From the NCBI GenBank assembly GCA_943356445.1, contig CALREZ010000007.1, positions 1 through 45,701 of the forward strand: DNA of 45,701 nt, written 5' to 3'. The DNA is from Candidatus Nomurabacteria bacterium. GTDB taxonomy: Bacteria > Patescibacteriota > Minisyncoccia > Phycocordibacterales > CAIJYI01. Made by a program: the position numbers and the translations under genes. Shown piece after piece: positions 1 through 45,701 of the stretch. The notes below the pieces were generated by a model. It saw only the letters and a list, made by a program, of their open reading frames with translations. It was not told the origin of the DNA and ran no database searches. Each line of letters opens with the position of its first letter. The stretch's first letter is position 1.

Positions 1-958
1 GAAAGAGTGTCGGCGTTGACGGCGTATAGAGAAATTGCGACATGATATCGTAAAACTCTTTTGCTCTTTTTGTTTTCTCTTCTTTTTTTTCATTGAGAGC
101 CGAACCCATCGCCACGCGCATCCAAAACATCTGCGGAGTTTCAATAACAAGATTATTCGCATGATCGCGGACAAAATATCGGTCATAGAGAGTTTGAATT
201 CCAAGATAGGCAAAAAGAGAGTCTCTGGACAAATCAAGATAACCGCTCAATTCTTTCAGATCAAAATCAAGAAGCCTGGGATCCAGACGTCCCATCTCCA
301 CGCCCTTTTTAATGCTTAAAACAAAAGCTTCGCGATGCGATTCTTCCATGCGAGCATAATCAATTTTTCTCCCCATCACTTCTTTATAGACAGAAGACAG
401 AACGAGTCGCGCCGCCAGTTTTGAATAGTCGGGATCGCGTTCTATGAAAGATCGAACCGTCATAATGAGCGCGCGGGAAAGATCTTCCGTTTTTATTCCG
501 TCATAAGCTTCATAAAGGCATTGCTTTACGAGAGCGTCCGCATCAACGTTTTTTTCCATTCCGGCCATTTCATGCAAAAGAGAGACCTTCAATTTTTCTT
601 CCGAAAAAAGTTCCCGTTCTCCGGAATGTTTCGTCACAAAGAGAGATGGAGCAACTTCTTTTTCCGCGCGGATTTTTTCTCGTTCGCTGCGGTAAAGAAT
701 ATATGCTTTTGCCGCTTCGTAGTGCTCCGCCTCCATTAAAACTTTTTCCGCCATATTTTGGATATCCTCCACTCCGGGAATTTTTGTGTCTCCAAAATCC
801 TTTTCAAGAGCCTGAACGATCATGTCCGTAAGCTGAAACAGATGTTCTTTTGACGTTTCCGTCCCCGTCCCCAGAAATGCTTTTTCCAAAGCACGAGTTA
901 TTTTTGCCGAGTCGAATAAAGCCAGCGCGCCATCGCGTTTTTTGATGTTTTTTATCAT
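1..958 (-). CDS. nrdA: Ribonucleoside-diphosphate reductase large subunit, N-terminal part (cut by window edge)
   Basis: Reduces ribonucleotides to deoxyribonucleotides. The reading frame stays open from an ATG at 958 to base 1 (319 codons), so the catalytic barrel lies outside the window. Two ATP-cone regulatory domains are visible: a divergent one at residues 1 to about 95 starting MIKNIKKRDGALALFDSAKI, and a canonical one at about 100-190 containing YDGIKTEDLSRAL and DPDYSKLAARL. The start of the alpha fold follows, with YDRYFVRDHANN and SQFLYTPSTPTLF. The ATP-cones imply allosteric control by dATP/ATP. No Shine-Dalgarno is seen before the ATG, and TACAAT lies only 3 bases upstream. I see no NrdR-box pair. 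Class I NrdA fits best, but the class cannot be proved from this fragment. Confidence 0.9.
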   Translation of the reverse strand, partial: MIKNIKKRDGALALFDSAKITRALEKAFLGTGTETSKEHLFQLTDMIVQALEKDFGDTKIPGVEDIQNMAEKVLMEAEHYEAAKAYILYRSEREKIRAEKEVAPSLFVTKHSGERELFSEEKLKVSLLHEMAGMEKNVDADALVKQCLYEAYDGIKTEDLSRALIMTVRSFIERDPDYSKLAARLVLSSVYKEVMGRKIDYARMEESHREAFVLSIKKGVEMGRLDPRLLDFDLKELSGYLDLSRDSLFAYLGIQTLYDRYFVRDHANNLVIETPQMFWMRVAMGSALNEKKEEKTKRAKEFYDIMSQFLYTPSTPTLF

Positions 959-1212
959 ACGATTGTATTAAATTTTTAGTGCCGAATAGAAACCGAATAA
1001 AGAAATTGCTTTCTTTACCGGCGGTCATGAAAAATGTTGTTTTTTGTATAGATGCTGCGAGAGACTCTTTGAGAAGAGATTATTTCTAATGGTTTAAATG
1101 GAAGTTTGGATACTTATTATATCATGAGAAAATAAAAATACGCCAACTCTTTGTCGGCGTATTTTATCCTTAAAAAACGGGCTTTCTTAAAAGTTATCCA
1201 CAAGGATATTTT
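959..1212. other. Intergenic region between nrdA and rlmN
   Basis: No gene was found in these 254 bases. The part next to nrdA holds an inverted repeat AAAGAAA/TTTCTTT with a 4-base loop around 1000-1017, of unknown role. The part next to rlmN holds the terminator listed separately. Confidence 0.6.
1135..1165 (-). terminator. Terminator of rlmN
   Basis: A 10-bp stem AAAATACGCC/GGCGTATTTT with an 11-base loop lies 48 bases past the rlmN stop. Read on the minus strand it continues into TTTTATTTTC. Confidence 0.75.
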
Positions 1213-2211
1213 TTAATTCCTTCCTGTCGCAAGCTGACCGCACGCGCCCTTGATATCCCGACCGAAACGATAGCGCATCGTCGCCGATACCCCGTTTTTC
1301 TCAAGAATTTCTTTGAAGCGATTTATTCTGTTGTGCGAAGAAGCGGTAAAACTTCCCGTATCGTTGTATTGAATGAGATTCACCACGCAAAGCTTCTTTT
1401 TTAAAAGTCCGGCAAGCTCTTCCGCCATTTCGTCGGCGTCATTCACTCCGTTGATCATAAGATATTCAAACATCACTTTCCTTTTTGTTTTCGCGATGTA
1501 TTCATCAATAACAACAAGAAGTTCTTTGATGGCATACCCGTGCGCGACCGGCATCAGTTTCTCGCGGACTTCATCGTTTGAAGCGTGGAGAGAAATGGCC
1601 AGATTAAGCGCTAAATCTTCTTCGGAAAGTTTTTTGATTCCGTCAAAAATTCCGCAGGTAGAGATGGAAATATGTCGGGCGCCAATACCAAAACCTTCGG
1701 GACTATTCATAACGCGAACGGCTTTCATAACATTATCATAATTCAAAAACGGTTCGCCCATTCCCATGAAGACGACGCTTCCGACGCGCTCGTTCTCTTT
1801 TTTCAAAAGCCGGGCAAAAAACAAAACCTGCGTAATGATTTCGTCGGCGGTCAATTTTCGCATCAGCCCCATTTCTCCCGTCGCGCAAAAAGCGCATTTC
1901 ATCGGACATCCGACCATAGAGGATACGCAGACGGTATTCCGTCCATCTTCATGACGCATCAAAACCGTTTCAATATACTTTCCATCGGAAAGTTTGAGGA
2001 GGGCTTTTACCGTATCTTTATCCAAAGAAACGGAAACCTCTGAAGGAATATCAAGCGGGCACTCGGACTGTAATTTTTCCCGAAGCGCTTTCGGCAATCC
2101 CGTAACCGTATTCCAATCTTCCGTCAGCTCGCCGAAAACAGCCTGATTGACCTGCGTCAATCGGTATTTCGGTTCTCCCGCGAGCAGTTCCTGTATTTTG
2201 GAAAACTCCAT
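1213..2211 (-). CDS. rlmN: 23S rRNA (adenine-2503-C2)-methyltransferase RlmN, radical SAM
   Basis: Methylates C2 of A2503 in 23S rRNA, and in many bacteria A37 of some tRNAs, using two SAM molecules. The 332-residue length is normal. The radical-SAM cluster motif CPMKCAFC places its cysteines at residues 102, 106 and 109. GMGEPFLNYDNV, the SISTCG segment and the C-terminal GRDIKGACGQLA, with the methyl-carrying cysteine near 324, are all present, so the enzyme looks complete. The ATG has no Shine-Dalgarno and is 9 bases from a TACGAT -10 box, so the transcript probably has almost no leader. It is divergent from the orphan gene at 2339, and the two share a -35 element. Confidence 0.97.
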   Translation of the reverse strand: MEFSKIQELLAGEPKYRLTQVNQAVFGELTEDWNTVTGLPKALREKLQSECPLDIPSEVSVSLDKDTVKALLKLSDGKYIETVLMRHEDGRNTVCVSSMVGCPMKCAFCATGEMGLMRKLTADEIITQVLFFARLLKKENERVGSVVFMGMGEPFLNYDNVMKAVRVMNSPEGFGIGARHISISTCGIFDGIKKLSEEDLALNLAISLHASNDEVREKLMPVAHGYAIKELLVVIDEYIAKTKRKVMFEYLMINGVNDADEMAEELAGLLKKKLCVVNLIQYNDTGSFTASSHNRINRFKEILEKNGVSATMRYRFGRDIKGACGQLATGRN

Positions 2212-2220
2212 AAGGAGCTT

Positions 2221-2249
2221 ATCGTATCACAAGAATCTGATATTGACAA
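2221..2249 (-). promoter_or_regulatory. rlmN promoter
   Basis: On the minus strand TTGTCA (2244-2249), a 17-base spacer and TACGAT (2221-2226). The ATG follows 9 bases after the -10 box. The -35 hexamer occupies the same bases as the -35 of the divergent promoter. Confidence 0.7.
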
Positions 2250-2271
2250 TATACTAAAATGTGTATATAAT
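2243..2271 (+). promoter_or_regulatory. Consensus sigma-70 promoter of the 67-residue orphan gene
   Basis: TTGACA (2243-2248), 17 bases, TATAAT (2266-2271): a perfect match to both consensus hexamers. Transcription should begin near 2278, which rules out an upstream GTG at 2261 as start of the following gene. Confidence 0.85.
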
Positions 2272-2292
2272 AAACAAAGATTTTCACAGCAA

Positions 2293-2321
2293 CCCCGCCT
2301 CCGCCAAGACTACGGCGAGGC
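2293..2321 (+). repeat. Palindromic repeat family A, copy 1, in the leader of the 2339 gene
   Basis: CCCCGCCTCCGCC, AAGA and CTACGGCGAGGC form an imperfect hairpin that ends 4 bases before the AAGGAG ribosome binding site. Related copies lie at 6819-6855 and 9098-9128. Confidence 0.65.
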
Positions 2322-2338
2322 AAAGAAGGAGACAGACC

Positions 2339-2542
2339 ATGTCCACGATCATCGCGACAAGCGCAAAAACCACCATCAAAGTAGGAAGAAATCATGACGG
2401 AGAAGGCCTCTTTCATGTCTTGCAACTGCTGGGACTTGATGGAGTCAAATACGAAACGACAACACTCAACGGCGAAACGATATATCTCAACAGACTAACC
2501 GTCCACACCGGTGACGTCATTGAACTAACCATCGCCGAATGA
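2339..2542 (+). CDS. 67-residue orphan protein, possibly beta-grasp fold
   Basis: Function not recognised. The start at 2339 is set by AAGGAG at 2326-2331 and by the consensus promoter at 2243-2271. The sequence alternates short beta-like stretches with one helix (GLFHVLQLLGLDG). It ends NGETIYLNRLTVHTGDVIEL, which resembles the 'VNGxxV...LxxGDxIEI' ending of small beta-grasp proteins such as ThiS or MoaD, but it lacks their C-terminal GG. The gene has its own promoter, leader and terminator, so it is probably well expressed as a single unit. The fold suggestion is inference. Confidence 0.8.
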   Translation: MSTIIATSAKTTIKVGRNHDGEGLFHVLQLLGLDGVKYETTTLNGETIYLNRLTVHTGDVIELTIAE

Positions 2543-2551
2543 GCGCAAACA

Positions 2552-2588
2552 AAAGGAGGGGTCGCGGTTTACCGCCCCTCCTTTTTTT
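2552..2588 (+). terminator. Terminator of the 2339 gene
   Basis: Stem AAAGGAGGGG/CCCCTCCTTT followed by a run of T, 9 bases past the stop codon. Confidence 0.9.
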
Positions 2589-2590
2589 AC

Positions 2591-2625
2591 TATTTTACTT
2601 GGCGGTTTCACCGCCAAGTAAAATA
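2591..2625 (-). terminator. Hairpin downstream of the exonuclease gene
   Basis: A perfect 15-bp stem (2591-2605 with 2611-2625) and a 5-base loop immediately past the exonuclease stop. The flanking sequence is AT-rich but has no strong T run, so it may end or simply protect the transcript. Confidence 0.6.
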
Positions 2626-2627
2626 GT

Positions 2628-3242
2628 TTATAAAACTCCGAGTTTTTTCAGCTCCCAGAAACATTTGGCCGTGGCTTCAATATCGGCGGCAGCATTATGC
2701 GCGTCATCAAAATTCGTTCCAAAAAGTTTTCGATGAAGTTCGGCAAGCTGAGGCCATTTGAATCCCCTTGCCGACGGAATGGCGCAAAAATTCACCGTGC
2801 TTTTCATCGTGCAAATTTTCTTCTTCAAAGAGAATTCATGTTTGATCTGCGCGCGGATAAATTCGGCTCCGATGATCTTCTCATCAAAATCAATGTTGTG
2901 CGCGACAATATATGATGTTTCGCCGATCTTATCGCGGAACGTTTCCAATACCTGCCGTATCGGCACGCCCTCGTTCAGAGCTCTCTCGGTCGTAATCCCG
3001 TGCACGCGAGAAGCATCGGGAGGAATAATGAATCCGTCCGGTTTAATGATGTGATCGCCCGACCCGGCAAGAGTTCCGTTCTCTTCGTACATCACCCATG
3101 CGAGCTGAACGAGTCTCGGCCAGTTATCAATATCTTCTGCCGGCGCGCTCCAGCTTCTTGGAAGGCCGGTCGTCTCGGTGTCAAAAAATAAATAAAAAAC
3201 TTTTTTCGGAGGAAGTCCGATTTCAAATAAGTTCGTTTGCAT
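2628..3242 (-). CDS. DnaQ-like 3'-5' exonuclease (DEDD family)
   Basis: A 204-residue exonuclease domain. Exo I is FFDTETTG with D21 and E23, Exo II is AHNIDFDEKIIG and Exo III is HNAAADIEATAKCF, giving a full DEDDh-type set of metal-binding residues. It could be a stand-alone proofreading subunit or a repair or RNA-trimming enzyme; the sequence does not decide. TATAAT at 3252-3257 lies 9 bases before the ATG, and a GGAG sits between them with 5 bases to the ATG, so the transcript is leaderless or has a very short leader. TTCAAA at 3275-3280 gives 17-base spacing. Confidence 0.9.
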   Translation of the reverse strand: MQTNLFEIGLPPKKVFYLFFDTETTGLPRSWSAPAEDIDNWPRLVQLAWVMYEENGTLAGSGDHIIKPDGFIIPPDASRVHGITTERALNEGVPIRQVLETFRDKIGETSYIVAHNIDFDEKIIGAEFIRAQIKHEFSLKKKICTMKSTVNFCAIPSARGFKWPQLAELHRKLFGTNFDDAHNAAADIEATAKCFWELKKLGVL

Positions 3243-3251
3243 AGTTGCTCC

Positions 3252-3280
3252 ATTATATCAAACTTAAAAAATAATTTGAA
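3252..3280 (-). promoter_or_regulatory. Exonuclease promoter
   Basis: Minus strand TTCAAA (3275-3280), 17 bases, TATAAT (3252-3257), 9 bases to the ATG. The -35 box is 2 bases from the edge of the 60-bp palindrome. Confidence 0.6.
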
Positions 3281-3282
3281 GC

Positions 3283-3342
3283 TGCAAAATACCCTGATGT
3301 GATTCTTCGCATATGCGAAGAATCACATCAGGGTATTTTGCA
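3283..3342. repeat. 60-bp perfect palindrome without loop
   Basis: The two 30-base arms (3283-3312 and 3313-3342) are exact reverse complements, centred on CGCAT/ATGCG. It lies between the peroxiredoxin terminator and the exonuclease promoter. Confidence 0.95.
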
Positions 3343-3351
3343 TAAATTTTA

Positions 3352-3378
3352 AAACATCGGCTTTTAAAGCCGATGTTT
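3352..3378 (-). terminator. Terminator of the peroxiredoxin gene
   Basis: A 13-bp stem AAACATCGGCTTT/AAAGCCGATGTTT with a one-base loop, just past the stop codon. The minus-strand continuation is TTAAAATTT. Confidence 0.75.
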
Positions 3379-3384
3379 CTTTCT

Positions 3385-4008
3385 TTATATCTTTCCGACG
3401 AGATCAATTCCCGGGGTCAGCGTTTTATCGCCCGGTTCCCAGCTGGCGGGACACACTTGTTTTCCGCCGTTGTCGTGAACATATTTCGCCGCCTGCAGTT
3501 TACGGAAGAGTTCTTTCGCGCTTCGTCCGATGCTATTATCATTGATTTCCACCGAACGGATAATTCCTTCCGGATCAATAATGAACGTTCCGCGTAGCGA
3601 AAGCCCGGCATCGCCGCCTTCGTAAATATACGTACCGAACATTCGGGAAAGTTCCCCGTCTTTATCGGAAACCATCGGGAAAGAAATTTTCTTTATTGCT
3701 TCCGATGTATCGTGCCACGCCTTATGCGTGAATACCGTATCGGTGCTTACGGAAAGAACTTCCGCTCCCAGCTTTTTAAAGTCTTCATACTTCCCCGCCA
3801 TTTCTTCCAGTTCCGTCGGGCAGATGAAAGTAAAATCGGCCGGATAGAAGAACAGCACCAGCCACTTGCCGAGATAGTCGGACAAATTGATGTCCTTGAA
3901 CTCTTCTCCTTGATACGCTTTTAACGGATAAGAAGGAACTTTATCACCGACTTCGCCGGCAAAATATTCCTCGCACAAACACTCTTCTTCGTTGCCTTTG
4001 CAACACAT
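3385..4008 (-). CDS. ahpC: 2-Cys peroxiredoxin (AhpC/Prx1 type)
   Basis: Reduces hydrogen peroxide and organic peroxides. The peroxidatic cysteine is C63 in PADFTFICPTE and the resolving cysteine is C186 in QVCPASWEPG, so it is a typical 2-Cys enzyme. The C-terminal DKTLTPGIDLVGKI fits AhpC/Prx1 proteins; total length is 207. An extra N-terminal stretch, MCCKGNEEECLCEEYF, adds cysteines 2, 3, 10 and 12, which is unusual and could bind metal. No Shine-Dalgarno precedes the ATG. No reductase (AhpF or thioredoxin) is nearby. Confidence 0.95.
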   Translation of the reverse strand: MCCKGNEEECLCEEYFAGEVGDKVPSYPLKAYQGEEFKDINLSDYLGKWLVLFFYPADFTFICPTELEEMAGKYEDFKKLGAEVLSVSTDTVFTHKAWHDTSEAIKKISFPMVSDKDGELSRMFGTYIYEGGDAGLSLRGTFIIDPEGIIRSVEINDNSIGRSAKELFRKLQAAKYVHDNGGKQVCPASWEPGDKTLTPGIDLVGKI

Positions 4009-4091
4009 ATTGCTTATTATTTTATTTGATTAATGTTTTGAAGTCTGTCGGAGGTATAGTATAACTCACGCAAACAAAAAATGGTAGCAAA

Positions 4092-4116
4092 AAAGGGCTC
4101 AACAAGAGAGCCCTTT
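4092..4116 (-). terminator. Terminator of the first SbmA-like gene
   Basis: Stem AAAGGGCTC/GAGCCCTTT with a 7-base loop. Read on the minus strand it is followed by TTTTTGC. Confidence 0.8.
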
Positions 4117-4123
4117 GTTTTTG

Positions 4124-5161
4124 TTATTTTACTTCTTCTTCTAAATCATATTTATCAAGCATCGCTTCAAATTCGTGCAGACGCTTCCAAATACTGCGAA
4201 GCTCGGTTACCGTTGTCCAGTTATCAATGATAACGGAAAAACTGCTGTGAACGCGATCAAACGCATCGGCGGTTCGCATGAGCGTACCAAGGGTGATCGC
4301 TCCGACGAAGAGTCCGGGACCAACAATGATATGAGGCAGAACCACCATCAACTGCATGTAGGTATTTGACCAAAGATCAAAATATCCGTAGTGCATAAAC
4401 AAACGATGGTAGTTGTAGCGGATACCCAAGAAGAGTTCTGTTACTGTCGGCATGGAAGCGAAATTCGCTTTGTCGTCTTCCGCCAGAACCAGCTCTTTTC
4501 GGAACGCCGCTTCCACCACTTGGTTGTTGTACTGCAATCCGGGTAATCGGATACCGACATACCAAGAAATATACATAGCAACGCCGGTAATCAGCAAAAT
4601 GACCCAAACCAGTGAACCGGCAAAATTATGGATGGAAGGAAGAGGTATTCCGGTTATTCCGGAAATTTCCATAATAATCGGCTGAAGATCCACTTGTCGG
4701 CTCAACACCCAGAGAACGGGAATAAAAGAAAAGATGGTCATCAGAGCGAACATGCACTGCATGCCAAGGCTTTCAATAATCTTGGCAAACGAATACGCGT
4801 CCTCTTGGATACGTTGACTCGCGCCTTCTATTTTTTCCGATACTCTTCGCCATCTCGGGAGATAATTAAAAGTGATCGCCTCCCGCCATCTCAGTCCGTA
4901 GATCCGGGAAAAATACTTTGTCGCCATGGCGACGGCCGAATACGGAAGCACGATCATGATAAAAAGATAGATCTGATGCCACAATTCTTGCGCCGTGTGA
5001 TTGCCGTTTGCCGCTTGCTGAAGCAAGTCGTTGAACGGCCCGCGCCACTGGTTCAAATGAACCGTAATGCTTACCTGAACATAGAGCAAGAAAATGAGCA
5101 ACAAAAGTCCTCCATATGCCCACAGTGCCCATTCTTTACTTCTAAAAAATGCTTTTATCAT
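4124..5161 (-). CDS. SbmA/BacA-family inner-membrane transporter (first copy)
   Basis: A 345-residue polytopic protein with hydrophobic segments near residues 13-31, 66-84, 137-155, 181-202 and 268-290. WREAITFNYLPRW, RVSEKIEGASQRIQEDAYSFA and the C-terminal VTELRSIWKRLHEFE match the SbmA/BacA family, whose members import peptides and peptide antibiotics by a proton-driven route and form homodimers without an ATPase domain. The start at 5161 is preceded by AAAGGAG, and the frame upstream of it is untranslated. A second, diverged copy lies at 15159-16277. The substrate is unknown. Confidence 0.88.
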   Translation of the reverse strand: MIKAFFRSKEWALWAYGGLLLLIFLLYVQVSITVHLNQWRGPFNDLLQQAANGNHTAQELWHQIYLFIMIVLPYSAVAMATKYFSRIYGLRWREAITFNYLPRWRRVSEKIEGASQRIQEDAYSFAKIIESLGMQCMFALMTIFSFIPVLWVLSRQVDLQPIIMEISGITGIPLPSIHNFAGSLVWVILLITGVAMYISWYVGIRLPGLQYNNQVVEAAFRKELVLAEDDKANFASMPTVTELFLGIRYNYHRLFMHYGYFDLWSNTYMQLMVVLPHIIVGPGLFVGAITLGTLMRTADAFDRVHSSFSVIIDNWTTVTELRSIWKRLHEFEAMLDKYDLEEEVK

Positions 5162-5238
5162 TTTTCCACTCCTTTGCGTCTCAAAGACCAAAACATACTG
5201 CTGTTCACAGGTTACAACATGAGAAAACTTTTGTAAAG

Positions 5239-5267
5239 TTGACAATATAATAATAGTAGAGTAGAGT
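5239..5267 (+). promoter_or_regulatory. Promoter of the small secreted protein gene
   Basis: TTGACA (5239-5244), 17 bases, TAGAGT (5262-5267). The -35 is perfect and the -10 is weak. Confidence 0.55.
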
Positions 5268-5305
5268 AATTTCAGGAACAAGCACCCGAAAAAAGGAGAA
5301 AAAAC

Positions 5306-5530
5306 ATGATTAAAAAGCTCATTTTCGTTCTTTTGATACTGCTCTCCGCCGTATCATTCGCCGAAAAAACAGACCAAAGCACCGCCGCCGCTCCAACCCC
5401 GAAAGAAAGAGCTGCGCAAATAATTAACGGCAAGACCAGCCCTTACCCCGACATACTGAATCATCGCGGCACTCCTCGCGGAGAAGATTTCACACGTCCT
5501 GCGATTCAACGGCCAACGATATTGCCATAA
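5306..5530 (+). CDS. Small secreted or membrane-anchored orphan protein
   Basis: A 74-residue protein with a clear signal peptide (MIKKLIFVLLILLSAVSFA, probable cleavage after SFA). The mature part has about 55 residues, is rich in Pro, Thr and Arg, and has no cysteines. AAAAGGAG lies just before the ATG at 5306. It has its own promoter and terminator. The product was not recognised; an exported small protein of an episymbiont could act at the cell surface, but that is speculation. Confidence 0.82.
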   Translation: MIKKLIFVLLILLSAVSFAEKTDQSTAAAPTPKERAAQIINGKTSPYPDILNHRGTPRGEDFTRPAIQRPTILP

Positions 5531-5536
5531 AAACAA

Positions 5537-5564
5537 GCCCCGACATTTCTGTCGGGGCGATTTT
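5537..5564. terminator. Bidirectional terminator between convergent genes
   Basis: Stem GCCCCGAC/GTCGGGGC with T-rich flanks on the plus side and A-rich on the other. It serves the small secreted protein gene and probably the aminotransferase gene. Confidence 0.85.
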
Positions 5565-5570
5565 ATTTCC

Positions 5571-6803
5571 TTACTCTTTTTTGGATTGATAACCTTCAAT
5601 CCATTCTTTCATTCTTTTCAAACCTTCCACAATATCTTCCATGGAAGCGGCATAAGAGAAACGTATATGTTCCCCGTCGCCCGGAACTTGCGGGCCGAAG
5701 TGAGTATCGGCAGTCACGGAAACGAATGCTTCGTACAAAAGTTTTTTGCGGAAGTCTTCGCTGTTTTTTGCGCCGACGATCTTGCACGCTTCGGTTACGT
5801 TCGGATACGCATAGAATGCGCCGCCGGGAACCAGACAAGTCACGCCGGGAATTTCATTCAACCCATCCACGATAACGTTACGGCGTTCTTCAAAAATCCA
5901 CGCCATTTCTTCGGGTGCATCCTGCGAACCGTTCAACGCTTCCACTGTCGCCCACTGAGCGATATGGTCGGGGCATGAAGTCGTATTCGTAATGAGCGTA
6001 CCGAAATGTTTTGCCAAATGTTTGTTCGCGGCATAGCCGATGCGCCAGCCGGTCATCGCATATGTTTTGGACGCGCCGTCTAAAATAATGGTGCGATCCT
6101 GCATATCCGGAATTGTGGCTATACTGTTAAAACGTCTGCCGTCGTAAACTATCTGAGAATACACTTCATCGGAAAATACCCAAACATCGGGCCATTTTTT
6201 TAAAATCTTCGCAATTGCAAACAACTCTAGCTTGGAAAGCACGCCGCCCGTGGGGTTCTGAGGAGAGTTGATGATAAGCAAACGAGTATTTTTATTCATT
6301 TGCCGTCCAAGATCATCAATATCAAAGTTGTATTTATTTTTTTCATACAACATCAACGGCCGAGGAACGGCGCCATTCAATAAAGTTTGCGATTCATAGA
6401 TCGGAAAACCGGGGTTCGGAAAAAGCACTTCATGTCCTTTTCCATATTCGGTTACGCACTGAATAGCATAGCCAATGAATGGTTTTGCTCCATTCGCAAT
6501 CGCAATATCTCCCGCCTCATAAGAAAGCCCGCGCGTCCCCTGAAGATAATCGGCAACCGCTTGTCTGAGCTCGGGAATACCGGCAGATGGCGTGTACCCA
6601 TGCTTGCCGTCTACGACTGCTTTGATCGCAGCCAATTGTATATTCTTCGGCGTCGGAAAATCGGGCTGGCCGATGTAAAATTTCATGACCTTTTTTCCGG
6701 TCTCTTTTTCATACGCCGCGGTTTCTACCCCGACGACGAACGCATTTTCTGTTTTAAGTTCAGTGATCCGTTTGGATATTTCCGGGTGTTTCAGTGGTTC
6801 CAT
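5571..6803 (-). CDS. Class I/II aminotransferase (PLP-dependent, aspartate aminotransferase-like)
   Basis: A 410-residue fold-type I aminotransferase. The PLP lysine is K246 in GASKTYAMTGWRIG, and the cofactor-contacting residues N183 (SPQNPTGG), D212 and Y215 (SDEVYS) and R254 are present, as are YTPSAGIPELR and the C-terminal RFSYA for the substrate carboxylate. It probably transfers an amino group between an amino acid and 2-oxoglutarate; the exact substrate cannot be read. AAAGGAG precedes the ATG, and a family A palindrome sits directly upstream of that site. No amino-acid biosynthesis operon surrounds it. Confidence 0.93.
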   Translation of the reverse strand: MEPLKHPEISKRITELKTENAFVVGVETAAYEKETGKKVMKFYIGQPDFPTPKNIQLAAIKAVVDGKHGYTPSAGIPELRQAVADYLQGTRGLSYEAGDIAIANGAKPFIGYAIQCVTEYGKGHEVLFPNPGFPIYESQTLLNGAVPRPLMLYEKNKYNFDIDDLGRQMNKNTRLLIINSPQNPTGGVLSKLELFAIAKILKKWPDVWVFSDEVYSQIVYDGRRFNSIATIPDMQDRTIILDGASKTYAMTGWRIGYAANKHLAKHFGTLITNTTSCPDHIAQWATVEALNGSQDAPEEMAWIFEERRNVIVDGLNEIPGVTCLVPGGAFYAYPNVTEACKIVGAKNSEDFRKKLLYEAFVSVTADTHFGPQVPGDGEHIRFSYAASMEDIVEGLKRMKEWIEGYQSKKE

Positions 6804-6818
6804 CTTTTTCTCCTTTTA

Positions 6819-6855
6819 CCTCGCCGTAGTCCGCCAGCTGGCGGACGGAGGCGGG
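6819..6855 (-). repeat. Palindromic repeat family A, copy 2, in the aminotransferase leader
   Basis: Read on the minus strand: CCCGCCTCCG, an inner palindrome TCCGCCAGCTGGCGGA, then CTACGGCGAGG. It ends 2 bases before the AAAGGA ribosome binding site of the aminotransferase, the same placement as copy 1. Confidence 0.65.
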
Positions 6856-6928
6856 CCTTGTCAAAGTTCTTCACCATCACGATACTAACACATAGAATAA
6901 AGACGTCAACCGCCCTCCCGGGAACCCC

Positions 6929-7066
6929 CTACGAAGCGCTATGACTTCCATCGCAGTACGGATATTTCTTTGATCTCCCGCATCGGCAAGGCCTTTGACT
7001 TCCGCCGAGTTTTAACCGTTCCCCCAGAGAAAGCTCTTTTTCCTGTTCATTTTTTGATGTATTCAT
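6929..7066 (-). CDS. Minimal CDGSH iron-sulfur protein (mitoNEET-like), 45 residues
   Basis: The C-terminal segment CRCGRSKKYPYCDGSH fits exactly the CDGSH zinc-finger-like pattern C-x-C-x2-S-x3-P-x-C-D-G-S-H, which binds a 2Fe-2S cluster through three cysteines and one histidine. The N-terminus (MNTSKNEQEKELSLGERLKLGG) is charged and has no membrane anchor, so it is probably a soluble redox or cluster-transfer protein acting as a dimer. TATCCT at 7073-7078 lies 6 bases before the ATG, the leaderless arrangement seen elsewhere here. The motif is too specific to be chance in a 138-base frame. The partner is unknown. Confidence 0.85.
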   Translation of the reverse strand: MNTSKNEQEKELSLGERLKLGGSQRPCRCGRSKKYPYCDGSHSAS

Positions 7067-7136
7067 ACTCAAAGGATACAGGAAAAGAATCTTTTCCGCG
7101 AATATCAAAACCCTTTAAAAATTGATAAATCTATGC

Positions 7137-7142
7137 TATAAT
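7137..7142 (+). promoter_or_regulatory. Extended -10 box of the LtaS-like gene
   Basis: TGC followed by TATAAT. The ATG at 7152 is 9 bases downstream, so the message would carry 2-3 leader bases at most. No clear -35 is seen, as expected for an extended -10 promoter. Confidence 0.6.
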
Positions 7143-7151
7143 ATAAGCCAC

Positions 7152-9074
7152 ATGAAACGAATATCCTTTCCTTTTTCCGCGCTTCGTTTACCCGCCGTTC
7201 TTGCGGGATTATTTGTTCTGCAAAACGAAATTTTCAATCTTTTTGTCCATTTTCCCGCCAATCCGTATATTTTCCAATTCATCTTTATTACCTTTTCTCT
7301 CGGTATCCTTCTCTATGGCCCGTCCGAGTTATTTCCCAAAATGGGCCGAATAATCTATCTTTCAGTTATTTCCACTATTGTCTCCCTCCTCTTTATTTCC
7401 CAAGCACTCTATTTTTCATATTTCGGCGGTTTTATGCAAGCGTCAGCATTCGCCTACGCCGACCAAACCGGAGCGATCAAAAGCACCATCATCACGCTTA
7501 TCAAACCGATCCTCATTGTTTTTCTCCTGCAATTTTTTGTCATAGCGGTATGGTTTTTTAAAGAAAGGAAAGGAAAAATATCCGGAACCGTTCTTTTCAA
7601 AAAGGAAAAATTTGCCTTGGTTTTGTTTCTCGCCCTTGCCGGTCTTTTCAGTTACGGCATCGTGCTTTTCGGCGACGGAAACGGTTGGAAAAAGATTACG
7701 AATTTTCCGCAAACATTGAAAGAATTAAACAGCTTTACTTTCTCACCGACTGACAAAATACAGAGAACGGGAATTTTCAACTATTACGCGAGCGATGTCG
7801 TCGGCTTCATTTTCCGCAAAACAAAACTTACCGAAGAAGATTTTGCTTTGGTGCAAGCATGGAAACAAAATACTCCGGAAATCGCCAAGAATAAATACTT
7901 CGGTGCCGCAAAAGGAAAAGATCTTATCATTGTTCAGTTTGAATCACTTGAGAATGTCGTCCTTTTTCAAACAATAGACGGACAAGAAATTACTCCGAAT
8001 CTGAACAAACTTGCAAAGGAAGGTTTGTATTTTGACAACTACTACACGCAAGTCGGTCCCGGCAATACGGCGGATGCGGAATTCGTTACCATGAATTCTC
8101 TTTACGCCCTCCCCAATACCGTCGCCTTTGTTGACTTCGCGCACAACAGTTACAATGCCCTGCCGGCTCTGCTCACGCAAAACGGCTATCGCACCTATTC
8201 TTTGCACGCTGACGTGCCAACATTCTGGAACCGTTCCAATATCTATCCGAAACTGGGATACGAAACTTCCATTACCAAATCGGATTTTGTTATTCCGGAA
8301 AATTCCGGTTTCGAAATGCTCTCCGATAAAGAATTTTTCACGCAGTCTTTATCAAAAATGAAAGACTTCCCGTCTCCTTTCATGGCGACGTTCATCACGT
8401 TAAGTTCGCATACGCCGTTTATTGTTCCCGAGAAAGATCAAATGCTTGTCTTTCCTGAAAATACTCCTTTTAACGAAACGCAAAAGAACTATCTCCAGAG
8501 CATACGATATTCCGATCAAGCGCTCGGAGAATTTATCGCCGAACTCAAAAGGAGCGGAGAATATGACAGGGCTCTTATCGCCATCTACGGCGACCACGGA
8601 AGTCTGACCGGCCTCGGAAATATCCTCGGGGCAGAGAAAAGCAAAGTATTTCCCGAACTTCGTTCCAGTGTAGAAGGCAGCGTTCCGCTCATTATTCTCG
8701 GTTCATCCCTTCCGAAAAAAACATATGAGATTCCCGGAAGCCATCTGGACTTTTATCCGACCATCGCCAACCTTCTTGGAGTAACGCCAAAAGCCGCTCT
8801 TATGGGACAAGACCTGCTCGGAAAGAGCCGTCGAGTCACCATACGCGATTCGTATTCCCGCGCCATAACCGCCATACTGACGCCGACGATCGCTTACAAA
8901 AATTTCAGCGAAGCGGGAGAGTTTGATAACGGAACATGCCTCAAAATGCCGGAACAAAAAAACATTCCGCTCGCCGATTGCAAAAATATCTACTTGAAAG
9001 AAACGGCCGCGACCAGCGCATCAGATCTGATCATAAAAGGAAACCTTGCGGCAACGCTGTTGTTTGCGAAATAG
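7152..9074 (+). CDS. LtaS-like membrane sulfatase / phosphoglycerol transferase
   Basis: A 640-residue protein with about five N-terminal membrane segments (near 12-32, 39-56, 68-88, 118-136 and 153-173) followed by an extracellular alkaline-phosphatase-fold domain. E264 (VQFESLE) and T307 (QVGPGNTADAEF) match the metal-binding and catalytic residues of lipoteichoic acid synthase, and HADVPTFWNR and IYGDHGSLTG complete the site. Such enzymes move glycerol-phosphate, or in related families phosphoethanolamine, onto envelope polymers or lipids outside the membrane. An ATG at 7122 in the same frame would precede the likely transcription start, so 7152 is preferred. The polymer in this organism is unknown. 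Confidence 0.9.
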   Translation: MKRISFPFSALRLPAVLAGLFVLQNEIFNLFVHFPANPYIFQFIFITFSLGILLYGPSELFPKMGRIIYLSVISTIVSLLFISQALYFSYFGGFMQASAFAYADQTGAIKSTIITLIKPILIVFLLQFFVIAVWFFKERKGKISGTVLFKKEKFALVLFLALAGLFSYGIVLFGDGNGWKKITNFPQTLKELNSFTFSPTDKIQRTGIFNYYASDVVGFIFRKTKLTEEDFALVQAWKQNTPEIAKNKYFGAAKGKDLIIVQFESLENVVLFQTIDGQEITPNLNKLAKEGLYFDNYYTQVGPGNTADAEFVTMNSLYALPNTVAFVDFAHNSYNALPALLTQNGYRTYSLHADVPTFWNRSNIYPKLGYETSITKSDFVIPENSGFEMLSDKEFFTQSLSKMKDFPSPFMATFITLSSHTPFIVPEKDQMLVFPENTPFNETQKNYLQSIRYSDQALGEFIAELKRSGEYDRALIAIYGDHGSLTGLGNILGAEKSKVFPELRSSVEGSVPLIILGSSLPKKTYEIPGSHLDFYPTIANLLGVTPKAALMGQDLLGKSRRVTIRDSYSRAITAILTPTIAYKNFSEAGEFDNGTCLKMPEQKNIPLADCKNIYLKETAATSASDLIIKGNLAATLLFAK

Positions 9075-9097
9075 AGGAAAAAGAATAAAGCAAAAAG

Positions 9098-9128
9098 CCC
9101 CGCCTTCGCTGAAGCTACGGCGGGCAAG
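9098..9128 (+). repeat. Palindromic repeat family A, copy 3
   Basis: CCCCGCCTTCGCTGAAG followed by CTACGGCGGGCAAG, 23 bases past the LtaS-like stop. It could also help end that transcript. Confidence 0.6.
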
Positions 9129-9166
9129 AATAAGAAAAAAAGGAACGACAGCTGTCGTTTTCCGCT

Positions 9167-9336
9167 GGAGCGGGGTTGTACCCCACTCCGGAACGTTTGT
9201 GTAGTACCGTCTCCAATTAGTCTCTTCCTCTTCGTTATTCCAGCCTTTGAGCCGGAATCCGTGTTTAGGTATAACCAGACAAACTTCATCATATCATCCA
9301 AACGTTACGGGCCGAGGTGCAACCTCGGCCCGGCGG
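9167..9336. repeat. Paired inverted hairpin element (BIME-like), left copy
   Basis: Unit one (9167-9204, plus strand) is a hairpin around CGGGGTTGTACCCC followed by AACGTTTGTG. Unit two (9280-9336) is homologous to it in the opposite orientation: a stem GGGCCGAGGT/ACCTCGGCCC at 9309-9331, preceded on the plus strand by CATCCAAACGTTACG. The 57 bases 9280-9336 match 11437-11493 at all but one position. The pair lies just past the tail-like gene's stop. Confidence 0.85.
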
Positions 9337-9341
9337 CAAAA

Positions 9342-11244
9342 TTATGCCATTGCCAAAAAGATATACGTCGCGCTAGTCACATTGATGTGCGTTGCGGCGA
9401 GTTCGTTGACTTTGAAACCTGAGACATCGGGATCTACACTATCATCGGTGGTTACTTCTGCGGCGGCGGTGTTAAGTGATAAATGCGGATCTTCTGCGGC
9501 GACTATTCCTCTAGTGTTATCAAAGACAAACCAAGCACCGGTAGAATCGGTTCGTTTTACGAGGATGAATCTTGCTCCGGCGGAGAAACCGCAGTCTATG
9601 GTTTGAGTAGAACCGTTGCCGGTGTAGGAACCGACTTTGGAAATGCCGGCTTTGGTGGCGAAGAGGTAGGCGACGTAGGTATCGCCGCTTGCAGAAGTAA
9701 GGTTTTCATTTCCTCTCAATTGAAAAGTTGTGGAGGATATAGCCTCTACTTGATGTTCAGTTGTTCCATAGGCAGCTGTCGTATTTAAGAATAGATGTTT
9801 GGTAAGATCGCCTGTCGTAGAAACATACCAATTCCTTGAAGCATCTCCTCCTGTACTTCTGCATTTAATGATAATTAACTCAGGTGACACACCTAAAGAA
9901 TGATTAAGAACGAGTGATGCAGAAGCGGTTCCTGAATAGCAGACCTCATCAAACACCTCGGGGGCGCGTTTGAAGAACCAGTTGATGTAAGTTTGACTTG
10001 GCGAGTAATTAACAAACCCTGTTGTTAGATCATTACCCAACATTACTCCATCCATGCCATATCCCGTAATTACATCTGTATAAGTACTTTCCGCGATCAT
10101 GCTATCACTTCTGGTTTGGATGTTTGCCCCCCTTAAACGATCTGTAAATATCGGATTACCAACAACATTTGTTCTACCTGTGGTAATCACCATATCCGGT
10201 GCAAACCCTACTCCCGTTACCGTCGCAACTGTCTGCGTTCCTGCTCTTGCAATCGCATTATACACCTGCGTCCCGCTCGTCGGGGGTTTGTTGGGACGGC
10301 GGATGGCCATGTACACATAAGTATTGCCCAATCCCGCCAAACCGCGAAAACCGGTGGCGGTCGGTTTGATCTGTGTTGTACCGGATTCCGAATCCGTCGT
10401 GTCCGGTTTCAGTTTGTAGCTGGTTCCGTCGGTAACCAGACCGCGCATGGAGTCTTGTACTGTCCAGCTTCCGGTGGTATTGGTTACTTTTACCAGAACA
10501 TATTGCGGTTCCCAGCCGAGAGTAACCGTAAAGTCTGCCGTGTCAGTGTATGTCCCGCACTGTATCATTCCGGTATTTGCGGTTGTATCATGCGCCCAAG
10601 CGTAGACGATGTACGTTCCGTTCGGAATAGTGCCACCCAGGAGAGAAAGCGTGGTTCCCGAAAGAGAAATGCTCGCATCGCTTGTTTCCGCTGCGGTAGT
10701 ATTGAGATAGACGAGTTTGGTTGCAGTACAGGAACGATGGTAGACAAACCATGCGCTCGTAGAATCCGTGCGTTTTACCGCTACCATGCCGACCGTGGTG
10801 AGAGATGACAAGTCAACAGTGGCCGTTACCCCGCCGGAGACGGTGACGGTTTGCACGTCAAAGAATTTGTTGGCTTTGCGGAAGGTCCAGGAGGCGAAAG
10901 TTTTAGTATTATTGTTTATATCTATTACTGGGGAAAATCCTAAAGAAAATCCGGTATTATTAAAAGAAGTTAAACTATTCGCTACAGTTTCTTGTTGGTA
11001 AGTAGAGTGTGTGTAGACTGTTTTAGTTGCACCTCTTACTGTATCAGATAACACATGTCCAAAGGCATCACTTCTTCCTTTGAGCCACACCAGCCCCCCC
11101 CTTCCCAGCCAAATCAATCCCATTCGTAATCGCCTGAGTACTCCCGTTTCCCGTATACAGATACGTTGAAAAAACATCTTCCACATAGAGTCTCGGATTC
11201 GCCGCCAGCCAAGCAGCCGCCATTCTCATACGATCGGCTAACAT
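9342..11244 (-). CDS. Phage-tail/tail-fibre-like beta-rich protein, frame broken at a G8 tract
   Basis: The frame opens at ATG 11244 with RLYVEDVFSTYLYTGNGST and ITNGIDLAGKGG, a typical start of tail-fibre-like proteins of the DUF7483 kind, then meets eight G (plus-strand C at 11094-11101). Staying in frame gives a stop about nine codons later. Removing one G joins it to the long frame GLVWLKGRSD...TVRGATK that runs to 9342, for 633 residues in all. The body repeats modules such as ARFILVKRTDSTGAWFVFD and GMVAVKRTDSTSAWFVYH, separated by SYTGNGSTQTIDCGF. It is Thr/Ser-rich with no signal peptide. The cause may be sequencing error, phase variation or slippage. TATACT lies 8 bases before the ATG. 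The family name is from memory of its signature. Confidence 0.8.
11094..11101 (-). repeat. G8 homopolymer tract inside the tail-like gene
   Basis: Eight G on the coding (minus) strand at codon 50 or so. Seven would restore one continuous frame. Confidence 0.95.
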
Positions 11245-11532
11245 GGTTTTTGAGTATAAGGAATCATGGGTTTAGTATATCAAGAGAGGAGAGGGTTGGG
11301 AAAGTGGATAAATGGGAAAATAGAAAAAGAATGAAGCAAAAAGAAAAAAGGGGGACAATAACGGTGCTTGGCGCCGGAACGGGGTTGTACCCCGTTCCGA
11401 AACGTTTGTGTGATAAAATGAGGTTCTTTTTTTAAACAAACTTCATCATATCATCCAAACGTTACGGGCCGAGGTACAACCTCGGCCCGGCGGACGACGA
11501 CGGCCGTTCCATTTTTTCTTATTGCTTTTTCC
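11245..11532. other. Intergenic region with the right hairpin pair
   Basis: No gene was found in these 288 bases. They hold the -10 box of the tail-like gene (TATACT, 11253-11258) and the right copy of the paired hairpin element. Confidence 0.7.
11375..11493. repeat. Paired inverted hairpin element (BIME-like), right copy
   Basis: Unit one at 11375-11413 has a perfect 10-bp stem CGGAACGGGG/CCCCGTTCCG with loop TTGTA, followed by AAACGTTTGTGTG. Unit two at 11437-11493 is its inverted homologue with stem GGGCCGAGGT/ACCTCGGCCC (11466-11488). Only 23 bases separate the units here, against 75 in the left copy. It lies just past the stop of the gene at 11533. Confidence 0.85.
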
Positions 11533-11841
11533 TTACTTCTCCTTATCCAGCTTTTCCAGCTCTGCGCAGGCGGCTCCATAGACCGTTGCGAACCGAACAT
11601 ATGCGCTTTCATCAGCAAAACGACTATGCGGTTGTTCCAGACGTTCGCGTATATCCATAGCAAGATTGAGCAGTTCTTCTCTGGTCATCTTCTCCATTTT
11701 AGAATCAAGCGCTGCCTCACCCTTCCTCAGTTCTTCGTCCGTACAATTCGCCGGCGGAAAATCTTTCATGAGAGAATTTACCAAAGCTGCAAGCTCATCT
11801 TTTTTCACTTCTTCTTGCCCTATTTTTTCCATTGAATTCAT
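11533..11841 (-). CDS. Free-standing copy of the metallophosphoesterase C-terminal domain
   Basis: A 102-residue, charged, mostly helical protein. Its second half, KMEKMTREELLNLAMDIRER then SAYVRFATVYGAACAELEKLDKE, lines up with the end of the upstream metallophosphoesterase (KMDGLSREDLLNVAMGIRRF, TAYSRFALVYALACTRLEALDEE). The start at 11841 lies 22 bases after that gene's stop, so the two are probably cotranscribed; an ATG at 11832 is an alternative. No family recognised; the similarity points to a tandem duplication of one domain. Confidence 0.78.
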   Translation of the reverse strand: MNSMEKIGQEEVKKDELAALVNSLMKDFPPANCTDEELRKGEAALDSKMEKMTREELLNLAMDIRERLEQPHSRFADESAYVRFATVYGAACAELEKLDKEK

Positions 11842-11863
11842 AAAAATAATTTTTAATGCGGTC

Positions 11864-13033
11864 TTATGTTTCTTCATCCAAAGCTTCAAGACGAGTGCAG
11901 GCCAGAGCATATACCAGAGCAAATCGGGAATAGGCCGTTTCGTCCAAAGGCTCGTCCATAAATCGCCGAATTCCCATCGCTACGTTCAGCAAGTCTTCGC
12001 GACTTAAACCGTCCATTTTTTCGGCAAGCGAAGTTTCCCCTTTTTGAGCAAGTTCTTCTACGAGCAGATCAATCTGCGTTTCGGTAGCATCCGCCTTCTT
12101 CATATTCTTTTCAATGTCCGTATACGTATTCTTATTCACGACCGTAATTTCTTCCACCGCGCTTTTTCCGTCAGCATTCGTCATCGTAATTTTGAGCGAC
12201 CCCCATTGGTTTCCAGCCGTTTCACCCGGCTCCAGTTTTTTATAGGAAGAAACGGAAACATCGTTGTTGATAAAAGTGATTTCGGGCATCTCGGGAAACT
12301 CATCCATTTTTTGCACTCCTCCCTGCTGGCTGGCGTGCCCGTGAACGACAAAACGGTACCCGAGTTTCAAAAGCATCCGCTGTATTTCCGGCCCGTGGAT
12401 CTTGTAGTAATCCTCCAGCGTTACTTTTTTCTGATACGGCTTTTCGTCTTTCTTCAGATCTTTTTTCTTGAACGAAAAACGCTTGAGCTTTTCGTTATTG
12501 CCGGACAGAGATAGCTGCATCGCTTCTTTAAACTGTTCATTAAACCCCGTCATTCCTTTTGAAAGAATTTTTTTGAGCAGAGTTCTTGAGGGATGCCCGT
12601 GCACATACAGGATAGGCCCATCTTCACCCAAAAAAGACATGTTGTCCGCAATAAGTTTCCTCTCCGATCCTTCTTCCGCGACCCCCGCAGCATTCATCAG
12701 ATATTCTATCTCGTGATTTCCGGCAAGCACTTCAACCGAACAGCTTTCTGGCGCGGTTTGTTTCAAGTGAACAATATATTCCAAACTTTGTTTATCGGGG
12801 TTGGTTTTGTTCACCACGTCCCCCGTGTGGATAATCTTTACATTCTTCGCTCCTTCCATCCATTCGCCCCGTTCGTTGATAACGCCATGAATCCGAAGAT
12901 TGCGAACAATCGCCTCATAATCATTATGAGTATCGGTAATCGCTATCACCTCGGTTTTATTTGGAACGGCTTCCCTCCTCTCTGAAGAAAAGTCGTTCAC
13001 CTTCTCCGCATCATACCCGATTTTTTTTTCCAT
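11864..13033 (-). CDS. Calcineurin-like metallophosphoesterase with helical C-terminal domain
   Basis: A 389-residue protein. The two-metal phosphoesterase motifs are all visible: ITDTHNDYE (D34, H36), HTGDVVN, AGNHEIE, VHGHPS and VVHGHASQ. The layout resembles cytosolic PPP-type protein or nucleotide phosphatases. After about residue 295 there is a helical region (KNMKKADATETQIDLLVEEL...) that is duplicated as the next gene. The substrate is unknown. TATTAT at 13041-13046 lies 7 bases before the ATG, with TTTGAT 16 bases further up, again a probable leaderless start. Confidence 0.88.
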   Translation of the reverse strand: MEKKIGYDAEKVNDFSSERREAVPNKTEVIAITDTHNDYEAIVRNLRIHGVINERGEWMEGAKNVKIIHTGDVVNKTNPDKQSLEYIVHLKQTAPESCSVEVLAGNHEIEYLMNAAGVAEEGSERKLIADNMSFLGEDGPILYVHGHPSRTLLKKILSKGMTGFNEQFKEAMQLSLSGNNEKLKRFSFKKKDLKKDEKPYQKKVTLEDYYKIHGPEIQRMLLKLGYRFVVHGHASQQGGVQKMDEFPEMPEITFINNDVSVSSYKKLEPGETAGNQWGSLKITMTNADGKSAVEEITVVNKNTYTDIEKNMKKADATETQIDLLVEELAQKGETSLAEKMDGLSREDLLNVAMGIRRFMDEPLDETAYSRFALVYALACTRLEALDEET

Positions 13034-13130
13034 AATTTATATAATATCATAAGGCGGAGAAAATCAAAAAATCCCTTTCTTTCCGTGTAAATTTATTCTA
13101 TTATGAAGTAAATATAAAAAAGACAATACT

Positions 13131-13601
13131 ATGGAAAAACAAGACTTTATGAAGAGAGCTGGAGCGCTCGCAAGAGAAAATATCGCGGGTGGAACCGGCG
13201 GGCCGTTCGGCTGCGTTATTGTAAAAAACGGGGCAATCATTGCAGAAGGAGCGAATCATGTTACCACCGAGAATGATCCGACGGCCCACGCGGAAGTCGT
13301 CGCTATTAGAAACGCCTGCAAGACGCTCAACTCTTTTCAATTGGACGGCTGCGAAATTTACACTTCCTGTGAACCGTGCCCGATGTGCCTCGGAGCTATC
13401 TACTGGGCGAGACCGGAAAGAGTGTATTATTCCAGCACCAAAAAAGATGCCAAAGACATCGGCTTTGACGACCAATTCATTTATGAAGAAATAGGAAAAG
13501 AATACGAAAACCGGAACATTCCCTTTTTGCATTTAGAGGATGAGGAGGCAACCAAAGCCTTCCAAGATTGGACGGCAAAAAATGATAAAATTGAATACTA
13601 A
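13131..13601 (+). CDS. guaD: Guanine deaminase (cytidine-deaminase fold)
   Basis: Converts guanine to xanthine and ammonia in purine salvage. The 156-residue protein has the zinc site of the cytidine-deaminase superfamily: H53-A-E55 in NDPTAHAEV and C83/C86 in SCEPCPMCLGAIYWARP. GGPFGCVIVKNG, the FDDQFIY segment and the C-terminal domain-swapped tail (FQDWTAKNDKIEY) match Bacillus-type guanine deaminase more closely than TadA. The start follows an A-rich leader without a clear Shine-Dalgarno. It is followed after 5 bases by a coiled-coil orphan gene. guaB lies at the far end of the window. Confidence 0.93.
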   Translation: MEKQDFMKRAGALARENIAGGTGGPFGCVIVKNGAIIAEGANHVTTENDPTAHAEVVAIRNACKTLNSFQLDGCEIYTSCEPCPMCLGAIYWARPERVYYSSTKKDAKDIGFDDQFIYEEIGKEYENRNIPFLHLEDEEATKAFQDWTAKNDKIEY

Positions 13602-13606
13602 ATTCC

Positions 13607-15106
13607 ATGCAAGAAACCATAAACGAAAACAAAGCGACCAACGAGCAAGAATCCGTTTCTTCTGAAAATTCGGAAAACCCGAAAGAAGGATCCTATGATT
13701 TCAGCAAAGAATTTTCAAAACGAGGACGGCACGAACTTGCCGTGGAAATGTATCAGCTCCGAAGAAAATACATGAAAGATATCCCGGAGGAAAACAAGAG
13801 ACTTGCGGAAGAAAGAAATGCGCTTTCGGAAAAACGCGGTATGTACGAACAAAAAATTGAAACGGCCGGAAAGAATTTGGAGGAAGTCAAAAAAGAACAA
13901 AGCGAATGGCTCGCCGCGCAGGAAGAATTAAAAACCCTTAAGGAGGAAATAGAAAAACGAAAATCAAGCATTTGGTACAAAATTCAAAGGAGATTCGGAG
14001 GAGGACAAGATGTGTCTGAAAAAGAATCAGAGTACTACCAAAAGAAAAATGAAGCCGGATATTTTGATGAATCCCGAATAACGAAAGCGGAACAGGAACA
14101 AAAATATGCCGAAAGCGGACGCGATACGATAGCCTATTACGACAGACAGATAGAAGATGCGAAAGATACGGTAATAGACGAAGCATGGCATGACAAAGCC
14201 AAAGCGAAGATTTCCGAATTTTACGGGAAGCAGGCGGAAATCAAAGAAGAATTTGAGCGAGACAAAAAAGACCGGGATATTCAAGAAAACGTCAATAAGC
14301 ATAACATACTTTTTCTCCACGGCATTCCCTTTGAAAAACAGATGGCGAATACGTCTATGAACAATGCCGTAATGGATACGGAGATGATGACCTCGGAGGA
14401 TAAAGCGCGCTTTCTGGTCGGACTGGAACCAACCATATCCGTTTCGTCAAAAACCCTTGATGCCAGCCTTGCTGAAACAATGCCGGCGCGAGGAGAACTC
14501 ATTTACGAAACCGGTCTTATCATCGGCAACGGAGAGATTATGAGCGCCTACCAAAATGATGAAGGAACCGTGGTGGAAAGTCTTGATATCAAAGGAGCGA
14601 AAAGCGGGCCTTCTTCTGTACAAACGAACATAGTGGAGCACATGGCAAAAGCGGTCGGTTCCGAAAACCGTTCCAATGAAGCCACGACCACATGGAACGA
14701 GATTGTCGTAAGAAATCCAAAAGCTACGGGAATGTATATTATGGAGAATGCGCAAAATTACGAAACCGCGCTTCCGAGAGTTCAAAAACTGGCCGAAGAA
14801 ATGAAACTCCCTCTCATTCGCGTATCTCGCGACGGAAAAATGTTCAATTTGACGGAGGGGAAAGAAACGACAAAAGAAGAAGTCGTGGCGAATCCAAAAG
14901 AATTTTCCACTGAAGAAAAAATAGGATTCATTGAACGAACAAAAAAATTCGTCAGAGAAGACCGACACCCGGAAATGGCGCAAGAAATTCAAAATCGTCT
15001 GGATGCGCTCAAGAAAGAAAAAACGGTTGAAGAACAAGAAAAAGCAGACAAACAGAAAGAAACGGACATAAGAAAAAAACTGGAAACCCTTCTCTCTCAA
15101 GAATAG
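13607..15106 (+). CDS. Large coiled-coil orphan protein cotranscribed with guaD
   Basis: 499 residues, function not recognised. The region from about 55 to 235 is strongly charged with heptad-like helices (EENKRLAEERNALSEKRGMYEQKIETAGKNLEEV...). A globular part from about 240 to 420 contains beta-rich stretches such as GELIYETGLIIGNGEIMSAYQNDEGT and MKLPLIRVSRDGKMFNLTEG. The tail is again a charged helix. There is no signal peptide or membrane segment, so it is presumably cytosolic. It starts 5 bases after guaD and ends before a strong terminator, so the two form an operon, but nothing seen ties it to purine metabolism. Confidence 0.85.
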   Translation: MQETINENKATNEQESVSSENSENPKEGSYDFSKEFSKRGRHELAVEMYQLRRKYMKDIPEENKRLAEERNALSEKRGMYEQKIETAGKNLEEVKKEQSEWLAAQEELKTLKEEIEKRKSSIWYKIQRRFGGGQDVSEKESEYYQKKNEAGYFDESRITKAEQEQKYAESGRDTIAYYDRQIEDAKDTVIDEAWHDKAKAKISEFYGKQAEIKEEFERDKKDRDIQENVNKHNILFLHGIPFEKQMANTSMNNAVMDTEMMTSEDKARFLVGLEPTISVSSKTLDASLAETMPARGELIYETGLIIGNGEIMSAYQNDEGTVVESLDIKGAKSGPSSVQTNIVEHMAKAVGSENRSNEATTTWNEIVVRNPKATGMYIMENAQNYETALPRVQKLAEEMKLPLIRVSRDGKMFNLTEGKETTKEEVVANPKEFSTEEKIGFIERTKKFVREDRHPEMAQEIQNRLDALKKEKTVEEQEKADKQKETDIRKKLETLLSQE

Positions 15107-15117
15107 AATTAAAAAAC

Positions 15118-15147
15118 AACCCCGCTCGGCAACCGAGCGGGGTTTTT
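15118..15147. terminator. Bidirectional terminator between convergent genes
   Basis: A 12-bp stem AACCCCGCTCGG/CCGAGCGGGGTT, loop CAA, then TTT. It serves the coiled-coil gene and probably the SbmA-like gene from the other side. Confidence 0.9.
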
Positions 15148-15158
15148 ACATAAAACTT

Positions 15159-16277
15159 TTATTGCCTTTCTTCCCTGCGAATGTGTTCCAAGAGAAGAGA
15201 AAGTTCATCAAGTGAAAGCGCGATTTTTTTTCCGCTTTGGTCGGTTACGAAACTGTTACTGACGCGGCGGTCTTCCCAACCGTTCTCTTTTTTCTCCATT
15301 TCCCAATTTTCGGGATTATTGATGGTTTCTTCCAACTCTTTCAGACGTGCCGCCGTACTCAAAAAATCGGTATACATATCGTAGAGAGAGATAGGCGTGG
15401 ATGCAGCGCCATTAACCTCGCCGAGAGTGCTTCTTGTCTGTTCCGCCCGTCCATAGGTGGAGTGTTTGGAAAATACGTTATACCCGAAGAAGATAAGCGG
15501 AGCGACGGCCCAAAATTGTCCGTAGAGTCCAAGCCAAACCTCAAACCAAAACTGATTGAAGAACAAACGAAAGTTGGCTTTCCTCATTTTCTTCATGAGT
15601 TTTTCCAGATTCGGAATGGAATCATCCCGGTTTTTATTCCGCTGAACATGTTCTATCCCGCTTCGGTAAAAACCTCTCGCCGTTCTGATGTCGTACCGGC
15701 ATTTTTCCAGATTGATACCGATCAATTTGGAGATAAGAAAGCCGACAAGACAAACGGCAAAAACGATCCACACGAGCATTCCCGGAATATGACCGAAAGA
15801 AAAGAAATTGAAGTACTTGCTCGCTATCCATAATTTCGGAACACCGGTTACGAGAACGATAGAAGCCCGCACGGCAGCCTTGGCCATTTCCAAAAATTTC
15901 AGAGTGAAAGCCTCGGCGCTGTCCTGCAGCCTTTCCGCCGGATTACTGACATCCCGCAAAGTTTTATTCCAGTTCGGCAGATAAAAAAACGTGATGGCTT
16001 CATACCAAAACCAGCAGAAGACTCGCGATGCGACATTAAGGAATGATTGTATGAGGATAAATAATCCGGCAATAACCACTCCTTCGTACATGAAATTCTG
16101 AATAAATTCCGGGGTCGTAAATTGTTCGGCTCCCGACACCACTCCGCCCACCGTAAGCATCCAGTCAGCGAAACGCCAAGCAGTAAGCACTTGGAACAGG
16201 AGTAAAGCAAATATGGAAATGATCCCTCCATACGCCGGAAGCGCCCATTTCCAGCTTAAAAAGAAAGACCGAAACAT
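15159..16277 (-). CDS. SbmA/BacA-family inner-membrane transporter (second copy)
   Basis: 372 residues with the same layout as the gene at 4124-5161: an N-terminal FFLSWKWALPAYGG (compare FFRSKEWALWAYGG), WYEAITFFYLPNWN (compare WREAITFNYLPRW), an AERLQDSAEAFTLKFLE segment and a C-terminal RLKELEETINNPENWE. It carries a longer soluble C-terminal tail. The two copies are clearly homologous but diverged, so they may handle different peptides. AAGGAGG precedes the ATG. It stands alone with no neighbouring peptide or toxin gene. Confidence 0.87.
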   Translation of the reverse strand: MFRSFFLSWKWALPAYGGIISIFALLLFQVLTAWRFADWMLTVGGVVSGAEQFTTPEFIQNFMYEGVVIAGLFILIQSFLNVASRVFCWFWYEAITFFYLPNWNKTLRDVSNPAERLQDSAEAFTLKFLEMAKAAVRASIVLVTGVPKLWIASKYFNFFSFGHIPGMLVWIVFAVCLVGFLISKLIGINLEKCRYDIRTARGFYRSGIEHVQRNKNRDDSIPNLEKLMKKMRKANFRLFFNQFWFEVWLGLYGQFWAVAPLIFFGYNVFSKHSTYGRAEQTRSTLGEVNGAASTPISLYDMYTDFLSTAARLKELEETINNPENWEMEKKENGWEDRRVSNSFVTDQSGKKIALSLDELSLLLEHIRREERQ

Positions 16278-16361
16278 AACCGCCTCCTTAAACAGGGGTT
16301 AAAAATCAAAGAAAATTCTAATTTCAAAGTACCACGATTTTAGAGTTTTTGCAAGAAGTAT

Positions 16362-16390
16362 TTGACTTATTACGTTTCCAGTTATATTAT
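16362..16390 (+). promoter_or_regulatory. Promoter of the 42-residue protein gene
   Basis: TTGACT (16362-16367), 17 bases, TATTAT (16385-16390). Confidence 0.65.
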
Positions 16391-16422
16391 TTAAGCAGAT
16401 AAATAACCGTGGGTACATTCGT

Positions 16423-16551
16423 ATGTGGGAATTCATAAAGTATTCAGTGTTTGCTGATCACCAAATTTTAGCCTTGGGAACATTATTCACCGCAATCAGT
16501 CTCTATTACGCATTGCGAAGTTTTATGCTTTTTCTAAAAAGCAAAAAATAG
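16423..16551 (+). CDS. 42-residue single-span membrane protein
   Basis: Function not recognised. The protein has one hydrophobic helix (about residues 15-38: ILALGTLFTAISLYYALRSF) and a basic tail KSKK, which predicts a cytosolic C-terminus. It lies between a 17-bp-spaced promoter and a hairpin terminator, which is the main support for it being real. No Shine-Dalgarno is visible before the ATG, so the start is uncertain. Confidence 0.6.
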   Translation: MWEFIKYSVFADHQILALGTLFTAISLYYALRSFMLFLKSKK

Positions 16552-16560
16552 CAACAAATC

Positions 16561-16595
16561 AAAAGCCGCCCTATTCCAGGACGGCTTTTCTTTTT
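16561..16595. terminator. Terminator between the 42-residue gene and the Smr gene
   Basis: Hairpin AAAAGCCG...CGGCTTTT with a further CCT/AGG pairing inside, then a pyrimidine run. It can work for both convergent genes. Confidence 0.75.
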
Positions 16596-16604
16596 TCTTG
16601 TTGC

Positions 16605-16883
16605 TTATTTCTTTTTTCTTTCCATTATATACACTTCCAATGCTCCCTCTCCTCCATCTTGAATTTTTGATTGATTGAACTTAATGTTCTTCTCTTCCAG
16701 ATAATTCTTCACAAAAGGCTGGAGTATCGGCCCATGTTCACGATAGCTGCACTTCCCGGTAATCATCCGAATGTGAGAATACTTCTTTTCCGCGATTATT
16801 GTATCAAGCAAAACTTTCGCCTCGGCAATAGTTTTTCCGTGCAGATCTATTATAATTTCCGGCGTCTTCTGATACTTATTCAT
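16605..16883 (-). CDS. Smr-domain protein
   Basis: A 92-residue stand-alone Smr domain. IIDLHGKTIAEAKVLLD, HIRMITGKCS, GPILQPFVKNYLE and GGEGALEVYI match the domain, which in characterised proteins is a nuclease or RNA-binding module (MutS2 C-terminus, and SmrB, which cuts mRNA at collided ribosomes). The D-L-H motif and the GGEGA loop are intact. ATG at 16883 is preferred over an in-frame TTG eight codons upstream, which overlaps the -10 box (TATACT at 16896-16901). Confidence 0.9.
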   Translation of the reverse strand: MNKYQKTPEIIIDLHGKTIAEAKVLLDTIIAEKKYSHIRMITGKCSYREHGPILQPFVKNYLEEKNIKFNQSKIQDGGEGALEVYIMERKKK

Positions 16884-16914
16884 AAAAGTATTTTCAGTAT
16901 ATATCAAACCAAAA

Positions 16915-16940
16915 ACTCCGGCAAAGCGCCGGAGTTTTTT
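16915..16940 (-). terminator. Terminator of dnaK
   Basis: Stem ACTCCGGC/GCCGGAGT with a GC-containing loop. On the minus strand it is followed by TTTTTGG. Confidence 0.8.
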
Positions 16941-16948
16941 CTTATATC

Positions 16949-18844
16949 TTATTCCTTGAAGTCTGCATCGCGGACGTTCTCGGATCCCTTGTCAGGATTT
17001 TCTCCTCCTTCCGTTTTCGGAGCTTCGCCCGGTTTCGGTTCTTCCTTCGCCATGGCGTCGCCGATCTTCATAAGTTCTTCAGAAAGTTCATCCACTGCTT
17101 TTTTGAGAACATCTTTATCGGTACTGTCTTTCAAATCTTTGAGCGCGATTATCTTTCCTTCAACGGAAGTTTTTACTTCGGCGGGAACTTTATCGCCGGC
17201 ATCTTTGAGCGCTTTTTCCGCGGTATAGATCAAGGTCTCGGTGTGGTTCTTGAGTTCTATCATTTCCTGTTTCTGTTTGTCGGCTTCCGCATAAATCTCG
17301 GCATCTTTCTTCATTTTTTCAATGTCCTCTTTAGAGAGTCCCGAAGAAGCGGTGATGCGGATGGACTGTTCTTTTCCAGTAGTTTTCTCTCTCGCTTTGA
17401 CGGAGAGAATTCCGTTCGCATCAATATCAAACGTCACTTCCACTTGCGGAGTTCCGCGGTGCGCCGGCGGAATGCCGTCCAAGATAAATCTTCCGAGAGA
17501 TTTATTGTCCGAGACCATCGGTCGTTCCCCTTGAACGATGTGGATTTCCACGGAAGTCTGATTATCGGCCGCCGTTGAAAATACCTGTGATTTTGAAGCC
17601 GGGATAGTGGTGTTTCTTTCAATGAGTTTGGTGGCAACGCCTCCGAGCGTTTCAATGCCGAGAGAAAGCGGGATAACGTCAAGCAAAAGCACGTCCTTCA
17701 CTTCTCCTTGCATAATGCCTCCCTGAATGGAAGCGCCGAGGGCGACGACTTCGTCCGGGTTGATGGTGCGATTCGGTTCCTTTCCGAAGAATTTTCTGAC
17801 CGCGTCAACGATTGCCGGCATTCTGGTCTGCCCTCCGACCAAGATGACTTCATCAATTTCAGAGACTTTGAAACCGGAAGCATCCATGGCGCGCTTGGCG
17901 ATATCAATGGAACGAGCGATATATTTTGAAGCGAGTTCTTCCAGCTTCGCGCGAGACATCTTCATGAGCAAGTGGCGAGGACCGGAAGCATCGGAAGTAA
18001 TGAACGGGATGTTTATTTCCACTTCCATAGATGTGGAAAGTTCGTGCTTCGCTTTCTCGGCAGCTTCTTTCAAACGCTGAACAGCCAGCACGTCTTTCGT
18101 AATATCAATTCCCTGTTCTTTTTTGAATTCATCGCCGATCCATCGGATGATATCCTGGTCAATATCTTCACCCCCCATATGGACGTCGCCATCGGTTGAT
18201 TTCACTTCAATGACATCGTCTCCCACTTCAAGAACGGAAACGTCAAACGTACCGCCTCCGAAGTCATAGACCGCGATCTTTTCATTTTTCTTTTTGTTGA
18301 AACCGTAAGCGAGAGCGGCAGCCGTCGGTTCATTGATAACGCGGCGGACGTTGAATCCCGCAATCTCTCCCGCGTCTTTAGTAGCCTTTCTTTGAGAGTC
18401 GCTGAAGTATGCCGGAACGGTAATGACCGCTTCATCTATTTTTTCTCCCAGCTTCGCTTCCGCGTCTTGTTTCAGTTTCTGAAGAACCATCGCGGAAATC
18501 TCTTGAGGGCGGTAGAATTTGTCGTTCATTTTAACCTTTACCCCGACTCCGTCATCAGCCTTCTCTATGGCGAACGCCACGATGTTTTTGTCCTTCTGGA
18601 CGCCTTCATCGGTAAAAGCGTGTCCAATGAGCCTCTTGACCCCATGGAGCGTATTCTGGGGGTTGGTTACGGCCTGTCTTTTGGCTACGGCGCCGACAAG
18701 ACGTTCGCCGTTCTTGGCAATTGCAACAATGGAAGGAGTGGTTCTCGCGCCTTCAATGTTCTCAATGATTTTCGCCTCCCCGCCCTGCATGACCGCCATG
18801 GCGGAGTTCGTGGTTCCCAAGTCTATTCCAATTATTTTTGACAT
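16949..18844 (-). CDS. dnaK: Chaperone DnaK (Hsp70)
   Basis: An ATP-dependent folding chaperone of 631 residues. The nucleotide-binding domain starts [18 protein letters not shown] and contains [20 protein letters not shown] and [10 protein letters not shown]. The substrate domain has [22 protein letters not shown], and the C-terminus ends in an acidic, Pro/Gly-rich tail. The start at 18844 is fixed by family alignment; an upstream extension in the same frame runs through a repeat. Its exchange factor grpE lies upstream at 19350, separated by a ribbon-helix-helix gene. No dnaJ is in the window. Confidence 0.98.
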
Positions 18845-18885
18845 AAGTTTATATTGTTTAATTCCTAAATTTTTTAATTTCTCAC

Positions 18886-18961
18886 TCGTCATCCCGGGCA
18901 ACGACCCGGGATCCATGTCATTCGCCGTACGTGGATTCCGGATCAAAGTCCGGAATGACGA
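18886..18961. repeat. 76-bp REP/BIME-like composite hairpin upstream of dnaK
   Basis: Terminal inverted repeats TCGTCATCCCGG and CCGGAATGACGA (one mismatch) enclose two hairpins, CCCGGG/CCCGGG and ATTCCGGA/TCCGGAAT. This 'GTCATCCCGG...CCGGAATGAC' type of intergenic element is found in many unrelated bacteria. Only one copy is in this window. Confidence 0.8.
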
Positions 18962-18965
18962 ACGA

Positions 18966-19292
18966 TTATTTTTTATTTTTGCTTTTTGAATTTTGAATTA
19001 TCGGCGAGAGAATTTCTTCTTTTTCCTTTTTCTTTTTTGCTATTTGCTTTTTGCTTTTTTGCGGAGGCGCTTTCGCTTTCGGCAATCCGTCTTCTTCTTC
19101 ATACTCCTCTTCTCTTCGCGTCATCTTCATAACCATCTCATCGTTCACATACGCGCGCATCGCCGAACAAAGAACGGCTTTCAAAGTCATTCCTTCATGT
19201 TTCGCTTTCTCCAAAGCCGCGTCCTTTAATTCCGGATCGGTCTTGAAAACGATCTGTATCTCTTCGTGATGAATAACGATTCTTTTTACCAT
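18966..19292 (-). CDS. Ribbon-helix-helix (RelB/DinJ-like) protein without visible toxin
   Basis: 108 residues. The N-terminal half, [20 protein letters not shown] followed by [19 protein letters not shown], reads as a beta-strand, helix, turn, helix like RelB/DinJ antitoxins. The C-terminal half is a very Lys/Glu-rich tail ([13 protein letters not shown]), which could contact RNA or DNA. No toxin-like frame of 80-100 residues adjoins it; the neighbours are grpE and dnaK. Inverted repeats overlap its promoter, so autoregulation is likely. Its position in the chaperone cluster suggests either a captured orphan regulator or a chaperone-linked regulator. Confidence 0.75.
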
Positions 19293-19300
19293 AAAAAATA

Positions 19301-19345
19301 ATATAGCTTAGAACTATATTATAGCTATATGAAAAATGAAGTCAA
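19301..19345 (-). promoter_or_regulatory. Promoter and probable operator of the ribbon-helix-helix gene
   Basis: Minus strand TTGACT (19340-19345), 16 bases, TATAAT (19318-19323). A perfect palindrome TATAGCTATA (19320-19329) and an inverted repeat ATATAG (19301-19306) / CTATAT (19314-19319) cover the -10 box and start site, the usual arrangement for an autoregulating antitoxin-type protein. Confidence 0.65.
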
Positions 19346-19349
19346 GCAT

Positions 19350-19898
19350 TTAGCCTTTGACTCCGACTTTTACTTTGGGAGATCGTATTAAAGCGCCATT
19401 TAAGGTGTACCCTTTTTGGACGACTTCCAGAATTTTGTGATCGTCTTCTTCTTTTTCCACAGGTATGCTTTCTACACTGGTATGAATGTTCGGGTCAAAA
19501 GATTCTCCGACCGGGTTGAGTTGTTTCAAACCGTACTGTTCAAGCGTATTCAGAAGCTGACTGTAAATATATTCCACGCCGGTACGCCAGTTTTTGTCTA
19601 CTTTTTCCCAGGATTCTTTGTTGGCAAAAGCCATGTCAAAACTATCCGCGGAAGCGAGGATATCCAGTATCAGTTCTTTGTTGGCGGATTTTAGGAATTC
19701 GGCGCGGGATTTCTCTTCTTCCGTTCGCGCATTGATAAAATCAGCCTTGGCTCTCTGCCAGCCGGTCAAATACTCATCGCGTTCTTTTCTTGCCGTTTTA
19801 AGTTCGTCTTTGAGTTTTTTTATTTTCGCCAAAGGAGTTTCTTCGTCATGGTCTTCCTCCGGTTCAAAAGTGACATCGTCTTTTTCATCTTCATTCAT
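19350..19898 (-). CDS. grpE: Nucleotide exchange factor GrpE
   Basis: Releases ADP from DnaK. 182 residues: an acidic N-terminus, a long helix (KLKDELKTARKERDEYLTGWQRAKADFINARTEEE), then the beta domain with NPVGESFDPNIHTSVE and the ending VVQKGYTLNGALIRSPKVKV, all hallmarks of GrpE. It starts 5 bases after the stop of the preceding gene, so it is the third gene of an operon headed by two kinase-fold proteins. The usual heat-shock repressor HrcA is not in the window. Confidence 0.95.
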   Translation of the reverse strand: MNEDEKDDVTFEPEEDHDEETPLAKIKKLKDELKTARKERDEYLTGWQRAKADFINARTEEEKSRAEFLKSANKELILDILASADSFDMAFANKESWEKVDKNWRTGVEYIYSQLLNTLEQYGLKQLNPVGESFDPNIHTSVESIPVEKEEDDHKILEVVQKGYTLNGALIRSPKVKVGVKG

Positions 19899-19903
19899 AT
19901 GTA

Positions 19904-20689
19904 TTAGTTTTTAGCATTGATTATCTCAAAACGCAACGTCTTTGCTTTCCCATCTGAGGGTTCTGGCATCTCGGAAAGTATCTTGGAAAGAACGATATTT
20001 GCTTTCTCAAAGTTTTTATTTTCACCGGCAATTCTTTTTTTCAATTCCTGCATATTTGAAAAAATCAGCGAAGCATAATTCCAAAAATTCATTTCTTTGA
20101 AGTCTTGCTGTTCCTCGTTCCATTTTTTCATAAGAGGATCAACATCCACGATATATGGATGCGGTTCGGTATCGTTCTCCGCAGTTCCATACACCACTTG
20201 ACCGTTATTAAAATCTCCCCATGTATAACCGCTTTCGTTATAGGCATCGTAAAGAGACAAAAAAAGACCGGAAAACATGGCATCTATTTCCTCTAAAGCT
20301 TTTTCGTCAATGGAGTTCATTGCACGAAGGTTTTTTCCCATGATACGCTCGGTCGCAGCCATAAAAACCGGTTTGGATTCTTTCGGAACGCTGCTCTTCC
20401 ACTTCGGGTCATTTCCAACAAAATAGCTGGTCTTTGCCATTCTTATGCCGTATCGGTCTGCAAAATTTTGGAAAATTTTTGACTGTTCCGTCCAATACGC
20501 AATCGCATTTTCTGCCGTCTTTTTTCCGTCTATTTCTTTTACCGCAAGCGGTACGATTTTTCGTATAACCAATCCGGGGTGTTCGGGAAGATTAAAAAAC
20601 TCCGAAGAATATCCTTCTATATCGGATTCCTTCCAACTTTTAAACGGCGCTTTATCCGGTTTTTGTTCGTATTTTTCAAATGAATCCAT
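19904..20689 (-). CDS. Phosphotransferase-fold protein, paralogue B (grpE operon)
   Basis: 261 residues. It shares with its neighbour the stretch RYGIRMAKTSYFVGNDP, the hinge-like TERIMGKNL, TWGDFNNGQVVYG and YIVDVDP. These line up by eye with an aminoglycoside-phosphotransferase or protein-kinase fold: VIRK (strand 3 lysine), the hinge, the catalytic loop HGDxxxxN and the metal-binding D. In this copy the catalytic-loop H is W and the N is Q, so activity is uncertain. It begins 8 bases after paralogue A and ends 5 bases before grpE. The fold is inference and no named family is claimed. Confidence 0.7.
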   Translation of the reverse strand: MDSFEKYEQKPDKAPFKSWKESDIEGYSSEFFNLPEHPGLVIRKIVPLAVKEIDGKKTAENAIAYWTEQSKIFQNFADRYGIRMAKTSYFVGNDPKWKSSVPKESKPVFMAATERIMGKNLRAMNSIDEKALEEIDAMFSGLFLSLYDAYNESGYTWGDFNNGQVVYGTAENDTEPHPYIVDVDPLMKKWNEEQQDFKEMNFWNYASLIFSNMQELKKRIAGENKNFEKANIVLSKILSEMPEPSDGKAKTLRFEIINAKN

Positions 20690-20697
20690 GAAATTTT

Positions 20698-21411
20698 TTA
20701 TGGCAAAGCAAAAAGTTCCCCTTTTATTGTATCTATTGCTTCCCGTGATTTTTTAAACCGATATCCCTTCTCATACGTCTTCTCCTCCAGCGTTTCAATC
20801 TGTGAAAGCAATATGAAGAGCCTGTTCCAAAATACGTGTTCTTTGCTGTCTTCCGAAACACTGCTCCAATCTATGATATCAGGATCAACATCCACCAAAT
20901 AGACTTCCGGTTTTTCATCCTCTTTGGTTTTTCCGAAGATAAACTGCGCATTTTTCGGATCGCTCCAAAAATAGCTGTTTTCTTTGTAAGAGTTAAAAAG
21001 ATCAAAAATAATTTTTGCGTAAACACCATCAGCCTTTTCTGCGGTTTCTTTGTCTAAAACCGTCATATCTTCCAAACTCTTTCCTTCTATCCGCTCGGTA
21101 ACGCCAAAAATCACCGGTCTGTCCCTCTCCGGATCTCTGCCGATCAAATAATCGGTTTTTGCCATCCGTATCCCGAGACGACCGATAATTTTCTTAAATT
21201 CACTCAAGCGGTGATGGAGAAACTCGGCTTTTTCATGAATGCTCGCCGTCTCCGCTTTTTCATCATCCATATTCACAAAAGATTTGCGGACAACAACGTC
21301 CGGTCTTTCCGGGATATTATAAAACACGGAAGTATTCCCTCTGATATCCGAACTCCGCAATCTGGTAAAAGGATGATCTTCCTTTTCTTCGTTAAGCCTT
21401 GTTTTTTCCAT
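20698..21411 (-). CDS. Phosphotransferase-fold protein, paralogue A (first gene of the grpE operon)
   Basis: 237 residues, clearly paralogous to the next gene: RLGIRMAKTDYLIGRDP, TERIEGKSL, FWSDPKNAQFIFG and YLVDVDP sit at matching spacing. As in paralogue B, the position of the catalytic histidine is aromatic (FWSD) and the second metal-ligand Asn is Gln, while both aspartates remain. It could be a pseudokinase or a divergent small-molecule kinase. Start 21411 follows TACAAT (21418-21423) by 6 bases, itself directly after the terminator of the upstream gene, so the transcript is probably leaderless. Confidence 0.7.
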   Translation of the reverse strand: MEKTRLNEEKEDHPFTRLRSSDIRGNTSVFYNIPERPDVVVRKSFVNMDDEKAETASIHEKAEFLHHRLSEFKKIIGRLGIRMAKTDYLIGRDPERDRPVIFGVTERIEGKSLEDMTVLDKETAEKADGVYAKIIFDLFNSYKENSYFWSDPKNAQFIFGKTKEDEKPEVYLVDVDPDIIDWSSVSEDSKEHVFWNRLFILLSQIETLEEKTYEKGYRFKKSREAIDTIKGELFALP

Positions 21412-21417
21412 GGGTTC

Positions 21418-21423
21418 ATTGTA
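21418..21423 (-). promoter_or_regulatory. -10 box of the grpE operon
   Basis: TACAAT on the minus strand, 6 bases before the ATG of the first gene. The -35 region (TTTTCA at 21441-21446) overlaps the preceding terminator hairpin and is weak. No CIRCE-type inverted repeat is seen. Confidence 0.5.
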
Positions 21424-21430
21424 GCAAAAA

Positions 21431-21456
21431 ATCACCCTGATGAAAATCAGGGTGAT
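21431..21456 (-). terminator. Terminator of the zincin gene
   Basis: Stem ATCACCCTGAT/ATCAGGGTGAT with a 4-base loop. On the minus strand it is followed by TTTTTTGC and then the next gene's -10 box. Confidence 0.9.
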
Positions 21457-21465
21457 GGGGAGATG

Positions 21466-22071
21466 TTATCGTTTCCATTGGTTGAAAAATCCGTCAAAAT
21501 ATCCGAAAATTTCAGGTGATTTTTGATAGAGTTCCAGTTTGTTGTGCGTCCGATAGTCATCGCTGACAAAACGCTCCGGATGGCAAAACGCTTCTCCCGC
21601 GACCGCAAATTTTTCCCATTGATTCAGCTCGGCATACCAGTCCAAAGATCTTCCTTTTGGGAGATTATCACTTAAAAAAGGAAATCTCTTTCTGGGATTC
21701 TCAAGACAAAACGCATAGTCTATCAAGTGAAAAAATTCGTGAATCGCTACCGAATGCGGGTATCCCCTCTTCAAAAAATCTGTTCCGTCGGTGACAAGCA
21801 CAAAATGGACTCGCCCGTTTTCCGGATAAAGATACACATGGCTATTTTCCATTGAGGTTCTTCCATCGTCATTCGTACAAATTTCCAAACCGTTTCTCAC
21901 AAAAAATAACGTATTGTTCGCCTCGCAGACATGGATTTTTCCTCCATGTTCAAAAACAAATTTCAATAACGCGGGAGGAAAAACAGAAAGTTCCTCTGCG
22001 ATCGCGGGAATCAGATCGGCTGTGTGCCGATCGGCAATAAATACATTTTCAAAGATATTGCTCATTGGCAC
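21466..22071 (-). CDS. Small zincin metallopeptidase (anthrax lethal-factor-like domain)
   Basis: 201 residues. HEFFHLIDYAF gives the HExxH zinc motif, and EKFAVAGEAF about 45 residues later supplies a probable third ligand, E. The arrangement H-E-x-x-H-x(2)-D ... E-x-F-A resembles the catalytic domain of the anthrax lethal factor / Pro-Pro-endopeptidase group. There is no signal peptide, so it acts in the cytosol or is exported by another route. The start is GTG at 22071 or ATG at 22065; AAAGGA upstream fits either. The substrate is unknown. Confidence 0.78.
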   Translation of the reverse strand: MPMSNIFENVFIADRHTADLIPAIAEELSVFPPALLKFVFEHGGKIHVCEANNTLFFVRNGLEICTNDDGRTSMENSHVYLYPENGRVHFVLVTDGTDFLKRGYPHSVAIHEFFHLIDYAFCLENPRKRFPFLSDNLPKGRSLDWYAELNQWEKFAVAGEAFCHPERFVSDDYRTHNKLELYQKSPEIFGYFDGFFNQWKR

Positions 22072-22135
22072 CAGTTCCTTTTGAAGTTAAACCGGGTAGA
22101 ATGGTAACACGAAAAATACAATTTTGCAAAACAAC

Positions 22136-22167
22136 AAAAAAGCCCGGCGTTTCCGTCGTGCTTTTTT
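22136..22167 (-). terminator. Terminator of the rplM-rpsI end of the ribosomal operon
   Basis: Hairpin AAAAAGC...GCTTTTT with GGCG/CGTC pairing inside, followed on the minus strand by TTTTTTG. Confidence 0.7.
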
Positions 22168-22191
22168 CTTTTTTCCTATTGTTTTTTCCGT

Positions 22192-22614
22192 TTAGCGCTT
22201 TGCCCACTGTGCGGCTTTGCGTGCTTTCTTCAATCCGAATTTTCTTCTTTCTTTGGCTCTCGGATCTCTTTTTAAGAATCCTTCTTTTTTCAATTTAACT
22301 CTGGTTGCCGGAGTCGTATCGTACTCAACGATGGCGCGGGCGATTCCGTGACGAAGAGCTTCTGCCTGCGAGTGGATGCCTCCTCCGCTTATTTTAGCGG
22401 AAACGGCAAATCCGGTCGGGAGCTTGGCGGTATTGAAAGCTTCAAAAACGATTCCTCTCATTTCTTCGGTCGGGAAGTATTCGGAAGAATCTTTGCCGTT
22501 GACGATAACGACGGTCTTGGCGGCCGGAACAATCCTGACGGATGCCGTGGAAGTTTTTCTTCGTCCGATACCTTTATTGAACTTTTCGTTCTTTGTTTCT
22601 GTCTTTGTTGGCAT
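22192..22614 (-). CDS. rpsI: Small ribosomal subunit protein uS9
   Basis: 140 residues. GIGRRKTSTASVRIVP, the GGGIHSQAEALRHGIARAI core and the C-terminal GLKKARKAAQWAKR tail, which reaches the P-site tRNA, identify S9. It follows rplM by 11 bases, the standard L13-S9 pair, and is the last gene of the ribosomal run. Confidence 0.98.
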   Translation of the reverse strand: MPTKTETKNEKFNKGIGRRKTSTASVRIVPAAKTVVIVNGKDSSEYFPTEEMRGIVFEAFNTAKLPTGFAVSAKISGGGIHSQAEALRHGIARAIVEYDTTPATRVKLKKEGFLKRDPRAKERRKFGLKKARKAAQWAKR

Positions 22615-22625
22615 AGTATTTAAAT

Positions 22626-22982
22626 TTAATCGGCAACTTCAAGATTCTTCATAATTTTCGCGCGCAATCGGTTGGACGGAACCATGCCGTATATCGCTTT
22701 TATAAAAATCTCTTTGTAACCCTTGATGGCGATAACTTCTTCCATGCGGCGTTCGCGAAGTCCTCCCGGATACCCGGAGTATCTCTTGTATACTTTGTCG
22801 GTAAGTTTTTTCGGGTCAATGGAAACCTTGGACGCATTGATAATGCGCACCTTTTCGCCGTTTATCGCGTTTCGCTGAAAAGCGGGGGTATCTTTGCCAA
22901 TCAGATGCTTTGCAGCCTCGGTGGCGATTCTTCCCAATTTCTTTCCTTCCGCGTCAATTGTGTAGATTGTCGTATTCGTCAT
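22626..22982 (-). CDS. rplM: Large ribosomal subunit protein uL13
   Basis: 118 residues, slightly short for the family. It starts MTNTTIYTIDAEGKKLGRIATEAAKHLIGK; KRYSGYPGGLRER and AIYGMVPSNRLRAKIMKNLEV are diagnostic. The ATG at 22982 is preferred over an in-frame alternative 7 codons upstream, because TATAAT (22989-22994) lies between them, 6 bases before the ATG and inside the end of rplQ. That may be an internal promoter, although its -35 is poor. Confidence 0.97.
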   Translation of the reverse strand: MTNTTIYTIDAEGKKLGRIATEAAKHLIGKDTPAFQRNAINGEKVRIINASKVSIDPKKLTDKVYKRYSGYPGGLRERRMEEVIAIKGYKEIFIKAIYGMVPSNRLRAKIMKNLEVAD

Positions 22983-22989
22983 GGTATTA

Positions 22990-23340
22990 TTATACAAATT
23001 CAATTATAGCCATCTTGCTCGCGTCGCCGGCTCTCGGAGCGATTTTCGTAATTCTGGTGTATCCTCCGGTTCTGTTTTCATAGCGAGGAGCGATTTCTTC
23101 AATCAATTTCTTGACTGATCTCGGTCCCCCGATTTTTTCAATGAGAACGCGTCTGGATGCAAGCGTAGCGCTTCTGCCTTTCGTGATAAGCTTTTCCATG
23201 TACGGGCGAAGTTCTTTCGCCTTTGCTTCGGTCGTTTTTATTTTCCCGTCCCGTATAAGGGATACGGCTAAAGAGCGGAAGAGCGCGGTGCGCACCTTCT
23301 TTTCCCTTCCGAATTTTCTGTTTGCGTCGTGATGTCTCAT
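22990..23340 (-). CDS. rplQ: Large ribosomal subunit protein bL17
   Basis: 116 residues. MRHHDANRKFGREKKVRTALFRSLAVSLI, KTTEAKAKELRPYMEKLIT and GGYTRITKIAPRAGDASKMAIIEFV are the conserved L17 segments. It lies downstream of rpoA, the usual place in bacterial ribosomal operons. Confidence 0.98.
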   Translation of the reverse strand: MRHHDANRKFGREKKVRTALFRSLAVSLIRDGKIKTTEAKAKELRPYMEKLITKGRSATLASRRVLIEKIGGPRSVKKLIEEIAPRYENRTGGYTRITKIAPRAGDASKMAIIEFV

Positions 23341-23385
23341 GATGGTAATCTAATGCGCTAAGTGATAACCGCGCGTTTCTGTTAA

Positions 23386-24360
23386 TTATTGGCGAAGCGA
23401 CATGCCGAGATCGTATAAAACTTTCTTAATCTCCTGAATGCCTTTTTCTCCGAGTCCGTCTACGTCAAGAAGATCTTCTTCTTTTTTGCGGACCAGTCCG
23501 CCGAGGGTTCGGATGTTCGCTGCGTTCAGAGCATTCTGCGTTCTCGTGCTCATGTTCATCGTTTCAATGCGAGTCTTCAAGAGTTCCGGATCAACTTCTT
23601 CTCTTCCTTTCTTTGCTTTTTCTTTCGTTGCCTCCTCCATGGCGGCAATTTCTTCTTCGGGAACTTCTTCTTTGAATCCGACAATGGCGGTAAGCTGCTG
23701 AATCATGATATTGATGGATCTCTCCAACGCCTCTCTTGCGGTAAGAGAACCGTCCGTCTCAATAAAAATTCTGAGGCGGTTATGGTCGGTTCTGTCCCCG
23801 ACGCGCATATCTTCCACCTCGTAGTTGACGCGGCGAATAGGAGCGAAAATGGAGTCAAGCAGAATGGAGCCGACTTCAACTTTTTCTTTTTGGAGTTCTT
23901 CGCGGGTCGCATAGCCGAGTCCTTTTTGAACCGTCATAATGATATTCAAAACGGTATTATGACCGGTAACTTCCGCGATGTATTGATCGTCGTTCAGGAT
24001 TTCCACCTGTCCCGGCGTTTTTATATCTTTCGCCGTAACGACTTTTTGTCCTTTGATAGAAAGAGAAATTTCTTGCGGTTCATCTCCGGATACTTTCAAT
24101 CTGACTTTTTTGAGATTGAGAAGGATCATCACCACGTCTTCTTTCACGCCTTCAATCGTGCTGAATTCGTGGCTGACACCGTCAATTTTCACTGACGTGA
24201 TCGCAGCGCCGGGAAGAGACGACAAAATAATCCGCCTAAGCGAATTACCAAGCGTATGGCCATACCCGGGGTAAAGTCCGTCTATTTCAAAGACGCCGGA
24301 AAACTCATTTTCCTCAACTACCCTCGGTTTTGTTGGCAATAAAATGTCTGTTTCGAGCAT
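23386..24360 (-). CDS. rpoA: RNA polymerase alpha subunit
   Basis: 324 residues. The N-terminal dimerisation domain shows the expected ALGNSLRRIILSSLPGAAI-type segment (here GYGHTLGNSLRRIILSSLPG) and VNYEVEDMRVG. The C-terminal domain has ALNAANIRTLGGLVRKKEEDLLDVDGLGEKGIQEIKKVL. The linker is acidic and somewhat extended (EVPEEEIAAMEEATKEKAKKGREEVDPE). It lies between rpsD and rplQ as in most bacteria. Confidence 0.98.
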   Translation of the reverse strand: MLETDILLPTKPRVVEENEFSGVFEIDGLYPGYGHTLGNSLRRIILSSLPGAAITSVKIDGVSHEFSTIEGVKEDVVMILLNLKKVRLKVSGDEPQEISLSIKGQKVVTAKDIKTPGQVEILNDDQYIAEVTGHNTVLNIIMTVQKGLGYATREELQKEKVEVGSILLDSIFAPIRRVNYEVEDMRVGDRTDHNRLRIFIETDGSLTAREALERSINIMIQQLTAIVGFKEEVPEEEIAAMEEATKEKAKKGREEVDPELLKTRIETMNMSTRTQNALNAANIRTLGGLVRKKEEDLLDVDGLGEKGIQEIKKVLYDLGMSLRQ

Positions 24361-24412
24361 GTTTTTATATTTTTATAAATATACACTATTAACACAGATT
24401 TGTAAAGAGTTA

Positions 24413-25036
24413 CTATCTGCTGTAATACTCAATAACAGAGGTGAGCTTGAATTCAGAGGCTCCTTTGTCGAGAATCGGTTTGCCAAGAACGGCTGCTTCG
24501 GCTTTCCTTTGGTCAAATGAAAGCCATGCCGGTACTGATCCTTTTGAAGGTCTTTCTGCAAGGCCCATAAACGGGATCTTTACCATACTTCCGGGACGAA
24601 TTTTTATGATGTCCCCTACTTTTACTTGATGAGATGAAATGGTGAGTCTTTTGCCGTTTACCATGATGTGTCCATGAGACACGAATTGGCGGGCTTCAGA
24701 ACGTGATTTCGCGAGACCGAGGCGATAGACGGTGTTATCCAATCTCGTCTCCAATTCTTCATAGAGCTTCTCTGAAGGATCCCCCTCTCTGCTGGAAACT
24801 TTTTTAACGTAATTTGAAAACTGCTTTTCAGACAAGCCATACACATTGCGAACTTTCTGTTTTTCGCGGAGCTGAAGACCATATTCGGTAACCGTGCTTC
24901 GGTGTTTTCTTTCGGAGTCTCTTTTTCCCGGCGGGTAAGCCTTTCTTCCGAAAGCGCACTTAGGCGTAAAACACCTTTCTCCTTTGAGGAAAAGTTTTTC
25001 ACCGGCGCGTCTGCAAATTTTACATTTTTTATCCAT
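24413..25036 (-). CDS. rpsD: Small ribosomal subunit protein uS4 (zinc-binding form)
   Basis: 207 residues. The N-terminus MDKKCKICRRAGEKLFLKGERC continues to a fourth cysteine at residue 27, giving cysteines 5, 8, 22 and 27, a zinc site. The S4 RNA-binding domain follows (RLDNTVYRLGLAKSRSEARQFVSHGHIMVNGKRLTI). S4 often represses its own operon. There is no Shine-Dalgarno before the ATG; instead a short upstream ORF in a repeat-like leader overlaps the start codon by 8 bases, suggesting translational coupling. Confidence 0.98.
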   Translation of the reverse strand: MDKKCKICRRAGEKLFLKGERCFTPKCAFGRKAYPPGKRDSERKHRSTVTEYGLQLREKQKVRNVYGLSEKQFSNYVKKVSSREGDPSEKLYEELETRLDNTVYRLGLAKSRSEARQFVSHGHIMVNGKRLTISSHQVKVGDIIKIRPGSMVKIPFMGLAERPSKGSVPAWLSFDQRKAEAAVLGKPILDKGASEFKLTSVIEYYSR

Positions 25037-25112
25037 CTGATTGATCGCTCCCGCGGGTCGCTATGGCGTAGGGGCCGGCTGCGAGCCGGCGATGAAAACC
25101 TGCGGTTTTCAT
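25029..25112 (-). other. Upstream ORF (MKTAGFH...) overlapping the rpsD start
   Basis: A 27-codon frame starting MKTAGFHRRLAAGPYAI and ending in TAA inside the rpsD start region. Its first seven codons form a hairpin (ATGAAAACC...GGTTTTCAT). The leader of gltX carries an equivalent frame. It may be a real leader peptide or just reading through a repeated hairpin. Confidence 0.4.
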
Positions 25113-25145
25113 ACTTTCCCTTTTTCCTTGCTATTGCGGAAGTAC
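25037..25145 (-). repeat. Structured leader element, rpsD copy
   Basis: On the minus strand: GCAAGGAAAAAGGGAAAGT, the hairpin ATGAAAACCGCAGGTTTTCAT, a GC-rich hairpin (GCCGGCTCGCAGCCGGC) and GCGACCCGCGGGAGCGAT just before rpsD. The same order, without the middle hairpin, lies before gltX at 42781-42861. Confidence 0.8.
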
Positions 25146-25157
25146 GTTAATTAAATA

Positions 25158-25586
25158 TTAAACTCTTCTCGGTTTCTTCGGCTTCGGACCATTGTGCGGA
25201 ACCGGGGTCGTATCTTTAACAGAGATAATTTCTATGCCTTTGGAATTGAATCCGCGAACGGTTGCTTCTCTTCCCGAGCCAACTCCCTTAATAACCACTC
25301 CGGCATCTTTCATTCCCATCGTTTGAGCTTTTTCTCCGAGGAGTTCTCCGACTTTCGCAGCAGCAAACGGTGTTCCCTTTTTTGCTCCTCTGAATCCGAG
25401 CATTCCTGAGGATGACCAGACGAGAGCATTTCCTGCCGTATCGGTAAGGAGCGCTTTGGTGTTGTTGTAGGTTGACTCAACATGCAAGATTCCGGTGGAA
25501 ACTTTCTTTTTCGGCACGCGGCTCAAAGAACGCGGTTTTCCCGATGCTCCTTCACCTCCTTTTTTAACTATTCGTTTCTTTCCCAT
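25158..25586 (-). CDS. rpsK: Small ribosomal subunit protein uS11
   Basis: 142 residues. GILHVESTYNNTKALLTDTAGNALVWSS and the C-terminal VRGFNSKGIEIISVKDTTPVPHNGPKPKKPRRV identify S11. The N-terminal extension is basic (MGKKRIVKKGGEGASGKPRSLSRVPKKKV). Order rpsM-rpsK-rpsD is standard. Confidence 0.98.
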   Translation of the reverse strand: MGKKRIVKKGGEGASGKPRSLSRVPKKKVSTGILHVESTYNNTKALLTDTAGNALVWSSSGMLGFRGAKKGTPFAAAKVGELLGEKAQTMGMKDAGVVIKGVGSGREATVRGFNSKGIEIISVKDTTPVPHNGPKPKKPRRV

Positions 25587-25618
25587 TTTATTATTTTAGT
25601 ATATTAGATTATTGCAGT

Positions 25619-25999
25619 TTATGTCTTTTCAACCTTTCTTCTTCCCGAACCCATAGTCTTTCGGACATTTCCTCGTACCGTTCGCGAATTGGTTTTTGTT
25701 CTTTGTCCGCGAGAAGGCAATCTTCGCGCGTGTCTCGTCCCTCGATAGCTTTTAATGTCTTTCAGTCGTTTTACATTCCCTGCGACCAAACGTTTAAGAT
25801 CTCCTTCAACTTTTCTGGATTCAATCTCTTTGCGGATCTCCGCTTCTTGTTCAGGTGAAAGGTCGGCCGGATGAGCTCCGAATTCAACTTTTGTTTCTGT
25901 AAGAATTTTTTTCGCCGTAGTTCTTCCTATCCCGTAGAGAGAAGTGAGACCGATCTCAAGGCGTTTGTTATCCGGTATGGTGATTCCTAAAATGCGCAT
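25619..25999 (-). CDS. rpsM: Small ribosomal subunit protein uS13
   Basis: 126 residues. MRILGITIPDNKRLEIGLTSLYGIGRTTAKKIL (helix-two-turn-helix), RLKDIKSYRGTRHARRLPSRGQRTKTNSRTVRG and a basic tail are diagnostic. No Shine-Dalgarno is seen. Confidence 0.98.
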   Translation of the reverse strand: MRILGITIPDNKRLEIGLTSLYGIGRTTAKKILTETKVEFGAHPADLSPEQEAEIRKEIESRKVEGDLKRLVAGNVKRLKDIKSYRGTRHARRLPSRGQRTKTNSRTVRGNVRKTMGSGRRKVEKT

Positions 26000-26027
26000 A
26001 GTGGTTTATTTTCAGTTATGTTTAGTA

Positions 26028-26141
26028 TTATCCTTGTCTTTGTTTATGGCGAGCATTGGTACATATGACAAATACCCGGCCCTCGCGTCGGACGGTCTTG
26101 CATTTCGGACAAATCTTTTTAACGGCAGCTCTTACTCGCAT
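26028..26141 (-). CDS. rpmJ: Large ribosomal subunit protein bL36
   Basis: 37 residues: [20 protein letters not shown], then [17 protein letters not shown]. The zinc ligands C11, C14, C27 and H32 are all present. It lies between infA and rpsM, its usual place. Confidence 0.97.
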
Positions 26142-26187
26142 AGGTGTAATGAAAAAATAATAATTTTGTGTAAATTTGGAACCTCAT

Positions 26188-26406
26188 TTAAAGACGCTTG
26201 GTAATGCGCCCCTTTCCTCCGTAAGGATCAAGAGTCACAAAAACCCGATCGCCAACCAAGACTTTAATCCTATGTATCCGCATCTTTCCGGATAAATAAG
26301 CAAGCTTTTCTTCTTTCGTATTGTCCATGACAACCCGAAACAAAGTATTGGGCAAAGCCTCTATTACGGTACCGTATACGCTGTCTTCTTTCTCGTTTAA
26401 ATTCAT
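26188..26406 (-). CDS. infA: Translation initiation factor IF-1
   Basis: 72 residues of S1-like OB fold: [44 protein letters not shown]. It blocks the ribosomal A site during initiation. First gene of the ribosomal cluster, with a promoter just upstream. Confidence 0.97.
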
Positions 26407-26423
26407 TTGCGTAAGTGCTCAAT

Positions 26424-26453
26424 ATGCTAGCATGTTTTGGCTAGAATAGTCAA
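26424..26453 (-). promoter_or_regulatory. Promoter of the infA-rpmJ-rpsM ribosomal operon
   Basis: Minus strand TTGACT (26448-26453), 18 bases ending in an extended -10 TGC, then TAGCAT (26424-26429). It lies just before infA. Confidence 0.6.
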
Positions 26454-26468
26454 GCGTTTTATTAGTAT

Positions 26469-27896
26469 TTAATCAATAAGGGTCTCTATGCGTATCTTTT
26501 CCGCTGTTTTAGGGAAGCAACTCCTCCAAAACACATTAAATGACGGTTTTGACTTTTCAACGCCCGGGAATTGAGACATTATCGCCGTAAATTCTTCTTT
26601 TTTCACTCCGGCAAGCTTGTTTTTCATAGCATTTTCGTCTACCCCCCAAACGGCATTGGCGGTTCCGTTCAGAGAAAAATCCAGGGTTTCAGTCTTTTCG
26701 GGTGCATTTCCTCTCGGCGTTTTCCATGAAAAATCAAGTTTTTCTATATTGTTTATCTTGATTTCTTCATCGTTTCCCAAAGAAACGGACGTTTGCGCAA
26801 TCTGACGGCTGAGCGCCGTCTCGTCAAAGAGTATCGCGTCAACGGTTCCTTTCAAGGTCAAAGGAACTTCTTTTTCTTCTGATGTCACACTGTTGTTGAC
26901 CGTGTCGGTAAAGGTGAAGAACATCGCGTTAGGATACAAAACCGTTCCTTTCGGTTTCTGTGCCAAAGCATCGGCAATCAATTTTTCTCGGAGGGAGGCT
27001 GTCATGGAATCTTTTGCTTTTTTCATATCGTCGTCGGAAATGACCTTCACCATTCCATCCGTTCCTCCGGACATAGCCGTCTTTGAACGCGCGTAGAATT
27101 TGGAAAAGCGAGGAGAACCTTTGAATCCCGGAACAGTAAAATCAACCAGCCCGATATTATATTCGGGCCCTGCTTCGTTCGCAAAAACGGTAACGGTCAC
27201 CGAACCGGGAACATCTTTCCCTCCGGTTTTTTTCATCCCCGGAACAACCACAAGACTGTCCGTTCGGAAAATCTTTCCATCGGAAGACTGAAAACGCGTA
27301 TTCTTGATAAGGGTTTGCGGTTGATTATTGTAGGCATTGTAAACAACGATCTTTCCCGAAGCTTTTGCGGTAACCCTTTTTTCTCCGGTCGGAGTAAGTT
27401 TAACGGTCTGTTCTCCCGATAAAGACATTATTTGAAAAGGCACGGCATCCGGCGATTGTTGCTTCGCCTGAAAAGCTTTGTTATCAAGACTGATATCCGC
27501 ATGTTTCAAATGAATGGTTACGGTTGAAGAGTAGAAGAGAAAACCGTACGCCACGACGCAAGCGATTGTCAGAATGCCGAGACCGATACCTCCGGCTTTC
27601 ATGCGTTTTTTGAACAACCCTTTTCTTCCAGAACTGTATTCTTGAGAAAAGCTTTCTCTTTCCTCGTGTCGTTGTTTCATTTTTTCAAATATGGGAGATT
27701 GGTCCATGACTTGTTCTTTGGCCTTTTCCTTCGCGGATAATCTTTTCGGCAAAACATCTTCCACTTCTTCAGTTTCTTTGGTCCGCGTATTTCTATGAGA
27801 AGAAACGGCAGGCTTCTTGTCATGACCAGCATGACGGTGAGCGTGAGCTTCGCCTTTTTTCGGGGAAATGATGTCTTGTATTACCTTTTTGACCAT
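26469..27896 (-). CDS. 'Baseplate J'-like single-span membrane protein next to PilM
   Basis: 475 residues. A charged, His-rich cytosolic N-terminus (about 1-100, with HAHRHAGHDKK) is followed by one membrane helix (about 103-122, GIGLGILTIACVVAYGFLFY). The large extracytoplasmic beta-rich domain contains ASGKIVVYNAYNNQPQTLIKN, FRTDSLVVVPG and GPEYNIGL, the segment annotated as baseplate-J-like in many CPR genomes. It follows the PilM-like gene by 45 bases. By position it may stand in for PilN/PilO-type partners of the type IV pilus machine; that role is inference. Confidence 0.82.
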   Translation of the reverse strand: MVKKVIQDIISPKKGEAHAHRHAGHDKKPAVSSHRNTRTKETEEVEDVLPKRLSAKEKAKEQVMDQSPIFEKMKQRHEERESFSQEYSSGRKGLFKKRMKAGGIGLGILTIACVVAYGFLFYSSTVTIHLKHADISLDNKAFQAKQQSPDAVPFQIMSLSGEQTVKLTPTGEKRVTAKASGKIVVYNAYNNQPQTLIKNTRFQSSDGKIFRTDSLVVVPGMKKTGGKDVPGSVTVTVFANEAGPEYNIGLVDFTVPGFKGSPRFSKFYARSKTAMSGGTDGMVKVISDDDMKKAKDSMTASLREKLIADALAQKPKGTVLYPNAMFFTFTDTVNNSVTSEEKEVPLTLKGTVDAILFDETALSRQIAQTSVSLGNDEEIKINNIEKLDFSWKTPRGNAPEKTETLDFSLNGTANAVWGVDENAMKNKLAGVKKEEFTAIMSQFPGVEKSKPSFNVFWRSCFPKTAEKIRIETLID

Positions 27897-27941
27897 AGTA
27901 ATGAAGATTTTTCTTATAATATAAATTTGATTGTTTTGCTT

Positions 27942-29105
27942 TTATACGAAACGATTTACAAAAATGCTTTCAATCATTAAAAACGGATCTCTTTCCACTG
28001 CCGTTTCCGAATCGCAAAAGGAAGAAAGAAATATGGAATTAAGGTGTCTGACAGTAAAGTTTTTTCCCGCGGCAAAAAACTGATCGGTTTCAACGCTCTG
28101 CAAGTTTTCAACAAACCATTTGGAAACATCATCGTCCGAAGTAATAAAAACATCGTGAGAAAGCAATTCTTTCTGCCCCAAAAGTGAAGACAGATTGTTT
28201 TGAAACCCTTTTACCCATTCTTGACCCGCGGTTTCAAGCGCTTTTTTTACTTTGTCGCCGGAATTTTCTTCCAATTCCTCGTTTCTTGCCATACGGAACT
28301 GAGAAGCGGATTCTTGAAAGGTTGAACCGGTATCGCCCGATATCTTTCTCAAAAGAAAGTTTTTTCCCAAAGGAAAAGCCGCAGTCTCCCGAAGAATGTT
28401 ATCGCGGACAAGACTGATATCGGTGGCCTCGCCGGAAATATCCATGAATAAAAAGTTTTTTTCATGGAACATATCGCGGATGGCAACAAAAGAAGAAAAC
28501 GGAAAAGAATTAAAATGTATGGTGTGAGAATGGAAAACATTTTTGATCTTTTCGGTGAGGCTGTTTATTATTTTTTGAGGAGAAATACTAATGTACATTG
28601 CCATCTGAAGATCTGTGGCTTCCTTTCCCGCGGGGTCATTTGTTTCGTATCCGTTTAATTTGGTCTGTATGGTTTTTGTTTCAAGAATAATGGCATCCTC
28701 TCCCATTTCTTTGATTTCCAGAGCTTTGAAATCACTGATCTCTTTGCGCTGGATTTCCTCTATCATCCTTGAACTTATTTTGACCGGGCTTTCAAAATTT
28801 TTCTTTACGATGCGAGTCTGGGAAACATACCACGGGGACGAGAGAAAACAGGAAAAAACTTTTTCCGAATAAGGAGGAAGCTTTACGGAGGAAATATCGC
28901 TGGCAACTTTTTCCAAAGTTTCAAGTACCGAAGAAACGAAACGCTCAAAATCAAATTTTTCTTGGAACGCCATATCCTTGCGAACCGTGTAAAGCAGTTT
29001 CGGTTTATTTTTCGGATGCAACAAAACCGCAGCGCCTCCGACGCTTGAATTCCCTATATCAAAGATAATTGCTATTGCCGGTTTTTTTGTAGAAAAAATG
29101 CTCAT
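27942..29105 (-). CDS. PilM/FtsA-like actin-fold protein
   Basis: 387 residues. The phosphate-binding loop AIIFDIGNSSVGGAAVLL and a second motif FLFMDISGEATDISLVRDN show the actin-like ATPase fold of PilM, the cytosolic type IV pilus assembly factor; the middle part with LQMAMYISISPQKIINSLTEK fits PilM. The start is ATG 29105 by comparison with the family; ATG 29126, next to AAAGGA and 14 bases from TATAAT (29141-29146), is an alternative adding seven residues. Other pilus genes are not in the window. Confidence 0.82.
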   Translation of the reverse strand: MSIFSTKKPAIAIIFDIGNSSVGGAAVLLHPKNKPKLLYTVRKDMAFQEKFDFERFVSSVLETLEKVASDISSVKLPPYSEKVFSCFLSSPWYVSQTRIVKKNFESPVKISSRMIEEIQRKEISDFKALEIKEMGEDAIILETKTIQTKLNGYETNDPAGKEATDLQMAMYISISPQKIINSLTEKIKNVFHSHTIHFNSFPFSSFVAIRDMFHEKNFLFMDISGEATDISLVRDNILRETAAFPLGKNFLLRKISGDTGSTFQESASQFRMARNEELEENSGDKVKKALETAGQEWVKGFQNNLSSLLGQKELLSHDVFITSDDDVSKWFVENLQSVETDQFFAAGKNFTVRHLNSIFLSSFCDSETAVERDPFLMIESIFVNRFV

Positions 29106-29197
29106 CGTAAAAAGAAATGCGAACATTCCTTTGCATGTTCATTATATCACGAAATGTAAAAATAGGGCTGTGTATAAAGTCCGAATTATTATCTCAC

Positions 29198-29225
29198 TTG
29201 AAAAATTACCGACTTCTGCTATCCT
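29198..29225 (+). promoter_or_regulatory. Promoter of the amidohydrolase gene
   Basis: TTGAAA (29198-29203), 16 bases ending in TGC, TATCCT (29220-29225). Confidence 0.5.
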
Positions 29226-29263
29226 TACAAAAGTTTCATTTCTTTTCTTTACGGAGTACTCCA

Positions 29264-30439
29264 ATGGAAAACCCGACACATGAAGTTCTTTCAAAATTCT
29301 ATCGCGCCCATAATTGGGAATTCGTCTCGGAATACGACAAAATGGTGCTCATTCCGGTACACGAACGCGGGGGTTTTTACAACGCCCATGCTCATATTGA
29401 CCGCGCCTACACTCTTGGCGACCAGTATTTGAGTCATATCGGCACGACTTCAATTGAAGCCAGCAATTACCCCCTTTCCGTTAAACAAAACTTGGTCGGC
29501 GACCTGCACACCGGTGTGGCCTATACTGAAGAAAATCTGCGCACTCGCATGTCTTATGCGATTGAGATGCAGATAGCCTTCGGTACGACACGTCTGGATA
29601 CCTGCATTGACGCAACCCCCGATCTTCCCGAAGACGGTTTGCTCGCCATTCGCATAGCAAACGAGCTCAAGGAAAAATACAAAGATTCCATAAAAATCCG
29701 CATTGCGCCCAATCCGATATTCGGTTTTTTCAGAGACCCCGTCCGGTGGGAAGTATTCAAAAGAGCGGCGGAGATTTCTGACTTTTTATCTTTGCTTCCC
29801 GAAAAAGACGGTGATGAAAATGACCCGAAATTCCGGCTTCATATCAAAAAGGGACTTGAGCTCGCCTGCGAATTGGAAAAAGAAGTACAGCTGCACCTTG
29901 ACCAAGCCAATCTTCCCAACGAAAACGGCACGCTTACTCTGCTCCAAGGATTAAAATGGCTGGAACAACCGAAAATTCCCGGCGGCGGGACAAGTGTGAA
30001 GATCATTCATGCCATATCGCCGTCAGCATACCAAGAAGATAAGTTTTCACGGCTCATCGGACAGCTCATAGAACACCATGTCGGCGTTATTATTTGTCCG
30101 ACGGCCGCTATCTCCATGAGACAGCTTCATTCTATTGAAGGCCCGTTGCACAACTCTATCGCGCGGATGCTTGAACTCATAAAAATGAAAATTCCGCTCT
30201 GGATAGGTACCGACAACATTTGCGACGTATTCGTTCCGCAAGGCGACGGCGACCTGCTCACTGAAATAAAAATGGGGGGACACGCCATACGAATTGCCGC
30301 GCCTTCCATCTGGGCGAAGCTCGCCACGGGAACAGCGCTGAATGCGGTGGATATCGCCACCGTCGGAAGGATCTTGCACGAAGACCGCAAAGCCTGTCTG
30401 AAAGTCGCCCCCGAAGGCTGGGTTCCAGCGGTAGAATAA
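29264..30439 (+). CDS. Amidohydrolase-superfamily metal-dependent hydrolase
   Basis: 391 residues with a TIM-barrel amidohydrolase pattern: NAHAHIDRAY (first H-x-H), VQLHLDQANL (third histidine), KIIHAISPSAY (fourth) and WIGTDNICDVFVP (final aspartate). The HxH-HLD-GTDN set is nearest to cytosine/aminoacylase-type deaminases, but the substrate cannot be named. Shine-Dalgarno ACGGAG precedes ATG 29264; the upstream extension of the frame is unlikely. It stands alone between divergent pilM and convergent alaS. Confidence 0.85.
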   Translation: MENPTHEVLSKFYRAHNWEFVSEYDKMVLIPVHERGGFYNAHAHIDRAYTLGDQYLSHIGTTSIEASNYPLSVKQNLVGDLHTGVAYTEENLRTRMSYAIEMQIAFGTTRLDTCIDATPDLPEDGLLAIRIANELKEKYKDSIKIRIAPNPIFGFFRDPVRWEVFKRAAEISDFLSLLPEKDGDENDPKFRLHIKKGLELACELEKEVQLHLDQANLPNENGTLTLLQGLKWLEQPKIPGGGTSVKIIHAISPSAYQEDKFSRLIGQLIEHHVGVIICPTAAISMRQLHSIEGPLHNSIARMLELIKMKIPLWIGTDNICDVFVPQGDGDLLTEIKMGGHAIRIAAPSIWAKLATGTALNAVDIATVGRILHEDRKACLKVAPEGWVPAVE

Positions 30440-30447
30440 GACACATG

Positions 30448-30477
30448 AAAAGCCCCGACAGTTTTATCGGGGCTTTT
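30448..30477. terminator. Bidirectional terminator between the amidohydrolase gene and alaS
   Basis: Stem AAAAGCCCCGA/TCGGGGCTTTT with an 8-base loop. T-rich on both strands. Confidence 0.9.
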
Positions 30478-30515
30478 ATTTTGTTTTGTTCGGTGGAAAA
30501 GCACCAAATTCAAAT

Positions 30516-32294
30516 TTATTCAAGAACCGCTTTTATTCTTCTCACTCCTGCAGAAACAGCCTCCTCCTTTAGGATCTTAAAATGGCCCAGCTCCGACGTG
30601 TTCTTTACGTGAGGGCCTCCGCAGAGTTCTATGCTCCATGTTTTATCGCCTTCGCCGATGGTATACACTCTGACAATATCGCCGTACTTATCGCCGAATA
30701 AGCCGATGGGATTTCTTTTTCTTGCCTCTTCAATCGGCAGGTCTTCATACTTTACCGGCAAAGCTTCTTGTATTTTTTCATTCACCAGATCTTCCGCTTT
30801 TTTCTTCTGCTCATCGGTCATTTTTTCGCCGTAAGAAAAATCAAAACGCATGCGCTCCGCCGTGATATTGCTTCCTTTTTGGAACACTTGCTCGCCGAGA
30901 ACCGTTCGCAATGCTTTTTGCAGAAGATGCGTCGCCGTATGATACCGAGTAGAAATTTCCGAAGTATCGGCAAGCCCGCCTTTGAATTTCTGTTCGGAAC
31001 CGACGGCGGAAATTTCTTTATGTTTTTTAAACTCTTCTTGAAAGCCTGTTTTATCTACCGAAATGCCTCGCTCATCCGCCATCTCTTCAGTTATTTCAAT
31101 GGGGAAACCATAAGAAGAAAACAGACCAAAAGCTTCCGCTCCCGATATTTCTTTTTTTCCTTCCGCAATTTTTCCAAACTCTTTCATTCCTCTCTCAAGA
31201 GTCAGTCGGAATTTCTCTTCTTCTTTTTTTATTTCTTCTCTGATCCGAACAACATCAGAAATCAAATTCGGGTAGGCATTTTGGTAAATCTGTACAACGG
31301 TTCCGACGAGTTCTTCCAAACCGCTTTCCATTTGAAGAGAATGAGACAATCTCACCGCACGCCGCAAAAGCCGTCGCAAAATATATCCGCGATCGGTATT
31401 TGACGGAATAACGCCGTCCGCAATCATAAATACGGAAGTGCGCAAATGATCGGCAATAATTCGTTCCGGTCGTCCGTCGCTGCTTTTTTCTTTTTTCTTT
31501 TTACTTTTTACTTCGTTTACTATCGGTGCAAGCAAATCCGTATCATAGATATTATTCACTCCCTGAACAACCATAGTGACACGTTCCAGTCCTGATCCGG
31601 TATCCACGTTTTTCTTTGCCAATTTCCCTATCACTTTTCCGTCTTTCTTTTCGTACTCCATAAAAACATCGTTCCAGATTTCCACCACTTTCTGTTCGTC
31701 GTCGGCTTTCATATAATCTTCTTTCGTCATATCACCCAAACCATTTTCCGTAACGTCATAAAACATTTCAGAGTCGGGACCGCAGGGGCCATTATCGCCC
31801 GGGCTCCACCAGTTGGATTTTGCGCTCATGAAATAGATCCGATTTTCCGGCAGGTAGTTTTTCCAAATTTCAAAAGCTTCATTATCTCTGGGAGCGTTCT
31901 CGTCGCCTTCAAAAACCGTTACATACAAACGGCTCACATCAAGACCTAAACCCTCTTGTTTGTCTGTCAAAAATTCAAAACTCCATTTAATGGCCTCTTG
32001 TTTAAAGTAATCGCCGAGCGACCAGTTGCCGAGCATTTCAAAAAAAGTCGCATGCGTATTGTCGCCGATTTCGTCTATATCTACCGTTCGCACGCATTTT
32101 TGAGAGTTGGCAAGTCTCGTCGATCCCGACGGATGCGTCGCCCCCAAAAGATACGGAACTAAAGGCTGCATGCCGGCAGTATTAAAAAGCACCGAAGGAT
32201 CATTTTCAGGAATGAGCGAAGCGCTCGGAATGATCGTATGCCCACGCTTCTCAAAAAAAGCTAAAAATCTCTGTCGTATTTCGTGTGATTGCAT
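30516..32294 (-). CDS. alaS: Alanyl-tRNA synthetase lacking the C-terminal (C-Ala) domain
   Basis: 592 residues against about 875 in E. coli. The aminoacylation domain (MQSHEIRQRFLAFFEKRGH, SLIPENDPSVLFNTAGMQPL), the tRNA-recognition part and the editing domain (ATHLLQKALRTVLG for HxxxH-type ligands; CGGPHVKNTSELG) are present. The protein ends at GHFKILKEEAVSAGVRRIKAVLE, so the oligomerisation/DHHA1 part is absent. Short forms like this occur in reduced genomes, including CPR. TTGAGA-17-TATAAT lies 7 bases before the ATG, which predicts a leaderless mRNA. Confidence 0.97.
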   Translation of the reverse strand: MQSHEIRQRFLAFFEKRGHTIIPSASLIPENDPSVLFNTAGMQPLVPYLLGATHPSGSTRLANSQKCVRTVDIDEIGDNTHATFFEMLGNWSLGDYFKQEAIKWSFEFLTDKQEGLGLDVSRLYVTVFEGDENAPRDNEAFEIWKNYLPENRIYFMSAKSNWWSPGDNGPCGPDSEMFYDVTENGLGDMTKEDYMKADDEQKVVEIWNDVFMEYEKKDGKVIGKLAKKNVDTGSGLERVTMVVQGVNNIYDTDLLAPIVNEVKSKKKKEKSSDGRPERIIADHLRTSVFMIADGVIPSNTDRGYILRRLLRRAVRLSHSLQMESGLEELVGTVVQIYQNAYPNLISDVVRIREEIKKEEEKFRLTLERGMKEFGKIAEGKKEISGAEAFGLFSSYGFPIEITEEMADERGISVDKTGFQEEFKKHKEISAVGSEQKFKGGLADTSEISTRYHTATHLLQKALRTVLGEQVFQKGSNITAERMRFDFSYGEKMTDEQKKKAEDLVNEKIQEALPVKYEDLPIEEARKRNPIGLFGDKYGDIVRVYTIGEGDKTWSIELCGGPHVKNTSELGHFKILKEEAVSAGVRRIKAVLE

Positions 32295-32301
32295 AAGACC
32301 G

Positions 32302-32330
32302 ATTATATCCGAAAATCCGTTTTTTCTCAA
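32302..32330 (-). promoter_or_regulatory. alaS promoter (leaderless)
   Basis: Minus strand TTGAGA (32325-32330), 17 bases, TATAAT (32302-32307), 7 bases to the ATG. The -35 box adjoins the T run of the preceding terminator. Confidence 0.8.
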
Positions 32331-32337
32331 TAAAAAA

Positions 32338-32359
32338 GCCGCCACAAAAATGCGGCGGC
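32338..32359 (-). terminator. Terminator of the 142-residue orphan gene
   Basis: Stem GCCGCC/GGCGGC with a 10-base loop. On the minus strand it is followed by TTTTTTATTGAG. Confidence 0.8.
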
Positions 32360-32375
32360 GATACTTAACCCTTTT

Positions 32376-32804
32376 TTATTTTTTGAGAAGCAAACCGATA
32401 AGTTCCTCAAGTTTTTGCGCAGTTTCAGGCGAAACCATCGCTTTCATGGCTCCGTAAAGAACATCTCTTTCGGTTTTCATTCGTTTTTGCAGACCTCTCA
32501 CCTCGCGTTTTTGTTCTTCTATTGCCGCGATGAGTTCAGGAAATGCCCGTTCAAAAGACATGACCGTGTAATTAACAGAAGGCTCCCGATTCTGCCATTC
32601 TTTCGGCGCGCGATCATCCCATATTTCAGCCCTGCAGGGACTGTCAGTAAGGCCCCCTGTTATTACAGAACCCACGTAGTCTCCTGTTTCTTTTAAAACC
32701 CCTCTCCAAATTCCGGTCGGTCTGTTCACATCGTTTACAAAAATAACGACGAGGGCATTTATGTTTGGTGTTTCAAAAACTTTTGATTTCAATGTACCGT
32801 TCAT
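32376..32804 (-). CDS. 142-residue orphan protein
   Basis: Not recognised. The N-terminal two thirds is mixed alpha/beta (NALVVIFVNDVNRPTGIWRGVL, YVGSVITGG). The C-terminal third is a helix with coiled-coil character (ELIAAIEEQKREVRGLQKRMKTERDV). AAAAGGAG precedes ATG 32804, so the long upstream frame is not used. It has its own promoter (32892-32920), an 80-base leader with an inverted repeat (GCGCGTCTTC and GAAAAGACATTGCGC) and a terminator. Confidence 0.8.
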   Translation of the reverse strand: MNGTLKSKVFETPNINALVVIFVNDVNRPTGIWRGVLKETGDYVGSVITGGLTDSPCRAEIWDDRAPKEWQNREPSVNYTVMSFERAFPELIAAIEEQKREVRGLQKRMKTERDVLYGAMKAMVSPETAQKLEELIGLLLKK

Positions 32805-32891
32805 TTTGACTCTCCTTTTTTGCGCGTCTTCTCCTGTCGGGAAAAGACATTGCGCGAATAGTACCGCCGCGGAAGAGCAACGGTAATTTGT

Positions 32892-32920
32892 AATATAACA
32901 CATATTAATAAATAAAGCAA
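32892..32920 (-). promoter_or_regulatory. Promoter of the 142-residue orphan gene
   Basis: Minus strand TTGCTT (32915-32920), 17 bases, TATATT (32892-32897). Confidence 0.65.
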
Positions 32921-32931
32921 TAGTTCCTAAA

Positions 32932-32955
32932 AAACGGGAACCAAAGTTCCCGTTT
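32932..32955 (-). terminator. Terminator of the 101-residue orphan gene
   Basis: Stem AAACGGGAAC/GTTCCCGTTT, loop CAAA; TTTTTTAGG follows on the minus strand. Confidence 0.85.
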
Positions 32956-32959
32956 ATCT

Positions 32960-33265
32960 TTACTTGTATCCAACGACGCATTCTTTGTCTATTCTTTCGG
33001 AAAGATTGCATACATTGCCGTCTTTGGTCAATTTCGCTCCTTTCCGATATTCGACACCGCAATACCGGAGCAAAGCGCCAAGATACGTCCCCTTTGCCAC
33101 GAGTACGGTGCGCAAACCTTTTTCACCCAGATCCAGGGTTACCCAAAGCTGTTTTTCCGCGCGGATTACGTTCCATAACCGCCAGTTGGTTTCAGTTCCT
33201 TTATTTCTTTTTGGTAATCTCCGAACAACGTCCATGAGATTATCCAAATCGCTCATGGTTTTCAT
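32960..33265 (-). CDS. 101-residue orphan protein
   Basis: Not recognised. It has a basic, probably soluble alpha/beta sequence (MDVVRRLPKRNKGTETNWRLW, QLWVTLDLGEKGLRTVLVAKG) and three cysteines in the second half. TTGGAG lies 9 bases before ATG 33265. It has a near-consensus promoter (33300-33328) and its own terminator, so it is a separate expression unit between two larger genes. Confidence 0.8.
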   Translation of the reverse strand: MKTMSDLDNLMDVVRRLPKRNKGTETNWRLWNVIRAEKQLWVTLDLGEKGLRTVLVAKGTYLGALLRYCGVEYRKGAKLTKDGNVCNLSERIDKECVVGYK

Positions 33266-33299
33266 TTTGTTTCTCCAAAAGTCAAAAAATTCTATTTGT

Positions 33300-33328
33300 A
33301 TTATAACATTATAAATAATGTAAGTCAA
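33300..33328 (-). promoter_or_regulatory. Promoter of the 101-residue orphan gene
   Basis: Minus strand TTGACT (33323-33328), 17 bases, TATAAT (33300-33305). The -35 box overlaps the stop codon region of the DedA-TsaC gene. Confidence 0.8.
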
Positions 33329-34479
33329 GGATTTTTTCTCACCCCTTCGCGTATGATAACTATTTCCCCTCCCGTTATTTTAAGTATGGTGGACGGTTCG
33401 GAAATAATTTTTCCGCCATCTTCATAAAAATCAACTTCGTTTTCAAAGTATTTTTGCGCTTCTTTTATAGTAACAGCGGGCAATTCTCCTTCATAATTCG
33501 CAGAAGGGGCGGCAAGCGGCCCGGTTTCTTTCAATATCTCCAGCAATTCCGGATAATCAGGCAAGCGAAAAGCCAATGTTTTTGTTCCGCGGTGCAGATA
33601 TTCAAATTTTGGATTGTCGCATGACAAAATGATACTCACTTTTCCCGGCCATGAATTTTTGGCCAACTTAACTTCCTCGTTATTTTCAGAAATTCCAAAA
33701 AGTCCAAGATCGACGATACTGCCGATAAGAATAATAAACGGCTTCTCAGGATTCCTCTTTCTTATTTCATACATTCTCCTCACTGTTTTTTCAGAAAGTG
33801 CCTGTCCTACCAATCCATAGATCGTATCGGTCGGAAGAACTCCGATTCCTCCCTCTTTGAGAATTTTAATGACTCCGTCTTTTCCGACATTCTTTTTTGC
33901 CAAACCGGAAAGCCACATTTTAAAAACGGGAAAAACCGATACGAGAATGATTGCTCCGACGATAGGCAGAAGATACGTATCTATGCTAGGAATAGTTTTT
34001 CCAAGATAATATCCGAGGATGGGCAGACCGCAGGCCCACAGCATCCCGCCGACGATATCGGAAAAAAGAAAACGTCGGTATTCCATTTGTCCGACTCCGG
34101 CAATCGGGGGGACAAAAGCGCGAACGACGGGAACAAAACGCGCGAGAACGATAGAACGGCTACCATGTTTTTCAAAAAACTTTTTTGCTTTCTCTACGTT
34201 TGAACGTTTGAAAAAAAACGATTCCTCTCTTTGGAAGAGTTTTTCTCCCGCTTTCCTTCCGAGAAAATATCCGACATTATCACCCAAGACCGCGCAGAAA
34301 AAAACGAGCGGGACCAAGATCCAGATGTTCAGAAAACCGGCAGAGGCAAGCACTCCAGCGGTAAAAAGCAAACTGTCTCCGGGAAGAAAAAAACCAAGAA
34401 GCAATCCCGACTCCGCAAAAATGATAGCCGAGACACCCAAGTATCCGGCGGTTTTTATAAGAGAAATGATATCAAACAT
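33325..34479 (-). CDS. Fusion of a DedA-family membrane protein with TsaC/YrdC (threonylcarbamoyl-AMP synthase)
   Basis: 384 residues in one uninterrupted frame. Residues 1 to about 190 are a DedA/VTT-type membrane domain: AESGLLLGFFLPGDSLLF, GDNVGYFLGRKAG, RFVPVVRAFVPPIAG and GYYLG, with a last membrane helix at about 168-190. Residues from about 200 are a TsaC/Sua5/YrdC domain: GIGVLPTDTIYGLVGQAL, EIRKRNPEKPFIILI (the K-x-R region), LAFRLPDYPELLEIL and GPLAAPSANYEGE. TsaC makes threonylcarbamoyl-AMP for tRNA t6A, which TsaD (at 35126) then uses. No internal methionine suits a separate TsaC start. TACGAT lies 6 bases before the ATG. Confidence 0.92.
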   Translation of the reverse strand: MFDIISLIKTAGYLGVSAIIFAESGLLLGFFLPGDSLLFTAGVLASAGFLNIWILVPLVFFCAVLGDNVGYFLGRKAGEKLFQREESFFFKRSNVEKAKKFFEKHGSRSIVLARFVPVVRAFVPPIAGVGQMEYRRFLFSDIVGGMLWACGLPILGYYLGKTIPSIDTYLLPIVGAIILVSVFPVFKMWLSGLAKKNVGKDGVIKILKEGGIGVLPTDTIYGLVGQALSEKTVRRMYEIRKRNPEKPFIILIGSIVDLGLFGISENNEEVKLAKNSWPGKVSIILSCDNPKFEYLHRGTKTLAFRLPDYPELLEILKETGPLAAPSANYEGELPAVTIKEAQKYFENEVDFYEDGGKIISEPSTILKITGGEIVIIREGVRKNP

Positions 34480-34504
34480 AGTTCCATCGTATCACAAAAA
34501 AAAG

Positions 34505-34536
34505 AAGAGGTCATTCCGTGACCTCTTTTTCTCTCT
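34505..34536. terminator. Terminator overlapping the end of the 52-residue gene
   Basis: Stem AAGAGGTCA/TGACCTCTT, loop TTCCG. The minus-strand continuation is CTTTTTTTTGTG; the gene's stop codon lies in the stem. Confidence 0.75.
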
Positions 34537-34669
34537 TTTTTTTATCGCGTTTGCGATCATATTTTTTCTTATTCTTATGCGCGCCGCCTTGGCGTATCCG
34601 TTCTCTTCCTTCGGACGGCAAATGAGGTTTTTGTCTTTCTTCTTCGCTGTGTATCTTTTCTTTTTTCAT
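34511..34669 (-). CDS. 52-residue highly charged orphan protein
   Basis: Not recognised. Very rich in Lys, Arg and Glu (MKKEKIHSEEERQKPHLPSE, ending KKYDRKRDKKKREKEVTE), so probably unstructured and possibly nucleic-acid binding. GGAGGGGGT directly precedes ATG 34669. A TTGACA-17-TATTCT promoter and a terminator frame it, which supports a real gene. Confidence 0.7.
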   Translation of the reverse strand: MKKEKIHSEEERQKPHLPSEGRERIRQGGAHKNKKKYDRKRDKKKREKEVTE

Positions 34670-34697
34670 ACCCCCTCCCGGCTTCTCTACTGAATAC

Positions 34698-34726
34698 AGA
34701 ATACTAAACAACCAAAGCTTTGTCAA
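34698..34726 (-). promoter_or_regulatory. Promoter of the 52-residue gene
   Basis: Minus strand TTGACA (34721-34726), 17 bases, TATTCT (34698-34703). Confidence 0.75.
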
Positions 34727-34735
34727 AGCAATTAT

Positions 34736-34764
34736 TTGACATTTGTTTTATTTATAAGTATACT
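34736..34764 (+). promoter_or_regulatory. Promoter of the tiny membrane-protein operon
   Basis: TTGACA (34736-34741), 17 bases, TATACT (34759-34764). Confidence 0.8.
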
Positions 34765-34811
34765 GGTATCGGTAAGTTCGCCCACAAAAACATCACTTGA
34801 AGGAGGATGTC

Positions 34812-34916
34812 ATGAATTACGTAGCATTTGGATTGATCGTTATCGCAGCCGTATTGGTTTTTGGAGCCGTTATGGTTCTCAAAGAAGCCTTTTTGGTAAG
34901 AAAAGACGAGGAATAA
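34812..34916 (+). CDS. 34-residue single-span membrane protein
   Basis: Not recognised. MNYVAFGLIVIAAVLVFGAV continues as MVLKEAFLVRKDEE: one membrane helix and a charged C-terminus. GAAGGAGG lies 7-14 bases before the ATG. First gene of a two-gene unit with its own strong promoter and terminator. Confidence 0.72.
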   Translation: MNYVAFGLIVIAAVLVFGAVMVLKEAFLVRKDEE

Positions 34917-34922
34917 AACGTC

Positions 34923-35048
34923 ATGAACGGCATATTGTTCCTTTGGCTCGCCACCTGGGTCGGCGTCATAATCGGCGGAATAATAGCTCTGGTAAGACGA
35001 TTCACAAATAGAGAAAAATCCGCAAAGGACGAAGAAAAAGAAAGATAA
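34923..35048 (+). CDS. 41-residue single-span membrane protein
   Basis: Not recognised. One helix (ILFLWLATWVGVIIGGIIAL) and a charged tail ending SAKDEEKER. It starts 6 bases after the previous stop, and GAGGAA at the end of that gene can serve as its ribosome binding site. The pair could form a small hetero-oligomer in the membrane; that is inference. Confidence 0.7.
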   Translation: MNGILFLWLATWVGVIIGGIIALVRRFTNREKSAKDEEKER

Positions 35049-35055
35049 GCAATAT

Positions 35056-35088
35056 GACCCGCACTCTTCGGAGCGCGGGTCTTTTTTT
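35056..35088 (+). terminator. Terminator of the tiny membrane-protein operon
   Basis: Stem GACCCGC/GCGGGTC with an inner CTC-TTCG-GAG hairpin, then seven T. Confidence 0.9.
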
Positions 35089-35090
35089 CC

Positions 35091-35118
35091 TTTACTTATC
35101 CCAAAAAGACCATATAAT
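35091..35118 (+). promoter_or_regulatory. tsaD promoter (leaderless)
   Basis: TTTACT (35091-35096), 16 bases, TATAAT (35113-35118), 7 bases to the ATG. It begins directly after the preceding terminator. Confidence 0.7.
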
Positions 35119-35125
35119 CATCTTT

Positions 35126-36331
35126 ATGAACATACTCGCCATAGAAACATCGTGCGACGAAACCGCGATAAGCATTATTGCGACGGAAGAAAATTCCAGA
35201 AAAAAATCGGTAACCATTCTCGCGAATGTCGTTATCTCGCAGATAGAAATTCATAAACCCTATGGTGGCGTTTTTCCCGCGCTGGCAAAAAGAGAGCATG
35301 CGAAGAATCTGGTACCGGTACTCGCGCAAGCGTTGAAAAAATCCGGGATGCTGCAAGAAAAAACAACAGAAAATATCTCCGAAGAAAAACAAACGGGACT
35401 CTCCTCTCTTCTTGAACGCGAACCGGAATTATTGGCTGCGCTTTCGGATTTCATCCCCGCGACAAAAACTCCGAACATTGATTACATCGCTTTCACTCAA
35501 GGGCCCGGCCTTCCTCCCGCCCTCTGGGTCGGACTCAACTTTGCGCGCGCACTCGCACTTCTTTGGAATAAGCCGCTCATCCCCGTCAATCATATGGAAG
35601 GACATCTTTTTTCTTCTCTGGTGAACGGAAAAGAAAATATCCCGCAAGAAATGCAAAATCCGAAACTTCCAACTTTGGCATTGCTCATTTCCGGCGGACA
35701 TACGGAAATTGTTCTTATGAAAGACCTTTTTCAATACGAAGTGGTCGGAACCACCCGCGACGATGCCGTCGGCGAAGCATTTGATAAAGCGGCGAGAATT
35801 CTCGGTCTTCCCTATCCCGGAGGCCCGGAGATTTCCAAACGCGCCGCGAATTTCCGCAACGGCGGAAAAATTGCAAACGGAAAGTATAAACTCCCGCGGC
35901 CAATGCTGCGCTCGGACGACTTTGATTTTTCCTTTTCCGGAATTAAAACTGCCGTTCTGTATATGGTACAAAAGATAGAAGAAATGACCGAAGAGATCCG
36001 CGAGGAAATTTGTTACGAATTTGAAGAGGCTGCCGCCGAAACGCTCATTTCCAAAACGCTGCGCGCCGCGGAAAAATATGATCCGAAAACCATTCTGATG
36101 GGCGGCGGGGTTTCCGCAAATTCCCATCTCCAAGAAATTTTCAAAAAAACGTTTCAAGAAAATTTTCCCGATGCGGAGATTTCCATTCCCGAAAAAGATT
36201 GCTCTACCGATAATGCTCTCATGATTGCCATCGCCGGATACCTGCGCGCGCTCCATGATCCGAAAAGCATCCTTTCTCCCGATTCGGAAAAAGTGAGGGA
36301 AATGCAAGCCGACGGAAACTTGGCGCTTTAG
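35126..36331 (+). CDS. tsaD: tRNA threonylcarbamoyladenosine synthase subunit TsaD
   Basis: Transfers the threonylcarbamoyl group to A37 of ANN-decoding tRNAs. 401 residues: ILAIETSCDETAISII, NHMEGHLFSS (metal-binding histidines), LALLISGGHTEIVLM, GEAFDKAARILGLPYPGGP, DFSFSGIKTAV, MGGGVSANSHL and STDNALMIAIAGY. It is longer than the usual 335-345 residues because of an insertion of about 45 residues (SGMLQEKTTENISEEKQ to IPATKTPN) before the DYIAFTQGPG motif. An in-frame upstream ATG at 35054 would precede the promoter. The partner TsaC activity is encoded upstream as the DedA fusion; TsaB and TsaE are not in the window. Confidence 0.97.
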   Translation: MNILAIETSCDETAISIIATEENSRKKSVTILANVVISQIEIHKPYGGVFPALAKREHAKNLVPVLAQALKKSGMLQEKTTENISEEKQTGLSSLLEREPELLAALSDFIPATKTPNIDYIAFTQGPGLPPALWVGLNFARALALLWNKPLIPVNHMEGHLFSSLVNGKENIPQEMQNPKLPTLALLISGGHTEIVLMKDLFQYEVVGTTRDDAVGEAFDKAARILGLPYPGGPEISKRAANFRNGGKIANGKYKLPRPMLRSDDFDFSFSGIKTAVLYMVQKIEEMTEEIREEICYEFEEAAAETLISKTLRAAEKYDPKTILMGGGVSANSHLQEIFKKTFQENFPDAEISIPEKDCSTDNALMIAIAGYLRALHDPKSILSPDSEKVREMQADGNLAL

Positions 36332-36343
36332 CCGCAATTATAT

Positions 36344-36349
36344 TATCAT
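36344..36349 (+). promoter_or_regulatory. Possible -10 box of fmt
   Basis: TATCAT, 6 bases before the fmt ATG; an overlapping TATTAT is at 36341-36346. The -35 is unclear. fmt could instead be read from the tsaD transcript, 24 bases away. Confidence 0.35.
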
Positions 36350-36355
36350 AGAGAG

Positions 36356-37213
36356 ATGAAAAATAACTCTGTTTCTTTCGTATTTTTTGGAACGCCGGAA
36401 TTTGCGGTCGGTGTTTTGGACGAACTGGAAAATCGAGATTTTCTTCCGACGCTTGTCGTTACCTCTCCGGATAAGCCAAAAGGAAGGAAACTTATCGTTA
36501 CACCCCCTCCGGTAAAAGTTTGGGCGGAGAAGCGAGGAATTCCCGTTTTCCAGCCGCAAAAATTGAACGAAGATGCGGTTTCAAGAATCAAGGCGGAAAA
36601 TTCTGAAGTTTTTATCGTTGCGGCTTACGGAAAATTGATCCCGAAAAGCATTCTGGAAATTCCAAAACATGGCACGCTCAATGTTCACCCGTCGCTTCTC
36701 CCCCGATTGCGCGGGGCCTCTCCGATACAAAGTTCCATTCTCTCCGAAGATAAAACGGGGGTAAGCATCATGCTCATTGATGAAGAAATGGATCACGGGC
36801 CTATTGTCGCGCAAGAAGAATTCTCAGGTCTTCCATGGCCTCCAAAGGCAAGCGCTCTTCAAAACGCGCTTTCAAAAGAAGGCGGGCGGTTGCTTGCGGA
36901 AACTCTCCCGAAATACATAGAAGGAGAAATTATCCCGAGACAGCAAGAACACGAAAAAGCCACCTATACAAAAAAAATAGAAAAAGAAGACGGACTCCTG
37001 AATCTTTCCGACGATGCCGAGAAAAATTTCCGAAAAATCCAAGCGTTTGACCTCTGGCCTCGCGCGCGCTTTTTTCATGAGTCCCGCGGAAAAAGGATAC
37101 GAACGATTATCACCGATGCCGAACTTCAAAACGGGATTCTCGTCATAAAAAAGGTTTTGCCCGAGGGTCAAAACGAAATGACTTACGAAGAGTTTCTTCG
37201 CAGGAATCCTTAG
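36356..37213 (+). CDS. fmt: Methionyl-tRNA formyltransferase
   Basis: Formylates initiator Met-tRNA. 285 residues, about 30 shorter than E. coli. VFFGTPEFAVGVLDEL, AAYGKLIPKSIL, the catalytic region LNVHPSLLPRLRGASPIQ and IMLIDEEMDHGPIV (D) are intact. The C-terminal tRNA-contacting domain is present but reduced (KIQAFDLWPRARFF). The start is 24 bases after tsaD. Its stop lies 6 bases from the stop of a convergent gene, with no terminator between them. Confidence 0.96.
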   Translation: MKNNSVSFVFFGTPEFAVGVLDELENRDFLPTLVVTSPDKPKGRKLIVTPPPVKVWAEKRGIPVFQPQKLNEDAVSRIKAENSEVFIVAAYGKLIPKSILEIPKHGTLNVHPSLLPRLRGASPIQSSILSEDKTGVSIMLIDEEMDHGPIVAQEEFSGLPWPPKASALQNALSKEGGRLLAETLPKYIEGEIIPRQQEHEKATYTKKIEKEDGLLNLSDDAEKNFRKIQAFDLWPRARFFHESRGKRIRTIITDAELQNGILVIKKVLPEGQNEMTYEEFLRRNP

Positions 37214-37219
37214 AAGTCT

Positions 37220-37510
37220 CTAACTGTCTTTCATCTCAGAAACAAGCTGATCTTGGTACGCGGATGTTTCTTGAGAAAAAGTATGGATAAAGGAAAGCAG
37301 TTTAAAAGCAAAAAACAGAGCGGTGAACAAAAAGATTCCCCAATAGATTTTATTAAGCGGTATGCGCTTTTTAAAAGCCGGGAAATTATATTCAAAAAGA
37401 TCGTCCCCTTCTTTCGGTAAAGAGGTCGGTTTTTTTATTTTATTAGAAAGAGTTTTTCCGGTCTCAAAAGTGACGCCGTCAACTTCTTCGTTTTTATTGT
37501 TTGAATCCAT
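37220..37510 (-). CDS. 96-residue single-span membrane protein cotranscribed with hpf
   Basis: Not recognised. A soluble, charged N-terminal 50 residues are followed by one membrane helix (KIYWGIFLFTALFFAFKLLSFI) and a short outer tail. It starts 14 bases after the hibernation factor gene and has no promoter of its own, so the two form an operon. Confidence 0.78.
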   Translation of the reverse strand: MDSNNKNEEVDGVTFETGKTLSNKIKKPTSLPKEGDDLFEYNFPAFKKRIPLNKIYWGIFLFTALFFAFKLLSFIHTFSQETSAYQDQLVSEMKDS

Positions 37511-37524
37511 GGAAGCTGATGGGA

Positions 37525-37893
37525 TTACCCACGATATCTGAGCATTTTTTTAAGACGAGCGGCGCCTCTTTTTACCATTCCCACTCTTTTGTTTTTCAGA
37601 GAAAGACATTCCCTCTCCGCCTTGTCTTTCATTTCGTCAATGGCGGAATACAAATCCTCCGCTTCGGCTTCAGCATAAATTTGTTCGCCCGTTGCCGTGT
37701 TTGATAAATTAAGTTCCGCGCGGAAAATATCGCCCGATTTATGATGACCGGTCGTTAAGGCAAGTTCTATGGAGGCCAAAACGGTATCGCTATTCGCCCG
37801 AAAGAATTTCTCAAGGATCTGCGCTCTTTTTTCGGCATACTCCTGAATGGCAGGAGTCATCTCAAGGTTCGTTGTTTTTATGGTTATTTTCAT
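37525..37893 (-). CDS. hpf: Ribosome hibernation-promoting factor (short HPF/RaiA type)
   Basis: 122 residues. The beta-alpha-beta fold of the family is visible: MKITIKTTNLEMTPAIQEYAEKRAQILEKFF, FRAELNLSNTATGEQIYAEAEAEDLYSAIDEMKDKAER. It binds the 30S decoding region to silence ribosomes in poor growth conditions; the long-form dimerisation domain is absent. TATAAT (37900-37905) lies 6 bases before the ATG, with the sequence AAAAAC between, so the mRNA is probably leaderless. Confidence 0.92.
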   Translation of the reverse strand: MKITIKTTNLEMTPAIQEYAEKRAQILEKFFRANSDTVLASIELALTTGHHKSGDIFRAELNLSNTATGEQIYAEAEAEDLYSAIDEMKDKAERECLSLKNKRVGMVKRGAARLKKMLRYRG

Positions 37894-37899
37894 GTTTTT

Positions 37900-37905
37900 A
37901 TTATA
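37900..37905 (-). promoter_or_regulatory. -10 box of hpf (leaderless)
   Basis: TATAAT preceded by TTTGA on the minus strand and 6 bases from the ATG. TTCTCT at 37923-37928 gives 17-base spacing but is a weak -35. Confidence 0.6.
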
Positions 37906-37941
37906 TCAAAGCGCTTGCAAAAAGAGAAAGAAGAAATCCAC

Positions 37942-37970
37942 TTGCCAAATCATACATTTTATGATATAAA
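37942..37970 (+). promoter_or_regulatory. Promoter of orphan cassette 1
   Basis: TTGCCA (37942-37947), 17 bases ending in TGA, TATAAA (37965-37970). Its first 12 bases TTGCCAAATCAT are identical to the promoter at 43241. Confidence 0.8.
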
Positions 37971-38030
37971 TAGCATCAAAGTTCTTTTCACAGTCACATT
38001 CATTTCAACCCATTTTGAAGGAGTGACGCC

Positions 38031-38909
38031 ATGAACAACAAGACAAAAAGTTCGCGGCAACGAACATATTATTATGTTCAACCCGCCGACCAAAAAACCA
38101 ACACCCTGTGTAAAACCGCGCTTCAGGAAAAACCGATAACGCGTTCGCCCGAAGAAGCCGTCGGCTCTCCAATTCATTCTTCCCATCCGCTCTACCGGGT
38201 AGTATGGAAAGATGTGGAAGTTTTCATGAGTATCGCCTATGCGTCTTTCTGTGTTTTTGTTCGAAAAGGAGAAGAAACTCTTCCCCGTTTTGCCATGAGA
38301 AAAAGCGCCGAAATAGTAAAGCGAAACCTGGAAGCGAAGCGGCCGGAAAAAGCAACGCTTGCTTTGGTTAAGCATGCGACGCCGGCGAGCGGAAAAACAA
38401 AAACTTCCGTTTTGACCAAAACGGAAAAACCTAAAAAAGGTTTTCCTGAAAATCCCGAGCTGGCGCGTAAAAATGCGGAACGATTAAAAAACATATCGCG
38501 TCCCAAAAAAGCGAAGATGGTCTTGCTTCCAAAATTGAAACCTGAAACGATTTCAAAAGAGAAAACAACGGGACAGGAAGTTCCATGGAAAACGTATGTT
38601 GTTTTCCCGATTAATGACCTCTCAATGGATACGACGATTGCTTACATTAGAAAATCCCTATTTGACTGCAAATCCAATACGCAATCAGTTCGTGAAAGCG
38701 GGAAATTAAGCGAAAGACGATTTGAACAAATCTGGGAAATGAACGGTGACGCTCTTTTTCGCCTGTGGCAATACGCGCGAAAAAATACATTGGTACATTT
38801 TATCGTTTTCCGAACATCAGGGAAAAACGGATTTGAAAAATTCTTTTCTTATCCAAAAGAAAAAATAGAACCCTTTGAGAGCAAAGTGCTGCGGTTCGCC
38901 AAAAAATAA
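38031..38909 (+). CDS. Orphan two-repeat protein, member 1 (292 residues)
   Basis: Not recognised. An N-terminal unit (about 11-110: YYYVQPADQ, then ASFCVFVRKGEETLPRFAMRKSAE) is joined by a long basic linker (about 110-190, many Lys and Pro) to a C-terminal unit with the same plan (TYVVFPINDLSMDTTIAYI, then LVHFIVFRTSGKNGFEKFFSYPKE). The protein at 43328-44083 has the same two-unit layout. AAGGAG precedes the ATG. No membrane segment or signal peptide. It has its own promoter and terminator. Confidence 0.85.
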   Translation: MNNKTKSSRQRTYYYVQPADQKTNTLCKTALQEKPITRSPEEAVGSPIHSSHPLYRVVWKDVEVFMSIAYASFCVFVRKGEETLPRFAMRKSAEIVKRNLEAKRPEKATLALVKHATPASGKTKTSVLTKTEKPKKGFPENPELARKNAERLKNISRPKKAKMVLLPKLKPETISKEKTTGQEVPWKTYVVFPINDLSMDTTIAYIRKSLFDCKSNTQSVRESGKLSERRFEQIWEMNGDALFRLWQYARKNTLVHFIVFRTSGKNGFEKFFSYPKEKIEPFESKVLRFAKK

Positions 38910-38913
38910 ACGA

Positions 38914-38945
38914 AATCCCCAAGAGAAATCTTGGGGATTGTTTTT
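38914..38945. terminator. Bidirectional terminator after orphan cassette 1
   Basis: Stem AATCCCCAAGA/TCTTGGGGATT, loop GAAA, then TTTTT. It also lies past the convergent acyl-CoA synthetase gene. Confidence 0.9.
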
Positions 38946-38946
38946 A

Positions 38947-41046
38947 TTAGGCAAGAATGATTCTCGCATCCAGCACGCAGGCGCCATTTCCTTGAGAAAA
39001 AACTTTGAGGGGGTTGATATCCACTTCCGCAATATCCGGAAAATCAATAACGAGGCAAGAAAGTCTTCCGAGCATTTGAACCAGCGTTTCCACGTCAAGA
39101 GGTTCTTGTCCGCGAACGCCGTCAAAGATTTTCTGCGCTTTAAGGGACTTAACCATTCTCCACGCATCGTCTTCCGTAATGGGAGCAAGTCCAAAAGTAA
39201 CATCCTGCAAAACCTCCACATATATTCCGCCGAACCCCACCATAACGGTTTCCCCGAGAGCGGGGTCTCTTTTTGCGCCCAGGATAATTTCAAAACCGCG
39301 TCGTTCCGCCATTTCTTCCATCAGCACGCCTTCTATTCTGGCATCGGGAAACTTTTCGCGAACATCATGAATAATCCGGTCATACTCCTTCCCGGCATCT
39401 TCGGGTGAAACATTAATGCGAACGCCCCCCGCTTCGCTTTTGTGCAAAATATCTTCGGAAGCAATCTTCATCACGAGCGTCTTTCCTATTTTTTGAGCTT
39501 TCAAAAGAGCATCGTCTCTATCTCTTGCGAATTCAGTGGCAAAAACAGGAAATCCATAAGCGGAAAAAACCTGTAAAGCCTCGTATTCAAAAAGCCATTT
39601 CCTTCCTTTTTCTCGGGCTTTCTTAAAAATAGCTTCTACCGCTTCGCGATCCACATTTCCAAAAGAGAATTTTTTCGGTTCTTCTCTGTTGAAGTAATCG
39701 CTGTACAGCGCGAGCTTTGACAAAGCATTGGCGGATTCCTCAGGATATTCAATGGTCGCAACTCCCCCCTCGCGCAAAACTTCAATCCCTTTCTGTACGG
39801 AATCGCCCCCCATAAAACAGGCAATGATAGGCTTCCCGGTTTGTTTTTTTGCCTTCACTATCGCGCGCGCCGTTTCCTCCACTTCCGTCATCGTCTGATG
39901 AGTAAGAATGGCAAGCGCCATATCTATGTTTGAATCGGCCATCACGGCATCAAGCGACTTTTCATACCGAGCAGCGTCAGCATCGCCGACTACGTCTACC
40001 GGATTGTCAACACCGGCGGTTTTCGGGAGAAACTCGCGGAGAACCGAACGCGTTTGCTCGGAAAATTCACCGATAGCAAGCCCGCGAAGAGAAACTTCAT
40101 CCGTTGCCAGAACGCCGGGACCTCCGGCATTGGTTACAATCCCCACGCGTTTTCCTTTTGGAATCGGATTTCGGGAAAAAGCTTTGATGTAATCAAATAA
40201 TTCTGAAACTCGGTCGGCTCGGATAATCCCCGCCTGCACAAAGAAAGCGCGATAGGATTCATCGGCGCCAGCCAGCGCTCCGGTATGAGAAGCGCTTGCT
40301 CCCGCTCCGGCATGGGTTCTCCCCGCTTTAAGCGCGATGATTGGTTTTTTCTTTCCTTCGCGACGAGCCTTCTCTATAATTTCAATAATCTCGTGCGGAT
40401 GAGTGAGGTCTTCCAGATACATGGCAATGACCTCAGTATCAGGATCATTCAATAAAAATTGAATCATTTCTCTTTCTCCCGTTTGCGCTTTGTTTCCTAT
40501 GCTGACGAACTTTGAAAATCCGATACCGAGTTTTTCGGCATAATCCAAAACGGCAACGCAAAGCGCGCCGCTTTGAGAAAAGAATCCGACGGAACCCGCC
40601 TTTGGCATAATGCGTGCAAAAGAAGCATTCATCTGTATACCGGGATTTATAACTCCGAGACAATTCGGCCCAACAAGAGTTATGTTATGTTCGCGGCAAA
40701 AAGAAGCAAGTTCGTTTTCAGACTGAACATCTCCCGTTTCTTTATACCCCGCCGTGATAACAATAGCGGCTTTTATTCCGAGCTTCTCCGCTTCTTTCAA
40801 AGAAACCATGACATCGGAAGGATGAACGACAAACACGCCGAGATCAAGAGGTTTCCCTATCGCTGACACGGTCGGATAACATGTCTTTCCGAGAATGGAA
40901 TCGGCTTTCGGGTTAACGGGGAAAATTTCTCCTTCGTATCCTTGTTCAAGAAGATTTTTCAAAACGCCGTAACCGACATGCGTTTCGCGCCGAGACGCTC
41001 CGATAACAGCGATAGACTTCGGATCAAAAACAGCATCAAAATTCAT
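38947..41046 (-). CDS. ADP-forming acyl-CoA (acetyl-CoA) synthetase, fused alpha and beta parts
   Basis: 699 residues. The N-terminal CoA-binding domain starts FDPKSIAVIGASRRETHVGYGVLKNL. The ligase part has VGFFSQSGALCVAVLDY and the phospho-histidine H254 in SASHTGALAG. The ATP-grasp beta part has VMKIASEDILHKSEAGGVRIN and MAERRGFEIILGAKRDPALGETVMVGFGG. Such enzymes make ATP from acetyl-CoA (or another acyl-CoA), ADP and phosphate, releasing acetate. That suits a fermentative organism. The acyl preference is not readable. No Shine-Dalgarno is seen. Confidence 0.93.
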   Translation of the reverse strand: MNFDAVFDPKSIAVIGASRRETHVGYGVLKNLLEQGYEGEIFPVNPKADSILGKTCYPTVSAIGKPLDLGVFVVHPSDVMVSLKEAEKLGIKAAIVITAGYKETGDVQSENELASFCREHNITLVGPNCLGVINPGIQMNASFARIMPKAGSVGFFSQSGALCVAVLDYAEKLGIGFSKFVSIGNKAQTGEREMIQFLLNDPDTEVIAMYLEDLTHPHEIIEIIEKARREGKKKPIIALKAGRTHAGAGASASHTGALAGADESYRAFFVQAGIIRADRVSELFDYIKAFSRNPIPKGKRVGIVTNAGGPGVLATDEVSLRGLAIGEFSEQTRSVLREFLPKTAGVDNPVDVVGDADAARYEKSLDAVMADSNIDMALAILTHQTMTEVEETARAIVKAKKQTGKPIIACFMGGDSVQKGIEVLREGGVATIEYPEESANALSKLALYSDYFNREEPKKFSFGNVDREAVEAIFKKAREKGRKWLFEYEALQVFSAYGFPVFATEFARDRDDALLKAQKIGKTLVMKIASEDILHKSEAGGVRINVSPEDAGKEYDRIIHDVREKFPDARIEGVLMEEMAERRGFEIILGAKRDPALGETVMVGFGGIYVEVLQDVTFGLAPITEDDAWRMVKSLKAQKIFDGVRGQEPLDVETLVQMLGRLSCLVIDFPDIAEVDINPLKVFSQGNGACVLDARIILA

Positions 41047-41109
41047 GAAAATTGTTTTGTTATTTTATGAAGAATTATTCACTCTATGATACCACGCTGA
41101 ACGAATAAG

Positions 41110-42780
41110 TTATAATACTCTTTTCAATCTTTCCATCACCCTTTCTTTCCCCATTACTTTCATAATGGAATACAGATCGGGCGTATTTGTTTTTCCCGTA
41201 AGAAGAACCCGGAAAATTTTTGCAACGTCCCCCACCTGTCCTTTGTATTTTTCCGGCTCAAGCTTATACGCTTTTGCTCCGTCGGCATATCCGAGTTTTC
41301 TTCCGATCTCTTTTATCTTTTCAAACCATTCATCTTTCGTGTCATTTTCGTTGAAGGTTTCAAAAAAAGCATTTACAATTGCGCCGGCGTCGTCTTTTGC
41401 CGCACCGAAGAGTTCATCGGATACCGGTTCTTGGTTTTGAAAAATCGGATCAAAGAAATATCCCGTTTCGGCATACAAGTCAGACCACGTTCCGATATCT
41501 TTTCTCGGACGAGGAGCCCCTTCCCTTTCTATATTAAGCGCATTTTTCGTATAGTCCGGATCTTTCTCCATTTCTTCCGCGAGCTTTGGGTGGTATTGTT
41601 TTGCCCACGAGAGACCTCGGTCATATATTTCGGCGGCGGACATTTTTGAAACGATCTCTTTGCTCACATCATTCAATTTTACAAAATCAAGAAGCGGCCC
41701 ATTGGAACGCGCGAGACGCTCAAAGGTTAGAGAAAATTCACGATTATCTTTTTCCGGGTTCGCTTTTCTCCAGTCTTCAAAATCGGAATTGGCGAGATTC
41801 AAAAGATATTCCACAACCGACTCGGACGGAAAGCCTTCTTCCTGATACAACATCGCATTCGCCTCTGGATCTTTTCGTTTGCTCAATTTTCTTTTTTTGG
41901 AGCCGTCTTCCGTTTTCTGAATCGGAGCAAGATGTCCGTACTCGGGAGGTTTCCAACCGAGCGCTTCAAATAACTCAAGATGCAAAGGAACGGAGGAAAG
42001 CCACTCGTCTCCGCGAAGCACATGCGTCGTCCCCATGAAATGATCATCAATAACATGCGCCAAATGATAGCGAGGGAGACCGGTTGCGGGAACAAAAATC
42101 TTCTTATCAATATCATTTTCCGACAACTCCAGATCCCCTTTCAAGAGATCATGAACTTTGATCTTATGTTCAAAGTCCCCATTTGAACGCAGCCGAATAA
42201 CATAGGGGGTCCCTTTAGACAATTCCGCTTCCACTTCTTCAGGAGAAGCATCACGCCATTTCGCCCACTTGCCGTAATAACCGGGACGGATCCCCTCTTT
42301 CATCTGTTGCTCTCCAAGAGTATTGGTTTCTTCCGGCGTGCAAAAACAGGGATACGCCTTTCCTTGCTCTATCAATTGCTTCGCAAAAGTTTGATACAGT
42401 TTTGCGCGTGCGCTTTGCGTATATGGCCCATAGTTTCCTTTTTCTTCTCCTGAAACCGTCATACCCTCGTCAACGGGAATGTTAAAAAAATCAAGAGACT
42501 TCACGATAACCTCAGTCGTTTCCGGCTGAGACCGCGCTTCGTCGGTATCTTCAATGCGAAGAAAGAAAACTCCGTTTGTCTGGTGAGCAAACCGCTCTGA
42601 AATAAGAGAAGCATAGACTCCTCCCAGGTGCATAAGACCGGTAGGACTCGGCCCGAGACGGGTGACCATTGCCCCCTCCGGCAATTTTCGCTGGGGATAT
42701 TTTTCTTTCCACTCTTCCGCGCTCGGAAGATCATTCGGAAAAAGTTTTGCGATGAGACTCTCCGGGAGTATTTGATTCAT
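41110..42780 (-). CDS. gltX: Glutamyl-tRNA synthetase (possibly non-discriminating)
   Basis: 556 residues of class I synthetase. The HIGH region is VTRLGPSPTGLMHLGGVYASL and the KMSKS region is KKRKLSKRKDPEA. FFLRIEDTDEARS and PVPLHLELFEALGW-type sequence (SVPLHLELFEALGWKPPEYGHLAPIQKTEDGSKKRKLSKR) fit GluRS. YPCFCTPEE gives a partial zinc-site remnant. Whether it also charges tRNA-Gln cannot be read. No Shine-Dalgarno precedes ATG 42780; an upstream ORF in the shared leader overlaps it by 4 bases (ATGA). Confidence 0.95.
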   Translation of the reverse strand: MNQILPESLIAKLFPNDLPSAEEWKEKYPQRKLPEGAMVTRLGPSPTGLMHLGGVYASLISERFAHQTNGVFFLRIEDTDEARSQPETTEVIVKSLDFFNIPVDEGMTVSGEEKGNYGPYTQSARAKLYQTFAKQLIEQGKAYPCFCTPEETNTLGEQQMKEGIRPGYYGKWAKWRDASPEEVEAELSKGTPYVIRLRSNGDFEHKIKVHDLLKGDLELSENDIDKKIFVPATGLPRYHLAHVIDDHFMGTTHVLRGDEWLSSVPLHLELFEALGWKPPEYGHLAPIQKTEDGSKKRKLSKRKDPEANAMLYQEEGFPSESVVEYLLNLANSDFEDWRKANPEKDNREFSLTFERLARSNGPLLDFVKLNDVSKEIVSKMSAAEIYDRGLSWAKQYHPKLAEEMEKDPDYTKNALNIEREGAPRPRKDIGTWSDLYAETGYFFDPIFQNQEPVSDELFGAAKDDAGAIVNAFFETFNENDTKDEWFEKIKEIGRKLGYADGAKAYKLEPEKYKGQVGDVAKIFRVLLTGKTNTPDLYSIMKVMGKERVMERLKRVL

Positions 42781-42836
42781 TTTAAATATCGCTCGCGCGG
42801 CTCGCTGGGCGATTGATGAAAACCTACGGTTTTCAT
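42777..42836 (-). other. Upstream ORF (MKTVGFH...) overlapping the gltX start
   Basis: A 19-codon frame, MKTVGFHQSPSEPRERYLK, ending TGA in an ATGA overlap with gltX. It begins with the same seven residues (one substitution) as the frame before rpsD. Confidence 0.4.
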
Positions 42837-42861
42837 ACTTTCCCTTGCTTTTGCGAAAGCG
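42781..42861 (-). repeat. Structured leader element, gltX copy
   Basis: On the minus strand: GCTTTCGCAAAAGCAAGGGA, AAGT, the hairpin ATGAAAACCGTAGGTTTTCAT, then GCGAGCCGCGCGAGCGAT before gltX. The 32 bases 42815-42846 match 25091-25122 with one difference. Confidence 0.8.
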
Positions 42862-42963
42862 TTTTTGTTCTAATAAATTCAATCGCTATATATCATATAA
42901 AATACGACATTTTTCGTTTTTTTACAAATGAAAATCCTGCTATGAAAATTAAAAATAACGTGG

Positions 42964-42969
42964 TATTAT
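42964..42969 (+). promoter_or_regulatory. Extended -10 box of the 62-residue gene
   Basis: TGG followed by TATTAT; transcription would start near 42976, giving a leader of about 27 bases with GGAGG. Confidence 0.55.
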
Positions 42970-43002
42970 TCGCTCAGAATTATTTTCAGCGGAGGAAACA
43001 AA

Positions 43003-43191
43003 ATGTCTCAAGTCATCGTTTTTATCAGTTTGCTTTTGGTTGCCATTTGTTCGGCCATCAAAAGCAACATAGCCAAATACCATAAAGATTTTAGAAAAGC
43101 CTCCTTTTACGCATTCTTGGTTTACGCGGCCATGTTCTTTATCGGAATAATGATAGCTCCCGTCGTTATTCAGATCTATTCTCTTTTATAA
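43003..43191 (+). CDS. 62-residue double-span membrane protein
   Basis: Not recognised. Two hydrophobic helices (about 3-19 VIVFISLLLVAICSAI and 34-58 FYAFLVYAAMFFIGIMIAPVVIQIY) are joined by a basic loop (KSNIAKYHKDFRK), so both ends should face outward. GCGGAGGAAAC lies before the ATG; nearly the same leader (TTTTCAGCGAGGAAAC) precedes the next gene. It ends before a strong terminator. Confidence 0.8.
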   Translation: MSQVIVFISLLLVAICSAIKSNIAKYHKDFRKASFYAFLVYAAMFFIGIMIAPVVIQIYSLL

Positions 43192-43202
43192 AGAATCCAT
43201 CA

Positions 43203-43239
43203 AAACCCCGCAAAAGCACTATGCGCTTTTGTGGGGTTT
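43203..43239 (+). terminator. Terminator of the 62-residue gene
   Basis: A long stem AAACCCCGCAAAAGC/GCTTTTGTGGGGTTT (one mismatch) with a 7-base loop, directly followed by the promoter at 43241. Confidence 0.9.
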
Positions 43240-43240
43240 C

Positions 43241-43269
43241 TTGCCAAATCATTAAAAATGTGATATATT
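43241..43269 (+). promoter_or_regulatory. Promoter of orphan cassette 2
   Basis: TTGCCA (43241-43246), 17 bases ending in TGA, TATATT (43264-43269). Confidence 0.8.
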
Positions 43270-43327
43270 ATATTCCGTAACAAGTTCTTCTTCATTTATT
43301 TCAACAACAATTTTCAGCGAGGAAACC

Positions 43328-44083
43328 ATGGCAATGTCCCTTTCCGACCGCGTTCTTTCAAGACAAAGAAAGTGGTATATTCAGCCGCTTGACCCCGGGT
43401 CAAGTGAAAAAATCTATCGGCTTCTCAGAGACGCCGAGTCAATAAGATCAACAGAAACTATCGGTTGTCCGCAAGAAAACGGATACCAATTAAGACAAGC
43501 CGACAGAAAAACCGTTCAGACTTTAATGGAAGAAACATCCCTGAATGGTCTCAATTCGGAAGGAACGGACTTCGGCGTAAACTTTTTCGTCTACGTCAAA
43601 AACCGTGACGATAAGTTTCCAAAATTCTGTTTTGCTTCCACCAGCGAGATGCGAAGAGAAAACGGCAAGAAACACAAAAAAAGAGAAGGCCTCGGCCCAG
43701 TGGAACTGAAAATTATATACTCGGCCCCCATCAAAAAAGAATCTTCTTTTGTCATTCCAAAACAATCCGATGAAGATGACGATTGTGAAAAAAAAGAAAA
43801 CGCGTCCCTTCCCCGCGCAAGAAAAAATTCGCTCTATCGCGTTACGACGCACCACAAAAGAATGATCTCTCTTTTAGAGGAAGAACTTTCCAATGCGGGC
43901 GAAGATGTAAACCCGATTCCAAACATGAGCGAAGGAAATGAAAGCGTATGGAGTGTTTCTCCGGAAGTTGTCCTGAGATTAAAAATCCATACGAAACTTA
44001 AGTTCCTTCATTTCAGAATATGGAAAAGGGACGGCAACGGGAACTACCTTCTTGTTGGGCAATATCCGAAGCAAGTAAAATAA
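43328..44083 (+). CDS. Orphan two-repeat protein, member 2 (251 residues)
   Basis: Not recognised. The layout follows the protein at 38031: an N-terminal unit (KWYIQPLDPGSSEKIYRLL, then FGVNFFVYVKNRDDKFPKFCFASTSE), a charged linker (about 135-175, with DEDDDCEKKE), and a C-terminal unit (SLYRVTTHHKRMISLLEEEL, then KFLHFRIWKRDGNGNYLLVGQYPK). Key matches between the two proteins are QPxD, FxV(F/Y)V followed by LPRF/FPKF, and HF-I. GCGAGGAAACC precedes the ATG. It has its own promoter and terminator. Confidence 0.85.
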   Translation: MAMSLSDRVLSRQRKWYIQPLDPGSSEKIYRLLRDAESIRSTETIGCPQENGYQLRQADRKTVQTLMEETSLNGLNSEGTDFGVNFFVYVKNRDDKFPKFCFASTSEMRRENGKKHKKREGLGPVELKIIYSAPIKKESSFVIPKQSDEDDDCEKKENASLPRARKNSLYRVTTHHKRMISLLEEELSNAGEDVNPIPNMSEGNESVWSVSPEVVLRLKIHTKLKFLHFRIWKRDGNGNYLLVGQYPKQVK

Positions 44084-44093
44084 AAAAACGGTC

Positions 44094-44121
44094 AAGCCGG
44101 CGAATAATTCGCCGGCTTTTT
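44094..44121 (+). terminator. Terminator of orphan cassette 2
   Basis: Stem AAGCCGGCGAA/TTCGCCGGCTT with a 3-base loop, then TTT. The guaB -35 box begins 4 bases later. Confidence 0.9.
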
Positions 44122-44124
44122 GTA

Positions 44125-44153
44125 TTGCCCCATACGTCCGTATTCGGTATAAT
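44125..44153 (+). promoter_or_regulatory. guaB promoter (leaderless)
   Basis: TTGCCC (44125-44130), 17 bases, TATAAT (44148-44153), 6 bases to the ATG. Transcription is expected to start at or next to the A of the start codon. Confidence 0.85.
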
Positions 44154-44159
44154 TCACGG

Positions 44160-45596
44160 ATGACACCAAAAAAAGAACCGTTCCGCCTCGCGCTCTCTTA
44201 TGATGACGTGCTTCTCGTGCCCCATTACTCGGATATTCCTTCCCGCAAGCAGATAAACCTTACGACGATGTTCTCAAAAAGGATACGATTGAATATCCCC
44301 GTTGTGAGCGCAAACATGGATACGGTTACGGGAGCGGAAATGGCTATTCATATGGCCAGACAAGGAGGTATGGGCATTATTCACCGTTTCCAAAGCGCAG
44401 AAGAAGAAGCCAACGAGGTTCATCTGGTGAAGCGTTCCGAAAATATCTTTATACCCGATCCGATTACGCTCAACAAAGAAGCGACCCTTCGAGAAGCGCT
44501 GGCACTTATGGAACGAAATCATGTAACGGGAGTTATTGTCATTTCCTCCGACCGAAGCATTGAAGGAATTCTTACCGCGAGAGATGTTCGGTTCAAAACA
44601 GACTTGAATGCTTCCATTAAAAGCCTCATGACGCCGAAAGAAAAAGTAATTCTGGCAAAACAAAATATCACCAGCGAAGAAGCGCTCAAAATTCTTGATA
44701 AAAACAAAATTGAGAAATTGCCTCTTATTGACGCAAAAGGAAAACTCTGCGGTCTTATCACCGCGACAGACTATAAAAAAACAAAAGAAAACCCGAGAGC
44801 GTCAAAAGATAAACACGGTCGGCTCTTGGTCGGCGCCGCGATTGGAGTAAAAGATGGTATGGAAAGAGCGGGACTTTTGGTAAAAGCGGGCGCAGACGCG
44901 CTCATCATAGACATCGCCCACGGCCATCACAACACGTGCATAGGCCTGGTAAAAAAACTGAAAAAAGAATTCCCTTCCGTTGATATCGTTGCCGGAAATG
45001 TTGCCACCAGAGAAGGGACGCTTGCTTTGATAAAAGCGGGCGCGGATGCGGTAAAAGTCGGCATCGGCCCGGGAGCGGCGTGTTCCACAAGAATTGTCGC
45101 CGGCGCCGGAGTTCCTCAACTTACCGCTGTTATGGAAAGCGTCGCGGTCGCGCAAAAATTCAAAGTGCCCATCATTGCGGACGGCGGAATAAAAAATTCC
45201 GGTGACCTCGCAAAGGCAATCGCCACCGGAGCTGGGACGGCCATGATCGGCAATCTTTTTTCCGGATGCAAAGAATCTCCGGGAGAATACTACATTGAAG
45301 GAGGCGAAGCATTTAAAATTTACCGAGGACTAGCTTCCCGGGACGCTTCTGCCGATATGGCAATCCGAGGCGGAGGAGACAGCGAAAAACAAAACCGCGC
45401 GCCGGAAGGCATCGGATATCGCGTAACTTTCAAAGGAGAAGTGCGAAAGATTCTCGCCGGTTTGATAGACGGGCTTCAGTCAGGAATGAGCTATACCGGA
45501 GCAAAAAACCTGAAAGAGTTTTATCAAAAAGCGGAATTTGTCCGCATTACCGATGCGGGAATGAGAGAGAGTAAACCCAGAAGCCATCAGATTTAA
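44160..45596 (+). CDS. guaB: Inosine-5'-monophosphate dehydrogenase
   Basis: Oxidises IMP to XMP, the committed step to GMP. 478 residues. The barrel starts [19 protein letters not shown]; two CBS domains occupy about 95-205 ([43 protein letters not shown]). The catalytic loop is [22 protein letters not shown] with the nucleophilic cysteine, and the flap/C-terminal part has [13 protein letters not shown] and [13 protein letters not shown]. It is complete and ends before a strong terminator. Together with guaD in this window it points to active guanine-nucleotide interconversion. Confidence 0.97.
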
Positions 45597-45600
45597 AAAA

Positions 45601-45632
45601 AAAGCGTTCCGAGTATCGGAACGCTTTTTTTC
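45601..45632. terminator. Terminator of guaB
   Basis: A 12-bp stem AAAGCGTTCCGA/TCGGAACGCTTT with a 3-base loop and T run; A-rich on the other side, so it may serve both convergent genes. Confidence 0.92.
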
Positions 45633-45641
45633 TTTTTTGCG

Positions 45642-45701
45642 TTAGAACGGCACCACCTCCAACGTCGTCTTCCTCGCCGAACACCCGACACTCTCCCCCG
45701 C
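45642..45701 (-). CDS. C-terminal end of a gene cut by the window edge
   Basis: An open minus-strand frame enters at the right edge and ends in TAA at 45642, giving VGCSARKTTLEVVPF as the last residues. It lies 10 bases past the guaB terminator, as expected for a convergent gene. Too short to identify. Confidence 0.4.
   Translation of the reverse strand, partial: AGESVGCSARKTTLEVVPF

Follow-up and report, generated by a model that had tools for sequence, protein, structure and literature searches.

A DedA domain and a TsaC domain in one reading frame

The window (the whole stretch of DNA analysed here, 45,701 nucleotides) carries on its minus strand, at 33325..34479, a continuous open reading frame of 384 amino acids with an ATG start, in which a complete COG0586-type DedA (residues 1-196) and a complete TsaC/YrdC domain (residues 198-384) are joined in frame. 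Pfam identifies both, in each case with the profile covered essentially end to end: the VTT/DedA core (PF09335, VTT_dom; residues 32-157; 34009..34386, minus strand) scores 78.5 bits (E 7.8e-22, cut-off 33.9), and the TsaC/YrdC domain (PF01300, Sua5_yciO_yrdC; residues 205-379; 33343..33867, minus strand) scores 145.9 bits (E 1.2e-42, cut-off 25.1). Among NCBIfam models, TIGR00057 (L-threonylcarbamoyladenylate synthase) is matched at 140.0 bits, above its cut-off of 123.2, and the DedA model PRK10847 at 158.8 bits, below its cut-off of 236. An earlier reading of the window from its letters alone (the sequence-only reading) had proposed a single frame with these two domains, and both the exact frame and the domain limits are borne out.

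The junction LSGLAKKNVGKDGVI (codons 190-204; 33868..33912, minus strand) comprises the end of DedA, the linker and the former start of TsaC. When the two pieces are aligned with the separate genes of a relative, DedA is kept to approximately residue 196 (...AKK) and TsaC begins at residue 198, the position of the old start codon; almost no sequence has been lost from either gene at the joint. The genome to which the window belongs (G000; 1.05 Mb, 34 contigs, rated 100% complete) contains three further VTT proteins above cut-off. The sequence-only reading had raised the question of a separate soluble TsaC: a genome-wide search of this assembly returned no second PF01300 protein, and the fusion is the only one.

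Upstream of the fusion lies a conserved tsaD-fmt-hpf block, with tsaD on the plus strand at 35054..36331 (probable start 35126; it passes the NCBIfam cut-off). Downstream, past one or two small ORFs, is a block with alaS (30516..32345, minus strand).

The fusion is shared by two species

The fusion is present, at 87% identity, in G001, another species of this uncultured Parcubacteria genus, where linker and flanking genes are also the same; the G001 fusion is matched by a public contig, JAPLYL010000007.1, from a Parcubacteria MAG from Lake Pavin. Over 381 shared codons the two fusion genes differ at 225 nucleotides, with no indel or stop; dN is 0.083, dS is 1.14 and dN/dS is about 0.07. The fusion is under purifying selection, across the joint too: over the 15-20 codons of the junction the two species are separated by one conservative change only (D201E), and dN of the linker is 0.024.

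These data bear on whether the two genes were joined by an assembly or sequencing artefact. The sequence is likely to be metagenome-derived, but joint, frame and linker are the same in the second species at 87% identity, and the flanks of the two match over 17 kb or more; an artefact thus has next to no probability. A missing stop or frameshift between the domains, named in the sequence-only reading as the way in which the fusion might fall, is not credible, because the same joint is present in two independently evolving sequences. The fusion is real and correctly described – a new architecture made from two known families and not a new system – and is probably an ordinary gene fusion.

Origin at a rearrangement breakpoint

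In the third genome of the genus (G002) dedA and tsaC are separate genes on different contigs. The G002 DedA (69% identical, ending KMWFSKK*) is on contig C22; the stand-alone TsaC (61% identical, starting ...MRNMDIIEIL) is on contig C41, immediately before alaS, which marks the ancestral tsaC locus. Close relatives with two separate genes had been held to speak against the fusion: such a relative exists, and its separate genes make the fusion lineage-specific without undoing it. The tsaD-fmt-hpf block is also on C22, 27 kb from dedA. Since the tsaC-alaS and tsaD-fmt blocks, which are far apart in G002, meet at the fusion, the joint is a synteny breakpoint. The proximity of tsaD, taken at first sight to bring two steps of t6A synthesis together, is genuine as a distance (about 575-650 bases from the fusion, in divergent orientation); given the arrangement in G002, it is only a by-product of the same rearrangement.

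Comparison of the sequences shows the two genes to be separate and unlinked in G002 and joined in G000 and G001. On the TsaC tree the window sequence groups with that of G001 (100/99), and then with the stand-alone TsaC of G002 (89/94). The fusion is shown to be recent and lineage-specific, and to have arisen at the breakpoint. As to the path, a rearrangement in the common ancestor of the two species would have brought a dedA of COG0586 type immediately in front of tsaC at the tsaC-alaS locus; the dedA stop codon would then have been lost, joining the two frames, although the exact mutational steps may have differed. The locus offers a clean natural case of two housekeeping genes that fused where a rearrangement broke synteny, and the genus still contains the unfused ancestral state.

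Several minor features lie around the fusion. Two small ORFs between the fusion and alaS (32376-33328) have no Pfam match and no equivalent in the tsaC-alaS interval of G002; G001 has a counterpart of one of them (43% identity). By eye, a near-consensus sigma-70 promoter (TTGACT-17-TATAAT, about 33300-33330) overlaps the stop codon of the fusion and faces the next small ORF, and a terminator-like bidirectional hairpin (AAGAGGTCA-TTCCG-TGACCTCTT, 34505-34527) stands just upstream of the fusion start.

Distribution of the architecture

Searches with the whole protein covered samples of the order (297 genomes), the class (384) and the phylum (380), in all about 1,000-1,030 different Patescibacteria genomes. 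Among the matches listed from these samples, none beyond G000 and G001 spans both domains; a match that did so would head such a list, although very diverged or fragmented cases could escape. Searching with both halves together, as had been suggested for gauging frequency, thus places the architecture in two species of one genus. Nor are the two genes neighbors in relatives: dedA was found beside none of 19 tsaC loci, and tsaC beside none of 26 dedA loci (about 1.5-2 kb either side). Two apparent further cases were rejected. The match in G950 (query 103-380) is a TruB-TsaC fusion, and the long TsaC frames of family f219 carry a different, C-terminal transmembrane (TM) domain. A literature search on DedA with threonylcarbamoyl and fusion returned nothing relevant.

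Fusions of TsaC and DedA in Patescibacteria

Both TsaC and DedA are often fused in Patescibacteria, to many unrelated partners. TsaC is joined to TruB in G950 (L068; 399 aa), a combination of two tRNA modification enzymes (tRNA pseudouridine-55 synthase and TsaC); to an Ogt-type DNA-binding domain in G476 (G626 is similar by sequence); to TsaE, as TsaC-TsaE (several families) and as TsaE-TsaC (L161, L163, L164, L165, L170, L178, L180); and to a C-terminal TsaB-like domain (L175, L179, in G969 and G832). For these t6A-pathway fusions Pfam was run on L161, L164, L175 and L179, and the others were assigned by sequence resemblance. There are also a LigT-like-TsaC fusion (weak Pfam match) and a Nudix-Sua5 fusion. 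Membrane segments occur with TsaC in three forms: a C-terminal TM and extracytoplasmic part in four genomes (family f219; L069, L070, L071, L072), a TM followed by DUF4015 (glycosyl-hydrolase-like) in G798 (L168), and two N-terminal TMs in G216 (L084). DedA is joined to triosephosphate isomerase in one genome (G508, L074) and to a HAD phosphatase in three genomes of one genus (L077, L078, L079; G179, with G213 and G243 similar by sequence). Among PF01300 frames tabulated from the phylum sample, 56 of 150 are 290-700 aa long, a count that includes genuine Sua5 and untranslated frame extensions. Literature searches on TsaC/TsaE fusions in CPR, and on CPR gene fusions, returned no report of these architectures.

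All of these resemble the window fusion in being complete genes joined in frame, in the same phylum and by the same type of event; they differ from it in the partner, which lies inside the t6A pathway for TsaE and TsaB and outside it for the rest. Because partners are both related and unrelated to the pathway, fusion alone is weak evidence for a link between DedA and tRNA modification, and the pattern is a warning against 'Rosetta Stone' inference in Patescibacteria.

The DedA half and membrane topology

Residues E23, D35, R114 and R120 of the fusion are intact and correspond, at a constant offset of 16, to E39, D51, R130 and R136 of YghB (the Pfam match of the VTT core begins shortly after E23). 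In YghB the acidic pair on the first reentrant helix (E39, D51) and the arginine pair on the second (R130, R136) mark COG0586 UndP flippases; COG0586 fusions named in the same work are those to rhodanese and PAP2 (PMC10127716). The DedA half thus shares with COG0586 DedA/UptA-type UndP flippases (PF09335) the four essential residues, in the register of E. coli YghB, and a complete core, and differs from them in bearing a C-terminal enzyme domain.

Hydropathy places the last hydrophobic segment at about residues 168-186, followed by a basic tail KMWLSGLAKKNVGK. By the positive-inside rule this tail would place the TsaC domain in the cytosol, a topology predicted from hydropathy and charge; the membrane tether of TsaC proposed in the sequence-only reading is supported to that extent. 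An AlphaFold prediction of the fusion from a two-sequence input gave a mean pLDDT of 31, too low for the model to be used.

The TsaC half and its t6A context

TsaC is the enzyme that opens the synthesis of t6A, an essential tRNA modification. In the TsaC half the PTDT motif is intact, as is the SxN motif (P325-S326-A327-N328), while the KxR site reads R240-K241-R242: of the tetrad KxR...SxN the window TsaC retains SxN and has Arg240 in place of the lysine. The proline before SxN (Pro325) is of the Sua5 type, yet there is no SUA5 domain, and the protein carries neither the TsaC signature (Thr/Ser) nor the Sua5 signature. In a published survey the tetrad served as a family filter, sequences without it being removed, and a proline before SxN was a rare exception among single-domain TsaC, in a few other bacteria (PMC10321239). 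Patescibacteria TsaC with RxR would consequently fail the tetrad filter of published surveys. In a non-random sample, 30 of 100 Patescibacteria sequences have RxR instead of KxR, all with PSxN; besides the window, RxR was recorded at L003, L004, L068, L085, L175 and L179. On the TsaC tree the change from KxR to RxR needs several origins. The existence of sole-copy TsaC proteins that lack this lysine bears on how the TsaC/Sua5 active site is currently defined.

Compared with stand-alone TsaC or the TsaC domain of Sua5 (PF01300, TIGR00057, COG0009), the window domain shares the whole catalytic domain, PTDT, SxN and occurrence in single copy; it differs in its position behind a membrane protein, in RxR, in the Sua5-type proline without a SUA5 domain, and in belonging to an uncharacterised Patescibacteria clade. 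A YrdC domain inside a larger polypeptide is found likewise in HypF, TobZ, Sua5 and viral TsaN. In those proteins the partner domains have a part in carbamoyl transfer or in regulation of the enzyme; DedA is not known to be linked to this chemistry.

TsaD and TsaE are present in the window genome; across G000-G003, TsaD is found in all and TsaE in three of the four. A separate TsaB was not detected in these four genomes (PF00814 and TIGR03725 matched only TsaD), being either absent or too diverged, and the t6A pathway of the genus may thus itself be unusual. Because the KxR lysine is an arginine, the activity as threonylcarbamoyl-AMP (TC-AMP) synthase is presumptive.

Function of the fusion

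The best reading is a membrane-anchored TsaC of near-neutral origin. The product would be a single uncleaved polypeptide: a DedA module, the last TM, a basic cytosolic tail and then an intact cytosolic TsaC. To judge from conserved residues and single copy, it would make TC-AMP for t6A as the sole TsaC of the cell while tethered, and DedA would keep a transport role of its own, probably related to undecaprenyl phosphate; TC-AMP could diffuse to TsaD. The tether would probably involve no special coupling, and the fusion may have been tolerated because both halves fold independently. Taken whole – a genuine lineage-specific fusion with a membrane-tethered sole TsaC, a DedA with its own role and probably no special coupling – we consider this account likely.

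The account presupposes that the YrdC half is a TC-AMP synthase. Were it instead a paralogue resembling YciO, with a different role (perhaps one connected with rRNA), Arg240 at the tetrad lysine would be as expected from E. coli YciO (RIRQ), and the domain does fall in a well-supported Patescibacteria clade (100/97) in which none of the six reference sequences included is found. This is quite improbable: in the tree the domain does not group with E. coli YciO, which sits on a long branch, among solved sequences Sua5 and MTH1692 are closer to it than YciO, and SxN is intact where YciO has SLM. Moreover, it passes the TIGR00057 cut-off and is the only PF01300 protein of a genome having TsaD and TsaE, and among TsaC domains with a fused TsaB-like domain RxR is found too, an argument that t6A synthesis can proceed with it. 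The account further takes the polypeptide to remain whole. Two products could come from the one frame if TsaC were freed, without a tether, by proteolytic cleavage in the linker or by initiation at an internal codon such as ATG188 or TTG193; G000 and G001 share both codons, and synonymous divergence within the gene is lowest at the junction (changes at 5 of 30 codons whose residue is identical). However, since the separate DedA of G002 has ATG188 as well, this codon needs no other explanation, and the low synonymous divergence is non-significant once all windows are scanned (permutation p = 0.13), so that it was rejected as a signal of an internal start or of regulation. We regard two products as fairly unlikely.

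The membrane-anchored TsaC of near-neutral origin must lastly be set against selection for the tether itself, in which anchored TC-AMP synthesis, or coupling to the transport state of DedA, would be useful (e.g. for t6A near membrane-bound ribosomes). Fusion and linker have been kept between two species at dS of about 1.1, and TsaC has apparently gained membrane segments several separate times (the four f219 genomes, G798, G216), a recurrence notable enough for tethering to be kept as a rival. Against this, the membrane partners are mutually unrelated, most TsaC fusions are soluble (TsaE, TsaB, TruB, LigT, Nudix, Ogt-like), the fusion is restricted to two species, and dedA and tsaC are nowhere linked among the other loci checked (19 tsaC, 26 dedA). 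The same restriction, missing linkage and unrelated partners leave without support the proposal of the sequence-only reading that lipid handling is coupled to tRNA modification. Selected tethering is thus unlikely, and its fullest form – functionally membrane-anchored TC-AMP synthesis, with DedA activity or membrane state modulating t6A, as one instance of repeated TsaC tethering in Patescibacteria – is very doubtful. Were the tether functional, it would connect lipid transport in the envelope with a universal tRNA modification for the first time.
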